Source: Marinitoga hydrogenitolerans DSM 16785
Lineage (GTDB): Bacteria; Thermotogota; Thermotogae; Petrotogales; Petrotogaceae
DNA length: 48,550 nucleotides
Assembly: GCF_900129175.1 (NCBI RefSeq)
Contig: NZ_FQUI01000005.1
Coordinates: 42,804-91,353, forward strand
Direction of reading: 5' to 3'
Under the pieces are notes generated by a model that made no database searches, had not been told where the DNA came from, and saw only the letters and a list, made by a program, of their open reading frames with translations. The position numbers and the translations under genes are program-made. Each line of letters begins with the position of its first letter. Positions within the stretch are counted from its first letter, which is position 1. Positions 1 through 48,550 of the stretch are shown here, piece after piece.

Positions 1-33
1 GCTCTTTTTTTATTTAATTATGGAGGTGAAAAT

Positions 34-378
34 ATGGCAAAAAGTGAAACAAGACCAAGCGAAATACAAATTATAAGTGTTATGGATGATGTTAGAAAAG
101 GAAAAGTGAAAGTAAAATATGTATTCAATTACAATATTACAGAAGTGCAAGAAGAGGTAACAGAATTTGATGCAGCCGGCAATGAAATACAAGTAACAAA
201 AATAATGTATGAATACGAACAATTTATATTTGAAAGTGAATTTGATTTGTTGTTTAAAAATATAATACCGCAGATTTTAAAGACTATGTATGAAGAAAAG
301 AAAATGGAAATATTGAATAACATTGCTTTAGCAAGCACAGAATTACCAAAAGAAATAAGTATCGGTGGTGGTGAATAA
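34..378 (+). CDS. hypothetical phage tail-region protein, 114 aa
   Basis: I do not recognise this family. The protein is acidic, about 114 residues, without a signal peptide or membrane segment, and ends in a short glycine-rich tail. It starts at ATG behind a strong GGAGGTGA site and its TAA stop overlaps the ATG of the next gene (TAATG), so the two are translationally coupled. Its place directly upstream of the fibre and hub genes suggests a small structural or assembly protein of the tail, but nothing in the sequence proves this. The reading frame could be preceded by further phage genes outside the window. Confidence 0.75.
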   Translation: MAKSETRPSEIQIISVMDDVRKGKVKVKYVFNYNITEVQEEVTEFDAAGNEIQVTKIMYEYEQFIFESEFDLLFKNIIPQILKTMYEEKKMEILNNIALASTELPKEISIGGGE

Positions 379-1475
379 TGGGATTAGTAAAAACAGATTA
401 TGGATTGGTGCATAACACAGACGGTAGTTTATGTGTAACGGTTAGACCTGACGATATACCTTTCGAAGGCGTGAAAAGTTTTGCAGTAGAAGAAGGGACG
501 ACGAATTTGGTAAATCCAGATTTAACGACATGGACTATGAGTCATGGCGGAACTATTACCATGTTACCTGAAACATATATGGGTATGCCTGTTTATGAAT
601 TCAGATGCCCAGTTGGAACTATGATGTCAGTATATCAAACTTTTACACATTTAATCAATGAAAATTTTACAGGGACTATTTATTACAAGAAAATTTCAGG
701 AGATAGAAGTTTTGCACTATATTTTAGGCAAGCTATTTTTGGAACACAATATAAGAACATTGCGCTTACAAATACAGAATGGACACGAGCAGAATTGAAT
801 TATCAATTCACAACTGATGATACTTGTATGTTTTTGATTTATCAACCAGTAGCTACTAATACACAAGAAATAATATATCATTTTGCAATGCCACAATTAG
901 AAAAAAAACCCTTCGCAACCTCGTTCGTGGATGGAACGAGAGCGGATGGCAGATTTATAATACCATTTAATTATGACAAATTTGTAATTATGGCAACAGC
1001 AAAAATGACTCCAGGTTCTTTATCAACATCGTCATCATTGTATAAACGTATATTTGGGTTATATGGTGGCGATGGCACTAGTCCAACCGCTCGTTTTGAA
1101 GTTTTGAATAACCCTACTTTATTATCAAATTATGTTCATTTTGCTAATGGCACAACACAAGGCGTATATTTTACACGAGATTTTTCTATCACTGAATATG
1201 TTAACTATATTTGGACTTATGATGGTTTTGTTAGCAAAGTGTATATTAATGGTATTTTGAAACTTACTATGAATGTGACTATTGATTTTACTCCTTCTAA
1301 ATTATTTATTGGATATCTTGGTTATTATTCTGAAAATTATTATCTTGGTAATGGTTTATATTCTAATATTTACATCGGCAACTACGACGCTAACATTTGG
1401 ACTGATGCATTCATCCAAGAACTATATAATGCCAAAAAACCTTTCTCAGTCCCAGCGAAATTACCTATAATCTAA
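378..1475 (+). CDS. phage tail/fibre protein with LamG-like (concanavalin-type) domain
   Basis: The 365-residue product looks like two beta-rich jelly-roll modules. Residues about 45-185 resemble a carbohydrate-binding module (many aromatic and Thr residues, with a TSFVDGTR motif near 180-188), and residues about 195-350 read like a LamG/concanavalin-like domain (the IWTYDG and KVYINGIL strands near residues 280-295 are typical). Such domains in phage tails usually bind host surface glycans. The gene overlaps the previous stop by one base and is followed by a short GC hairpin and then the hub gene. Function is inferred from fold-like patterns and position; I cannot name a closer family. Confidence 0.65.
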   Translation: MGLVKTDYGLVHNTDGSLCVTVRPDDIPFEGVKSFAVEEGTTNLVNPDLTTWTMSHGGTITMLPETYMGMPVYEFRCPVGTMMSVYQTFTHLINENFTGTIYYKKISGDRSFALYFRQAIFGTQYKNIALTNTEWTRAELNYQFTTDDTCMFLIYQPVATNTQEIIYHFAMPQLEKKPFATSFVDGTRADGRFIIPFNYDKFVIMATAKMTPGSLSTSSSLYKRIFGLYGGDGTSPTARFEVLNNPTLLSNYVHFANGTTQGVYFTRDFSITEYVNYIWTYDGFVSKVYINGILKLTMNVTIDFTPSKLFIGYLGYYSENYYLGNGLYSNIYIGNYDANIWTDAFIQELYNAKKPFSVPAKLPII

Positions 1476-1479
1476 TTTT

Positions 1480-1500
1480 AGGGGGCTTTTGCTCCCTTTC
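1480..1500 (+). terminator. weak intergenic hairpin between two tail genes
   Basis: AGGGGGC (1480-1486), a TTTT loop and GCTCCCT (1491-1497) form a 7-bp stem followed by only three T. It may be a weak terminator or an mRNA-stabilising hairpin between the LamG-like gene and the hub gene. Confidence 0.4.
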
Positions 1501-1516
1501 AAGTGAGGTGAAATAA

Positions 1517-4500
1517 ATGTTTGAAGCACTTAATATAGATACAAATTTTCTAAGTTACTACAGACACAAAACAAAATACAAAAAAATATTGTTTTACGCA
1601 AAGATTGACGGCGTAAATTGGTATGATTTGAGCGATTACGTGCAAAATGTAAAAACAAATAACAAAATACAATTACTTAATAATGCGGTAATAGATACAA
1701 CAACAATAACGGTAAAAAATGAGAATAACGCTTTTACTTCCACACAATATAATGACGCATTTGACCCAGTGGTCGGAAAAATAAACGGCACAATAAATGA
1801 TGGATATTTAAATAAAGTATGGGAAGTTAAAATATTAGTTGAAGTAACCGATGGAATAAATACAATTCAAATACCGATTTTTCACGGTTGGAAAACACAA
1901 AGGGCTATAAAAGAAAAACATAAAAAAGCGAAAATAGAATTAAAGGATATATTATGGATAACAACACAAAAGAAAATAGAATATCCGTTACTTTACACAC
2001 AAATGACACCAAACGCTATAATCTCTGATTTACTTAATAGATGTGGATTAGATACTAGCTATCAAGATTTGCAAAGTTTAACGACTGTATTCGATGTATT
2101 TATTGCAGAAAAAGATAGAACGTATTGGCAAGTTATACAAAAAATAGTAGAAGCAACGGCGGGGAGAATAAGCACAACACCAGAGGGAAAAGTAATATAC
2201 AGAACAAGAATTGAAAACTTTATTGAGCCAAGTCCTGTTATAACAATTAACCAGGAAGATTTCAAAAATTATAATCTTTCAAATCAAAAAAAATATAACA
2301 GAATAAAATTAGAAAGTGAAGGTTTTGAAATAGGAGCAATAACCGAAGCGGTAATTGATACAGACTTGCAAGGAGATAATGCGATAATTGCAGCAACAAA
2401 ACAAGGAAGATTTGAGCTTGAATATACGAGCGATTATATCAAAAACCCTGATACAACAGTATTTTTAACAGTATATCAAGGCGAAACTTTGGTTTCAGAT
2501 GGAGAAGCTTTCACAGCTGGAAGTGATAATGGATTAATTAGATTAGATGAATTAACCGCATATCCAGACAAGTTAATTTTAAAAATAACAAATCTTTCAT
2601 CGACTGTAAGTTATAGAATAGCACACGTTAAATTTAATGCAATACCAATCAAAAAAATAAGCTTAAATAATGTAATAAGACCTAACCTTACAAATGAACC
2701 TGATGCGGAAATCAGTTTAAAATCTCATTATTCATCTGAGGCAATGCTTTCAAATGTCGCTGATGTAGTAGAAAATAATTTGAGTAAAGAAATTAACTTT
2801 AATCTACAAATGAATGAATTTTACCCTGACGTTTTTGCTGGAAATCTTGTTAATCTTTCTATTGCTGCAAAAGGTATTTCAAGCGGTGTTTTCATTATCG
2901 ACAAAGTGGAACATTCACTTGAAGCAAACAAATTCGAAACGAAATTGAATGTCGTAGAATGGAAAAATATAAACTTTGATATATCAAACAAAGAAATAAC
3001 ACAACAAATAGTTTCAAAAGAAATACAAAAACCTAATGTTGTAAAGACTGTAGAAGAAATTTCTGGGGCAGTGCAAAAGCTTCAGGCTCAAACGCAAGCA
3101 GTAGATGACAGAACAAACTTTTTGGATAGAGCAGAACCCTCAGCACCTACGAATCTTGCATTATCTACAATTAATGAAAATGGATTAAGCTTTATAAAAG
3201 CATCATGGGATGCAAATACAGAAACGGATCTTATAGGTTACGAATTGGCTTGGAGTTACGACGGTATTGATTGGAATTATATCAAAACATCAGAAACTCT
3301 TGTGAAGTTTGAAGTAGCAGGTAATAAAACAGTTTACGCAAAAGTTAGAGCATTAGATGCAGAAGGAAAAAAATCGGTATGGAGTGCAGTGCAACAAATA
3401 ACAAGCGCAAAAGATGAAATGCCGCCAGCAATACCAACAGGTTTAATTGCAACTGGATTATTTCAAAAAATACAATTAAAGTGGAATGAAAACACAGAAG
3501 ATGATTTCAAAGAATATGAGTTACAAGTTGCAACCGATAATACTTTTACATTGAATGTTGAAAATATCAAAATTTCGGCAACTAATTTTGTTTATGCTGG
3601 AAATACAAACACTACTTATTATTTTAGGATAAGAGCAATTGACGAAAGTGGAAATATTAGTGCATGGAGTGCAGCAGTTAGTGGAACTACAGCAAAAGTG
3701 TATGATTCAGATTTAGAAAGCCAAAGACTTACAGATGCAGAAAATGCAATAAATCAAAACGCAACAGATATTGCAACTTTGAATAATAGCACAATACCAA
3801 ATCTACAGACTGATATACAAAATAATAGAACAGATATAGATAGCTTGAATAATACAACAATACCAACCTTGCAAAATGATATATCTAATAATCAAATACA
3901 AATTGATGATTTGAATAATAACACAATACCGGAATTGAATGAAAAACTTTCATACAAAGCAATAGCATTACCAGCAGGTGCAATAGGGTATTGGACTACA
4001 TCTTTGCTTGATGATGTGAATAATATAAAACCGGTTGGGTATGATTATGTAAATCTAAAAAGTATTATTCAAGTAGTAGAAGATAATATACCAAACGGAA
4101 CAATAACAGAAACTAAAATAGCTGATAATTCTATTTCTACGCCAAAACTTCAAGCGAATTCTATATCTTCTGATAAAATAATTGCAGGAGCTATAACAAC
4201 GGCAAAAATAGCAGCTGGAGCAGTAACAGCAAATGAAATTGCTGCGAATTCTATAACAGCAACGCATATTCAAACAGATGCAATTACAGCAGAAAAAATT
4301 TCAGTAGGGGCAGTAATAGCGGAAAAGATAGCAACAGGAGCTATATTAGCAGAAAAGATAGCAACAGGAGCAATTACAACAGCAAAAATAGCAGCTGGAG
4401 CAATAACAGCAAATGAAATAGCAACAAGTGCAATAACAGCTAATAAAATAGCAGTAGGAGCTGTTACAGCGGATAAAATTTCTGTAAGTGCGGTAACTGC

Positions 4501-5926
4501 AGAAAAAATAGCAGCAAGTGCTATAACTTCAGATAAAATCGCAACAGGAGCTATAACGGCGGGAAAGGTTGCAGCTAACGCAATAACTGCAAATGAAATA
4601 GCGGCAGGTGCGATCACAGCGGATAAAATAGGAACAAATGAGATAATTACAAATACAGCTAATATAAAAATTGGAATAATACAAGAAGCACATATCGCAG
4701 ATGCTGCAATTGCAGAAGCGAAAATACAAAATGCAGCAATTACAAATGCAAAAATAGCGGATTTAGCAGTAGATGATGCAAAAATAGCAAATTTAAATGC
4801 GAGTAAAATTACGACAGGTTTTTTGGATGCGGATAGAATAGAAGCAGGAAGCATTACAGCGGATAAATTAATAATGCAACCAGCTTTCGGACTTCCAAAA
4901 GGTGCTATTGCTTATTTTACAAATAGTCTTGTAGATGAAATTAATCAAATTATGCCAGTTGGATATACAGAAGTTAATCTTGCACCAACAATCACACTAA
5001 CGCCAGAAAATGCGCCAGCGGGAAGTATAATTGGTGATTTGATGGTAGCAGATAAAATATATGCAAATCATTTAAATGTTAGTGAATTATCGGCAATTAC
5101 GGCAAATGTAGGCACATTAAATACAGGAGTTTTGCAAAATTCTACAGGAACTACAAAATTAGATTTGACAAATGGGACGTTACAATTAGGATATGATGGA
5201 ACAAATGACACTAATTATTTTAAATACGATGGAATAAATTTAGAAATAGTAGGAGCAACACTAAAATTGAGTAGTGAAAAAGGGGAAATACATTTTGTCG
5301 ATTCAAATATAAATTTATTTGATAGTAATTATACTGGTTGGAATTCGATAACATTTGAAAATAATATTAACACACAAAGATTAAGAAGTAGTTTGTTATT
5401 CGAAACTAATAAAACAGTTTTTAGACAAGAAATATTTGATAGTGCGGACTATGTAAATATGTTAGCAGAATTTAGATTAGAAAACCCAATTCAAGCAAAA
5501 ATTAGAATTATTGACTGGTATGAAAACATAAATCAGTGGATACCTACAATTTTTTTAAATTTAACTTCATTTAAAGTATATTCTTTTTCAGATTTAAATA
5601 ATGATACTCCGTCACCTTTGTGGTTTGAAGTAAAAAAAGATGAAGGAATAAAATTACAGAACAATATAACTTCAGACCCAACAACAAGTGAAAATGGGCA
5701 ATTATATTACAATTCATCTTTAGGAGATATAAAACTTAGAACAAAAAATTATTGGACGAAACTAAATAAACATTGGACTTTTTCATCAAAACCAGCTGCG
5801 GATCCAGGAATTTCTATAGGTGATTCTTTCTCATGGGGAACTCGCTTTTTTATAAAAACTGGAGATACAACATATGTTATACCAAACACTGGAATTTACG
5901 GAAGTTGGAGCTTATTACCAACATAA
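1517..5926 (+). CDS. large phage tail hub/fibre protein with FN3 domains and 10-residue repeats
   Basis: A 1469-residue modular tail protein. Residues 1 to about 500 resemble a baseplate/hub-type tail protein (segment PNAIISDLLNRCGL near 160 and WQVIQKIVEATAGRI near 205). Residues about 539-635 and 635-728 are two fibronectin type III domains (EPSAPTNL and MPPAIPTGL starts). Then come three 22-residue coiled-coil-like repeats (about 751-812), a module with LPAGAIGYW (815-860), eighteen 10-residue repeats of the form GAITADKIAT (861-1040), weaker copies to about 1118, a second copy of the LPxGAI module (1123-1171), and a fibre tip (about 1180-1469). Start is ATG behind GAGGTGA. It probably builds the tail tip and host-contact fibre. 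No enzymatic motif is seen. The long antisense frame over the repeats is a composition artefact. Confidence 0.88.
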   Translation: MFEALNIDTNFLSYYRHKTKYKKILFYAKIDGVNWYDLSDYVQNVKTNNKIQLLNNAVIDTTTITVKNENNAFTSTQYNDAFDPVVGKINGTINDGYLNKVWEVKILVEVTDGINTIQIPIFHGWKTQRAIKEKHKKAKIELKDILWITTQKKIEYPLLYTQMTPNAIISDLLNRCGLDTSYQDLQSLTTVFDVFIAEKDRTYWQVIQKIVEATAGRISTTPEGKVIYRTRIENFIEPSPVITINQEDFKNYNLSNQKKYNRIKLESEGFEIGAITEAVIDTDLQGDNAIIAATKQGRFELEYTSDYIKNPDTTVFLTVYQGETLVSDGEAFTAGSDNGLIRLDELTAYPDKLILKITNLSSTVSYRIAHVKFNAIPIKKISLNNVIRPNLTNEPDAEISLKSHYSSEAMLSNVADVVENNLSKEINFNLQMNEFYPDVFAGNLVNLSIAAKGISSGVFIIDKVEHSLEANKFETKLNVVEWKNINFDISNKEITQQIVSKEIQKPNVVKTVEEISGAVQKLQAQTQAVDDRTNFLDRAEPSAPTNLALSTINENGLSFIKASWDANTETDLIGYELAWSYDGIDWNYIKTSETLVKFEVAGNKTVYAKVRALDAEGKKSVWSAVQQITSAKDEMPPAIPTGLIATGLFQKIQLKWNENTEDDFKEYELQVATDNTFTLNVENIKISATNFVYAGNTNTTYYFRIRAIDESGNISAWSAAVSGTTAKVYDSDLESQRLTDAENAINQNATDIATLNNSTIPNLQTDIQNNRTDIDSLNNTTIPTLQNDISNNQIQIDDLNNNTIPELNEKLSYKAIALPAGAIGYWTTSLLDDVNNIKPVGYDYVNLKSIIQVVEDNIPNGTITETKIADNSISTPKLQANSISSDKIIAGAITTAKIAAGAVTANEIAANSITATHIQTDAITAEKISVGAVIAEKIATGAILAEKIATGAITTAKIAAGAITANEIATSAITANKIAVGAVTADKISVSAVTAEKIAASAITSDKIATGAITAGKVAANAITANEIAAGAITADKIGTNEIITNTANIKIGIIQEAHIADAAIAEAKIQNAAITNAKIADLAVDDAKIANLNASKITTGFLDADRIEAGSITADKLIMQPAFGLPKGAIAYFTNSLVDEINQIMPVGYTEVNLAPTITLTPENAPAGSIIGDLMVADKIYANHLNVSELSAITANVGTLNTGVLQNSTGTTKLDLTNGTLQLGYDGTNDTNYFKYDGINLEIVGATLKLSSEKGEIHFVDSNINLFDSNYTGWNSITFENNINTQRLRSSLLFETNKTVFRQEIFDSADYVNMLAEFRLENPIQAKIRIIDWYENINQWIPTIFLNLTSFKVYSFSDLNNDTPSPLWFEVKKDEGIKLQNNITSDPTTSENGQLYYNSSLGDIKLRTKNYWTKLNKHWTFSSKPAADPGISIGDSFSWGTRFFIKTGDTTYVIPNTGIYGSWSLLPT
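4097..4636 (+). repeat. eighteen in-frame 30-bp coding repeats (10-residue units)
   Basis: From residue 861 to 1040 of the tail hub/fibre protein the sequence is built of eighteen consecutive 10-residue units such as GAITTAKIAA, GAVTANEIAA and GAITADKIGT. Ile/Val/Ala positions repeat strictly, and the DNA units have diverged by silent and conservative changes. Weaker units continue to about 4860. The pattern suggests a fibrous beta- or alpha-repeat shaft. Confidence 0.9.
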
Positions 5927-5943
5927 TTATAAGGAGGTGCAGT

Positions 5944-6093
5944 ATGAATAAGAAAGACAAAATTCAAATCAAGGTTATGGCTATGAATATGCATATGGAG
6001 GAAATTATAGAATTTTTGAATGAATTATTAGCAGAAAATGAAAATCTAAAAAAACAAATTAAAGAGTTACAAAAGCAAAATAATCATAATTAA
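5944..6093 (+). CDS. small coiled-coil phage protein, 49 aa
   Basis: A 49-residue protein starting at ATG 5944 behind a near-perfect AAGGAGGTG site. A longer frame upstream exists, but it would overlap the tail gene out of frame and lacks a ribosome site. The C-terminal half (EIIEFLNELLAENENLKKQI) is a clear heptad coiled coil, the N-terminal part is Lys/Met rich. It sits 17 bases after the hub/fibre gene and is followed at once by a strong terminator, so it closes the tail operon. It could be a small chaperone or fibre-assembly factor, but this is only a guess from position and the coiled coil. Confidence 0.7.
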   Translation: MNKKDKIQIKVMAMNMHMEEIIEFLNELLAENENLKKQIKELQKQNNHN

Positions 6094-6118
6094 AGAACCC
6101 TTCGGGGTTCTTTTTTTT
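6094..6118 (+). terminator. intrinsic terminator after the tail operon
   Basis: AGAACCC (6094-6100), a TTCG tetraloop and GGGTTCT (6105-6111) followed by eight T. It directly follows the TAA of the 49-aa coiled-coil gene. Confidence 0.93.
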
Positions 6119-6134
6119 ATATGGAGGTGGAATT

Positions 6135-6896
6135 TTGGAAGTTGCAACATATGAATATAAAAAAGATTTTATTGATATTATTCCAGTTGGTGATCTTCAT
6201 ATTGGAAGTGAAAACTCTGATATCCATGATGTAATAAAAGCATTAGAAAAAGAAGAAGGTAAAATCATATTTCTTGGTGATCTCATTGATAATGCAATAG
6301 TTAATTCTTTAGGAGACGTGTATTCGCAAAAAGATAACCCACAAGGTACATTGAAGCAAATTAGTAGTTTATTTGACAAATTCAAAGATAGAATACTAGG
6401 AGTGGTAGGAGGGAACCATGAAAGAAGAACATGGAGAAAAGTTGGTGTTGATCCAATAGCATTATTATGTCAAGAAAAAAACATACCTTATACAGATGAT
6501 CTTATGGTTATAGATATTAATTTAAAAAATGGTAAAAAATTAGTTGGACAAAAAAACAGAATTAATTACAAAATAGCTTGTCATCATGGTTCTTCAGGCG
6601 GAAGATTTCCTGAAAGAAGTATGAGGCAACATCGTTATTTTTTTGATGTAATATCCGGAGTAGATATTTACCTAACAGGACATACTCATATTCCAGAAAT
6701 GCATAAATTCTCTATATTTGAATATGATTCGAAAAATAAAAAAATCAGAAAAAAAGACATAGTTGGTATAACTGTTCCATCTTGGACAGATGAAAAATAT
6801 GCGGTGCAAAAGTTACTTGCACCGACAGCAAGAGGAATGTTTAAAATAAGATTGTTTGCAAACAAAACGCAAAAAATAGAAGTTTTAGCGAGGTGA
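6135..6896 (+). CDS. calcineurin-like metallophosphoesterase
   Basis: A 253-residue protein with all motifs of the calcineurin-like metallophosphoesterase fold: GDLH (D20, H22), GDLIDN (D49), GNHE (N94, H95), the HH pair at 150-151 and GHTH (H183, H185). These bind two metal ions and hydrolyse phosphate esters; the substrate is unknown. Starts at TTG 6135, spaced 4-5 bases after GGAGGTGG; no ATG fits. It lies just after the tail terminator and before a small membrane protein gene (4-base gap), so it belongs to the late phage region. Phage homologues are common, with roles proposed in nucleic-acid or nucleotide processing; here the role is open. Confidence 0.88.
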   Translation: MEVATYEYKKDFIDIIPVGDLHIGSENSDIHDVIKALEKEEGKIIFLGDLIDNAIVNSLGDVYSQKDNPQGTLKQISSLFDKFKDRILGVVGGNHERRTWRKVGVDPIALLCQEKNIPYTDDLMVIDINLKNGKKLVGQKNRINYKIACHHGSSGGRFPERSMRQHRYFFDVISGVDIYLTGHTHIPEMHKFSIFEYDSKNKKIRKKDIVGITVPSWTDEKYAVQKLLAPTARGMFKIRLFANKTQKIEVLAR

Positions 6897-6900
6897 AACT

Positions 6901-7191
6901 ATGCATTATGAAAATTGTCCTTACGAAAAAAGAATAGAGCAACTTGAAAAAGAAATGAAAGATAGAATGCAACAGGATGCAATTCAAGAAACAATATTAA
7001 AAATAATAAATGAGCGTTTCGATAAATTAGAAAATAAAATAGATGGAATAGACGGAGAACTTCATAATGGTCTTATTCCCAAAAAAGCAAGTCAATGGTT
7101 TTATAGTTCGGTTGGAAAATGGGTATTGGGGTTAATAGGTACAAATGTAATTACGATCATAATTTTATTATACAAGGTTTTTCAGAGGTGA
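6901..7191 (+). CDS. small coiled-coil protein with C-terminal membrane anchor (XhlA-like layout)
   Basis: A 96-residue protein: residues about 8-60 are charged and heptad-like (KRIEQLEKEMKDRM, FDKLENKIDGIDGEL), residues about 72-92 form one hydrophobic membrane segment (VLGLIGTNVITIIILLY), and the end is basic. This layout, coiled coil then tail anchor, is that of XhlA/hemolysin-like phage proteins that sit near holin and lysin genes, though I cannot confirm homology. It follows the phosphoesterase by 4 bases and precedes the putative endolysin by 5, each with its own GAGGTGA site, so the three are one unit. Confidence 0.7.
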   Translation: MHYENCPYEKRIEQLEKEMKDRMQQDAIQETILKIINERFDKLENKIDGIDGELHNGLIPKKASQWFYSSVGKWVLGLIGTNVITIIILLYKVFQR

Positions 7192-7196
7192 TGTAA

Positions 7197-7577
7197 ATGA
7201 ATTGGGAAGATTATAGAGCAAAGCTTATTATCGCAGTTATGGGAGAAGCTGAAAGTTGTAGTTTTTTTGAAAAATATCTAATTGCTTGTGTTGGTTGGAA
7301 TAGATGGTTTCACCAGAAAAAATATAATTTTAATACGTTAGAAAAAGATTTTCTTGGATACAGAAGAGAAATTATAATAAATGAAGTTTCAAGAGAGAAA
7401 ATGGAAGAAAGTATAAAGGCAGTGGATCGAGCATTTATAGAACTCAATGCAGGTAATAAAAAATATAATGATCTTTTCTTTTTTAATTTATCTGGTAGAA
7501 AACCGAGTACAATTTTTAAAGTTGAACCTGTGATTTTTGATAAAGTTGTACATACTTTTTTCAGAATAATCGATTAA
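7197..7577 (+). CDS. putative SleB-type cell wall hydrolase (endolysin)
   Basis: A 126-residue protein whose layout fits the SleB/CwlJ cell-wall hydrolase domain. It has a GEAE motif with E17 where the catalytic Glu lies, followed by a helix ending in WNRW (like the family VILNR). The middle has A-x-x-A-x-x-x-L-x-x-G spacing, there is a LFFFNLSGRKPS segment, and the end is VHTFFRI (compare the family GNHVFYR). The fold would cleave peptidoglycan glycan strands. There is no signal peptide, so it would need the nearby holin to cross the membrane. It is short and divergent, so the call is a pattern match, not proof. It is followed by a strong terminator. Confidence 0.5.
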   Translation: MNWEDYRAKLIIAVMGEAESCSFFEKYLIACVGWNRWFHQKKYNFNTLEKDFLGYRREIIINEVSREKMEESIKAVDRAFIELNAGNKKYNDLFFFNLSGRKPSTIFKVEPVIFDKVVHTFFRIID

Positions 7578-7618
7578 AGAATGAGAAATTGAAATGAAAT
7601 ATTTTCTTAAAACGCATA

Positions 7619-7645
7619 ACACTCTGTAAGGGTGTTATTTTTTAT
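7619..7645 (+). terminator. intrinsic terminator after the putative endolysin gene
   Basis: AACACTC (7619-7625), loop TGTAA, GGGTGTT (7631-7637), then a T-rich tract. Confidence 0.88.
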
Positions 7646-7834
7646 TTTATATGTAAATTATCACATTTAGTATTAAAAACATCAGGAAACGCAAAATATT
7701 GTATGTGGTATGCATTTTTAGGGAAATTAATATAAAAAATAAGAGATTTTAGTTAGAAAATGAAAAATATTCAACATGGAAAAATAATTTCGTCAGGTCA
7801 AAATAACACTTAGTATAAAAATATATTGGAAAAT

Positions 7835-7840
7835 TATAAT
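7835..7840 (+). promoter_or_regulatory. possible promoter (-10) of a small prophage transcription unit
   Basis: TATAAT at 7835-7840 lies in an AT-rich stretch with no strong -35. It is upstream of a hairpin (7857-7885) and the 57-aa frame at 7918. Placed here because the unit lies between two terminators and needs a promoter of its own. Confidence 0.4.
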
Positions 7841-7845
7841 GTTAC

Positions 7846-7885
7846 CGAAAAATAAAAAGCTAATGGCAGATTCTGCCGTTAGCTT
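7846..7885 (-). terminator. hairpin with leftward terminator properties
   Basis: Arms 7857-7870 and 7872-7885 match over 14 bases with one G-T pair. Read leftward the stem is followed by TTTTTATTTTT, an intrinsic terminator shape. On the rightward strand it has no T run and would be a leader hairpin of the small unit. No leftward gene is visible upstream of it. Confidence 0.55.
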
Positions 7886-7917
7886 AGAAAAAAAAGTAGA
7901 ATTTTGCAGGATCCAAA

Positions 7918-8091
7918 ATGGAGGGTGCAAATTTAAAAATTATACAGCCAACATGCAAAAAATATCCAAATAAAAGTGACCGGAATAATATTCCGGTCAT
8001 TAGCGAAATGATAAGACGTTTAGACAATGATGAATACAAATTTGTAAAAACCTACAAAATGTCGGTTTTGAAATTCCAGTATGAGGCTTGA
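7918..8091 (+). CDS. small hypothetical prophage ORF, 57 aa
   Basis: An open frame of 57 codons from ATG 7918 to TGA 8089. An AGGA sits six bases before the ATG. The product is basic and mixed in charge, with helix-like segments (PVISEMIRRLDNDEY, near residues 26-40) and one Cys; I recognise no family. The last codons form the left arm of a strong terminator that ends the unit, as in many compact phage genes. It contains a perfect 23-bp palindrome (7977-7999), which is a reason for doubt: the region might instead encode a structured RNA. It lies between the endolysin and holin genes, as a separate cassette. Confidence 0.45.
   Translation: MEGANLKIIQPTCKKYPNKSDRNNIPVISEMIRRLDNDEYKFVKTYKMSVLKFQYEA
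7977..7999. repeat. perfect 11-bp inverted repeat, 1-bp centre
   Basis: TGACCGGAATA (7977-7987), A, TATTCCGGTCA (7989-7999). GC-rich ends in an AT-rich region; could be a hairpin or a dyad operator. Confidence 0.8.
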
Positions 8092-8107
8092 GAAAGCCTC
8101 TTTTTTT
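8083..8107 (+). terminator. intrinsic terminator of the small prophage unit
   Basis: GAGGCTT (8083-8089), GAGA loop, AAGCCTC (8094-8100), seven T. The left arm overlaps the end of the 57-aa frame. Confidence 0.92.
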
Positions 8108-8133
8108 ATTACATTTTAGAAAGGAGTGAAATT

Positions 8134-8433
8134 ATGGAAATTATTGTGTATGTATTAGTAGGTGTTGCATTTCTCTTAGGGAATTTATTACTACATTCAA
8201 AAAAGATGGAGAGCAAAATTAAAATTGTCAGAAAAATTGTTACACATGTCGTGGAATATGTAGAACAAATTGGAAATTTAAAAAATTTGCATGGAGAACA
8301 AAAGAAAAAACTTGCAATGAATTTGGCCAAAAAAACTTTATCAGAAATGCATATAAAAATATCTGACAATCTATTAGACACAATAATTGAAAGTATAGTA
8401 TTTTACCTTAATCTTCAGAAAGGAGTGAAATAA
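8134..8433 (+). CDS. phage holin, LL-H family (Phage_holin_6-like)
   Basis: A 99-residue protein with one N-terminal membrane segment (about residues 2-20, IIVYVLVGVAFLLGNLLL). A soluble helical part follows that fits the LL-H-type holin pattern: a V-x-x-V-E-x-x-x-x-x-G stretch, KKKLAMNLAKKTLSEMHIKI, then DNLLDTIIESIVFYLN. These holins form membrane lesions and time lysis. It begins at ATG behind AAAGGAGTGA and its stop overlaps the next start (TAATG). Its position after the putative endolysin supports a lysis role, although in this phage the small cassette at 7835-8107 separates the two. Confidence 0.7.
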   Translation: MEIIVYVLVGVAFLLGNLLLHSKKMESKIKIVRKIVTHVVEYVEQIGNLKNLHGEQKKKLAMNLAKKTLSEMHIKISDNLLDTIIESIVFYLNLQKGVK

Positions 8434-8723
8434 TGGATTTGAAAGACTGGAAAGTATGGTTAGTAATAGTTGCTGGAATTTTTGCTTTCTTATTACCTTT
8501 TGGAATAAAAACATTGCAATATCAAGAGCAAAGTACTTCACAAGTTCAGGAGTATTTAAACCAAGAAGAAGATCAGATTATTGATGTTATCATATATGAT
8601 AACAATTATGAAGATGCAAAAAATCTTTTGACCATAAAATATCCGGGATATATAATAGAAGATTATGTTTATCTCGAAGGAAAGAAAGCATATCTTTTTA
8701 GATTAAAGAAGGTGGAAAAATGA
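8433..8723 (+). CDS. small membrane-anchored phage protein, 96 aa
   Basis: Unknown family. Residues about 8-26 are a hydrophobic segment (VWLVIVAGIFAFLLPFGI), followed by a Gln/Glu-rich linker and a small domain (about 45-96) with alternating beta-like strands (DVIIYDNNYEDAKNLL, GYIIEDYVYLEGKKAYLFRL). It overlaps the holin stop by one base and the next gene's start by four (ATGA), so three genes are coupled. It could be a holin partner, antiholin or spanin-like factor; only the membrane segment and gene order support that. Confidence 0.6.
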   Translation: MDLKDWKVWLVIVAGIFAFLLPFGIKTLQYQEQSTSQVQEYLNQEEDQIIDVIIYDNNYEDAKNLLTIKYPGYIIEDYVYLEGKKAYLFRLKKVEK

Positions 8724-9283
8724 AATTAGAAATAGGAGATGTTTTATTATTGCCAACAAAGAAAGTTAAAACATACAAAATTATAGCGTCTATTTTGGGA
8801 CAAAATATAGCTAAATTAATAAAGAATATAACTGATCAAGATTATTTGCACGCAGAAATGTATATAGGAAATGGATATATTATGGCTGCATGGCTAAATG
8901 GCGTTCATATTGCAAAATATCCATTAGAAATACTTAGGCATTTCGATGTTTATAGACATAGAAATAAAAGAGTAAAAACAATAATAAGAGAAAAAATAAA
9001 AGAAGATTTAAAGGCATTTGTGAATGGAGAAACTACAAAATATATAGCAAGACCTTATGATCTACAAAGTTTAATATTAAATTCTATTTCAGAAATAATT
9101 GGAATAGTTGCTGATGAAGAAAAGTTTGAAGATTCATTAAATTTCGATAATCCGAATGCTTACATATGTAGTGAATTAATAGCAAGGATTTATCACGATG
9201 CTGGAGTTGATATAAAACAAAATCTTGAATTTGTTAGTCCAGATGATATAGCCAAAAGTGAAGAAATGATAAAGATATTGTAA
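8720..9283 (+). CDS. permuted NlpC/P60-like (YiiX-type) papain-fold protein
   Basis: A 187-residue protein with the order of motifs seen in permuted NlpC/P60 (YiiX/DUF830-like) enzymes: GDVLLL near the N-terminus, a His in the LHAEMYIGNG segment (H44), and a Cys in YICSELI (C150), followed by AGVD and SPDDI. In this clan the Cys and His are catalytic for amide or ester bonds. The substrate is unknown; lysis, lipid or cargo roles are all possible. No signal peptide. It is the last gene before the tRNA-Glu and so the last phage gene; it may be an accessory gene carried by the prophage. Confidence 0.65.
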   Translation: MKLEIGDVLLLPTKKVKTYKIIASILGQNIAKLIKNITDQDYLHAEMYIGNGYIMAAWLNGVHIAKYPLEILRHFDVYRHRNKRVKTIIREKIKEDLKAFVNGETTKYIARPYDLQSLILNSISEIIGIVADEEKFEDSLNFDNPNAYICSELIARIYHDAGVDIKQNLEFVSPDDIAKSEEMIKIL

Positions 9284-9320
9284 ATAAAAAAGAACTGCTC
9301 TGGATCTATCAGAGCAGTTC
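9282..9320 (-). terminator. terminator downstream of tRNA-Glu (leftward)
   Basis: GAACTGCTCT (9292-9301) and AGAGCAGTTC (9311-9320) form a perfect 10-bp stem. On the minus strand it is followed by TTTTTTATTT, so it ends leftward transcription from the tRNA. On the plus strand it could also close the prophage operon. Confidence 0.85.
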
Positions 9321-9349
9321 GTTCTATAAGTAAAAATACTTATATTGAT

Positions 9350-9424
9350 TGGTAGCCCCACGGGGAATCGAACCCCGACTCTCGGACTGAGAATCCGATG
9401 GACTAGCCGTTATCCTATGGGGCC
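9350..9424 (-). tRNA. tRNA-Glu (CTC)
   Basis: A 75-base cloverleaf with the CCA end encoded. Acceptor arms GGCCCCA and TGGGGCT pair with one G-T. The D arm is GGAT/GTCC, the anticodon stem TCGGA/TCCGA with loop TTCTCAG (anticodon CTC), and the T arm CGGGG/CCCCG with TTCGAAT. Its 3' end faces the prophage, so it is the probable integration site. Confidence 0.95.
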
Positions 9425-9467
9425 AAAAACAAATATATTATATCATAAAAAATTACATTTGTAAATA

Positions 9468-10328
9468 TCATAATGAACCATTATCTTTAAAAATTGTTAA
9501 AAATGTTAAGAATATTATTTTTAAATCAAGTAAATAATTCTTGTTTTTTACATAGTAAAGATCGTATTCTGTTTTAATTTTATAATCTTCTAAGGTTGTT
9601 GTATATTTATATTTTACTTGTGCCCAACCTGTAATTCCAGGATTTACATATAATCTGTAATTGTAAAAATCTATATTTTCTTCACACATTTGATGAAATG
9701 TAAGCATTTCAGGTCTTGGTCCTATAAAATTCATGTTGCCAATTAATACGTTTATAAATTGAGGTATTTCATCTAAGCGTGTTTTTCTTAAAAACTTTCC
9801 AAATGAATGAATATTATCATTATGAATTGTTCTAAATTTATACATTAAAAATTTCTTTTTGTTTTTTCCCATTCTAATTTGTTTGAAAATAACTGGTTTT
9901 CCTATAGTAAAATAGTTTATTATAGAAATGATGATAAATAAAGGTAAGGAAAATATCAAGAAAAATAAAGCCAAAAAAATATCAAAAAAACGTTTTTCTT
10001 CTTTTTTTAGAAAAAATTCTGAATAATAATATTCAAACTTTTCAAACACACTCAAAGGAATTCTTTGTAGGTATTTTTCAACTAATTCAGGAAGTATTTC
10101 AATAACAATGCCTTGTTTTTTTAGACTTTCTAATTCCTTTTTAACATAATGTTCTAAGTTAGGATCAGCTATTAATACTCTGTCATGATATTTTATTTTT
10201 TCCAAAAAAGCTTCAGGACTTGGATTTAAAAAGTCCCCAAAGATAATTTTGCCTTTTGATTTTTTTTCTATTTCATATATAATAGTTTCAAATTCTTCTT
10301 TTTTTCCTATTACTAGATATTTTATCAT
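9468..10328 (-). CDS. sugar transferase (bacterial sugar-1-phosphate transferase family)
   Basis: A 286-residue membrane protein. The C-terminal part is a bacterial sugar transferase (WcaJ/WbaP/PglC type): one membrane hairpin (about 125-148), GKPVIFKQIRMG, MYKFRT, LRKTRLDEIPQFINVL, GPRPE and a Y-x-x-x-PGITGWAQV segment. These enzymes move a sugar phosphate onto undecaprenyl phosphate to start glycan chains. The first about 110 residues form a soluble Rossmann-like domain, as in WbaP/WcaJ, but lack the usual four extra membrane helices. The start at 10328 is chosen because AGGTGAG precedes it; an ATG nine codons upstream has no such site. No other polysaccharide gene is adjacent. Confidence 0.87.
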   Translation of the reverse strand: MIKYLVIGKKEEFETIIYEIEKKSKGKIIFGDFLNPSPEAFLEKIKYHDRVLIADPNLEHYVKKELESLKKQGIVIEILPELVEKYLQRIPLSVFEKFEYYYSEFFLKKEEKRFFDIFLALFFLIFSLPLFIIISIINYFTIGKPVIFKQIRMGKNKKKFLMYKFRTIHNDNIHSFGKFLRKTRLDEIPQFINVLIGNMNFIGPRPEMLTFHQMCEENIDFYNYRLYVNPGITGWAQVKYKYTTTLEDYKIKTEYDLYYVKNKNYLLDLKIIFLTFLTIFKDNGSL

Positions 10329-10380
10329 TCTTCTCACCTGAAAAGTTTTATTCAATAGATATTTATATAACTTAATATGA

Positions 10381-10905
10381 TTATCCTAAATCGATTAACC
10401 ACATAATTGCATCTTTACTTGTTTCTTGGGTTAAAGTTTCAATTAAACCTATACTTTCAAATTTGTTTATTAATATAGTTTCTTCTTTTAGAATATTATA
10501 AAAATCAGCTTTATTTATATTTTTTATTTCAAATTCTTCAATTAACTCATCAATATCAAAAATTCTAAATGTGTTATCTTTTTTTATAATAATATCTAAT
10601 TCTAAATCTTTGAATTCAATTATATTACCGTTTTTTGAATATTTTCCAAAATCTATATAAATAAGGTAATCTTTAATGTGAGAATCTTCTGTAGTGAGGA
10701 AAGAGGTAAGCATTATCATTTTATCAGGAAGGAGTAATCTTTTGATTTTTTTTATTGAATTGTGTCTATCTAAAATAATCCATTTTCTTTCAAGACCGAA
10801 AGAATTATTAAAATTATAAATATAATCTATATTTACTTTAACTTTTCTAGTAGGGGATACCAAATATTCTTTTTTGTTTTTTAAATCAAATTTATAATTT
10901 TTCAT
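10381..10905 (-). CDS. DUF402 domain protein
   Basis: A 174-residue protein matching the DUF402 (FomD/Ntdp-like) fold. The middle contains a WIILDRHNS region and a YIDFGKYSK strand, and the end has FKDLELDIIIKKDNTFRIFDIDELIEEF, the typical DLEvDv plus DxDEf pattern, with a helical tail. Family members include nucleoside di- and triphosphate phosphatases; the substrate here is unknown. Its antisense frame extends into recN, so the ATG at 10905 (AAGG site, strong promoter at 10936-10964) is the true start. Divergent from recN. Confidence 0.7.
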   Translation of the reverse strand: MKNYKFDLKNKKEYLVSPTRKVKVNIDYIYNFNNSFGLERKWIILDRHNSIKKIKRLLLPDKMIMLTSFLTTEDSHIKDYLIYIDFGKYSKNGNIIEFKDLELDIIIKKDNTFRIFDIDELIEEFEIKNINKADFYNILKEETILINKFESIGLIETLTQETSKDAIMWLIDLG

Positions 10906-10935
10906 GATTTTTCCCTTTCTGGTTAGATTAAAAAT

Positions 10936-10964
10936 ATTATAACATATATCGAATATTGGGTCAA
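10936..10964 (-). promoter_or_regulatory. sigma-A-type promoter of the DUF402 gene
   Basis: On the minus strand TTGACC (10964-10959), a 17-base spacer and TATAAT (10941-10936). Confidence 0.85.
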
Positions 10965-11035
10965 ATAAAAAATGATTTTTATTTTTAAAGAAAATGATGT
11001 AAAATATAAATAGAAAGAAAATGTGGAGGTGCCAT

Positions 11036-12655
11036 ATGATACATTCATTGGCGATTAAAAATTTCGGTTTATTTAAAGAAGTAAGTATAGATTTTTCTGA
11101 AGGTATTAATGTAATAACTGGTGAATCTGGTGCTGGTAAATCGATGTTAATAAAAGCTTTAATTTCTTTGATAAGTGGAAATATACCGAAAAATTTAAGG
11201 AATAAAAATGGGTCTATTTCCGCATATATAACAGTTAATGATGAAATAAAAAAGGAATTAAAGGAATTTCTTGATATATCAAAAGAAAATGAAATAGTTT
11301 TAAGTGTAAATTTTAATGAAAAAAGATCGGTTTTTAGAGCGAATGGTATGATCATACCAAAATCAATTTTAGAAAAAATTGGTTCATATATAATGGAAGT
11401 CCATACTCAGGATTCTCAGGTTTTATTAAGAAATCCTAAATATCATAATCATCTTGTATATAAAATTTTTAAAGAAAATTTGGAAGAGTTAATTATTCAA
11501 TATGAAGAAAATTATAAAAAATATATAGAATTAAAGGAAAAATTAAATAAAGTCCCATCAGATCCTTCTGAGTTGTACAGAAAAATAGATATTTTAAATT
11601 TTCAAATAGAAGAAATAGAAAGAATTGATCCCAAAGAGAATGAGGATGAGATATTAAAAAATGAGTATAAAAAATTAAGTAATATTGAGGAAATAAAAAG
11701 TAAATTAGAAAAATCAATGGCAATTTTAAAAGATAACGAAGAAAATATTGATGTTTTTATTGGAGAAATAATAGAAGATTTATCAGATATTTCAAGTTAT
11801 GGATATAGTGAGGATTTAAATATAGCCATTTCTATTCAAGATATGATAAATGAATTGTATAGCACTTTAGAATCAAAATTATATGATCTTGAATTAGATC
11901 CTGAAAGATTAGAAGAAGTGTCTCAAAGGCTAAATGATATTATGAATCTTAAAAGAAAATATGGACCAACGTTAGAAGATGTTTTTTTAAATCTTGAAAA
12001 ATTTAGAAACGAATTAAATGAGTTAAACGATTTGGAAAAAATATTGAGTGAGATAAATCCTTTAATAGAAAAAGAAAGGGCAGTGTTGTTTAAGATTGGT
12101 GATGAAATAAAGAAAAAAGGCGAAAAGGTTTTAAAAAATATTGAAGAAAAAATAAAAAAAGAATTATATGCATTAAATATGCAATATGCAGAAATAAAGT
12201 TTGAATTTAACAAACTTGATGAACCCAAAAAATTTGGTGTATATAATATCAGATTATTAGCTAAAACAACGCCACAATCGGCTTTTATGCCTTTGGAAAA
12301 AATAGCTTCTGGAGGTGAATTATCCCGGATAATATTAGCAATTGAAAAAATATTAGGTGAAATACATTTAGTTGAAACTATGTTATTTGATGAAATAGAT
12401 TCTGGCGTTGGGCAAAGAATTGCAGATGTTATTGGGAAGAAATTAAAAGAATTTTCAGAAATAAAACAATTAATAGTTATCACTCATATGCCTCAAGTTG
12501 CGCATTATGCGGATAAACATTTTAAGATATTCAAATTGGAGGATAATAGTGGAGTATATTCACAAATTGCTGAATTAAATAGTAATGATAGATTAAAAGA
12601 AATCAAGGAAATGTATGGTGAAATAGTGTTTGATAAAGAGGGTGGAATAAAATGA
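11036..12655 (+). CDS. recN: DNA repair protein RecN
   Basis: RecN is an SMC-like ATPase that acts early at double-strand breaks. The 539-residue product has Walker A GESGAGKS (29-36), a long coiled-coil middle (about 150-370), the ABC signature SGGELSR (about 424), Walker B LFDEIDSGVG (about 450) and ITHMPQVA with the switch His. Length fits the family (about 550). ATG 11036 follows GGAGGTG by 5 bases; the upstream in-frame ATG at 11021 would lie before the site. The last four bases (ATGA) overlap the start of the HEAT protein gene. Confidence 0.96.
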   Translation: MIHSLAIKNFGLFKEVSIDFSEGINVITGESGAGKSMLIKALISLISGNIPKNLRNKNGSISAYITVNDEIKKELKEFLDISKENEIVLSVNFNEKRSVFRANGMIIPKSILEKIGSYIMEVHTQDSQVLLRNPKYHNHLVYKIFKENLEELIIQYEENYKKYIELKEKLNKVPSDPSELYRKIDILNFQIEEIERIDPKENEDEILKNEYKKLSNIEEIKSKLEKSMAILKDNEENIDVFIGEIIEDLSDISSYGYSEDLNIAISIQDMINELYSTLESKLYDLELDPERLEEVSQRLNDIMNLKRKYGPTLEDVFLNLEKFRNELNELNDLEKILSEINPLIEKERAVLFKIGDEIKKKGEKVLKNIEEKIKKELYALNMQYAEIKFEFNKLDEPKKFGVYNIRLLAKTTPQSAFMPLEKIASGGELSRIILAIEKILGEIHLVETMLFDEIDSGVGQRIADVIGKKLKEFSEIKQLIVITHMPQVAHYADKHFKIFKLEDNSGVYSQIAELNSNDRLKEIKEMYGEIVFDKEGGIK

Positions 12656-13266
12656 GAAGAGAAGATGTAATACAAAGAGTAATAGAAGAAAAAGGAGTTG
12701 AAGCGATTCCTGTTTTAATAAACATGATGGAAGATAGTGATGCAGATACATATTCTTTAATTACTGATATTATTGATGTTTTAGGTTCTGAAGCAAAAAG
12801 ATATTTGTTTGATGAATTTTTGAAAAGGTTTGAAAAAAATAATTTTGATGATGTTGTTATGTTGTATTTAATAGATGTTCTTTCGGAAATGGAATGTCAA
12901 GAGTTAAAACCATATCTTGAAAGAATGATGAATTTGTATTCTGATGAAAGGGCTTTTCCTATTATATTGGAAGCTTTGTTAAGAATAACTAAAGACGAAA
13001 AATATATAGATATATTAGCTACATTTTTAGATGATACCGGAGATATTCAAGAACTAGCAATAATGGCGTTAGCAGAATTACCAACCAGAAAAGGACTTAA
13101 ATATTTATTGAACAAATATTTAGAAAATATTTCCAAATCTGAAAAAGCTTTGATTTTAGATTCGATACAAAAGATAATATTTAAGAATAGAGAATTGTTT
13201 GAAGAAGTAAAAAAACATCCTGCTGGCGAAGAAATATCTGAAATGTTGGAGTGGATGTTGAAGTGA
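12652..13266 (+). CDS. HEAT-repeat-like helical protein
   Basis: A 204-residue, all-helical protein with repeated pairs of helices of HEAT/armadillo type: AIPVLINMMEDSD, LSEMECQELKPYLERMM, YIDILATFLDDTGDIQELAIMALAEL. Such proteins are scaffolds; the partner is unknown. It overlaps recN by four bases (ATGA) and murB by four (GTGA), so recN, this gene and murB are one coupled operon, but the functions of recN and murB do not reveal a shared job. Confidence 0.75.
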   Translation: MRREDVIQRVIEEKGVEAIPVLINMMEDSDADTYSLITDIIDVLGSEAKRYLFDEFLKRFEKNNFDDVVMLYLIDVLSEMECQELKPYLERMMNLYSDERAFPIILEALLRITKDEKYIDILATFLDDTGDIQELAIMALAELPTRKGLKYLLNKYLENISKSEKALILDSIQKIIFKNRELFEEVKKHPAGEEISEMLEWMLK

Positions 13267-14162
13267 ATTTGGATCAAAAATATTTATATACTATTGGTTG
13301 TAATGTTCTCATAAATGAACCTATGAGTGCACATACAACCTTTAAAATTGGTGGTAAAGCGCCATATTTTATTATACCTAAAACTAAAAATGTATTTATT
13401 GAAGTTTTAAAATATCTTTCCAATAATACAATACCTTTTCGTATAATTGGTGGTGGAGCTAATTTAATTATAAAAGATGAAGAATTAGATTTTGTAGTAG
13501 TTAGTACAGAATATTTAACGGGATATAAATTTGATGGGGAAATACTTTATGCCGAAGTAGGTATTCCTTTTTCTAGATTATCATATCTTGCTATGGAAAA
13601 TAATTTATCAGGTTTAGAATTTGCTGCAGGTATTCCAGGTAGTTTGGGAGGAGCTTTATTTATGAACGCGGGTGCTTATGGTGGGCAAATTAGTGATGTT
13701 GTAGAAGAGGTAGAGGTTTTCGATTTAAATGAGAAAAAAAATATAAATTTAAGAAAAGAACAATTAAGTTTTGATTATAGAAAAAGTATATTTCAAAAAA
13801 GAAGATACATTTCTTTAAGTGCTAAATTAAAATTGTTTAGAAATAAGAGAGAAAAAATAGAGGAAAAAATAAAAGAATTTTCTATTAGAAGATGGGAAAA
13901 ACAACCATTAGAATATCCAAGCGCAGGGAGTATTTTTAAAAGGCCAAAGCCAGATTTTTATGTTGGAACAACTATTGAAAAACTTGGATTAAAAGGGTGT
14001 TCTGTTGGAGATGCGGAAGTTTCAAAGAAACATGCTGGGTTTATTATAAATAAAGGTAATGCAAAATTTAAAGAAGTTTTTAAATTGATTGAATATATAA
14101 AAGATGTTGTTAGGAAAAAATATAATATAGATTTAGAGGTAGAACCAGAAATATGGGAATAA
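13263..14162 (+). CDS. murB: UDP-N-acetylenolpyruvoylglucosamine reductase MurB
   Basis: The second step of UDP-MurNAc synthesis, reducing enolpyruvyl-UDP-GlcNAc with NADPH and FAD. The 299-residue protein has the FAD-binding type 4 domain (HTTFKIGG, IGGGANLI, PGSLGGALFMNAGAYGG) and the C-terminal MurB domain (FDYRKSIF, PSAGSIFKRP, KHAGFIINKGNAK, PEIW). The Ser in SAGSIF and Glu in EPEIW fit the catalytic proton donors. It lacks the large type I insert, so it is type II. I chose GTG 13263 (GTGA overlap with the previous stop); GTG 13251 or TTG 13269 are possible. Confidence 0.94.
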   Translation: MNLDQKYLYTIGCNVLINEPMSAHTTFKIGGKAPYFIIPKTKNVFIEVLKYLSNNTIPFRIIGGGANLIIKDEELDFVVVSTEYLTGYKFDGEILYAEVGIPFSRLSYLAMENNLSGLEFAAGIPGSLGGALFMNAGAYGGQISDVVEEVEVFDLNEKKNINLRKEQLSFDYRKSIFQKRRYISLSAKLKLFRNKREKIEEKIKEFSIRRWEKQPLEYPSAGSIFKRPKPDFYVGTTIEKLGLKGCSVGDAEVSKKHAGFIINKGNAKFKEVFKLIEYIKDVVRKKYNIDLEVEPEIWE

Positions 14163-14210
14163 ATTATAAAAGACAGAAATCCACAAGTGGATTTCTGTCT
14201 TTTATAATTT
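14161..14210. terminator. bidirectional terminator, perfect 24-bp inverted repeat
   Basis: Arms 14161-14184 and 14187-14210 are perfectly complementary with a 2-base centre. It lies between the convergent murB (stop at 14160-14162) and the TPR protein gene (stop at 14212). Confidence 0.9.
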
Positions 14211-14211
14211 G

Positions 14212-14922
14212 TTATTTTAAATTTTCAAGTTCTTTTTTTGATAGTTCTTTGGATTCTTTTCCTTGTTCAACCCAATCAGGATGTAGAGGCATTTTAATTA
14301 CTTTATTAAACATTTCTTTTGCTTTGTCATATTTTTTCCAGGTTTTGTATAAAATACCTAATTCATAATATGCATTAACATAATTTGGTTCGATTGCAGC
14401 AGCTTTTAATAAAAACTCTTCAGATTTTTTATAATTATTTAATGGCCAAGGTACATCTCTATATCTCATTCCCATAGCAATATAAGCTGTATATAGTTTA
14501 GGATCTAATTTGATAGCTTTAGAAATATGTTCATCAAAATCACCAAGCATAAATAAGCTTGAAACAATGCCTTTGTATTGAGCAAGCCTACCAATTGCAG
14601 CGCCTAATGCATAGTGTGCATATCCGTTGTTTGGATCCATCTCCACAGCTTTCTTTCCTATTTCTACAGCCTTTTCATAAATTTGTTCTTTTTTATCTTT
14701 TTCAACACCCCAGTTAGCATATTCTGTCAATGCATTGCAGTATATAGCAAGAACAGAAGCATCATCTGTATAAGAGCTCAATGTTTCTAATAATTTTTTC
14801 ATATCATCTGTTTTGTGATAACTGTTTATAATTTTAAATTCAGTATAAAGTTTTGTAAATGTTTGCCCGAAGATAATCGAAAAAACAAAAAGAAGTAGTA
14901 AAATAATAATGATTTTTTTCAT
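14212..14922 (-). CDS. secreted TPR-repeat protein
   Basis: A 236-residue protein with a signal peptide (MKKIIIILLLLFVFSIIFGQ), then tetratricopeptide repeats: IGKKAVEMDPNNGYAHYALGAAIG, ISKAIKLDPKLYTAYIAMG, LLKAAAIEPNYVNAYYELGILY and YDKAKEMFNKVIKM. TPRs mediate protein contacts, here in the periplasm or at the outer envelope. No Cys follows the signal, so it is not an obvious lipoprotein. Good GGGAGG site before ATG. Monocistronic, with a TATAAT at 14954-14959 on the minus strand; its partner is unknown. Confidence 0.8.
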   Translation of the reverse strand: MKKIIIILLLLFVFSIIFGQTFTKLYTEFKIINSYHKTDDMKKLLETLSSYTDDASVLAIYCNALTEYANWGVEKDKKEQIYEKAVEIGKKAVEMDPNNGYAHYALGAAIGRLAQYKGIVSSLFMLGDFDEHISKAIKLDPKLYTAYIAMGMRYRDVPWPLNNYKKSEEFLLKAAAIEPNYVNAYYELGILYKTWKKYDKAKEMFNKVIKMPLHPDWVEQGKESKELSKKELENLK

Positions 14923-14988
14923 TTAATCCCTCCCGTAATAAATTTATACTACAATTATATCACAAAAATGAAAATATTGTATCAAGAC

Positions 14989-15017
14989 TTGATTTTTATT
15001 GAAAAATGGTATAAAAT
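14989..15017 (+). promoter_or_regulatory. promoter of the Fur-family gene
   Basis: TTGATT (14989-14994), 17 bases, TAAAAT (15012-15017). Confidence 0.65.
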
Positions 15018-15062
15018 TAAAATAGAATTAAAATCAATTTAAATATGGAAGGAAGTGATTAT

Positions 15063-15494
15063 ATGACTGTTGAAAAAAAGATTGAATATATTAGTGAAAT
15101 ACTGAGAGAAAAGAATATTTCCCCATCTTTGCAACGAATACAAATTTATAAATACCTTATGGAAAATCATGTTCATCCAAATGTTGATATGATTTATAAA
15201 GTGCTTGTAAAAACTATTCCAACTTTATCAAAAACCACAGTTTATAACACATTAAAACTATTTCAAGAAAAAGGATTAGTCTCTGTTATAACTATTGAGG
15301 AAAATGAAGCAAGGTTTGATATTAACACACATTTACATGGACATTTTAAATGTATTAATTGTGGAAAAATTTTTGATTTTGAAATTAAAGAGCTAAAAAT
15401 AGAATCTAATCTTGAAAAGGAAAATAAAATTGTAGATCAGCAACTTTATATTAGAGGATATTGTAAAGATTGTCTGAAAAAAATGGAAAAATAA
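15063..15494 (+). CDS. Fur-family regulator, PerR-like
   Basis: A 143-residue repressor with an N-terminal winged helix (recognition helix KTTVYNTLKLF, about 57-67) and a C-terminal metal-binding dimerisation domain. Cys pairs C97/C100 and C134/C137 form the structural zinc site. H38, D86, H92, H94 and D105 match the B. subtilis PerR regulatory site (H37, D85, H91, H93, D104) with an offset of one. Asp at the last position rather than Glu is the peroxide-sensing PerR signature, so a peroxide sensor is more likely than an iron sensor. The start at 15063 has GGAAGGAAGTGA before it; an ATG six codons earlier precedes the site. No catalase or Dps gene is next to it. Confidence 0.88.
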   Translation: MTVEKKIEYISEILREKNISPSLQRIQIYKYLMENHVHPNVDMIYKVLVKTIPTLSKTTVYNTLKLFQEKGLVSVITIEENEARFDINTHLHGHFKCINCGKIFDFEIKELKIESNLEKENKIVDQQLYIRGYCKDCLKKMEK

Positions 15495-15495
15495 A

Positions 15496-15520
15496 ACTCT
15501 GCGTGAGCAGAGTTTTTTTT
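15496..15520 (+). terminator. intrinsic terminator after the Fur-family gene
   Basis: ACTCTGC (15496-15502), GTGA loop, GCAGAGT (15507-15513), T tract to 15520. Confidence 0.93.
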
Positions 15521-15571
15521 GTTACAATTTTTTGTTTTTGTAATATCAAGTGTTACTTTTTTGTATTTTTA

Positions 15572-15580
15572 TGGTATAAT
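15572..15580 (+). promoter_or_regulatory. extended -10 promoter upstream of an orphan operator
   Basis: TGG followed by TATAAT (15575-15580) with a T-rich upstream region. Predicted start near 15587, ahead of the operator-like site at 15601-15616. Confidence 0.7.
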
Positions 15581-15600
15581 ATGTAATGAAAAGGATAAAA

Positions 15601-15616
15601 ATACCTAGGGGGGTAT
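15601..15616. promoter_or_regulatory. CsoR/RcnR/FrmR-type operator-like sequence
   Basis: ATACCTAGGGGGGTAT at 15601-15616: ATACC and GGTAT half sites around a G tract. It fits the general pattern of CsoR/RcnR/FrmR family operators (for example the FrmR site, ATAC-TATA-GGGGG-TAT) and differs from that by only two bases by my reading. No csoR-like gene is in the window. Confidence 0.55.
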
Positions 15617-15620
15617 AGGG

Positions 15621-15658
15621 GCCGCCGCATCGGTAACGAATGCCGTGCGGCTCTTTTT
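15621..15658 (+). terminator. GC-rich intrinsic terminator of the orphan unit
   Basis: GCCGC (15621-15625) pairs with GCGGC (15647-15651), and GCAT (15627-15630) with ATGC (15640-15643), followed by TCTTTTTT. Confidence 0.75.
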
Positions 15659-15666
15659 TATATTTT

Positions 15667-17859
15667 TTATCTTTTTTTATTTTTTTTGTTTTTCTTTATT
15701 TTAATTTTTGCATTTGGATATTTTTCTTTTAATTTTTTAACTTCTTCGTCTTCTTTTTCTATTATTTCAAAATCAATCTCAATAGTTAGTTTATTAGCGT
15801 TTATGACTTTTGCTTTTAGTTTATCCCCGAGTTTATATATTTTTTTTGTCCTTTCTCCAATTAAAACATTTTGTTTTTCATTATATATATAATAATCATC
15901 CATTGAAGAAACATGAATTAATCCCTGTATGAATTTGTCAGGTATTTCAACAAACATTCCAAATTTAGTAATATTAGTTATATACACTTCAAATGTTTTA
16001 CCTATATGATTCATTATATACTCAACCTTTTTCATATCAGTCAAATCCCATTCTGCTTCATTAGCAACTCTCTCTCGTTTTGAACTATGTGAAGCTATTT
16101 CTGGCAATAATTCAGTATATTTTTCAATTTCTTTTCTTTTTAATGTTCCTTTATTTTTAAGATATTTTTTTAAAAGTCTATGAACAATTAAATCTGGATA
16201 TCTTCTAATAGGTGAAGTGAAATGTGTGTAATTTTGAGAAGCTAAACCAAAATGTCCAACATTTAAATCTGAATATATAGCTCTTTTTAATGATCTAACT
16301 AACAATTTTTGAATGCTTTTTCTTAATGGATGATCTTTTAGATGCTCTAACATATCTTGTAATAATTTTGGATGAATATTTTTAGGGAATTTGTATTTTA
16401 AACCCATTATTTCTAGATAATTTTTTAATTGCAATAGCATATCTGGATCAGGTTCTTCGTGAATTCTATATATAAATGGTAAACCTTGTGAATCGAAAAT
16501 TGAAGCTATGGTTTCATTTGCTTTAATCATAAATTCTTCGATTATTACTTCTGATATACCTCTTTCAATTGGAACTATATCTTTAACATTCCCATTTTCA
16601 TCGAATATAAATTGTACTTCTCCACCTTCTATATCAAGAATAGCGCCTCTTCGTCTTCTGTTTTCTCTAATTATTTCCATCAATTCTTTCATTAATTCCA
16701 GATTAGGTCGTAACCAACCAATTTCTTTTTCAAGTTTTTCATCCATGTCATTATTTAATAATTTATTTACTTTGTTATAGGTTAATCGTTTTTTACTATT
16801 GATTACACCGTTGTATACATTGAAATTTACAACTTCGCCGTTTTTATCTATTTCCATTAACAATGACATGGTTAATCTATCTTCACCTTCAACTAAGGAA
16901 CATATCCAGTCGGAAAGTTCATGAGGTAACATTGGAATGACAGTATCAATTAAATAAACACTAGTACCTCTTTTGAATGCTTCTTTATCCAAATTAGAGT
17001 TTTCTTTTACATAATGTGAAACGTCAGCAATATGAACACCTAATAGATAATTTCCATTTTTTAATTTTTTTACTTGAACAGCATCATCAAAATCCTTTGC
17101 ATTATCTCCATCTATTGTTACTATAATTTCATTTCTGAAATCTTTTCTTCCCTTTAAGTCTTTACTTTGAACTTCTTGAGGGATTGCTAAAGCTTCTTTC
17201 ATAACATTTTCAGGAAAAACACCAGGCTCTGGTAAATCATGTTTAATTATTACTATAGGTAAATCTACCTTAGGATCATTAACATTTCCAATAATCTTTG
17301 TTATTTTAACTTCTGGATTTTTTTGTGTATATTTTATTATTTCAGCCTCAACTATTTGACCAGGTTTTGCTTTGTTGAAGTTTTCAGGTGAAACATAAAA
17401 ATCCGTATTTATTTTTTGATCTATTGGCAAAACAAAGCCAAATAATTTTTTTTGTTCAAAAATTCCAACAACTTTTGTTATACCTCTTTTTAAAACTCTT
17501 AAAACTTTTCCTTTTGGTAAATCTCTCCAGTTACCTATTATTTCTATTAATACAATGTCTTTATGCATGGCATCTTTAACATGTTCTAAAGTGATTGCAA
17601 TTTCTTCACCTTTTTTAGTAGTTACAAATGCCATGCTTCCTCTTCTGGTAAATTCTATTATACCAATTTTCATGTTTTTTCCAAGTGTACAAAGTTTATT
17701 TTTGGAATTTTTATATATTTCTCCATCTTCTTGTAATTCTTTTAATATTTCTCTTATTATCTTTTTTTCTTCCTTTTTTTTAGCTTTTAGCTTTTCATAT
17801 AATTCTTTTTGTAAAAGTGGTTTTTTTTCTATTAATTTTAAAATTTTTTCTTTTGTCAT
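15667..17859 (-). CDS. rnr: ribonuclease R (RNB-domain exoribonuclease)
   Basis: A 730-residue 3'-5' exoribonuclease that degrades structured RNA. In order: an N-terminal winged-helix (about 1-60), cold-shock domains (about 65-220), the RNB catalytic domain with DGDNAKDFDDAV (about 250-262) carrying the metal-binding Asp cluster, and a C-terminal S1 domain (about 630-710, VYITNITKFGMFVEIPDKF) ending in a Lys-rich tail. Start at ATG 17859 because AGGAGG lies 9 bases before it; the frame runs 16 codons further up, but that overlaps dnaB's end. It follows dnaB by 13 bases, so both are probably one transcript. No clear terminator is seen downstream on this strand. Confidence 0.95.
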   Translation of the reverse strand: MTKEKILKLIEKKPLLQKELYEKLKAKKKEEKKIIREILKELQEDGEIYKNSKNKLCTLGKNMKIGIIEFTRRGSMAFVTTKKGEEIAITLEHVKDAMHKDIVLIEIIGNWRDLPKGKVLRVLKRGITKVVGIFEQKKLFGFVLPIDQKINTDFYVSPENFNKAKPGQIVEAEIIKYTQKNPEVKITKIIGNVNDPKVDLPIVIIKHDLPEPGVFPENVMKEALAIPQEVQSKDLKGRKDFRNEIIVTIDGDNAKDFDDAVQVKKLKNGNYLLGVHIADVSHYVKENSNLDKEAFKRGTSVYLIDTVIPMLPHELSDWICSLVEGEDRLTMSLLMEIDKNGEVVNFNVYNGVINSKKRLTYNKVNKLLNNDMDEKLEKEIGWLRPNLELMKELMEIIRENRRRRGAILDIEGGEVQFIFDENGNVKDIVPIERGISEVIIEEFMIKANETIASIFDSQGLPFIYRIHEEPDPDMLLQLKNYLEIMGLKYKFPKNIHPKLLQDMLEHLKDHPLRKSIQKLLVRSLKRAIYSDLNVGHFGLASQNYTHFTSPIRRYPDLIVHRLLKKYLKNKGTLKRKEIEKYTELLPEIASHSSKRERVANEAEWDLTDMKKVEYIMNHIGKTFEVYITNITKFGMFVEIPDKFIQGLIHVSSMDDYYIYNEKQNVLIGERTKKIYKLGDKLKAKVINANKLTIEIDFEIIEKEDEEVKKLKEKYPNAKIKIKKNKKNKKR

Positions 17860-17872
17860 ATTTTTTTTCCTC

Positions 17873-19267
17873 CTAATATGTCTCTTTATGTATAGTATCT
17901 TTTTCATAAAACAACGTTACTTTTGGGTCGAACATAAGCTTGACAGTTCCTACAGGACCATTTCGTTGTTTTCCAATAATTAATTCAGATTCATGTGGGT
18001 GATTTAAAATTAAATTTTCATTATTTTTATCTTTATTATCACTTTCCTTTTTTCTTTTATAGTAAGCATCTCTATATAAAAACATAACCATATCAGCATC
18101 TTGTTCTATAGCTCCTGATTCTCTTAAGTCGCTTAATCTAGGTCTTTTGTCTTCTCTTTGTTCAACAGCCCTTGATAGCTGAGAAAGTGCTACAATAACA
18201 ACATTAAGTTCTCTAGCGAGGAGTTTTAAAGAACGTGAGATTTCTGAGATTTCTTGTTGCCTGCTTTCTGATGATCTCCCTTTTGATGACATCAATTGCA
18301 AATAGTCAATAAAAATTGCTTCAATCCCATATTCTCTTTTCATTCTTCTGGCTTTGGCCCGTAATGTTCTAGGATCTAAACCAGGTTCATCATCAACCAC
18401 AATTTTTGATTGTGATAATTTATGAGCAGCATTAACTAATTTATTCCAATCTTCGTTGTTTAACATACCTGTTCTAACTTTTTGTAAATCGACTTGAGCT
18501 TCTGCACATAAAATTCTTTGAACCAATTGTTCTTTAGACATTTCTAAATTGAACATAGCTATAGGTATTTTGTATTTTAGAGCCAAGTTGCTTGCAACAT
18601 TTAAAGCAAAAGCTGTTTTTCCCATAGAAGGTCTGGCAGCTATTATTATTAAATCTGATTTATGGAATCCAGAAGTTAACCTGTCTAAAGAAATAAATCC
18701 AGTTGGAAGACCAGTAACAAGAGCATTTGGTTCAACTGAAGCTCGTTTTTTTAATTCATCTAATTTCTCGAAAACATCATGAACTATATTTGGAACAGAA
18801 TCGTATGTTCTGGTAGCCCTTGATTCTGCAATTTCAAAAATTTTTTTCTCAGCAAAATCCAATATTTCTTCTGCTTCACCTATGGTTCTTGTAGCTTCAA
18901 CAATTTCGGTACTTGCAGTGACTAAGCTTCTTAAAAGTGATTTATCTTTTATAATTTTTGCATAATATAATGCATTTGCAGGAGTTGGTACAACTTCGGC
19001 TAAATAAATGAGTTTATCTTCACCTCCGGCTTTTTCTAATAATTTAGCATTCCTTAAATTCTCCATTACAGATATAGCATCAACAGGTAATCCTCTATCA
19101 AATAATTCTTCTATTATTCTGAATATTATTTGATGTTGTTGATTATAGAAGTCATTAGACCTAATCTCTTCTAATATATCAGGTAAAATTTGTGGATCTA
19201 AAAATATACTACCTAATAGAGCTTCTTCAGCTTCTGTATTATGTGGGGGAGTCAATTCTTTATTCAA
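17873..19267 (-). CDS. dnaB: replicative DNA helicase DnaB
   Basis: The hexameric helicase at the replication fork. The 464-residue protein has the N-terminal helical domain (PPHNTEAEEALLGSIF near 7-22), a linker, and the RecA-like ATPase domain with Walker A RPSMGKTAFALN (about 210-221), Walker B AIFIDYLQLM and DLRESGAIEQDADMVMFLYR. No intein. The start is TTG 19267, eight bases after AGGAGG; no ATG is near. It is the first gene of the dnaB-rnr pair. Minus-strand promoter TTGAAT-16-TATAAT at 19327-19300. Confidence 0.97.
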   Translation of the reverse strand: MNKELTPPHNTEAEEALLGSIFLDPQILPDILEEIRSNDFYNQQHQIIFRIIEELFDRGLPVDAISVMENLRNAKLLEKAGGEDKLIYLAEVVPTPANALYYAKIIKDKSLLRSLVTASTEIVEATRTIGEAEEILDFAEKKIFEIAESRATRTYDSVPNIVHDVFEKLDELKKRASVEPNALVTGLPTGFISLDRLTSGFHKSDLIIIAARPSMGKTAFALNVASNLALKYKIPIAMFNLEMSKEQLVQRILCAEAQVDLQKVRTGMLNNEDWNKLVNAAHKLSQSKIVVDDEPGLDPRTLRAKARRMKREYGIEAIFIDYLQLMSSKGRSSESRQQEISEISRSLKLLARELNVVIVALSQLSRAVEQREDKRPRLSDLRESGAIEQDADMVMFLYRDAYYKRKKESDNKDKNNENLILNHPHESELIIGKQRNGPVGTVKLMFDPKVTLFYEKDTIHKETY

Positions 19268-19299
19268 TTTTAATACCTCCTTTTACAACTCATGATATA

Positions 19300-19327
19300 A
19301 TTATAATACTTTAATGTAAAAATTCAA
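19300..19327 (-). promoter_or_regulatory. promoter of dnaB-rnr
   Basis: Minus strand TTGAAT (19327-19322), 16 bases, TATAAT (19305-19300). Confidence 0.75.
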
Positions 19328-19349
19328 AGGATATATGGGAGGCGGATAT

Positions 19350-19541
19350 ATGCTGGCAAATATTTTCTTTTTTTCAGGAGTAATATTTATTTTGAATGGG
19401 ATATATTTATTTAATTTTTCTGTGAAAGAAACAAGAAAAGGATATATGAAAAATGAAGAAAAGATAAGGAAAAGCGATAAGCAAGCATTTGTCTCAATTG
19501 CAATAGGTATTATATTATTTTTTATAACTTCATTATTTTAA
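19350..19541 (+). CDS. small membrane protein, 63 aa
   Basis: A 63-residue protein with two membrane segments (about 3-22, IFFFSGVIFILNGIYLF, and about 44-61, FVSIAIGIILFFITSLF) joined by a Lys/Glu-rich loop. Start at ATG 19350 since GGGAGGCG precedes it; the ATG at 19335 lies before that site. Family not recognised. It lies divergent from dnaB and upstream of the queT riboswitch, which has its own promoter. Confidence 0.6.
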   Translation: MLANIFFFSGVIFILNGIYLFNFSVKETRKGYMKNEEKIRKSDKQAFVSIAIGIILFFITSLF

Positions 19542-19574
19542 CATAATTTTTTTTCTTTAATAATAATATTAGGT

Positions 19575-19580
19575 TATAAT
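19575..19580 (+). promoter_or_regulatory. -10 element of the queT promoter
   Basis: TATAAT at 19575-19580, 7-8 bases before the first stem of the preQ1 riboswitch, so the mRNA starts almost directly with the aptamer. The -35 is not clear in the T-rich upstream. Confidence 0.7.
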
Positions 19581-19587
19581 ACGCTTT

Positions 19588-19623
19588 GGCGGTCGCGGCA
19601 CCCGCCTTAACAAAACAAGGAGG
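19588..19623 (+). promoter_or_regulatory. preQ1-I riboswitch controlling queT translation
   Basis: P1 stem GGCGG (19588-19592) and CCGCC (19602-19606), loop starting TCGCGG, then TTAACAAAACAAGG (19607-19620). The last part is identical to the tail of the well-studied Thermoanaerobacter tengcongensis preQ1-I aptamer. In that class the A-rich tail forms a pseudoknot and hides the AAGG of the Shine-Dalgarno. Here the same AAGGAGG precedes the queT TTG, so preQ1 should block translation. No terminator lies between aptamer and gene, supporting translational control. Confidence 0.93.
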
Positions 19624-19631
19624 TGGTTTTT

Positions 19632-20093
19632 TTGAAAACTAAAAACATGGTATTGGCAGGAGTGGTAGCAGCGTTGTATGTAGCTTTGACAGTTATTTTA
19701 CAGCCAATTAGTTATGGCCCTATGCAAGTTAGAGTATCTGAAGCTTTAACTGTGTTACCATTTTTAAACCCTGTTTTTGTTCCAGCGTTGTATGTTGGTG
19801 CGATATTGGCGAATATTTTTGGTGGATTTGGTGCAATTGATATTTTTCTTGGTAGTGCATTGACTTTATTAGCAGCATATCTTACTTATAAAATGCCAAA
19901 TAAGTATTTAGCTCCATTACCTCCAGTAATAGTTAATTCTTTTGGGGTTTCTGCTTATGTTGCACCTTTAGCAAATGTTCCATATTGGCCAACAGTATTT
20001 TGGATTGGAATAGGGGAATTAATTGCATGTTATATACTTGGTTTGCCGCTATTAATAATTTTAGAAAAAAGAGGAATTTTACAAAAAAAATGA
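19632..20093 (+). CDS. queT: queuosine-precursor transporter QueT (ECF S component)
   Basis: A 153-residue membrane protein with about five to six helices, matching QueT, the substrate-binding (S) subunit of an energy-coupling factor transporter for queuosine precursors. Motifs include QPISYGPMQVRVSEALTVLPF, NIFGGFGAIDIFLGSALTLLAAYLTY and ANVPYWPTVFWIGIGELI. The preQ1-I riboswitch directly upstream supports the assignment. TTG 19632 is chosen as it lies about 8 bases from AAGGAGG; GTG 19623 lies inside the ribosome site. It would need shared EcfA/EcfT parts; two ecfA genes occur at 39784-41354, ecfT is not in the window. Confidence 0.92.
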   Translation: MKTKNMVLAGVVAALYVALTVILQPISYGPMQVRVSEALTVLPFLNPVFVPALYVGAILANIFGGFGAIDIFLGSALTLLAAYLTYKMPNKYLAPLPPVIVNSFGVSAYVAPLANVPYWPTVFWIGIGELIACYILGLPLLIILEKRGILQKK

Positions 20094-20120
20094 CAGTAGC
20101 TCCCATTTTGGGAGCTACTG
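20086..20120 (-). terminator. terminator of the liv operon (leftward), overlapping queT end
   Basis: CAGTAGCTCCC (20094-20104) and GGGAGCTACTG (20110-20120) form an 11-bp stem; on the minus strand it is followed by TCA and eight T. It may also stop queT transcripts. Confidence 0.85.
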
Positions 20121-20148
20121 CTTTATGCAAACGGAGTATGACGGCGTA

Positions 20149-20877
20149 TTATGCCATACCTAAATAAGCTTTTTGAACATTTTCATCTTTTAATAATAAA
20201 TCAGAATCGTTTTCGAGGATAATATTTCCTGTTTCTAATACATAACCATAGTGTGAAATTTTTAAAGCCTGTGCAGCATTTTGTTCTATTAATAATATAG
20301 TTCCACCATTTTCGTTGATTACTTTAATAATATCAAAAACTTCTGAGACTAAAACGGGAGCTAATCCTAAAGAAGGTTCATCTAACATTATTAAATCAGG
20401 TTTACTCATTAGAGCTCTACTGATAGCAAGCATTTGTTGTTCTCCACCAGATAATGTTCCGCCTAGTTGTTTTAATCTTTCTTTTAATCTTGGGAATAAA
20501 TTATATACCCAGTTTAAATCTCTTTCAATTTCTTCTTTATTTGTTCTGTTATAAGCACCCATCATCAAATTCTCATAAACTGTAAGATTAGGGAAAATCC
20601 TACGACCTTCAGGAACTAAAGCAATTCCCATTTTATTGATTTCATGTGGAGGTTTTCCCGCAATATTGTTGTTTTTATATACAATTTCTCCATTTTTTGG
20701 TTTTACCATACCTGCAATTGCTGAGAGAGTAGATGTTTTCCCTGCGCCATTAGCGCCAATTAAAGTTACTATTTTTCCTTTTGGAACTTTAATGTTTATT
20801 CCTTTTACAGCATGTATAGCTCCATAAAATATATTTAAATTTTTTATCTCAAGAACAATATCATTCTGCTTTTGCAT
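20149..20877 (-). CDS. livF: branched-chain amino acid-type ABC transporter ATPase LivF
   Basis: A 242-residue ABC ATPase: Walker A GANGAGKT, signature LSGGEQQML, Walker B LIMLDEPSLGLAP, with the family LAISRALMSKP. The LivF-type features YGAIHAVKGI and the short length place it with HAAT-family transporters. With LivG it drives amino-acid uptake through LivH/LivM. Its start overlaps the end of livG by 17 bases, with AGGAGTGG as ribosome site. Last gene of the operon, followed by a terminator. Confidence 0.95.
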   Translation of the reverse strand: MQKQNDIVLEIKNLNIFYGAIHAVKGINIKVPKGKIVTLIGANGAGKTSTLSAIAGMVKPKNGEIVYKNNNIAGKPPHEINKMGIALVPEGRRIFPNLTVYENLMMGAYNRTNKEEIERDLNWVYNLFPRLKERLKQLGGTLSGGEQQMLAISRALMSKPDLIMLDEPSLGLAPVLVSEVFDIIKVINENGGTILLIEQNAAQALKISHYGYVLETGNIILENDSDLLLKDENVQKAYLGMA

Positions 20878-21703
20878 CTTTCCACTCCTCTCCGAGGTAT
20901 GCTTCTATGACTCTTGGATTTTTTTGAATTTCTTCAGGTATTCCTTCTGCTATAATTGCACCGTAATCTAAAACTAAAATTCTTTCACATACCCCCATAA
21001 CAACCTTCATATCATGTTCTATTAATAGTATAGATAGTTCAAAATCATCTCTAATTTGCTTTATAAATTTCATTAATTCTTCTGATTCTTGAGGATTCAT
21101 TCCTGCAGCGGGTTCATCTAATAATAAGACTTTAGGATGTGTAGCTAAAGCTCTGGCAATTTCTAATTTTCTTTGCAATCCATAAGGTAAAGAAGAAGCT
21201 TTTTCTTCTGCTAAATCTAATAACCCTACCTTTTCTAAGAGCGATAAACCTTCTTTAATCATTTCTTTTTCTTTTTTCAAATAACCAATTTTTGTTAAAG
21301 CTCTTATATACCATAAAAATGAACTACCTTTAGTTTTTTTTCCATGTTTCTTTAATATTTTATCAACATCTGTATTGGATAACATATGATGTTGTGCGAC
21401 TATAACATTTTCTAAAACAGTCATGTCTTGGAAAAGCCTTATGTTTTGAAATGTTCTGGATATCCCAAGATGTGTTATTTCATGAGGCTTAAAAGGGGTA
21501 ATATCTATACCATCAAATATTACTTTACCTTTAGTTGGTATATAAATTCCGGTTATAACATTAAATGCGGTAGTTTTACCAGCGCCATTAGGGCCGATTA
21601 ATCCCAATAATTCGCCTTCATATAATTGGTTGTGAAAATCATCTACAGCGATTAATCCTCCAAATTGCATTGTAATATGATTCATTTCAAGGATTTTTTT
21701 CAT
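20861..21703 (-). CDS. livG: branched-chain amino acid-type ABC transporter ATPase LivG
   Basis: A 280-residue ABC ATPase with Walker A GPNGAGKT, a LivG-type FGGLIAVDDF start, ISRTFQNIRLF, a signature LPYGLQRKLEIARALATHP, Walker B LLLDEPAAGMNPQE and LIEHDMKVVM. It is longer than LivF because of the insert near residues 100-145, as usual for LivG. Its ATG overlaps the livM stop (ATGA), with GGTGA upstream. Pairs with LivF. Confidence 0.95.
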   Translation of the reverse strand: MKKILEMNHITMQFGGLIAVDDFHNQLYEGELLGLIGPNGAGKTTAFNVITGIYIPTKGKVIFDGIDITPFKPHEITHLGISRTFQNIRLFQDMTVLENVIVAQHHMLSNTDVDKILKKHGKKTKGSSFLWYIRALTKIGYLKKEKEMIKEGLSLLEKVGLLDLAEEKASSLPYGLQRKLEIARALATHPKVLLLDEPAAGMNPQESEELMKFIKQIRDDFELSILLIEHDMKVVMGVCERILVLDYGAIIAEGIPEEIQKNPRVIEAYLGEEWKDAKAE

Positions 21704-22788
21704 TTGGTTTCACCTTCTTTTTTCATATATATATCGACTAATGATTGTTTCTTAACTTTTATACCAAATAACTTTAAAAGCTTTTCCCAAGAAAATTCAG
21801 CTCTACCCATAATACCTTTTTGCCAGAATATCATAATGAAGATAAATATAGCAGATATTACCAACATTCTCATTCCAGGGATACCAGGGACACGTATTCC
21901 AAAAAAGTTAAACGGTTCTTCTAAAGATCGTAAATATTCAAACATTAATGCAAATACACCTGCTCCTATTATGGAACCAGTAATACTTCCTAAACCACCA
22001 AGTACAACCATAATTAAAACATAGAATGTTAATAAAGGACCGAATGTAGTAATTCTTGGATCTATAGTTGTTAACCAGTGAGCATATAAAGAACCTGATA
22101 TACCAGCAAAAAAAGCACCAAAAACAAAGGCCATTAATTCATGTTTAAATACATTAATTCCCATAGATTCTGCGGCAATAGAATCTTCTCTAATAGCAAT
22201 TAATGCACGACCATAAGAACTTTTGATTAAACTAATTATCGCAATTAAAGTTACTAAAAGCCAGCCCCAGGACCAATAAAGATTAGTATAATTTGGAAGA
22301 CCTTTTAACCCTAAAGGTCCGTTGGTAACGCTTATAACATTATTTGCTAAAACTCTTGCAATTTCCGCAAAACCTAAACTAGCTATTGCTAGATAATCAC
22401 CAGATAATTTTAATGTAGGCCAGCCTATTAAAAATGCAAAAATTGCAGCAACTAATCCACCTGCTAATGTGGCAACAAGAAAGTTTGCATGTAAATTTAA
22501 TAACCAAGGTTGAATTGGAACAATAATATATGAAATTTCTTTTTGAAATGGTTCAAGTGTTAATAATGCAGATGTATAGGCGCCTAATAAAACAAATCCC
22601 GCATGACCTAAAGAGAAGATACCTGTTATACCGTTTATTAAATTTAAACTAACAGCCATAATAGCATATATAGGAATAAGCATAAAAATTCTTAAAGTGT
22701 AATCACTAAAATTACCTTGAGCATAAGATAAGAACAAGAAAAACAAAATAATAAAGATTAAAGTTAAATAATAATTAATTTTCTTCAT
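21700..22788 (-). CDS. livM: branched-chain amino acid-type ABC permease LivM
   Basis: A 362-residue membrane protein of the LivM type with about eight to ten helices. Landmarks: MAVSLNLINGITGIFSLGHAGF, GDYLAIASLGFAEIARVLANNV, GRALIAIREDSIAAESMGINV (the cytoplasmic coupling motif), and VLGGLGSITGSIIGAG. The C-terminal tail is soluble and charged. Ribosome site AGGTGTGA; it starts four bases after the livH stop. Confidence 0.94.
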   Translation of the reverse strand: MKKINYYLTLIFIILFFLFLSYAQGNFSDYTLRIFMLIPIYAIMAVSLNLINGITGIFSLGHAGFVLLGAYTSALLTLEPFQKEISYIIVPIQPWLLNLHANFLVATLAGGLVAAIFAFLIGWPTLKLSGDYLAIASLGFAEIARVLANNVISVTNGPLGLKGLPNYTNLYWSWGWLLVTLIAIISLIKSSYGRALIAIREDSIAAESMGINVFKHELMAFVFGAFFAGISGSLYAHWLTTIDPRITTFGPLLTFYVLIMVVLGGLGSITGSIIGAGVFALMFEYLRSLEEPFNFFGIRVPGIPGMRMLVISAIFIFIMIFWQKGIMGRAEFSWEKLLKLFGIKVKKQSLVDIYMKKEGETK

Positions 22789-22792
22789 ACTA

Positions 22793-23701
22793 TCACACCT
22801 TTACTACGGACTTTTTACCTAATAGTCCATCTGGTTTTATTAATAATATAACTATAAGTATAATAAATGCAAAAGCATCTCTATATCCAGCAGCAGCAGG
22901 CATAAGTGCAACAAGAAAGATCTCTAATAATCCTAATAAAAATCCACCAACAACAGCACCAGGTATGGATCCAATTCCTCCTAGAACAGCTGCGATAAAA
23001 GCTTTTAATCCTGGCATAAATCCCATGTAAGGTTGAACATTAGGATATCTCATTGCCCACATTATTCCTCCTGCGGCAGCCATAGCCGAACCAAGAGCGA
23101 ATGTAAATCCGATAACCATGTCTACATTAATACCCATCAAGGAAGTTGTAGGAATATCAGAAGAGATAGCTCTCATAGCCATTCCTATTTTTGTTTTGTA
23201 AACTACCCAAAACAATAATAAGAATAACAATGCAGTAATAAAAAAAACGACAAACGTTAACACAGGAATTCTTGCACCTGCAATATTCCATGTTTTATCT
23301 AAAAGCCATCTATTGCTTTCATTAAAGACAGAAGTAAATGATTTAGGTACTGCTCCGAAAACAACAACAGCAAAGCTTTCTAAGAAAAAACTCATACCAA
23401 TTGCAGTTATTAAAGCCGAAATTCTTGGAGCATTTCTTAGAGGTTTATAAGCTATTCTATCAATTAAAAACCCTAAGAATGCTGCTCCAATTACACCAAT
23501 AATAACAGCTAACCATAAAGGCGCTCCTGCCAGTGAGGCATAAAGAGCAAAATATACACCCATCATCATAATGTCACCATGAGCAAAATTAATAAGTCTT
23601 AAAATCCCATAAACCATTGTATAACCAACAGCTAAAAGAGCATACAAGCCGCCAAACATTATACCATTAAACAGATTTTGTAAAAATATAGCACCACTCA
23701 A
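22793..23701 (-). CDS. livH: branched-chain amino acid-type ABC permease LivH
   Basis: A 302-residue LivH-type permease: LFNGIMFGGLYALLAVGYTMVYGILRLINFAHGD near the N-terminus, RISALITAIGMSFF, MRAISSDIPTTSLMGINV (EAA-like coupling motif) and AAVLGGIGSIPGAVVGGFLLG. I start at TTG 23701, six bases after GGAGGTG; a GTG three codons up is inside the site. It follows the binding-protein gene after an intergenic terminator, which would lower its level relative to that gene. Confidence 0.93.
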   Translation of the reverse strand: MSGAIFLQNLFNGIMFGGLYALLAVGYTMVYGILRLINFAHGDIMMMGVYFALYASLAGAPLWLAVIIGVIGAAFLGFLIDRIAYKPLRNAPRISALITAIGMSFFLESFAVVVFGAVPKSFTSVFNESNRWLLDKTWNIAGARIPVLTFVVFFITALLFLLLFWVVYKTKIGMAMRAISSDIPTTSLMGINVDMVIGFTFALGSAMAAAGGIMWAMRYPNVQPYMGFMPGLKAFIAAVLGGIGSIPGAVVGGFLLGLLEIFLVALMPAAAGYRDAFAFIILIVILLIKPDGLLGKKSVVKV

Positions 23702-23720
23702 AGCCGACACCTCCGTTTTT

Positions 23721-23750
23721 TAAAAAAATCCCCGGATTCTCCGGGGATTT
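23721..23750 (-). terminator. intra-operon terminator between the binding-protein gene and livH
   Basis: AATCCCCGG (23728-23736) and CCGGGGATT (23742-23750) form a 9-bp stem followed on the minus strand by seven T. Such an attenuator allows more binding protein than permease. Confidence 0.9.
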
Positions 23751-23763
23751 TTATGAATTTTTA

Positions 23764-24870
23764 TTATTCAGCTGCAGGATTTACAGTTGTAACATATGTG
23801 AATTCGCCGTTTTTAACAACGTCAATAACAACAGATTTTTCTGCATCCCCGTTTTTATTTATTGTAATCATTCCAGTAGCACCTTCGAAATTTTTAACTT
23901 GCCTTATAGCAACAGCAATAGCTTTAGGATCTGCTTTTCCGGCTATTTCTATTGCTTTTCTCAAGACTAAATATGCATCAAAACCTAAAGCATGTAATGC
24001 ACCAGGTTCGAATCCGAATTTTTCTTTAAACTTTTCGACAAATACTTTTGTCATTTCAGTAGCTGCACCTTTAGGATGGAAATGTGTAGTATAGTATAAT
24101 CCTTCCACAGCATCTCCTCCGATTTTTATCAATTCAGGAGCTTCTGCACCATCACCTGCTAAAATAGGACCGTTAAACCCTAACATTCTTGCTTGTCTTG
24201 CGAATAATGAAATTTCAGGGTAGTAACCTGTAATGTATAAAACATCAGGGTTTTTACTAATAGCGTCTGTTAATTGAGCGCTAAATTCTTGGTCACCAGT
24301 TTTAAAGAATTCGATGAAATAATTTCCACCTAATTCCTGGAATTTCTTTTTAAAGAAATTAGCTAAACCAACACTATAGTCTTGTTCAACATCAATAAAT
24401 ACAGCAGCTTTTCTAGCGTTTAAATTTTTAAATGCAAAAATTGCAGCTGCAGCTCCTTGATATGGATCGATGAAACAAACACGAGATACGTATTTTTTTC
24501 TGTTTGTTACTAAAGGATTGGTTGAAGATGATGTTAACATCGGAATGCGCTTTCTTTCTGCAACAGCACCACCAGCCAATGAATGAGCACTAGCAACTTC
24601 ACCAATAATAGCAACAACCTTTTCTTTATCAATAACTCTACTTACAGCATTTGCGGCTTCAGTTTTTTCTGATCTGTTATCTACCAATACTAAATCAATT
24701 TTTTCACCTAAGACTTCTGGATACATTTCTTGCGCCAATTCGATACCTTTCCATGTCATATCTCCGAATGCAGCGATTCCACCAGTCATTGGTAAAACAA
24801 CACCGATCTTAATATTAGCGAATAATACTAATGAAAGAACTAAAACCATTGCCAAAAAAAACTTTCTCAT
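23764..24870 (-). CDS. ABC transporter substrate-binding protein (branched-chain amino acid type)
   Basis: A 368-residue periplasmic binding protein (Peripla_BP_6 type). It starts with a signal peptide (MRKFFLAMVLVLSLVLFANI) and continues IKIGVVLPMTGGIAAFGDM, then lobe motifs TSSSTNPLVT (the Ser/Thr contacts to the amino-acid carboxylate) and YITGYYPEISLFARQARMLGF. The actual substrate could be Leu/Ile/Val or another amino acid. First gene of the operon, with a strong TTGACA promoter upstream and a terminator downstream. GGGAGGG precedes the ATG. Confidence 0.92.
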   Translation of the reverse strand: MRKFFLAMVLVLSLVLFANIKIGVVLPMTGGIAAFGDMTWKGIELAQEMYPEVLGEKIDLVLVDNRSEKTEAANAVSRVIDKEKVVAIIGEVASAHSLAGGAVAERKRIPMLTSSSTNPLVTNRKKYVSRVCFIDPYQGAAAAIFAFKNLNARKAAVFIDVEQDYSVGLANFFKKKFQELGGNYFIEFFKTGDQEFSAQLTDAISKNPDVLYITGYYPEISLFARQARMLGFNGPILAGDGAEAPELIKIGGDAVEGLYYTTHFHPKGAATEMTKVFVEKFKEKFGFEPGALHALGFDAYLVLRKAIEIAGKADPKAIAVAIRQVKNFEGATGMITINKNGDAEKSVVIDVVKNGEFTYVTTVNPAAE

Positions 24871-24916
24871 AGAATCCCTCCCTACTCAAAATAAAGAATT
24901 GTAAAAACTTGGTTAT

Positions 24917-24945
24917 ATTTTACTATAAATTAATATATATGTCAA
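24917..24945 (-). promoter_or_regulatory. promoter of the liv operon
   Basis: Minus strand TTGACA (24945-24940), exactly 17 bases, TAAAAT (24922-24917). Confidence 0.88.
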
Positions 24946-25061
24946 GTATGAAAGAAATTTCATTTCTTATATTAACATAAGAAATAAATTATTAACTTTG
25001 CGAACTATTATATATATTAAACTTATATATATGAAGAATAAAGAATTTGATGCATAAAAAT

Positions 25062-25085
25062 AAAAAAGCCCGTACGGGCTTTTTT
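25062..25085 (-). terminator. terminator of the hppA-PFK-like operon
   Basis: AAAAAAGCCC, GTAC centre, GGGCTTTTTT, a perfect palindrome that works in both directions. Confidence 0.92.
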
Positions 25086-26091
25086 AGAAAAAGATTTTCG
25101 TCATTTCATAAATTCTGGAATCTATGTCTTTGTTTTTTAATAATTCTTGTGAAAACGGTGTGGTTGAAATTTCAAAGCCTTTTAATCCTAAGGCGATGTT
25201 GACTTTTCCTTTTTTTATATAATCAATAGCTTTTGTTGAAAGCATTGTAGCTATTAATCTGTCAAAAGATACAGGGGTTCCACCACGTTGCATATATCCT
25301 AAATTAACATTTCTACATTCTACATCTTTAATGTTTTCTTTTATGAATTTAGAAATAATATCAGAGGGAGTACCTTCTGGAATATTTTCTTGAATGATTT
25401 TTAATCTTTCGGATAATTTGCATTTTTCTTGTACAACAACAATAGAAAACTTTTTTCCTTCATCATATCTTTTTTTAATATTTTCAATTAATTTATCTGG
25501 GTTAAATTTAATTTCAGGAATTAAAATATAATCTGCACCACCTGTTAATCCGCCTAATGTTGCCAACCAACCAGCTTCATCTCCACCAACTTCAACAACA
25601 ATAACTCTATGTCCAGCGCTAGCAGTAGAATGTAATGCATCTAAAGTTTTTGTAATAGTTTCTAATGCAGTAAAGAATCCTATACTGAATTCTGTCCAGG
25701 GTAAATCATTATCAATTGTAGCAGGTATTATAATTGATGGCATACCTTCATCAGAAAGTTTTATAGCGATTTCAGTACCAGTATGACCGCTCAATATGAT
25801 AAATGCAGTTATTTGGTATTTTTCAAAATTTTCTTTAACCTTTGCAAGATCTTCCGGTTTTTTTGTAGGATCAAATTTTGAAGAACCTAAAATTGTTCCT
25901 CCACGTTCAAGAATTCCAGAAACATGTTCTTTTGTCATAACAAATACTCTATCTTCGATAAACCCTTTAAACCCATCATATACACCAAGGACATCAATAT
26001 CTTCAATAGCAGATTTTCTAACAAGTGCTCTAATTGCACTATTTAAGCCAGGACAATCACCACCAACGTTCATAATAGCAATTCTCTTCAT
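25084..26091 (-). CDS. phosphofructokinase-like protein, altered donor site
   Basis: A 335-residue PFK-fold protein that resembles the mixed-substrate group III (GGDCPGLNSAIRA, GGTILGSS, HRVIVVEV, LIPE). The catalytic TIDND (125-129), R162, E222 and the C-terminal QRGG are kept. But the usual GGDGS donor motif is SGHTG (101-105), so the Mg-binding Asp is replaced by His; the residue before TIDND is Ala (Gly in ATP enzymes, Lys in PPi enzymes); and MGR is GGD (169-171). It may use a different donor or sugar, or be regulatory. It lies 12 bases after the pyrophosphatase gene, with its own AGGAGG site, in one operon. Confidence 0.82.
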   Translation of the reverse strand: MKRIAIMNVGGDCPGLNSAIRALVRKSAIEDIDVLGVYDGFKGFIEDRVFVMTKEHVSGILERGGTILGSSKFDPTKKPEDLAKVKENFEKYQITAFIILSGHTGTEIAIKLSDEGMPSIIIPATIDNDLPWTEFSIGFFTALETITKTLDALHSTASAGHRVIVVEVGGDEAGWLATLGGLTGGADYILIPEIKFNPDKLIENIKKRYDEGKKFSIVVVQEKCKLSERLKIIQENIPEGTPSDIISKFIKENIKDVECRNVNLGYMQRGGTPVSFDRLIATMLSTKAIDYIKKGKVNIALGLKGFEISTTPFSQELLKNKDIDSRIYEMTKIFF

Positions 26092-26103
26092 AATGATCCT
26101 CCT

Positions 26104-28083
26104 TTATTCAAAAATTTTTATTAATATTGGGATAACCACAATAGATACAATAGACATAAGTTTAATTAAAATATTTATTGCTGGACCTGCTGTGTCTTTA
26201 AAAGGATCACCAACAGTATCTCCAACAACTGCGGCTTTATGTGCAAATGTACCTTTTCCACCAAAATTTCCTTCTTCTATATATTTTTTTGCGTTATCCC
26301 ATGCACCACCAGCATTAGCCATAAAAATAGCAAGCATAACACCAGAAACAGTGGTTCCAACAAGCATTCCAGCAACAGCTTCTTTACCTAATATAAAAAA
26401 CATGAATATAGGCATAAATACAGCTAATAATGATGGTAAAATCATTTTTTTCAATGCACCCTTTGTAGCGATTGAAACACAAGAAGAATAATCAGGATCG
26501 GCTTTTCCCTCCATTAAACCAACTATTTCTTTAAACTGTCTTCTAACTTCTTCCACCATAATTTCAGCAGCATCTCCAACAGCTTTCATTGCCATTGAAG
26601 AAAATAAGAAAGGTAACATTCCTCCAATTAATGCGCCAATAAATACTTGAGATTTTGATAAATCAATTACGTTCAAATTTGTAACTTTTGTGTATGAGGC
26701 AAACAAAGCTAAAGCTGTTAAAGCAGCAGAACCTATGGCAAAACCTTTACCAATTGCTGCAGTTGTATTTCCAACAGCATCTAATTGATCAGTTCTTTCT
26801 CTAACATAATGTTCGAGGTTTGCCATTTGAGCTATTCCACCGGCATTATCGGCAATAGGTCCATAAGCGTCTATGGCTAATGTAATACCTAAAGTAGATA
26901 ACATTCCGACACCTGCTAATGCTATACCGAATAAACCAAGTAAATTATAAGAAATTATAGTAGCAAAAGAGATTAAGATAACAGGAATAGCAGTTGATTC
27001 CATGCCAATAGCCATACCACTAATTAGTAAAGGTGCAGCACCACTAACAGCGCTTTTAGCAAGATTTTTAACAGGGGTTTTAGCAGTATAATATTCAGTG
27101 ATATTTCCTATAGTCATTCCAACAATCATTCCAAGAAAAATAACAAAAAATAGATTAATATTTTTAAGGAATGATAAAGATAAAAACAACACACCTATTA
27201 AAGTTAATCCATTAGCTATATATGTTCCGAAGTGTAAAGCTTTTGAAGGATCCACATCTTTTTTATTTTTCAAACTGAAATTAAAAAATAAAATTCCAAT
27301 AATGGCAGAAAAAATACCTATAGATACAACTAGGAATGGTAAAACAGCACCTTTTTCTTTGAAAGTGAGAACTCCGAGAGCAGATGCGGAAAAAATTGAT
27401 CCTACAAATGATTCATATAAATCAGCACCCATTCCAGCGACATCCCCAACATTATCTCCAACATTATCAGCTATAACAGCGGGATTTCGTGGGTCGTCTT
27501 CTGGTATTCCAGCTTCTGTTTTTCCTACAAGATCGGCGCCCACATCAGCAGCTTTTGTGAATATACCACCACCAACTCTTGCGAATAAAGCAACTAAAGA
27601 AGCTCCCATGGCATATCCACTCATAGAAATTGTATCACCGTTTGTTAAGTAATAAATTAACCCCAATCCGAATAAACCTAAAGAAGCAACGGTCATTCCC
27701 ATTACAGCTCCACCATTAAAAGCTATTTTTAAACCTTTGCTAAGTGATTCTATGGCACCTTGAGCAGTTCTGGTATTTGTTTTGGTAGCAATACTCATCC
27801 CAAAAAAACCTGCAGCAACGGATAAAGTAGCTCCCAATAAGAAAGATAAGGACATTTGCCATCCGTTGATAAAACCAAGTAAAAGAAAAATAATTATAAC
27901 AATAATATACAAGATCTTGTATTCAGATATTAAAAAAGCTCGGGCTCCTGTTTGTATCGCTCCAGATATTTTTTGCATTTTTTCATTACCTGGAGAATTT
28001 TCTAAAACTTTAAATGTAAGAAATACTGTGAAGATAATACCGATTAAACCAAATATAATACCACTTAAATTAAGAATTAGCAT
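26104..28083 (-). CDS. hppA: membrane-bound K+-dependent ion-pumping pyrophosphatase
   Basis: A 659-residue integral membrane pyrophosphatase with about 16 helices. Motifs: DVGADLVGK, the pyrophosphate/Mg loop EDDPRNPAVIADNVGDNVGD, DAYGPIADNAGG, and DTVGDPFKDTAGP near the end. Ala in GNTTAAIGKG marks the K+-dependent subfamily (Lys in the independent one). It hydrolyses PPi and pumps Na+ and/or H+; Thermotoga's enzyme is a Na+ pump, but the ion cannot be fixed here. Start at ATG 28083 (GGGAGG before it); the frame extends seven codons up without a site. A TGATATAAT extended -10 lies at 28127-28120. Confidence 0.96.
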   Translation of the reverse strand: MLILNLSGIIFGLIGIIFTVFLTFKVLENSPGNEKMQKISGAIQTGARAFLISEYKILYIIVIIIFLLLGFINGWQMSLSFLLGATLSVAAGFFGMSIATKTNTRTAQGAIESLSKGLKIAFNGGAVMGMTVASLGLFGLGLIYYLTNGDTISMSGYAMGASLVALFARVGGGIFTKAADVGADLVGKTEAGIPEDDPRNPAVIADNVGDNVGDVAGMGADLYESFVGSIFSASALGVLTFKEKGAVLPFLVVSIGIFSAIIGILFFNFSLKNKKDVDPSKALHFGTYIANGLTLIGVLFLSLSFLKNINLFFVIFLGMIVGMTIGNITEYYTAKTPVKNLAKSAVSGAAPLLISGMAIGMESTAIPVILISFATIISYNLLGLFGIALAGVGMLSTLGITLAIDAYGPIADNAGGIAQMANLEHYVRERTDQLDAVGNTTAAIGKGFAIGSAALTALALFASYTKVTNLNVIDLSKSQVFIGALIGGMLPFLFSSMAMKAVGDAAEIMVEEVRRQFKEIVGLMEGKADPDYSSCVSIATKGALKKMILPSLLAVFMPIFMFFILGKEAVAGMLVGTTVSGVMLAIFMANAGGAWDNAKKYIEEGNFGGKGTFAHKAAVVGDTVGDPFKDTAGPAINILIKLMSIVSIVVIPILIKIFE

Positions 28084-28158
28084 TAAAATCCTCCCTTCTC
28101 CCAAATTTTTTATACTTGTATTATATCATAAATAATATTTACTTTAACTATTATGCAT

Positions 28159-28191
28159 AAAAAAAACAATCAGCAAAATCGCTGATTGTTT
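28159..28191 (-). terminator. terminator downstream of the zinc-ribbon gene
   Basis: AAACAATCAGC (28164-28174) and GCTGATTGTTT (28181-28191), then TTTTTT on the minus strand. Confidence 0.9.
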
Positions 28192-28205
28192 TAGGGATTA
28201 TTTAC

Positions 28206-28637
28206 TTATAATAAGTTTTTGATTTTTTTTATAATTTTTTCTATAGCTTTCATTCTTTTTTCATCGAATTCGTTTTTTGCCATTTCATATTCATTTGTCC
28301 AAAAATCTAAACCTCTTTTAATTATTGTTTGAGCATCTCTAATTTTAGAATTTTCATCATCTGTAAAAAGTAATTTTTTTACATATATAGGGTGTTCAAT
28401 TAATATTTTGCTTTTGATATTTTTTAAATCAATATTTTTTTTATTGAAATGATATGTGTTTTTAAAAAATAATTTTGTAGAAAATAAACTTATAGTATGT
28501 TTATTGATTTTTCCCAGATGAAATTTTTTAAGTTCTTTTAAACAATCATGACAATATCCAATTTTGGTTTCAATACCATCGTAATAAAATTTTTGTATTA
28601 TATTAGCTTCATTTTTTTTACAAAGAAGACATTTCAT
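28206..28637 (-). CDS. McsA-like zinc-ribbon protein with helical tail
   Basis: A 143-residue protein. Two Cys pairs (C3/C6 and C29/C32) form a zinc ribbon at the N-terminus, similar to the start of McsA-type proteins (CLLCKKNEANI). The C-terminus (about 108-143) is helical and charged, loosely like a UvrB/UvrC interaction motif, but the key pattern is weak. The middle is not recognised. It overlaps the pth stop by four bases (ATGA), so both genes are translationally coupled. No mcsB or clpC gene is adjacent, hence the function is open. Confidence 0.6.
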   Translation of the reverse strand: MKCLLCKKNEANIIQKFYYDGIETKIGYCHDCLKELKKFHLGKINKHTISLFSTKLFFKNTYHFNKKNIDLKNIKSKILIEHPIYVKKLLFTDDENSKIRDAQTIIKRGLDFWTNEYEMAKNEFDEKRMKAIEKIIKKIKNLL

Positions 28638-29209
28638 AAGGATTCATCTCCCGTTAAATCCTTGTTGTTAAATTTATTCATAGCGTCTGTTATTTTTCCT
28701 TCTATTATTAAATTAATAGCAGGTATAATTTTATCTATAACCTTATTAATTTTATAATATTCTTCATTTGAAAATTCACTTAATACATAATCAGCTAAGT
28801 CAATATGTTCAGGTTTAGGGCCTATTCCAACTCTAATTCTTGGGAAATCTATGTTTTGAAGAACAGATATAATGGATTTTAATCCATTATGCCCTCCAGC
28901 AGAGCCATTTGGTCTTATTCTTATTTTTCCAAGATCTAAAGTTATGTCGTCATATATAACAATTAAATCTTTTGGACTATCAAATTTATTTTTTAATTCA
29001 AACAAAACCTTTCCACTTAAGTTCATATAAGTAAGAGGTTTTATTAACATAATATCGTTATTATAATATCCTTCAAATGTTCTTTTTTCAAACTTTCTAA
29101 AATTATCTTTATTCAATTCATAGTATCTGTCTATAACCAAAAACCCCACGTTATGCTTTGTAAAAACATAACGTGGGCCTGGATTACCTAAACCAATAAT
29201 AATTTTCAT
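28634..29209 (-). CDS. pth: peptidyl-tRNA hydrolase
   Basis: Releases tRNA from aborted peptidyl-tRNA. The 191-residue protein has the Pth motifs GLGNPG, KHNVGF (catalytic His), TYMNLSGK (Asn), VIYDDITLDLG and GSAGGHNGLKSI. It follows rplY by four bases and overlaps the zinc-ribbon gene. A perfect 11-bp inverted repeat (29145-29177) lies near its 5' end. Confidence 0.96.
   Translation of the reverse strand: MKIIIGLGNPGPRYVFTKHNVGFLVIDRYYELNKDNFRKFEKRTFEGYYNNDIMLIKPLTYMNLSGKVLFELKNKFDSPKDLIVIYDDITLDLGKIRIRPNGSAGGHNGLKSIISVLQNIDFPRIRVGIGPKPEHIDLADYVLSEFSNEEYYKINKVIDKIIPAINLIIEGKITDAMNKFNNKDLTGDESL
29145..29177 (-). repeat. perfect 11-bp inverted repeat in the pth 5' coding region
   Basis: CCCACGTTATG (29145-29155) and CATAACGTGGG (29167-29177) with an 11-base loop, 33 bases inside pth. 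No T run, so not an ordinary terminator. Confidence 0.7.
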
Positions 29210-29212
29210 AAA

Positions 29213-29845
29213 TTAAGCTTCTTCTCCCGTTTCTTCTTCAATTTCTTCTTCGGATGTTTCAACAGTTTCTGAAACTCTTCCTGCAACTGGAATAGCTACA
29301 ATAACTTCTTCAGGATCTAATAACACATCAATTTCTTCTGAAATATTTAAATCTTTTACAGTTATATGATCGTCTACGTCTAAATCTGTAATATCAACAA
29401 CAAACTTTTCCACAATATCTTTTGGTAAAATTTCAACAGGTAATTCATGATGGTGAATATCTAACATTCCACCTTTTGATAATCCTTTAGCTTCACCAAC
29501 GAATTCGATCGGAATGTTAAGATGCATTTTATGACCTTCAGCAGGAACATAAAAATCAGCATGAATAGGTTTATCTGAAACTTTATGTCTTTGAACTGTT
29601 TTTAAAAATGTGGTAATTGTATATGTTTCGCCATTTTCTTTTTCGATATTTAATTGGATTGGAGTTGTTTCTTCAATTTTATCTAACATTAACAGCGTAT
29701 CAACTGAAGAAATTTTTAAATGAATGTTTCCTCTGTCCAAACCAGGTCCGTATATAACTGCTGGTATAAATCCTTCTTTTTTTACGTGATTAGATTTTTC
29801 TCCTTCTTTTCTTTCAATAGCTTTTAGTTTATATACTTTTGCCAT
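29213..29845 (-). CDS. rplY: 50S ribosomal protein L25/general stress protein Ctc
   Basis: A 210-residue protein of the long (Ctc-type) L25 form: the 5S-rRNA-binding beta-barrel domain (about 1-95, FIPAVIYGPG, ITTFLKTVQRHKVSDKPIHADFY) and the C-terminal TL5/Ctc beta domain (about 100-185), ending in a Glu-rich tail. GGAGGG precedes ATG. It lies between prs and pth in an order found in many bacteria. Confidence 0.95.
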   Translation of the reverse strand: MAKVYKLKAIERKEGEKSNHVKKEGFIPAVIYGPGLDRGNIHLKISSVDTLLMLDKIEETTPIQLNIEKENGETYTITTFLKTVQRHKVSDKPIHADFYVPAEGHKMHLNIPIEFVGEAKGLSKGGMLDIHHHELPVEILPKDIVEKFVVDITDLDVDDHITVKDLNISEEIDVLLDPEEVIVAIPVAGRVSETVETSEEEIEEETGEEA

Positions 29846-29874
29846 TTGAATCCCTCCTATATGAATAAATTATT

Positions 29875-30831
29875 TTATTTAAATAAAATACTTACAGATA
29901 AATTATTTTTTATTCTGGCAACAGTTTCCCCAAGTAGTGAAGCAACTGATAATACATGAAATTTATCTGGCAAATCATTATGATATATTGTATCTGTAAC
30001 ATATATTTTTTCAATTACAGAGTTTTGTAACTTTTCTTTTGCATTTTTGGAAAGAACACCATGAGTGGCACATGCAATTACTTTTTCAGCTCCTTTTCTC
30101 TTTAACATCTCAGCTGCACCAACAAGAGAACCACCAGTATCAATAATATCATCAAAAATAATAGCAGTTTTCCCTTCAACATCTCCAATAATATTAACAA
30201 TTTCAGCAACATTATCCTTAGGTCTTCGTTTATCTAATATAGCTAAAGGTAAATTCAATTTTTCAGCTAATTTTCTGGCTCTTTTAACGCCGCCAACATC
30301 CGGAGAAACAACAACTGATGCATCTTTATCAAAATTATCACATTCATTTTTGAAATAATTTACAAAAACTGGGAAACCCATTAAATTATCTACAGGAATA
30401 TCAAAAAATCCCTGTATTTGTTCTGCATGAAGATCTATAGTAACAATTCTTGTTGCACCAGCAACTGTTAATAAATTTGCAACTAATTTAGCAGAAATAG
30501 GATCTCTTCCTCTGGCTTTTCTATCTTGTCTGGCATATCCGAAATAAGGAATTACAACAGCTATTGAATTAGCAGAAGCTCTTTTTAAGGCATCTATCAT
30601 AATCAATAATTCCATTAAATTCTCATTTACTGGAGATGATGTGGATTGTATAACGAAAGTATCCAATCCTCTAACAGTTTCACCTATTCTAAGATTTACT
30701 TCACCATCCGCAAATCTTTTTAATTCAACTTCACTTAATCTTATACCTAAATATTGAACAATTTTTTCAGCTAAAGGTTTATTGGAATTTCCAGTAAAAA
30801 TCTTTATTTCATGGGCCATTGAAAAAGGCAT
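29875..30831 (-). CDS. prs: ribose-phosphate pyrophosphokinase (PRPP synthetase)
   Basis: Makes PRPP from ribose-5-phosphate and ATP for nucleotide, His and Trp synthesis. The 318-residue protein has the class I motifs: [15 protein letters not shown], the [10 protein letters not shown] region, [20 protein letters not shown] (ATP and catalytic loop), and the PRPP loop [18 protein letters not shown]. Start ATG 30831 because AAGGAGAG precedes it; the frame extends 23 codons into glmU without a site. Four bases after the glmU stop. Confidence 0.95.
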
Positions 30832-30835
30832 TTTT

Positions 30836-32185
30836 TTACTCTCCTTTCTCCCTCTTTTTGAATACCCAATCGGCTTTGTTAATTTGTTTTGCTCTTCCAA
30901 GAGCTAAACTGCCTTTTGGAATATTTTCTGTTATTGTTGAACCTGCCCCAATTAAAACATCATCATCAATATTTATTGGAGCTACTAAAGATGAATTACT
31001 ACCTACAAATACTCTATTTCCGATATATGTTTTATGTTTGTTTTTTCCATCATAATTACATGTTATAGTTCCAGCACCAATATTCACATCTTCACCTATT
31101 GTAGCATCACCTAAATAACTTAAATGCTGAGCTTTTGTATTTTTATTTATAATGGATTTTTTTGTTTCTACAAAATTTCCAATTTTAACATTATCTCTTA
31201 AAATAGTTCCTGTTCTTAATCGAGAGTATGGCCCAATAGAAACGTTATTTCCAATAACAGCATCTTCACATTCTGAACGTACTATTTTTACGTGATTCCC
31301 AACTTTACAGCTTGAAATTCTTGTCATTGGTCCGATTTCGCAATCATCTCCAATTATAGTTTCACCGAAAATAAATGTCATTGGATGAATAATCGTATCT
31401 TGTCCGATTTTAACATCGGGAGATATATAAGTTGTACTAGGGTCTATTATGGTAACACCATTTAACATCAAGTTTTTCAAAGTTCTGTTTTTCATAATTT
31501 TCTCTGCTTCAGCAAGCTGCAATCTATTGTTTATTCCTAAAGTTTCTGAGAAATCATCTAAAATATAAGTTTTAACATTATCTAATTTTTTTGGGACGTC
31601 GGTTAGATAGTATTCCCTTTGATTGTTATTTGGTTTTATTTTAAATAAGGCGTTTTTTAATTTTTTTCCATTAAAAATAACAAAACCAGAATTTATTTCT
31701 TTAACCTTTTTCTGAATTTCATTGGCATCAGCTTCTTCAACAATATCAATGAAATTTCCATCTTGATCTTTTATTATTCTACCATAACCAGTAGGATCAT
31801 TCAAAATAGCGGTTAAAATTGTAGCATCTGCATTTGTTGATATATGTTTTTCAATTAAATTTTTAAGAGTATTTTCTGTGATTAAAGGAGTATCACCATA
31901 TAATATTAAGATATCTTCGTCATTTAAAAACTCTTTTGCAGACATTACAGCATGTCCTGTACCCAATTGTTCTTTTTGATAATATATATCAATATCTGAA
32001 GGAAGTATTTCCTTTACCATTTCACTTTTATGACCTAATACAACCCCGATTTTTGAAGGATTCAAATTTTTAGCAGTATCTATGACCCAGTTTATCAGTT
32101 CTTTGCCCATTATTTTGTGCATAACTTTAGGGTATTTTGATTTCATTCTTTTACCAAGTCCAGCAGCTAAAATCAAGACACGCAT
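30836..32185 (-). CDS. glmU: bifunctional GlmU (UDP-GlcNAc pyrophosphorylase/GlcN-1-P acetyltransferase)
   Basis: The last two steps of UDP-GlcNAc synthesis. The 449-residue protein has the N-terminal nucleotidyltransferase domain ([34 protein letters not shown]) and the C-terminal left-handed beta-helix with hexapeptide repeats and the CoA-binding region ([17 protein letters not shown]). GGAGGTGTATT precedes ATG. Starts the glmU-prs cluster. Confidence 0.97.
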
Positions 32186-32281
32186 AATACACCTCCAATT
32201 AAATAAACACCCAATATTTAAAATAAATTTTTGTCCATATATATTTTAACATTATTTTCATTAATTAAAATTAAGATATTA
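32186..32281. other. short AT-rich spacer between glmU and ruvA
   Basis: Only 96 bases. I see no terminator, RNA or frame with a ribosome site. Transcription from ruvA may continue into glmU. Confidence 0.6.
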
Positions 32282-32839
32282 TCACAATTTCTTCAAAGCT
32301 TGTGTAATAATATTTTCTAAAGATAGATTTTCTATATTCATTTCTTTTAATACCTTATAGATTTTATTTCTTTCGAATCCTAAAGCTTCAAGCGCATCTA
32401 ATGCATCATTTAATTTTGAATTATTTCCAGTTGTTACAAATGAATCAAAAATATTTTTTAATTCGTTTGCAATTCTTTCTGCTGTTTTTTTCCCTACACC
32501 TGGTAATTTAGATAAACCATTAATGTCATTTGCGGAAATCATAGTAGCTATATTTTCAGCGTCAGCATTTTGGAGTATTTTCAAAGCACTTTTAGACCCC
32601 AATTTTGAAACTTTTTTCAAATTAAGAAACATATTTCTTTCAAAATTATCATAGAATAAATATAAAGAAATATTCCATTCGTTTATATCAAGAATCGTTT
32701 CGAATATATATTCTTTATTTTCTTCGCAATTTTTTAATATTCTATATGTAGGAATGCTTTCAAAGAAGAAATTTTCAGATTGTATAATAATTTCATTTAT
32801 ATCTAATTTATTAACAACAGCTTTGATTTTTCGTATCAT
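32282..32839 (-). CDS. ruvA: Holliday junction DNA helicase subunit RuvA
   Basis: Tetrameric protein that binds Holliday junctions and loads RuvB. The 185-residue product has the OB-fold N-terminal part (residues 1-62), helix-hairpin-helix motifs (ANDINGLSKLPGVGKKTAERI, about 100-120) and the C-terminal RuvB-binding domain (LNDALDALEALGFERNKIYKVL). It is a short but complete family member. Its ATG overlaps the folC stop (TAATG). ruvB and ruvC are not adjacent. Confidence 0.94.
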   Translation of the reverse strand: MIRKIKAVVNKLDINEIIIQSENFFFESIPTYRILKNCEENKEYIFETILDINEWNISLYLFYDNFERNMFLNLKKVSKLGSKSALKILQNADAENIATMISANDINGLSKLPGVGKKTAERIANELKNIFDSFVTTGNNSKLNDALDALEALGFERNKIYKVLKEMNIENLSLENIITQALKKL

Positions 32840-34155
32840 TAGATTTCCTCCAAATTAAGCATATATCCACGTATTTTTCCTACTAAATATAATGAGCCTG
32901 TGATAAAATAATAATCATAAGGAACTGATAACAATCTTTCAAAGGCTTCAATAGGGTTCTTTATAAATACAACATTTTTATTGAATTTTTTTAATATTTC
33001 ATATGCAAGTTCTGGATTATTTGAACGCTTGTTTGGAACTTGAGTAATAATTATATAATCAAATTCATTAGAAATAATTTTCAACATACTTTCAATATCT
33101 TTATCATCTAATATACCAACTAAAGCAGCTTTTTTAAAATTTTTAATATAAGTTTTTATTGAATTTTTTAAAGCTAAAGCTCCTGAAATATTATGAGCAC
33201 CTTCAAGTATAACATTTTTGTTGTTATATTCTAATAATTCGAATCGGCCTTCCCAGGTGAATTTTCTCAATCCTTTTTTTGTTTTTTCAATATCAATTTT
33301 TTTATCTCTTTTTTCAAAAAAACTCTCTACAGCCATTATTGCTGTAGAAATATTATAAGGTTGATATGTTCCATTTGCTTTGAATATTATGTCGTTAATT
33401 TCATTAAATGGGCTTTTATATGAAATAGAATTCCAATTTAAAGAAAAAGCAGGATTACTAAAATTATAATTCTTGTCAAATTCAAAAAAATTTTTTATTC
33501 CGACTTCAGTTGCTCTATCAAAAATAACTTTTTTTGATGAATTATTTATTTTTCCTAAAACAACATTGTTATCTTTTTTTATTATTCCAGCTTTTTCAAA
33601 AGCAATTTCTTCAAGTGTATTTCCTAATAAGTTCATATGATCATATTGAACTGTTGTTATAACAGACACATCAGATAAAACAACATTGGTGGCATCCAAT
33701 CTTCCACCAAGACCAACTTCTAATACAGCAACATCTATTTTATTATGTGAAAAATATTTTAAAGCCAATGCTGTAATTATTTCAAAAAAGGAAGGAGACA
33801 TTTCATCTTTTATAGAATCCATCTTTTCAATAGGAATAACCATATCATTTAATGTTTCAATAAAATCTTTATTTGTTATAGATTTTCCATTAATTCTTAT
33901 TCTTTCAGATATATGAGTTAAATGTGGTGAAGTAAATATTCCTACCTTTAATCCATGTTCTTTTAAAATGTCATGAATGGCTCTTGATGTACTTCCTTTT
34001 CCATTTGTTCCTGTCACATGAATTACAGGAAAATCCTTTTGTGGATTTCCTAATAATTCGCATAATTTATTAATTCTTTCTAAGCCGTATTTTATTCTTG
34101 TACCACCACGTCTGTTATATATATATTCAACAGCATCTTTTAAATTTGAAATCAT
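32839..34155 (-). CDS. folC: folylpolyglutamate synthase/dihydrofolate synthase FolC
   Basis: Adds glutamate to folates. The 438-residue Mur-ligase-type enzyme has P-loop VTGTNGKGS (about 49-57), SPHLTHISERIRING, EVGLGGRLDATNVV, and the C-terminal domain with EGAHNISGALALK and ITGSLYLVG. Its start lies two bases after the valS stop, with GAGGAG inside the valS end, so valS, folC and ruvA form one operon. Confidence 0.94.
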   Translation of the reverse strand: MISNLKDAVEYIYNRRGGTRIKYGLERINKLCELLGNPQKDFPVIHVTGTNGKGSTSRAIHDILKEHGLKVGIFTSPHLTHISERIRINGKSITNKDFIETLNDMVIPIEKMDSIKDEMSPSFFEIITALALKYFSHNKIDVAVLEVGLGGRLDATNVVLSDVSVITTVQYDHMNLLGNTLEEIAFEKAGIIKKDNNVVLGKINNSSKKVIFDRATEVGIKNFFEFDKNYNFSNPAFSLNWNSISYKSPFNEINDIIFKANGTYQPYNISTAIMAVESFFEKRDKKIDIEKTKKGLRKFTWEGRFELLEYNNKNVILEGAHNISGALALKNSIKTYIKNFKKAALVGILDDKDIESMLKIISNEFDYIIITQVPNKRSNNPELAYEILKKFNKNVVFIKNPIEAFERLLSVPYDYYFITGSLYLVGKIRGYMLNLEEI

Positions 34156-34156
34156 T

Positions 34157-36778
34157 TTAATTTAACTCCTCTATTAGTTTTTCTAATTTTTTGATTTGAG
34201 ATTTTATTAAAGTATGGTTTTCTTTTACTTCTTCGATAACCTCTTCAGGAGCTCTTGAAATAAAGTTTGGATTATTTAATTTTTTGTCGTATTTCGTAAA
34301 TTCCTTTTCTAGTTTTTCTTTCTTTTTGTTTAGTCTTTCTTTTTCTGCATTTATATCAATTAATTCCCCTAATTTTACATATGCTTCTATAGTATCATCA
34401 ACATATGAAGTGGCAGCTTTTTCAGGTTTTTTATCAACAATTATTATGTTAGTCACAAAAGCTAATTCTTTAATTAACGATTCGTTATTTACAATCCAAC
34501 TATCATTATCTAAAGCTTTATATGCTATTTCAACTTTTGTAATTTGAGGTATGTTAATATCCGCTTTAACGTTTCTAATACCTCTTATAAATGCTTTAAT
34601 TTTTTCAAATTCAGCTTCTTCTTTGTCAAATACAAAATTCTTATCATAAACTGGCCATTTTGCAGTTATTAGATATTTTTCATCATTAATTTTTGGAAGG
34701 TTTTGCCACAATTCTTCTGTTAAAAATGGCATAAATGGGTGTAAAAGTCTTAATGATGAGTCTAAAACTCTAACAAGGACATTTTGAGCTACAACTTTAT
34801 TTTCATCTGATTTTAGTCTGTTTTTTACAGCTTCTATATACCAATCACAATATTCATTCCAAAAGAAATCATATAATTCTCTTGCTGCAATATTGAATTC
34901 ATATTTATTTAAAGACTCTGTGACTATTTTTATTGTTTTGTTTAATCTTGAAAACATCCATTTATCTTCTAATTCTAACATTTCTGGTGTAAGATCTATC
35001 TTTTCAAAATTATCCATATTTAAAAGAACAAATCTTGTTGCATTCCATATTTTATTTGCAAATTTAGAATAAGATTCTAAAGTTTTAGGATCTAATTTTA
35101 TATCTCTGCCTTGAGCAGCCAAAATGGCTAAGGTAAATCTCATCGGATCAGCGCCAAATTTTTCTATAATTTCAAGTGGATCTATTCCATTTCCTAAGGA
35201 TTTTGACATTTTTCTTCCATGTTTATCTCTAACCAATTGATGAATATAAACATCGGAAAAAGGCTTATCACCCATAAATTTTTCTCCCATAACAATCATT
35301 CTTGCAACCCAGAAGAAAATAATGTCAAAACCAGTTACAAGTAAATTTGTTGGATAATATTTTTTTAATTCGTCGGTTTCGTTAGGCCATCCTAATGTTG
35401 AAAATGGCCACAAAGCAGAACTAAACCATGTATCTAAAACGTCTTCATCCTGTCTTATATTTTCAGAACCACATTTTTGACATATGTGAATATCTTCTTC
35501 TGAAACATTAACATGTCCACAATCATCACAATACCATACAGGAATTCTATGTCCCCACCATAGTTGTCTTGAAATACACCAATCTCTAATTTCATTCATC
35601 CAGTTTAAATATACTTTTTTCCATCTATTAGGGTAAAATGTAACGTCAGATTTTTCAACAGCTTCTATAGCTTTTTCTGCTAAAGGCTTCATTTTAACAA
35701 ACCATTGATCTAATAAGAAAGGTTCAACAACAGTATTACATCTATAACAATGGCCAACAGAATGTTCTAAATCTTCTATTTTTACTAAATAACCTTCTTT
35801 TTCCAAATCTTCAACAACGGCTTTTCTAGCAGTCTTTCTATCCATTCCAGCATATTTTCTGCCATTTTCATTTATTTTTGCGAATTCATCCATAATTTGA
35901 ACGGTTTCTAAATTATGCCTTTGACCCAAGAGATAGTCGTTAGGATCATGGGCAGGTGTAACTTTTAATGCACCAGTTCCAAATGAAGGATCCACATATT
36001 TATCTGCAATTATAGTTATTTCTCTTCCGATTAATGGCAATATTGCAACTTTTCCTACATAATCTTTATATCTTTCATCAGACGGATGAACAGCAATAGC
36101 AGTATCTCCTAACATTGTTTCAGGTCTGGTTGTTGCAATAATTATATAATCATCTTCATCTTTTATAGGATATTTTATATGATATAATGATCCCTTTTCA
36201 TCTTTGTGTTCAACCTCTTCATCTGATAAAACAGTTCCACAACTAGGACACCAATTTACTATATATTTCCCTTTATAAATTAACCCTTCATTGTATAATT
36301 CAACAAAAACTTTTTTAACAGCTTTATTTAAGCCTTCATCTAACGTGAACCTTTCCATTGACCAATCAACAGAAGCACCAATAGCCATTATTTGTTTTTT
36401 TATATGTTCTCTATATTCGTTAGCCCATTCCCACACTTTATTAAGAAATTCTTTTCTCCCATAATCTTCTTTTCTTTTTCCTTCACTTTTCATTAAGAAC
36501 TTTTCTACAACATGTTGTGTCGCAATACCTGCATGGTCTTCACCGGGTAACCATAAGGTATCTTTTCCTAACATTCTATTAAAACGTGTTATTATATCTT
36601 GTAATGAAATATTTAAAGCGTGACCCATATGTATTTTTCCAGTAATATTTGGTGGAGGTATAACCATTGAGAATTTTCCGTTTCCTTCTCCTTTTGCTTT
36701 AAATAACTCTTTATCAATCCAAAATTTATACCATTTTGTTTCAATTTCACTTGGAATATATTTTTTTCCGATATCCAT
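34157..36778 (-). CDS. valS: valyl-tRNA synthetase
   Basis: Charges tRNA-Val. The 873-residue class I synthetase has PPPNITGKIHMGHAL (HIGH motif HMGH, about 40-52), an editing domain (TTRPETMLGDTAIAVHP), a zinc-binding insert (CDDCGHVNVSEEDIHICQKC), the KMSKS loop GRKMSKSLGN and a C-terminal coiled-coil. Start ATG 36778 after AGGAGG; the frame has seven upstream codons without a site. Promoter TTGAAT-17-TATAAT upstream. No T-box-like leader: only about 30 bases of leader are left after the promoter. Confidence 0.97.
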   Translation of the reverse strand: MDIGKKYIPSEIETKWYKFWIDKELFKAKGEGNGKFSMVIPPPNITGKIHMGHALNISLQDIITRFNRMLGKDTLWLPGEDHAGIATQHVVEKFLMKSEGKRKEDYGRKEFLNKVWEWANEYREHIKKQIMAIGASVDWSMERFTLDEGLNKAVKKVFVELYNEGLIYKGKYIVNWCPSCGTVLSDEEVEHKDEKGSLYHIKYPIKDEDDYIIIATTRPETMLGDTAIAVHPSDERYKDYVGKVAILPLIGREITIIADKYVDPSFGTGALKVTPAHDPNDYLLGQRHNLETVQIMDEFAKINENGRKYAGMDRKTARKAVVEDLEKEGYLVKIEDLEHSVGHCYRCNTVVEPFLLDQWFVKMKPLAEKAIEAVEKSDVTFYPNRWKKVYLNWMNEIRDWCISRQLWWGHRIPVWYCDDCGHVNVSEEDIHICQKCGSENIRQDEDVLDTWFSSALWPFSTLGWPNETDELKKYYPTNLLVTGFDIIFFWVARMIVMGEKFMGDKPFSDVYIHQLVRDKHGRKMSKSLGNGIDPLEIIEKFGADPMRFTLAILAAQGRDIKLDPKTLESYSKFANKIWNATRFVLLNMDNFEKIDLTPEMLELEDKWMFSRLNKTIKIVTESLNKYEFNIAARELYDFFWNEYCDWYIEAVKNRLKSDENKVVAQNVLVRVLDSSLRLLHPFMPFLTEELWQNLPKINDEKYLITAKWPVYDKNFVFDKEEAEFEKIKAFIRGIRNVKADINIPQITKVEIAYKALDNDSWIVNNESLIKELAFVTNIIIVDKKPEKAATSYVDDTIEAYVKLGELIDINAEKERLNKKKEKLEKEFTKYDKKLNNPNFISRAPEEVIEEVKENHTLIKSQIKKLEKLIEELN

Positions 36779-36810
36779 AATTTTACCTCCTAAATGCATA
36801 TTTTAATACA

Positions 36811-36839
36811 ATTATACTTTAATAATGTTAATAATTCAA
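36811..36839 (-). promoter_or_regulatory. promoter of valS-folC-ruvA
   Basis: Minus strand TTGAAT (36839-36834), 17 bases, TATAAT (36816-36811). Confidence 0.85.
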
Positions 36840-36887
36840 GGGATTTTTTGATAAATTATAGAAAAAACAAATAGGGAGGTGAGGTAA

Positions 36888-37316
36888 ATTAAAAAGAAAA
36901 ATATTAAATATGCTTTTATTGTTATAATAACTTCAACCTTAGTAGTTATATTAACTCTAACATTTATATATATTTTTTATTTAAAAGATTTATTTCAAAT
37001 AAATCTTACTGATGAAGAGTATATAAATTTAACAAAAAATAGTTCATTTTTTGGATATCCAAATAAAAAAATTGGTCCATATTTTGATTCATTTTTTTCT
37101 AATACAAAATGGTATTGTGTGAGGAATTTAGGTAAAATTAATGTTGTATTTGAAGGTGATGCATATTACTTTGGTAAATTTGCAAGATTTAAAATAGTTT
37201 TTGATGTAAAAAAAATGATTAAAACAAAGACTATACAACCTGTTGAATATACAGCAGATAATGAAAAAATTTTGTATACAGATTTTCTTAATTTGATTAA
37301 TACAATATTTAAGTGA
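36888..37316 (+). CDS. membrane-anchored protein with apparent AUU start codon
   Basis: A 142-residue protein if read from ATT 36888. The in-frame codon just before is TAA, and no ATG, GTG or TTG follows until GTG 37119, so a canonical start would delete half the protein. GGGAGGT lies seven bases before the ATT, ideal spacing. The frame begins with a signal anchor: KKKNIKYA, then about 25 hydrophobic residues (FIVIITSTLVVILTLTFIYI). The rest is a soluble domain without known motif. AUU as start is rare, known best from infC. A single-base error in the sequence is the alternative. It leads the 37326 gene by 9 bases, as one unit. Confidence 0.75.
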   Translation: MKKKNIKYAFIVIITSTLVVILTLTFIYIFYLKDLFQINLTDEEYINLTKNSSFFGYPNKKIGPYFDSFFSNTKWYCVRNLGKINVVFEGDAYYFGKFARFKIVFDVKKMIKTKTIQPVEYTADNEKILYTDFLNLINTIFK

Positions 37317-37325
37317 GGTGAAAAC

Positions 37326-38126
37326 TTGATATACGAAAATTCTTTTAAAGAATTAAAAAAAATATCAATAGAATATTTTAATGAAAAAAAAGATAAGTTA
37401 GATGATGCATATGAACATTTAATAGCTTTTTCTATATTCGACATAAATAATAGATTTCCTAGCCTGAATTTATTTTTTGATAATAATGGAAGAAGTTTCC
37501 TTTCTTTAATGCCAGGTAAACCATCAATGTATATGAGTGCTTTATACCCAACAAAAATTGATAATAAAGAGATTGATATATTAAAAGAACGGTATTATAG
37601 GTTATCTAAAAAATATAATAAAAATGTCAATATAAATATAAATATGTCTATTTATCAATCACCATTAATAATTCCAAGTTTTTTTATTGAAGGAAATGAA
37701 AATATTATCAAAAAGTATATATTATCAGAAAAATTAAAAGGGGTAAAATACATATCTCTTAGTAAATATATTGATACAGTATTATTAGATTTTATTTTAA
37801 ACTCTTATAATACGTGGTATTTCCAGGGAGTATATTTATATTATACTTTAAATGAAGTTCATTTTGTTTTTGATATACCAAATGATTTTAATAATAAGAC
37901 TTTAGCTATTGAATTAGGTAAATTAACAAAATTATATGTAATAAGGAATAATCCTCTTTTGTCAGAATCATATAAAATTCCTGATATGAATATAAAGAAA
38001 CCTGTTTTAATGGTTCTGAAAACGAATGTATGGAATTTAAAAGAATTCGATTTAGAATATATAAGAAAAGATATTATTGATAAAATTAATAATTCCTATC
38101 AATGTGTTTTAAATGTGTTTAAATAA
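37326..38126 (+). CDS. hypothetical protein, 266 aa
   Basis: I recognise no family. The 266-residue product is soluble, without signal or membrane segments, and has an alternating helix-strand look (SFKELKKISIEYFNEKKDK at the start; YLYYTLNEVHFVFDIPND and IKKPVLMVLKTNVWNL later). It starts at TTG 37326, five bases after GAGGTGA. It is 9 bases after the AUU-start gene, so the two probably work together, perhaps at the inner membrane. A long palindromic terminator overlaps its stop. Confidence 0.7.
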   Translation: MIYENSFKELKKISIEYFNEKKDKLDDAYEHLIAFSIFDINNRFPSLNLFFDNNGRSFLSLMPGKPSMYMSALYPTKIDNKEIDILKERYYRLSKKYNKNVNININMSIYQSPLIIPSFFIEGNENIIKKYILSEKLKGVKYISLSKYIDTVLLDFILNSYNTWYFQGVYLYYTLNEVHFVFDIPNDFNNKTLAIELGKLTKLYVIRNNPLLSESYKIPDMNIKKPVLMVLKTNVWNLKEFDLEYIRKDIIDKINNSYQCVLNVFK

Positions 38127-38164
38127 ATATTTGAGGCACCCCAAGGTGCCTCAAATATTTATTT
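38121..38164. terminator. bidirectional terminator, 20-bp perfect stem
   Basis: Arms 38121-38140 and 38145-38164 pair perfectly around CCAA. It overlaps the stop codons of both convergent genes (38124-38126 and rplT at 38159-38161). Confidence 0.92.
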
Positions 38165-38515
38165 GGATAAAAATTCTTTAGCAATATTTACATATTCTTT
38201 GAAAGCTTCATAATCATTTACAGCAAGTTCTGATAACATTTTTCTATTAATAGTTACACCTGCTAATTTTAATCCGTGTATTAAATCATTATATTTTAAT
38301 CCTTCATTTCTAGCAGCGGCATTAATTCTTGTAATCCAGAGTCTTCTGAAATCTCTTTTCTTTTGTTTTCTTCCAGCATAAGCATATTTTCCTGATCTGA
38401 AGAATTGTTGTTTAGCTAATACATATCTTCTGCTAAGAGCGCCTCTATAGCCTTTAGCAGCTTTTAAAAATTTCTTTCTTTTTTTTCTAGCGTGAACAGC
38501 TCTTTTTATTCTCAT
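38159..38515 (-). CDS. rplT: 50S ribosomal protein L20
   Basis: A 118-residue basic protein with the family motifs KRAVHARKKRKKFLKAAKGYRG, RRLWITRINAAARNEGLKYNDLIHGLK and VTINRKMLSELAV. L20 starts 50S assembly and in many bacteria represses its own operon. Last gene of infC-rpmI-rplT. Confidence 0.98.
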   Translation of the reverse strand: MRIKRAVHARKKRKKFLKAAKGYRGALSRRYVLAKQQFFRSGKYAYAGRKQKKRDFRRLWITRINAAARNEGLKYNDLIHGLKLAGVTINRKMLSELAVNDYEAFKEYVNIAKEFLSK

Positions 38516-38542
38516 TTATGTATCTCTCCTTTCGATTGTTTA

Positions 38543-38737
38543 TTATTTCAACCCAAGTAATCTTTCAACTTTTTCGTTTAATCCTGTTGGAATATCTTTG
38601 TATTGATGTAATCTTTTCATTCTTTTTTTACCTCTTATTCTTGTATTATGACCAACATTTGATCTTCTCATTCTTATTCTTCCAGAGCCAGTAACTTTAA
38701 ATCTTTTTGCGGATGAAGAATGTCTTTTAATTTTCAT
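38543..38737 (-). CDS. rpmI: 50S ribosomal protein L35
   Basis: A 64-residue protein, HSSSAKRFKVTGSGRIRMRR start, N-terminally basic, as in L35. Lies between infC and rplT in the conserved order, 17 bases after infC. Confidence 0.97.
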   Translation of the reverse strand: MKIKRHSSSAKRFKVTGSGRIRMRRSNVGHNTRIRGKKRMKRLHQYKDIPTGLNEKVERLLGLK

Positions 38738-38754
38738 AGTTAATCCTCCTTTAA

Positions 38755-39279
38755 TTATTTTTGTTTTTTTGGAGATAAAATCATATCCATATCTCTTCCA
38801 GCCATTTTTGGTTCTCTGGTAACTTCAGCTATATCCTCAACGTTTTTAATAACTTTATTTAAGATTTCTTTTCCTTTATCTGTAAACATAATATCTCTAC
38901 CTAAAAACATAACAACAACTCTTACTTTATTACCATCTTCAAGGAACGTTCTAATTCTTCTAACTTTTGTGTTGAAATCATGATCATCGATTCTTAGTCT
39001 GAATTTCATTTCTTTCAATACTTGTTTTTTTTGCTTTTTCTTGGCTTCTTTTTCTCTTTTCTCTTTTTCGTATTTATATTTTCCAAAGTCCATTATTTTT
39101 GCTACTGGAGGATTGGAATTTGGGGAAACTAAAACTAAATCGAGTCCTTCTTGATATGCAATTTGTAAAGCTTTTTTTGTTTCCATAACCCCTAATTGTT
39201 CTCCAGAATTACCAATAACTCTAACTTCTCTAACTCTTATTTCTTCGTTTCTCAAAGTTGTATCTTTCGATCTCTTAAT
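38755..39279 (-). CDS. infC: translation initiation factor IF-3, AUU start
   Basis: IF3 keeps 30S subunits free and checks the start codon. The 174-residue product has the N domain (NEEIRVREVRVIG, ALQIAYQEGLDLVLVSPN, PPVAKIMDFGKYKYEK), a linker and the C domain (MKFRLRIDDHDFNTK, KVRVVVMFLGRDI, KMAGRDMDMILSP). I place the start at ATT 39279, seven bases after AGGAGG; upstream TTG 39312 has no site. An AUU start is the hallmark of infC in many bacteria, letting IF3 repress itself. Upstream is a leader with an attenuator-like hairpin. Confidence 0.94.
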   Translation of the reverse strand: MKRSKDTTLRNEEIRVREVRVIGNSGEQLGVMETKKALQIAYQEGLDLVLVSPNSNPPVAKIMDFGKYKYEKEKREKEAKKKQKKQVLKEMKFRLRIDDHDFNTKVRRIRTFLEDGNKVRVVVMFLGRDIMFTDKGKEILNKVIKNVEDIAEVTREPKMAGRDMDMILSPKKQK

Positions 39280-39296
39280 ACTTATCCCTCCTATTC

Positions 39297-39329
39297 TTTT
39301 TTCGCAATTCAAAAAAATCTGCGAAAAAA
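39297..39329 (-). promoter_or_regulatory. inverted repeat in the infC 5' UTR
   Basis: TTTTTTCGCA (39297-39306) and TGCGAAAAAA (39320-39329) pair perfectly, 17 bases before the infC AUU. Could modulate ribosome access. Confidence 0.55.
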
Positions 39330-39352
39330 TATTAATAATTTTTGGATATTTT

Positions 39353-39389
39353 AATTATAAAATAAAAATGGGTGGAGTACACTCCACCC
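39353..39389 (-). terminator. terminator/attenuator between tRNA-Lys and infC
   Basis: GGGTGGAGT (39370-39378) and ACTCCACCC (39381-39389) with a 2-base centre, followed on the minus strand by ATTTTTATTTT. It ends the tRNA transcript or acts as attenuator for infC. Confidence 0.85.
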
Positions 39390-39485
39390 ATGTATTTCCC
39401 TTTAAATCACAACCCCTGACGGCATATTTACCCGAGGTGGGAAGCTACTGGGTGGCTTCCGCTTTACAATAAAATTTTGTAAACA
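39370..39485 (-). promoter_or_regulatory. structured leader upstream of infC (candidate L20-type leader)
   Basis: 116 bases without a frame between tRNA-Lys and the attenuator. Read leftward it has a TTTACAA/TTGTAAA stem, a GGAAGC/GCTTCC hairpin with CCACCC in it, a GC-rich part, then GGGTGG of the terminator. The CCACCC in the hairpin could pair with the GGGTGG of the terminator and so form an antiterminator. The position in front of infC-rpmI-rplT matches known L20 leaders, but I cannot show sequence homology. Confidence 0.5.
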
Positions 39486-39561
39486 TGGTGGGCCATGCGG
39501 GATTCGAACCCACGGCCTACTGATTAAGAGTCAGCCGCTCTACCAGCTGAGCTAATGGCCC
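39486..39561 (-). tRNA. tRNA-Lys (CTT)
   Basis: 76-base cloverleaf with encoded CCA: acceptor GGGCCAT/ATGGCCC, D arm GCTC/GAGC, anticodon loop CTCTTAA (anticodon CTT), T loop TTCGAAT. Third of a three-tRNA operon. Confidence 0.95.
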
Positions 39562-39572
39562 ACATAAAAATA

Positions 39573-39648
39573 TGGCACGCCCGGAGGGACTTGAACCCCC
39601 AGCCTGCGATTTTGGAGACCGCCGCTCTACCAATTGAGCTACAGGCGT
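39573..39648 (-). tRNA. tRNA-Trp (CCA)
   Basis: 76-base cloverleaf: acceptor ACGCCTG/CGGGCGT, anticodon loop CTCCAAA (anticodon CCA), T arm GGGGG/CCCTC with TTCAAGT, encoded CCA end. Confidence 0.95.
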
Positions 39649-39658
39649 GTTCTTATTT

Positions 39659-39732
39659 TGGCTGGGAGGGGAGGACTCGAACCTCCATCGGCGGATCCAG
39701 AGTCCGCTGTCCTGCCATTAGACGACCTCCCA
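39659..39732 (-). tRNA. tRNA-Gln (CTG)
   Basis: 74-base cloverleaf: acceptor TGGGAGG/CCTCCCA, anticodon stem GCGGA/TCCGC with loop CTCTGGA (anticodon CTG), T loop TTCGAGT, CCA encoded. First tRNA of the operon, 12 bases after the promoter. Confidence 0.94.
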
Positions 39733-39743
39733 AGACAGATAGT

Positions 39744-39772
39744 ATTATAACATTATTTTTTTAATTAGTCAA
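39744..39772 (-). promoter_or_regulatory. strong promoter of the tRNA-infC operon
   Basis: Minus strand TTGACT (39772-39767), 17 bases, TATAAT (39749-39744), with TGT just before the -10. Confidence 0.9.
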
Positions 39773-39783
39773 CGTCTATCTTT

Positions 39784-40584
39784 TCAATATTGAAATAATT
39801 TTTCTAATTTTATATTATTTTTTAATGAACAGTAGTATAATTTTAGTTTTTCAGAAAAAACAATATTTTTTTTCCTTAATTCATCTTCACCTAGTAATAT
39901 AAAGTTATCAAATGTTCCAATATACGATATTTCATGATTATGGATGTGTAAAATATTTGGTTTAAATGGAATTAATTCATCTAACCAATGTGTTATTATA
40001 ATGATAGTTTTTCCTAATTTTTTTAATTCATCTATGATTTTCCATATTTTTTTTCTTCCGTCATAATCCAATCCAACAGTTGGTTCATCAAATATAATAT
40101 ATTTAGGGTCATATGATAGTACAGAAGCAATAGCAACTCTGCGCATTTCGCCACCTGATAAAGCAAAAGGATTTCTATTTAAAAAATTTTTATTTAATCC
40201 GATTAAATTTAAAATGCTATATAGTTTATTAGGAGAGATGTTTTTATTAAAATTTTTTGGAGCGAACATTAATTCTTCTAAAACAGTAGGAAGAAAAAAT
40301 TGACTTTCTGGATATTGAAAAACCATTCCAATTTTTTCTCTGATTTTTTTTATATCTGTTTTTTGATTTTTAGTAGATAAACCATCAATGATGATTTCTC
40401 CTGTCTTAGGTATTAAAAGTCCATTTAAAGTTTGAATTAAGGTTGTTTTACCAGATCCAGTTTTTCCCAAAATAACCCACATTGAACCTTCATCTATATT
40501 CCAATTTATATTTTTTAAAGCTACTGATTCAAAAGGAGTTCCTTCTGCATATATATATGAAACATTATTAATTTCTATAGGCAT
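39784..40584 (-). CDS. ECF transporter ATPase (EcfA-type)
   Basis: A 266-residue ABC ATPase of the energy-coupling factor type, Walker A GKTGSGKT (41-48), MVFQYPESQFFLPTVLEELMF, signature ALSGGEMRRVAIASVLS and Walker B YIIFDEPTVGLDYDG. The Q-loop FQYPESQFF fits the second ATPase (EcfA2/EcfA'). It overlaps the upstream ecfA by 10 bases. Together they power vitamin or precursor uptake with an EcfT protein and S components such as QueT; neither EcfT nor an S gene is adjacent. No terminator before the tRNA promoter. Confidence 0.9.
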   Translation of the reverse strand: MPIEINNVSYIYAEGTPFESVALKNINWNIDEGSMWVILGKTGSGKTTLIQTLNGLLIPKTGEIIIDGLSTKNQKTDIKKIREKIGMVFQYPESQFFLPTVLEELMFAPKNFNKNISPNKLYSILNLIGLNKNFLNRNPFALSGGEMRRVAIASVLSYDPKYIIFDEPTVGLDYDGRKKIWKIIDELKKLGKTIIIITHWLDELIPFKPNILHIHNHEISYIGTFDNFILLGEDELRKKNIVFSEKLKLYYCSLKNNIKLEKLFQY

Positions 40585-41354
40585 ATATTTCTCTCCAACT
40601 CTTTTAATGATTTACCTGTATATTTTTTTACAATATTTTCAAAAGGTATTTCAACGTTAAACCTTTTATTTTCTGACCAGTTATAGAATTTTTTTCTTTG
40701 ATCATAAAACATTATTTTTCCGGAATCCAAAGCTATGATTTTCTCCACAAAACGTAAATCTTTCGCATGATGAGACGCTATAATAATAGTTTTTCCTATA
40801 TTAATAAGATTTTTAATTACTTTATATATTTCTTCTCGTCCTTCAGGATCAAGCATTGTTGTAGGTTCATCCATTAAAATAAAATCTGGTTGCATAGCAA
40901 TCATAGATGCAATTGCAAGGCGTTGTTTTTGCCCACCAGAAAGGGTGTTAGGATCTTTCTTTTCTAACCCTATTAAATCAGTTACGTTCAAAGCCCAATT
41001 TATTCTTTTTTTTATTTCATTTCTATCTAATCCAAGATTTTCCAGGCCAAAAGCAATATCTTCTTCTACAGTAACTCCTACAATTTGATTTTCAGGGTTT
41101 TGAAAAATGTATCCAACATGTTTTTTTAAATATAAAAGTGAATTTACATTGTTGAAATTTATTTTTTTTCCATACAAAAAAATTTCACCATTTTGTGGAG
41201 ATAAAATACCGCATAAAAGTCTTAGTAAAGTAGATTTTCCACTCCCATTTGAACCAACCAATCCAATAGGAATTTTGCTTTCTAATATAATATTAAGATT
41301 ATTGAAAATTCTCTTTTCTTTATAATTGAAATCTATATTTTTAGCTTCTAACAT
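40575..41354 (-). CDS. ECF transporter ATPase (EcfA-type)
   Basis: A 259-residue ABC ATPase, Walker A GSNGSGKST (34-42), Q-loop YIFQNPENQIVGVTVEEDIAFG, signature TLSGGQKQRLAIASMIA, Walker B FILMDEPTTMLDPEG and IIASHHAKD. FQNPENQ is typical of EcfA1 (CbiO1). Overlaps the next ATPase by 10 bases and begins one base into the methyltransferase stop. Confidence 0.9.
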   Translation of the reverse strand: MLEAKNIDFNYKEKRIFNNLNIILESKIPIGLVGSNGSGKSTLLRLLCGILSPQNGEIFLYGKKINFNNVNSLLYLKKHVGYIFQNPENQIVGVTVEEDIAFGLENLGLDRNEIKKRINWALNVTDLIGLEKKDPNTLSGGQKQRLAIASMIAMQPDFILMDEPTTMLDPEGREEIYKVIKNLINIGKTIIIASHHAKDLRFVEKIIALDSGKIMFYDQRKKFYNWSENKRFNVEIPFENIVKKYTGKSLKELERNICL

Positions 41355-42076
41355 TATACTTTCACCGACTTATATAACCTAATTCCACCTTTTTTTACTA
41401 CTTCTGAGACATTGCCAAAAATTTTATTCATATAATTTTTTATTCTGCTTCCACCTTTATTATGGAAGGCTACTAATTGAAGAGAACCGTCTTTTTTTAG
41501 ATGTAGAAATGAATCTTCTATTAGTTTCATCCAAATTTTTTTACCAGCAACAATTGGAGGATTTGATACAATTTGATCAAAAATTTCGTTGTTCCAAGGT
41601 TCAAATAAATTTCCCTGTCTTATATCAGCAAAAATATTATTATTCTTTGAATTTATTTTAGAAAATTCAACAGCTCTTTTATTGATATCACTCATATAGA
41701 TTTCGATATCTGGATATTCTTTTTTTAAAGTAATTCCAATTATTCCATAGCCACAACCAATATCTAAAATTTTTTTTCCAGTTATTTCAATATTTTCAAG
41801 TAGAACTTTTGTTGCTTTATCTATTTCTTTTTTTCCATAAACACCAGAAGGTGCCTTAAAAATATATGTGTGTCCATTTTTAAGAGTAAGGGTTAAAGTT
41901 TTTATAGTTAATTCAGATTCAGGATTTTCAACATAATAATGTTGAAATTTGACAATTTTTTTCTTTTTTTCTTTTTTTTCGTTTTTATATTGTTTGCCAT
42001 ATAGTTTTATTACCTGTTCAGGTGTTAAGTCTTTCAAATCTTCAGGCCCAAAGATTTTTTCATTTTTTTCTCTCAT
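41354..42076 (-). CDS. class I SAM-dependent methyltransferase (RsmC-like small domain)
   Basis: A 240-residue protein with a class I methyltransferase core: motif I ILDIGCGYGIIGITL (about 104-118), acidic loop YMSDINKRAVE, and SNPPIVAGKKI, the NPP motif of methylases that act on exocyclic amino groups, as in RsmC/RlmG 16S or 23S rRNA methyltransferases. An N-terminal charged region (about 1-45) is Lys/Glu rich. Substrate probably rRNA or another nucleic acid, inferred from the family. Follows the secreted protein gene with GGAGGAAT. Confidence 0.82.
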   Translation of the reverse strand: MREKNEKIFGPEDLKDLTPEQVIKLYGKQYKNEKKEKKKKIVKFQHYYVENPESELTIKTLTLTLKNGHTYIFKAPSGVYGKKEIDKATKVLLENIEITGKKILDIGCGYGIIGITLKKEYPDIEIYMSDINKRAVEFSKINSKNNNIFADIRQGNLFEPWNNEIFDQIVSNPPIVAGKKIWMKLIEDSFLHLKKDGSLQLVAFHNKGGSRIKNYMNKIFGNVSEVVKKGGIRLYKSVKV

Positions 42077-42077
42077 A

Positions 42078-42740
42078 TTATTCCTCCTGTTTAAACAGCT
42101 CGTTTAAGGTCAACAATACACCAAAATTATAATTATTTTTAAATTGATATAAAGTTAAGCCGTTTGGAAAACTTATATAGTTAGCTCCGAAATTAAAAAA
42201 CAACACAACTTTATTATCTTTTATGGGAATAAGATAATTCAAACCAATGTTTAAGGAAACAGCATCTTCAAAAGTTCCTTTAAAAGATGGCAAATTGGTT
42301 ATTATATCACCTGTTTTGATCCAGTTCAAAATCTTTATATTCATAGAAATATTAATTTTAAAATTGTTGATAGTGGTTGAAATACCAGTAAAAAAACCCA
42401 TATTTCCAATATTTATAGTACTTGTTGATTCTGTTGAATTATTTGTATCAAAAACATTCCAAAAACCGGAATATATGTTGGCATTTTGTAATTTAATGGC
42501 AATGTTAGAAGAAATGTAATTATTTAATTGAGGGTTGTTTAGATTAAAATCTGTGACAATATTATAATTAAAATAATTATCACCACCTCTGTAGGATATT
42601 CCAAAGGTTGGATAGCCTGCCTTTACTGTTAAATTTTCAGCAGGGAATTCAAGAAAAATGCCATTTGAATATATACCTAAATTTAAAGAGAAAATTGAAA
42701 TAGGTATTATAATTAAAAAAATAAAAAATCCTTTTTTCAT
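42078..42740 (-). CDS. secreted beta-rich protein, unknown function
   Basis: A 220-residue protein with a signal peptide (MKKGFFIFLIIIPISIFSL) and then a sequence of short amphipathic strands with many Asn, Gly, Phe and Tyr (ISYRGGDNYFNYNIVTDFNLNN region). This looks like a small outer-membrane barrel or surface beta protein. The final residues LFKQEE do not end in the aromatic residue usual for porins. Start at ATG 42740 after AAGGGGGA; the longer frame would run through the SRP RNA. Unknown family. Confidence 0.65.
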   Translation of the reverse strand: MKKGFFIFLIIIPISIFSLNLGIYSNGIFLEFPAENLTVKAGYPTFGISYRGGDNYFNYNIVTDFNLNNPQLNNYISSNIAIKLQNANIYSGFWNVFDTNNSTESTSTINIGNMGFFTGISTTINNFKINISMNIKILNWIKTGDIITNLPSFKGTFEDAVSLNIGLNYLIPIKDNKVVLFFNFGANYISFPNGLTLYQFKNNYNFGVLLTLNELFKQEE

Positions 42741-42763
42741 AAAAATCCCCCTTAAAATAAAGA

Positions 42764-42862
42764 TGGCCGGGCACCCCCGCGGCACACAGGAAGTACCGCT
42801 TATGGCTGCTCCCTTCCGGGCCTGACCAGGTTCGCGGGTTCCCGTTGCGCGGGACCCAGCCT
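42764..42862 (-). ncRNA. ffs: signal recognition particle RNA, small bacterial type
   Basis: About 100 bases that fold to the SRP Alu-less hairpin. The conserved tip GGTCAGGCCCGGAAGGGAGC and AGCC-loop are exact, and the outer helix pairs GGCTGGG (42861-42855) with CCCGGCC (42771-42765). The 5' end is probably near 42881 since a TATAAT lies at 42893-42888 on the minus strand. Confidence 0.94.
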
Positions 42863-42887
42863 ATAGTAGGTCCCTAGAACCAATAAT

Positions 42888-42893
42888 ATTATA
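42888..42893 (-). promoter_or_regulatory. -10 element of the SRP RNA promoter
   Basis: TATAAT on the minus strand, 7 bases before the likely SRP RNA start; the -35 is weak. Confidence 0.6.
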
Positions 42894-42904
42894 ATAGAAA
42901 AATG

Positions 42905-44230
42905 TTACATAATCCATAAATATTTATTAATTTCCCAATCACTTACATTAATAGAATACTCTCTCCATTCTTTTTCTTTTAATTCTATGTATTTTTCAAA
43001 GATATGTTTTCCGAGAACATCTTTTATCAAATCATCCTTCTTCAATTCATCTATAGCTTCTTTCAAGTTTGTTGGTAAACTATCAATACCAACTTTATCT
43101 CTTTCTTCAGGTGTCATATGATAAATATTTGAAATAATTGGTTCTGGTGGCTCGATTTTATTTTCAATTCCTTCAAAACCAGCAGCCAGCAAAGAAGCAA
43201 GTAAAAGATAAGGATTTGCAGTTGGATCAGGGCTTCTAACTTCTATTCTTGTGCCCATATTTCTGGCAGCAGGAACTCTAATTAAAGCGCTTCTGTTACT
43301 TGGGGACCAGGCTATATTAACAGGAGCTTCGTATCCTGGGACTAATCTTTTGTAACTATTTATGGTTGGATTAGCTATAGCTGTAATTGCTTTTATATGT
43401 TTTAAAACTCCACCAACAAAATAACGTAAAGTATCACTTAATTCAAACTCATTATTTTCATCAAAAAAAGCATTTTTTTTATCTTTAAATAAGCTTAAAT
43501 GTGTGTGCATTCCAGAACCGTTTTCTCCAAAAAAAGGTTTTGGCATAAATGTTGCATGTAATCCTTTTAATAGTGCAATTGTTTTTACAACTAATTTAAA
43601 TGTTTGTATGTTGTCAGCAGTTCTTAAAGCTTCATCATATGTAAAATCTATTTCGTGTTGTGAAGGAGCAACCTCATGATGTGAAGCCTCGACATTTATA
43701 CCCATCTCTTCTAAAGCCAGAACTACATCTTTTCGCGTTTCTTCACCTTGATCTATTGGCAATAAATCAAAATATCCACCTTTATCAAGGAATTCTAAAA
43801 CAGGTTTATGTGTTTTTTCATCCTTTGGTAATAAAAAAAATTCGGGTTCTGGACCAACATATGCAGAATATCCTTTTTCTTTTAATTTGTTTAATACAAG
43901 CTTTAATCGATATCGTGGGTCTCCTTCAAAAGGGGTTCTGCTAGAATTATAAACATCACAAATAATTCTTGCTGATTTGTATCCACTATCTGTCCATGGG
44001 TAGATAGCAAATGTTGCTGGATCAGGCTTTAAGTACATATCGGATTCTTCAATTCTAACAAAACCTTCAATAGAAGAACCGTCAAACATTGTTCCTTTTT
44101 CAAATGAGTTTTTTAGTTCATCCCAAGGGATTTCTACGTTTTTTAACAGTCCGTTTATATCTGTTATCTGTAGTCTAATAAATTTAACCTTCTCTGATTC
44201 TACTAATCTTAAAACTTCTTCCCTCTCCAC
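42905..44230 (-). CDS. glnA: glutamine synthetase, type I (short alpha form)
   Basis: Makes glutamine from glutamate and ammonia. The 441-residue protein has [10 protein letters not shown] (about 46-55), PEPEFFL, the [13 protein letters not shown] region with metal ligands, [38 protein letters not shown] and [22 protein letters not shown]. It lacks the extra insert of the adenylylated beta form, so it is alpha type, probably feedback controlled. Start GTG 44230, seven bases after AGGGGGTG; an upstream frame without a site exists. The promoter at 44293-44265 has palindromes on both sides. Confidence 0.96.
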
Positions 44231-44239
44231 AAAAAAACA

Positions 44240-44264
44240 CCCCCTATATATAATATACAGGGGG
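44240..44264. promoter_or_regulatory. palindrome at the glnA start point
   Basis: CCCCCTATATA (44240-44250) and TATACAGGGGG (44254-44264) are complementary over 11 positions with one G-T. It spans from directly after the -10 to the Shine-Dalgarno. It could be an operator at +1, or an mRNA hairpin if transcription starts at its first bases. Confidence 0.55.
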
Positions 44265-44293
44265 ATTATATCATAAACCGAGAAAAAATTCAA
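44265..44293 (-). promoter_or_regulatory. promoter of glnA
   Basis: Minus strand TTGAAT (44293-44288), 17 bases, TATAAT (44270-44265). Confidence 0.87.
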
Positions 44294-44294
44294 T

Positions 44295-44318
44295 ATTTAA
44301 ATTTAATTAAATTTAAAT
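44295..44318. repeat. perfect 24-bp AT palindrome upstream of the glnA -35
   Basis: ATTTAAATTTAA followed by its exact complement, 44295-44318, between the chemoreceptor stop and the glnA -35. No GC pairs, so it is not a convincing terminator; could be an UP element or operator. Confidence 0.75.
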
Positions 44319-44322
44319 AAGT

Positions 44323-46641
44323 TTAATTAACCTTGAAGAAGGATATTATAGCAGTCAATTTTTCAGAACTTTTTTGTAATTTTTCAGATTGATTAATCAG
44401 TGTGTTAATAACTTCAGTTTCATCATTTATTATTTCAGAGAACCCTAAAATTTCTTTTTTTGATATGTTTAAGAATGAATTTATTTCATCTTTACTTTTA
44501 TCAAAAGATTTTAAAACAGTATCTTGCTCTTTTATTATATTTTTCAAAATATCAAAAACTCTATCTAATTCTATAGTTAGATTATTGATGTTTTCCATAT
44601 CTTTTTCAAATTTGTTCATTATCTCATCTAGGTTATTGATATTTTCTTTTGATGATTGAACTTCATCAAGTAAAATTTTCATATCGTCTCCTATTAATTT
44701 AATTTGATTTGAGATATCTTCTGCGATATTATTTGTTTCAATTGATAAACTTCTTATTTCATCCGCAACAACAGCGAATCCCTTTCCAGCTTCACCAGCT
44801 CTTGCAGCTTCAATTGCAGCATTTAAAGCTAAAAGATTTGTTTGTTTAGCAATATTGGTTATTTTTTCTACAAATTCAAAAACATTTGAAACTTTTTTAT
44901 TAAAATCTTCAAAGCTTGAAGCCAAATTTATAATAAGATTATTAATTAATTCAGTTGTATCTTTTGTTTCGTTTGTCATTTTTTTAGTTGTAGAGTTAAA
45001 TTCGCTTAATTTATCAATAGTTTTTTCTATTGTAATAGATTCATGCATTATATTATTGCTATTATCAAAAAGTATAGATATGTTTGCGTCCAGAGAACCA
45101 AGAAATTTTTCAAGATCATCCATTAAATTTCTAACACTTTCAACAACTTTTTCAATAGTAGTTTTTGTTTTTTCTAATTTTTCAGATGAAATATCTATTT
45201 CATCTGAAGCCACATTTAATCTATTTATATTTTCATTTAAATCTTTAAACATGGAAATTAAAAAGTCTATTGTATTATGAATTTTTTTCATCATTAAACC
45301 AATTTCATCATTTTTGTTTCTTTCTAATTTTATAATATCTTTTAAATTTCCTTGTGATATATTATTTAGATTTTTCACTACAATATTTAAATCATTTGAA
45401 AATCTTTTTCCCATATAAATAGATATTATTATTGAAATCACAATTATCATTAATATAATCAATATTATAATATTTAAAATTTTACTCATATCTATGTTAA
45501 GTTTAATATTGATAGGTTCAGTTTTAAACTCAGGGAGTGAAAAGTCACTTTTTAGGCTAATATTTAAATTTGTTTGTGTTTTTAATAATGGTTTCGAAAT
45601 TTGAATATACATTAAAGGAAAAAGTTGAGATGTAGAATAAAAACTACGAGTTTCTTTTTTTAACAATATTTCTGTAACAAACTTATTTGTTTTGGAGAGA
45701 TCAAATTTCAAATTGGAAATAGGAATATTACCGAATAATGGTTCACCTGTAGATGAGTAAATAACAATATAAGCATCAATTAAGTTTCCTATTTCAACTA
45801 TATCATCATATCCAAATTCTTTTAAACCAACAAGTATTCCAGTCATTTTTTGGGTTGAAATTGGATCATATATAGGAGTTAATACAATGAAAAAAGGTTT
45901 ATTTTCAATAAAAGTAATTTTGCTTAAGCCATAAGCTAAATTTTTTGAGATTAATTGGATAGCATTTACTTTAATTAAATTGATAATATTAGTGTTTTTT
46001 AAACCATCTTTACCTGGCATATAACTTTCAGCCTTCTTCTGGATTTTATAATTAATATTTTTTATAGATATTTGAAAGGAATTCTTTTTCATAAAGATTT
46101 TTGGATTTATCATCCAAAGTTGAATTCCATCAAACTTTTGTAAATCGGCGTATGGTTGTAACAAACTATATCTTTCAATAATGGAGATACTTTTTGAAGC
46201 TGTTTTTTTCTTTAAATCAGAACTTCTGCTAATAGCATTTAAAAAATCTTCAAGGTTTTTAATATTTTCTTTTATTTTATTTTCAAATATAGAAAATAGA
46301 GTGGATAAATTTTTATCATAACTTTCGATGAAAAAATCTTCAAATTTTTTGTTTACTTCATCATTTAAAAGTTCAATTTGTTTTGATATATTTTGATTGT
46401 ATTCATTAATTTGTTTTTCTAAGATTTTATTATATTCGTTAAATTGATTTTTATAATTATTTTGTACTATGGATAGTTGAGAGTTAACATTTTTTATGAT
46501 TATTTGTTCTTGGTTTTTAATAGAATAGTTCACAAAAAATGTAACTATTAATAATGGAATAATAGAAAGTAAAATAATAATCATACCAATTTTAAACCCC
46601 ATAGAATTAAAAAAATTAATTTTGAATTTTGAATTTTTCAA
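44323..46641 (-). CDS. methyl-accepting chemotaxis protein
   Basis: A 772-residue chemoreceptor. TM1 lies at about 15-38 and TM2 at about 389-412; the periplasmic part starts with a coiled coil (about 40-140) and continues into a Cache-like sensor domain ([38 protein letters not shown]). A HAMP linker (about 412-465) follows, then the signalling domain with the tip [20 protein letters not shown] (about 599-618) that binds CheA/CheW. The ligand is unknown. Start TTG 46641, after GGAGGG; the frame extends 15 codons up without a site. Divergent from the coiled-coil gene, no che genes adjacent. Confidence 0.93.
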
Positions 46642-46675
46642 TTTTATCCCTCCAAATATGCTATTTATATTTTTA

Positions 46676-46711
46676 TTATATAACAATTATATTATTATAT
46701 AACAATTATAT
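46676..46711. repeat. tandem direct repeat in the chemoreceptor promoter region
   Basis: The 17-base TTATATAACAATTATAT occurs at 46676-46692 and 46695-46711, period 19. On the minus strand each contains TATAAT and TTGTTA, so one TTGTTA (-35) plus a 17-base spacer and TATATA is a possible promoter. Confidence 0.75.
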
Positions 46712-46769
46712 CAGAATCTAACATTAAAATACAAGTATAAAATTAAGATTTTTGAGAGAAGTTTATAAT

Positions 46770-46796
46770 AATTGTTAGTAAATAATATTAACAATT
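46770..46796. promoter_or_regulatory. inverted repeat between the divergent genes
   Basis: AATTGTTA (46770-46777) and TAACAATT (46789-46796) with 11 bases between. Central position between two divergent promoters suggests an operator, but no regulator is known. Confidence 0.45.
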
Positions 46797-46877
46797 CATA
46801 ATAATGAATAAGTTCATTCTTTTTTTTATTGTAAATAATATTTATTTCAGTGAGTAATCAATTTGTTTATTTTATGA

Positions 46878-46883
46878 TATAAT
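46878..46883 (+). promoter_or_regulatory. -10 element of the coiled-coil gene promoter
   Basis: TATAAT at 46878-46883 preceded by TGA (extended -10). The -35 is weak. Confidence 0.6.
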
Positions 46884-46925
46884 ATTAATTGAAAAATTTA
46901 TTTTTCAAAGGCGAGGGGGAGTAGT

Positions 46926-48458
46926 ATGAATAATGGTGAATTTAAAAAAGAAGAAAGATTAGAGATAAGTATGCCTCGAAATGAAAAGACAGACAATAAA
47001 AAGAATAATCAATCTTCAGGAAGAAACAATAATTTTTTATTTTTAGTATTGTTAATAAATATAACTGTTTTAGGTGTTTTGATTTATCTAATTTTGAATC
47101 AAAGTTCTTTTAAGATGTCAATGGAAAAAAATATAGAAGAAATACAAAATAAAGTAAATAAATTAGACGGATTAAATAATAATCTTGAAAAACTAAATAA
47201 TAATTTTCAGATTTTAGATATTATAAATTCAAATACAAGACAAATTCCAGATGTTTTAATGGTTTTGGAAGAAAATAAGAAAATCTTAAAAAATATTGAT
47301 ATAAATAGAATTAACGAATTATTTGAAAAACCAAACTCCCCAAGTGTTAATGCTTCAGAAATTAATATAAATTTTTCCAAAGAAATCAATGAATTAAGTG
47401 AGAAATTAAAAACAGATTTAGAAACTATTTTAAATGAAAAAATGGAAAATATTTTAGATAATCTAAAAAAAGATTATAATGAAAGTTTAAAATTAGATGA
47501 GCTGTCTTCAAAAATAGATAATATGCTTAAAAATATGCAGGATATAAATAAGGCTTTATTGGAATTTAAATCGAAAGAAAATGAAATATTACAAAATGAA
47601 AATTTAACCAAAGAAATCAAAGCAATACTTTTAAATACGGAACTTTTAATAAAATCATCTAATGATACCATTCAAGTAATAAATAAAAAATATGAAAGTC
47701 TTGATATTAAAATCTCATCTCTTAATGATAGATTGGATAAACTTGAAAGATATAATGAGCAGTATAATAATAATTTTGTAAATATAGAGAACACACTTCG
47801 CAATATTGAAAAGAAATGGATTTCTGTAGAAAAAAATTTTTATAATATACAAAATCAATACTATGAAAAAATCGAACATATAATAAATAAAAACAATATT
47901 TTATTTTTAATGAATAAACTTAATGATTATATGGATAGTTCAGATTTTAAATTAATAGAAATGGTAAATTTATATAAAGATATAGTTTCAAAATATTCAC
48001 TTTTTTCTGATGATTCTGAGGTAAAAAGAATATTTAATGAATTATCCAAAGATGTATATAATAAGTTTTTTTCTATTATTGAAAATGAGAAGATTTATTT
48101 AAAAAGTACGGGTTACAGCGAGAATATAAAGAAAGATATAAAATATTTAAATTATGTGTTTTCTAAATTTCCAAAAATGGATGAAAAGGAATATAAGCAA
48201 ATAAAGGAATCTTTAGAAGAGTTAAAAAAATTGGAAAAAGAAAAAATGAGTGAATATAATAATAGAGCTATAAATGAAATTAATGATTATTTAAGTTTAT
48301 TTAGTAAAAAAGTTGTTCTTCAGGAAGAAATAATATATAATTTCAAATCTAAAATATTAAAGATTAACCCTGAATTGTTAGATGATAAAGTAAAAAAACG
48401 ATATTTTGAAGTGGTGGAAAGAACAAAAGAAATATTAAAAGATAAATATGTGTGGTAA
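46926..48458 (+). CDS. coiled-coil membrane protein, 510 aa
   Basis: A 510-residue protein: a polar, Asn/Lys-rich cytoplasmic tail (about 1-36), one membrane segment (about 37-60, FLFLVLLINITVLGVLIYLIL) and then a very long heptad-like region (about 70-320, many Asn, Lys, Glu, Leu) followed by helical stretches to the end. No enzymatic motif. I do not recognise a family. The layout suggests an envelope scaffold or a sensor-like structural protein. It is divergent from the chemoreceptor with a shared 284-base intergenic region, so joint regulation is possible. AGGGGGAG precedes ATG. Confidence 0.8.
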   Translation: MNNGEFKKEERLEISMPRNEKTDNKKNNQSSGRNNNFLFLVLLINITVLGVLIYLILNQSSFKMSMEKNIEEIQNKVNKLDGLNNNLEKLNNNFQILDIINSNTRQIPDVLMVLEENKKILKNIDINRINELFEKPNSPSVNASEININFSKEINELSEKLKTDLETILNEKMENILDNLKKDYNESLKLDELSSKIDNMLKNMQDINKALLEFKSKENEILQNENLTKEIKAILLNTELLIKSSNDTIQVINKKYESLDIKISSLNDRLDKLERYNEQYNNNFVNIENTLRNIEKKWISVEKNFYNIQNQYYEKIEHIINKNNILFLMNKLNDYMDSSDFKLIEMVNLYKDIVSKYSLFSDDSEVKRIFNELSKDVYNKFFSIIENEKIYLKSTGYSENIKKDIKYLNYVFSKFPKMDEKEYKQIKESLEELKKLEKEKMSEYNNRAINEINDYLSLFSKKVVLQEEIIYNFKSKILKINPELLDDKVKKRYFEVVERTKEILKDKYVW

Positions 48459-48495
48459 AAACAAAGAGGAGGTTAAATTAACCTCCTCTTTGTTT
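48459..48495. terminator. bidirectional terminator, 18-bp stem
   Basis: Arms 48459-48476 and 48478-48495 pair perfectly. It follows the coiled-coil gene and lies directly behind the 3' end of tRNA-Arg read leftward. Confidence 0.92.
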
Positions 48496-48550
48496 GGTGT
48501 GCCCGACTGGATTTGAACCAGCAACCTTTGGATCCGCAGTCCAATGCTCT
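48495..48550 (-). tRNA. tRNA-Arg (GCG), 5' part outside the window
   Basis: The 3' part of a tRNA: encoded CCA, T arm CTGGT/ATCCAG-type stem with TTCAAAT, and anticodon stem TTGGA/TCCAA with loop CTGCGGA (anticodon GCG). The acceptor 5' arm and D arm lie beyond the window edge. GCG for Arg is less common than ACG and fits Thermotogota. Confidence 0.88.

Follow-up and report, generated by a model that had tools for sequence, protein, structure and literature searches.

AUU, AUA and AUC start codons (here collectively AUH) are viewed as isolated curiosities of translation, and their standard case is infC, the gene for initiation factor 3 (IF3). In E. coli, Bacillus and most bacteria, infC starts with one of these codons and is autorepressed by IF3. 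The AUU start of E. coli pcnB is reported to limit poly(A) polymerase (Binns and Masters 2002, cited in PMC5601948). In Staphylococcus aureus, cvfC1 (AUU) and ccpN (AUA) carry extended Shine-Dalgarno sequences (SDs) and give about 10% of AUG reporter output in poor medium, and ccpN output changes with the medium (PMC13009471). In Streptomyces, IF3 represses sigR, which has a GTC start (PMC5472188).

Here we describe a gene of Marinitoga hydrogenitolerans with an AUU start, hereafter called the AUU gene, within a 48,550-nucleotide stretch of DNA (the window). Like infC, it joins AUU to a strong SD, and infC of the same genome also starts with AUU. Unlike infC, it does not encode IF3, and so has no self-evident feedback loop. 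Like pcnB, it is a gene other than infC with an AUU start that may keep expression low, but the protein is a different one, and pcnB is a single gene whereas Marinitoga has a gene class. In start architecture it resembles cvfC1 and ccpN, which also combine a genus-conserved AUU or AUA start with an extended SD; Staphylococcus has two such genes besides infC, found by profiling, whereas Marinitoga has about two dozen, predicted from sequence. For IF3 acting through the start codon on a gene other than infC, sigR is the direct precedent, although its start is GTC, its product is a sigma factor and its control was shown experimentally, whereas we infer that of the AUU gene. The precedents (infC, pcnB, sigR, cvfC1 and ccpN) are single genes. 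The genus-conserved AUH set reported below goes wider, and is more interesting than the AUU gene alone.

Results

The AUU gene lies between valS and infC (Table 1). Its frame is preceded by GGGAGGT (36874–36880), seven further bases and then ATT (36888–36890), and it runs to a TGA at 37314–37316, encoding 142 residues that begin IKKKNIKYAFIVIITSTLVVILTLTFIYIFYLKD. The bases GGTAA separate the extended SD, GGGAGGTGA, from the ATT. Downstream of it, the earliest in-frame ATG, GTG or TTG is GTG 37119, codon 78, which opens an ORF of 65 residues. Upstream, the sole candidate in the window is GTG 36879, which is shut off by TAA. An earlier note on this DNA had placed ATT 36888 right after an in-frame TAA and seven bases past GGGAGGT, and had counted 77 initial codons free of ATG, GTG and TTG; every one of these positions holds. 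Taking the 16S 3' end of a relative, G001 (GGATCACCTCCTTTCT), as the anti-SD tail, the near-perfect SD forms a duplex of -16.7 kcal/mol at an aligned spacing of 3, and the canonical starts of G001 show a modal aligned SD-to-start spacing of 2–3.

Table 1. Features of the AUU gene, infC and their surroundings, in window positions.
Feature	Position	Strand	Evidence or remark
AUU gene, 142-aa protein	36888..37316	+	translation; orthologues in 7/7 Marinitoga genomes; dN/dS; AlphaFold2
AUU start codon	36888..36890	+	ATT in 6 species, ATC in seventh
Extended Shine-Dalgarno GGGAGGTGA of AUU gene	36874..36882	+	duplex with 16S tail
In-frame TAA abutting ATT of AUU gene	36885..36887	+	bars in-frame upstream start in window species
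infC (IF3)	38755..39279	-	AUU start: AGGAGGG 39292-39286, ATT 39279-39277
Intergenic stretch valS/AUU gene	36808..36865		conserved in all 7 species
valS promoter TTGAAT-17-TATAAT	36839-36811	-	inside intergenic stretch
DUF4895 family gene (PF16236)	37326..38126	+	TTG start; own SD GAGGTGA overlapping AUU gene stop

Each of the seven Marinitoga species has an orthologue at the same location, divergent from valS. Six of their starts read GGGAGGTGAGGTAA-ATT, ATGGGGTGACCTAT-ATT, AGGGGGTGACATT-ATT, GGGGTGAAATAT-ATT, AAGGTGGTGATATT-ATT and TTGGGGGTGATGTT-ATT, and that of the most distant species reads AGGGGGTGATATT-ATC. The accompanying SDs range from -10.4 to -18.1 kcal/mol, with a spacing of 2–3 in 7/7 species. 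The N-terminal part is coding in its own right: between species, dN/dS is 0.12–0.33 for codons 1–76, indicating purifying selection, and 0.06–0.17 for the rest of the gene past codon 76. The signal anchor that the earlier note saw encoded from the ATT is a hydrophobic helix kept in every Marinitoga species (Kyte-Doolittle mean 2.6–3.2). Purifying selection in codons 1–76, together with the retained anchor, argues that the ORF is coding from the AUU onward.

Could the AUU be an artefact, or only apparent? A sequencing error in place of a true ATG, or a pseudogene, is vanishingly improbable: nothing speaks for either but the oddity of ATT itself, whereas six other assemblies have ATT or ATC at the site, and the uninterrupted frame shows purifying selection. 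Orthologues and dN/dS thus rule out both. The note had asked for the base call to be confirmed and had named an ATG on re-reading, or orthologues with an upstream ATG, as what would make the start ordinary; ATG is lacking at this site in the other species too, so the ATT call stands, and across the seven species we found only ATT or ATC there and no conserved canonical start, an outcome that favours AUU. It is also very improbable that translation begins at some other codon, with the anchor either unmade or made by frameshifting or readthrough. Candidates for such a codon do exist, namely GTG 37119 with its short ORF and, in three species where sequence alone leaves an alternative start conceivable, an in-frame GTG within the SD (G002, G005) or an in-frame ATG slightly upstream (G006). 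But the GTGs and the ATG are not common to the species and lack SDs of their own, and the region 5' of GTG 37119 is under purifying selection with its anchor kept. We therefore rejected the GTG inside the SD as the start, it being unconserved, without its own SD and, in the window, closed by TAA. By sequence comparison, AUU is the sole start that fits all seven species, and the ATT or ATC of the orthologues, the coding N-terminus and the lack of an ATG at this site in the other species together argue that it is real.

The product of the AUU gene is predicted to consist of a helix at residues ~3–32, the N-terminal signal anchor, and an alpha/beta domain at ~42–142 (AlphaFold2 with 7 sequences, pLDDT 85). 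Its sequence matched no Pfam or NCBIfam family and gave weak matches only in the PDB, where a search with the predicted fold returned nothing below E 0.001. Residues ~40–80 match the C-terminal region of a DUF2628 protein from Cytobacillus (hhalign probability 95%, over 41 columns only), while a family search left the DUF2628 domain itself undetected. The same residues also match repeats in ~330-aa proteins of other genera of the order Petrotogales (Thermotogota). Unlike the DUF2628 proteins of Bacillota and these repeat proteins, the AUU gene product has its signal anchor followed by just one domain. Within the family, searches outside Marinitoga found no full-length orthologue, only relatives at the level of the domain. 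The protein is predicted to be a small membrane-anchored alpha/beta domain, which probably faces outward given the N-terminal anchor.

Some 40 bp of the intergenic stretch that separates valS from the AUU gene are near-identical in all seven species. The stretch has imperfect dyad symmetry, TAATAATTCAA ... TTGATAAATTA around GGGATTTT, and besides holding the valS promoter it is possibly an operator. Presumably the putative promoter of the AUU gene is its TTATAG region, read on the plus strand. Downstream, the DUF4895 gene is probably co-transcribed with the AUU gene. This overlapping arrangement occurs in at least five Marinitoga species and is a Marinitoga-specific pairing: in other Petrotogaceae, DUF4895 stands behind a long gene resembling uvrC. 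In the most distant species, G004, no DUF4895 gene follows the AUU gene, which instead has a hairpin terminator directly 3' of it. An Rfam search around the AUU gene returned tRNAs only. On the minus strand, upstream of infC and between it and a tRNA cluster, a GC-rich segment at 39400–39470 (gcggaagccacccagtagcttcccacctcggg...) looks like structured RNA; it matched nothing in Rfam at threshold.

The other AUU start in the window belongs to infC, which reads GGAGGGATAAGT-ATT-AAG on the minus strand and was also picked out by a blind survey of the window for AUH starts. All seven Marinitoga species have ATT here. Across the order, 30/30 infC loci have ATT, ATA or ATC at or near the SD-matched place; some are ambiguous because ATG, GTG or TTG occurs in frame within the SD or next to it, and no clear canonical start with an SD of its own appeared among these loci. 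By lineage, infC starts with AUU in Marinitoga, whereas most other genera use AUA or AUC. As the earlier note described, the infC-rpmI-rplT operon converges on the AUU gene, ending at 38159, about 842 bases away. A special meaning of this closeness found no support. AUH starts occur at many places scattered over the genome, so such a gene need not lie near infC; regulation through it was rejected, and the proximity is probably irrelevant.

These scattered starts emerged from a survey of G001 that combined a codon model with an SD model and covered 2.40 of its 2.44 Mb. It took in 2148 genes with a minimum length of 60 aa, of which about 197 lacked a canonical start having an SD. In genes without a canonical SD-linked start, the SD-defined codon was AUH in 28/52; the background, measured at SD-like sites occurring by chance in genes that start normally, was 41/376 (p = 8.6e-12). 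Subtracting this background leaves an estimated ~25 predicted AUH genes, or about 1% of genes. A relaxed survey (SD at or below -8) gave 36/133 versus 189/1378 and was much noisier, so we use the strict figures. As a control, two Bacillota plasmids (32% and 42% GC; 430 genes) yielded 1/7 AUH, itself implausible, in a small sample. Recognised canonical starts in G001 are mostly ATG (1602/1917), which makes the AUH state gene-specific and persistent. Other genes of G001 with AUH starts include TetR-like, ArsR-like, HAD-like, MOSC-like and flippase-like ones.

AUH families have stronger SDs than ATG genes (median -14.6 versus -11.7, p = 6e-4), a difference somewhat inflated by the first selection of these families for SD strength in G001. 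In this they resemble the extended SDs of the Staphylococcus AUU and AUA starts (PMC13009471).

We followed nine AUH families across the genus, naming the proteins from recognisable N-terminal sequences. The start is AUH in 7/7 species for CinA (six ATT, one ATA), MutS (a mix of ATC, ATT and ATA), an ABC transporter family, a nitronate-monooxygenase-like protein and a YigZ-like protein; the cinA query had a partly guessed C-terminal part, but the true N-terminal sequence was used to read the start codons. FolK, CheB and ThiG each have AUH in 5/5, and a glycerate-kinase-like protein in 6/7, the seventh being ATG. Counting infC as a tenth family, 63/64 loci are AUH, and with the AUU gene 70/71. 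The AUU gene is thus, by this sequence survey, a member of a Marinitoga-wide class of AUH-start genes that the earlier note had overlooked.

The third base of these start codons varies freely among T, A and C, with at least 14 changes against one involving AUG by rough parsimony. At neutral third positions G has a frequency of only 6.6%, so this pattern is no proof that AUG is excluded. It is compatible with free drift, and selection against AUG does not follow from it alone; active exclusion of AUG from AUH genes was accordingly set aside as unsupported.

Is there a dedicated tRNA for these starts? Over the 98% of G001 scanned, the initiator tRNA is ordinary, with a CAU anticodon and the standard GGG/CCC, and no tRNA was found that would pair with AUH as an initiator. 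Since the CAU tRNAs found in that 98% were all ordinary, we rejected a special tRNA, whether initiator or isoleucine. At 2079953–2080706 of G001, a block of tRNA-Leu, initiator tRNA-Met and tRNA-Met is tandemly duplicated.

Discussion

We conclude that the AUU gene is very probably a genuine gene translated from AUU, and one of an estimated 25 or so AUH genes (~1%). In the mechanism we propose, the one established for infC, the extended SD GGGAGGTGA would hold the 30S subunit and put AUU in the P site, where the ordinary CAU initiator tRNA could pair with only two of its three bases, making initiation weak. IF3 would then reject the AUU complex, so that output would be low and set by the balance of IF3 and 30S. 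Weak AUH starts of this kind would probably serve to keep low-abundance proteins low, as in E. coli pcnB.

How far IF3 acts as a regulator here is a separate matter. The start codon of the AUU gene is of the kind that IF3 discriminates against, and the known behaviour of IF3 at AUU starts, with the precedents of infC, sigR, cvfC1 and ccpN, makes it plausible that the gene is an IF3 target; weak output and IF3 sensitivity are what we infer from these parallels. A bolder proposal is that the AUH genes form a co-regulated set that rises together as IF3 falls, thereby signalling an imbalance of ribosomes and initiation factors. We think this rather unlikely. It would accord with the AUU start of infC in 7/7 Marinitoga species, with the repression of Streptomyces sigR by IF3 through its GTC start (PMC5472188), with the medium-dependent output of the AUA gene ccpN in Staphylococcus (PMC13009471), and with the retention of AUH in 70/71 loci while ATG prevails among recognised canonical starts. 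The set nevertheless lacks an evident common function (MutS, FolK, ThiG, CheB, transporters), and a low-output setting accounts for the same pattern. Were there a start-codon regulon after all, a doubtful prospect, at least some 25 genes with AUH starts and reinforced SDs would have their joint output tuned by free IF3/30S; its members would then, just as tentatively, be genes for mismatch repair, a chemotaxis methylesterase, folate and thiamine enzymes and transporters, along with the AUU gene and infC.

If the proposed class of weak AUH starts is real, its consequences reach beyond a single gene. Gene finders would systematically miss real genes, shorten them or misplace their N-termini. For individual genes, start-codon strength would set the level of expression in a lasting way, and IF3 may regulate many genes. 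The Marinitoga AUH list would offer natural AUH starts for testing how start codons are selected in a thermophilic lineage that is distant from the standard model organisms.
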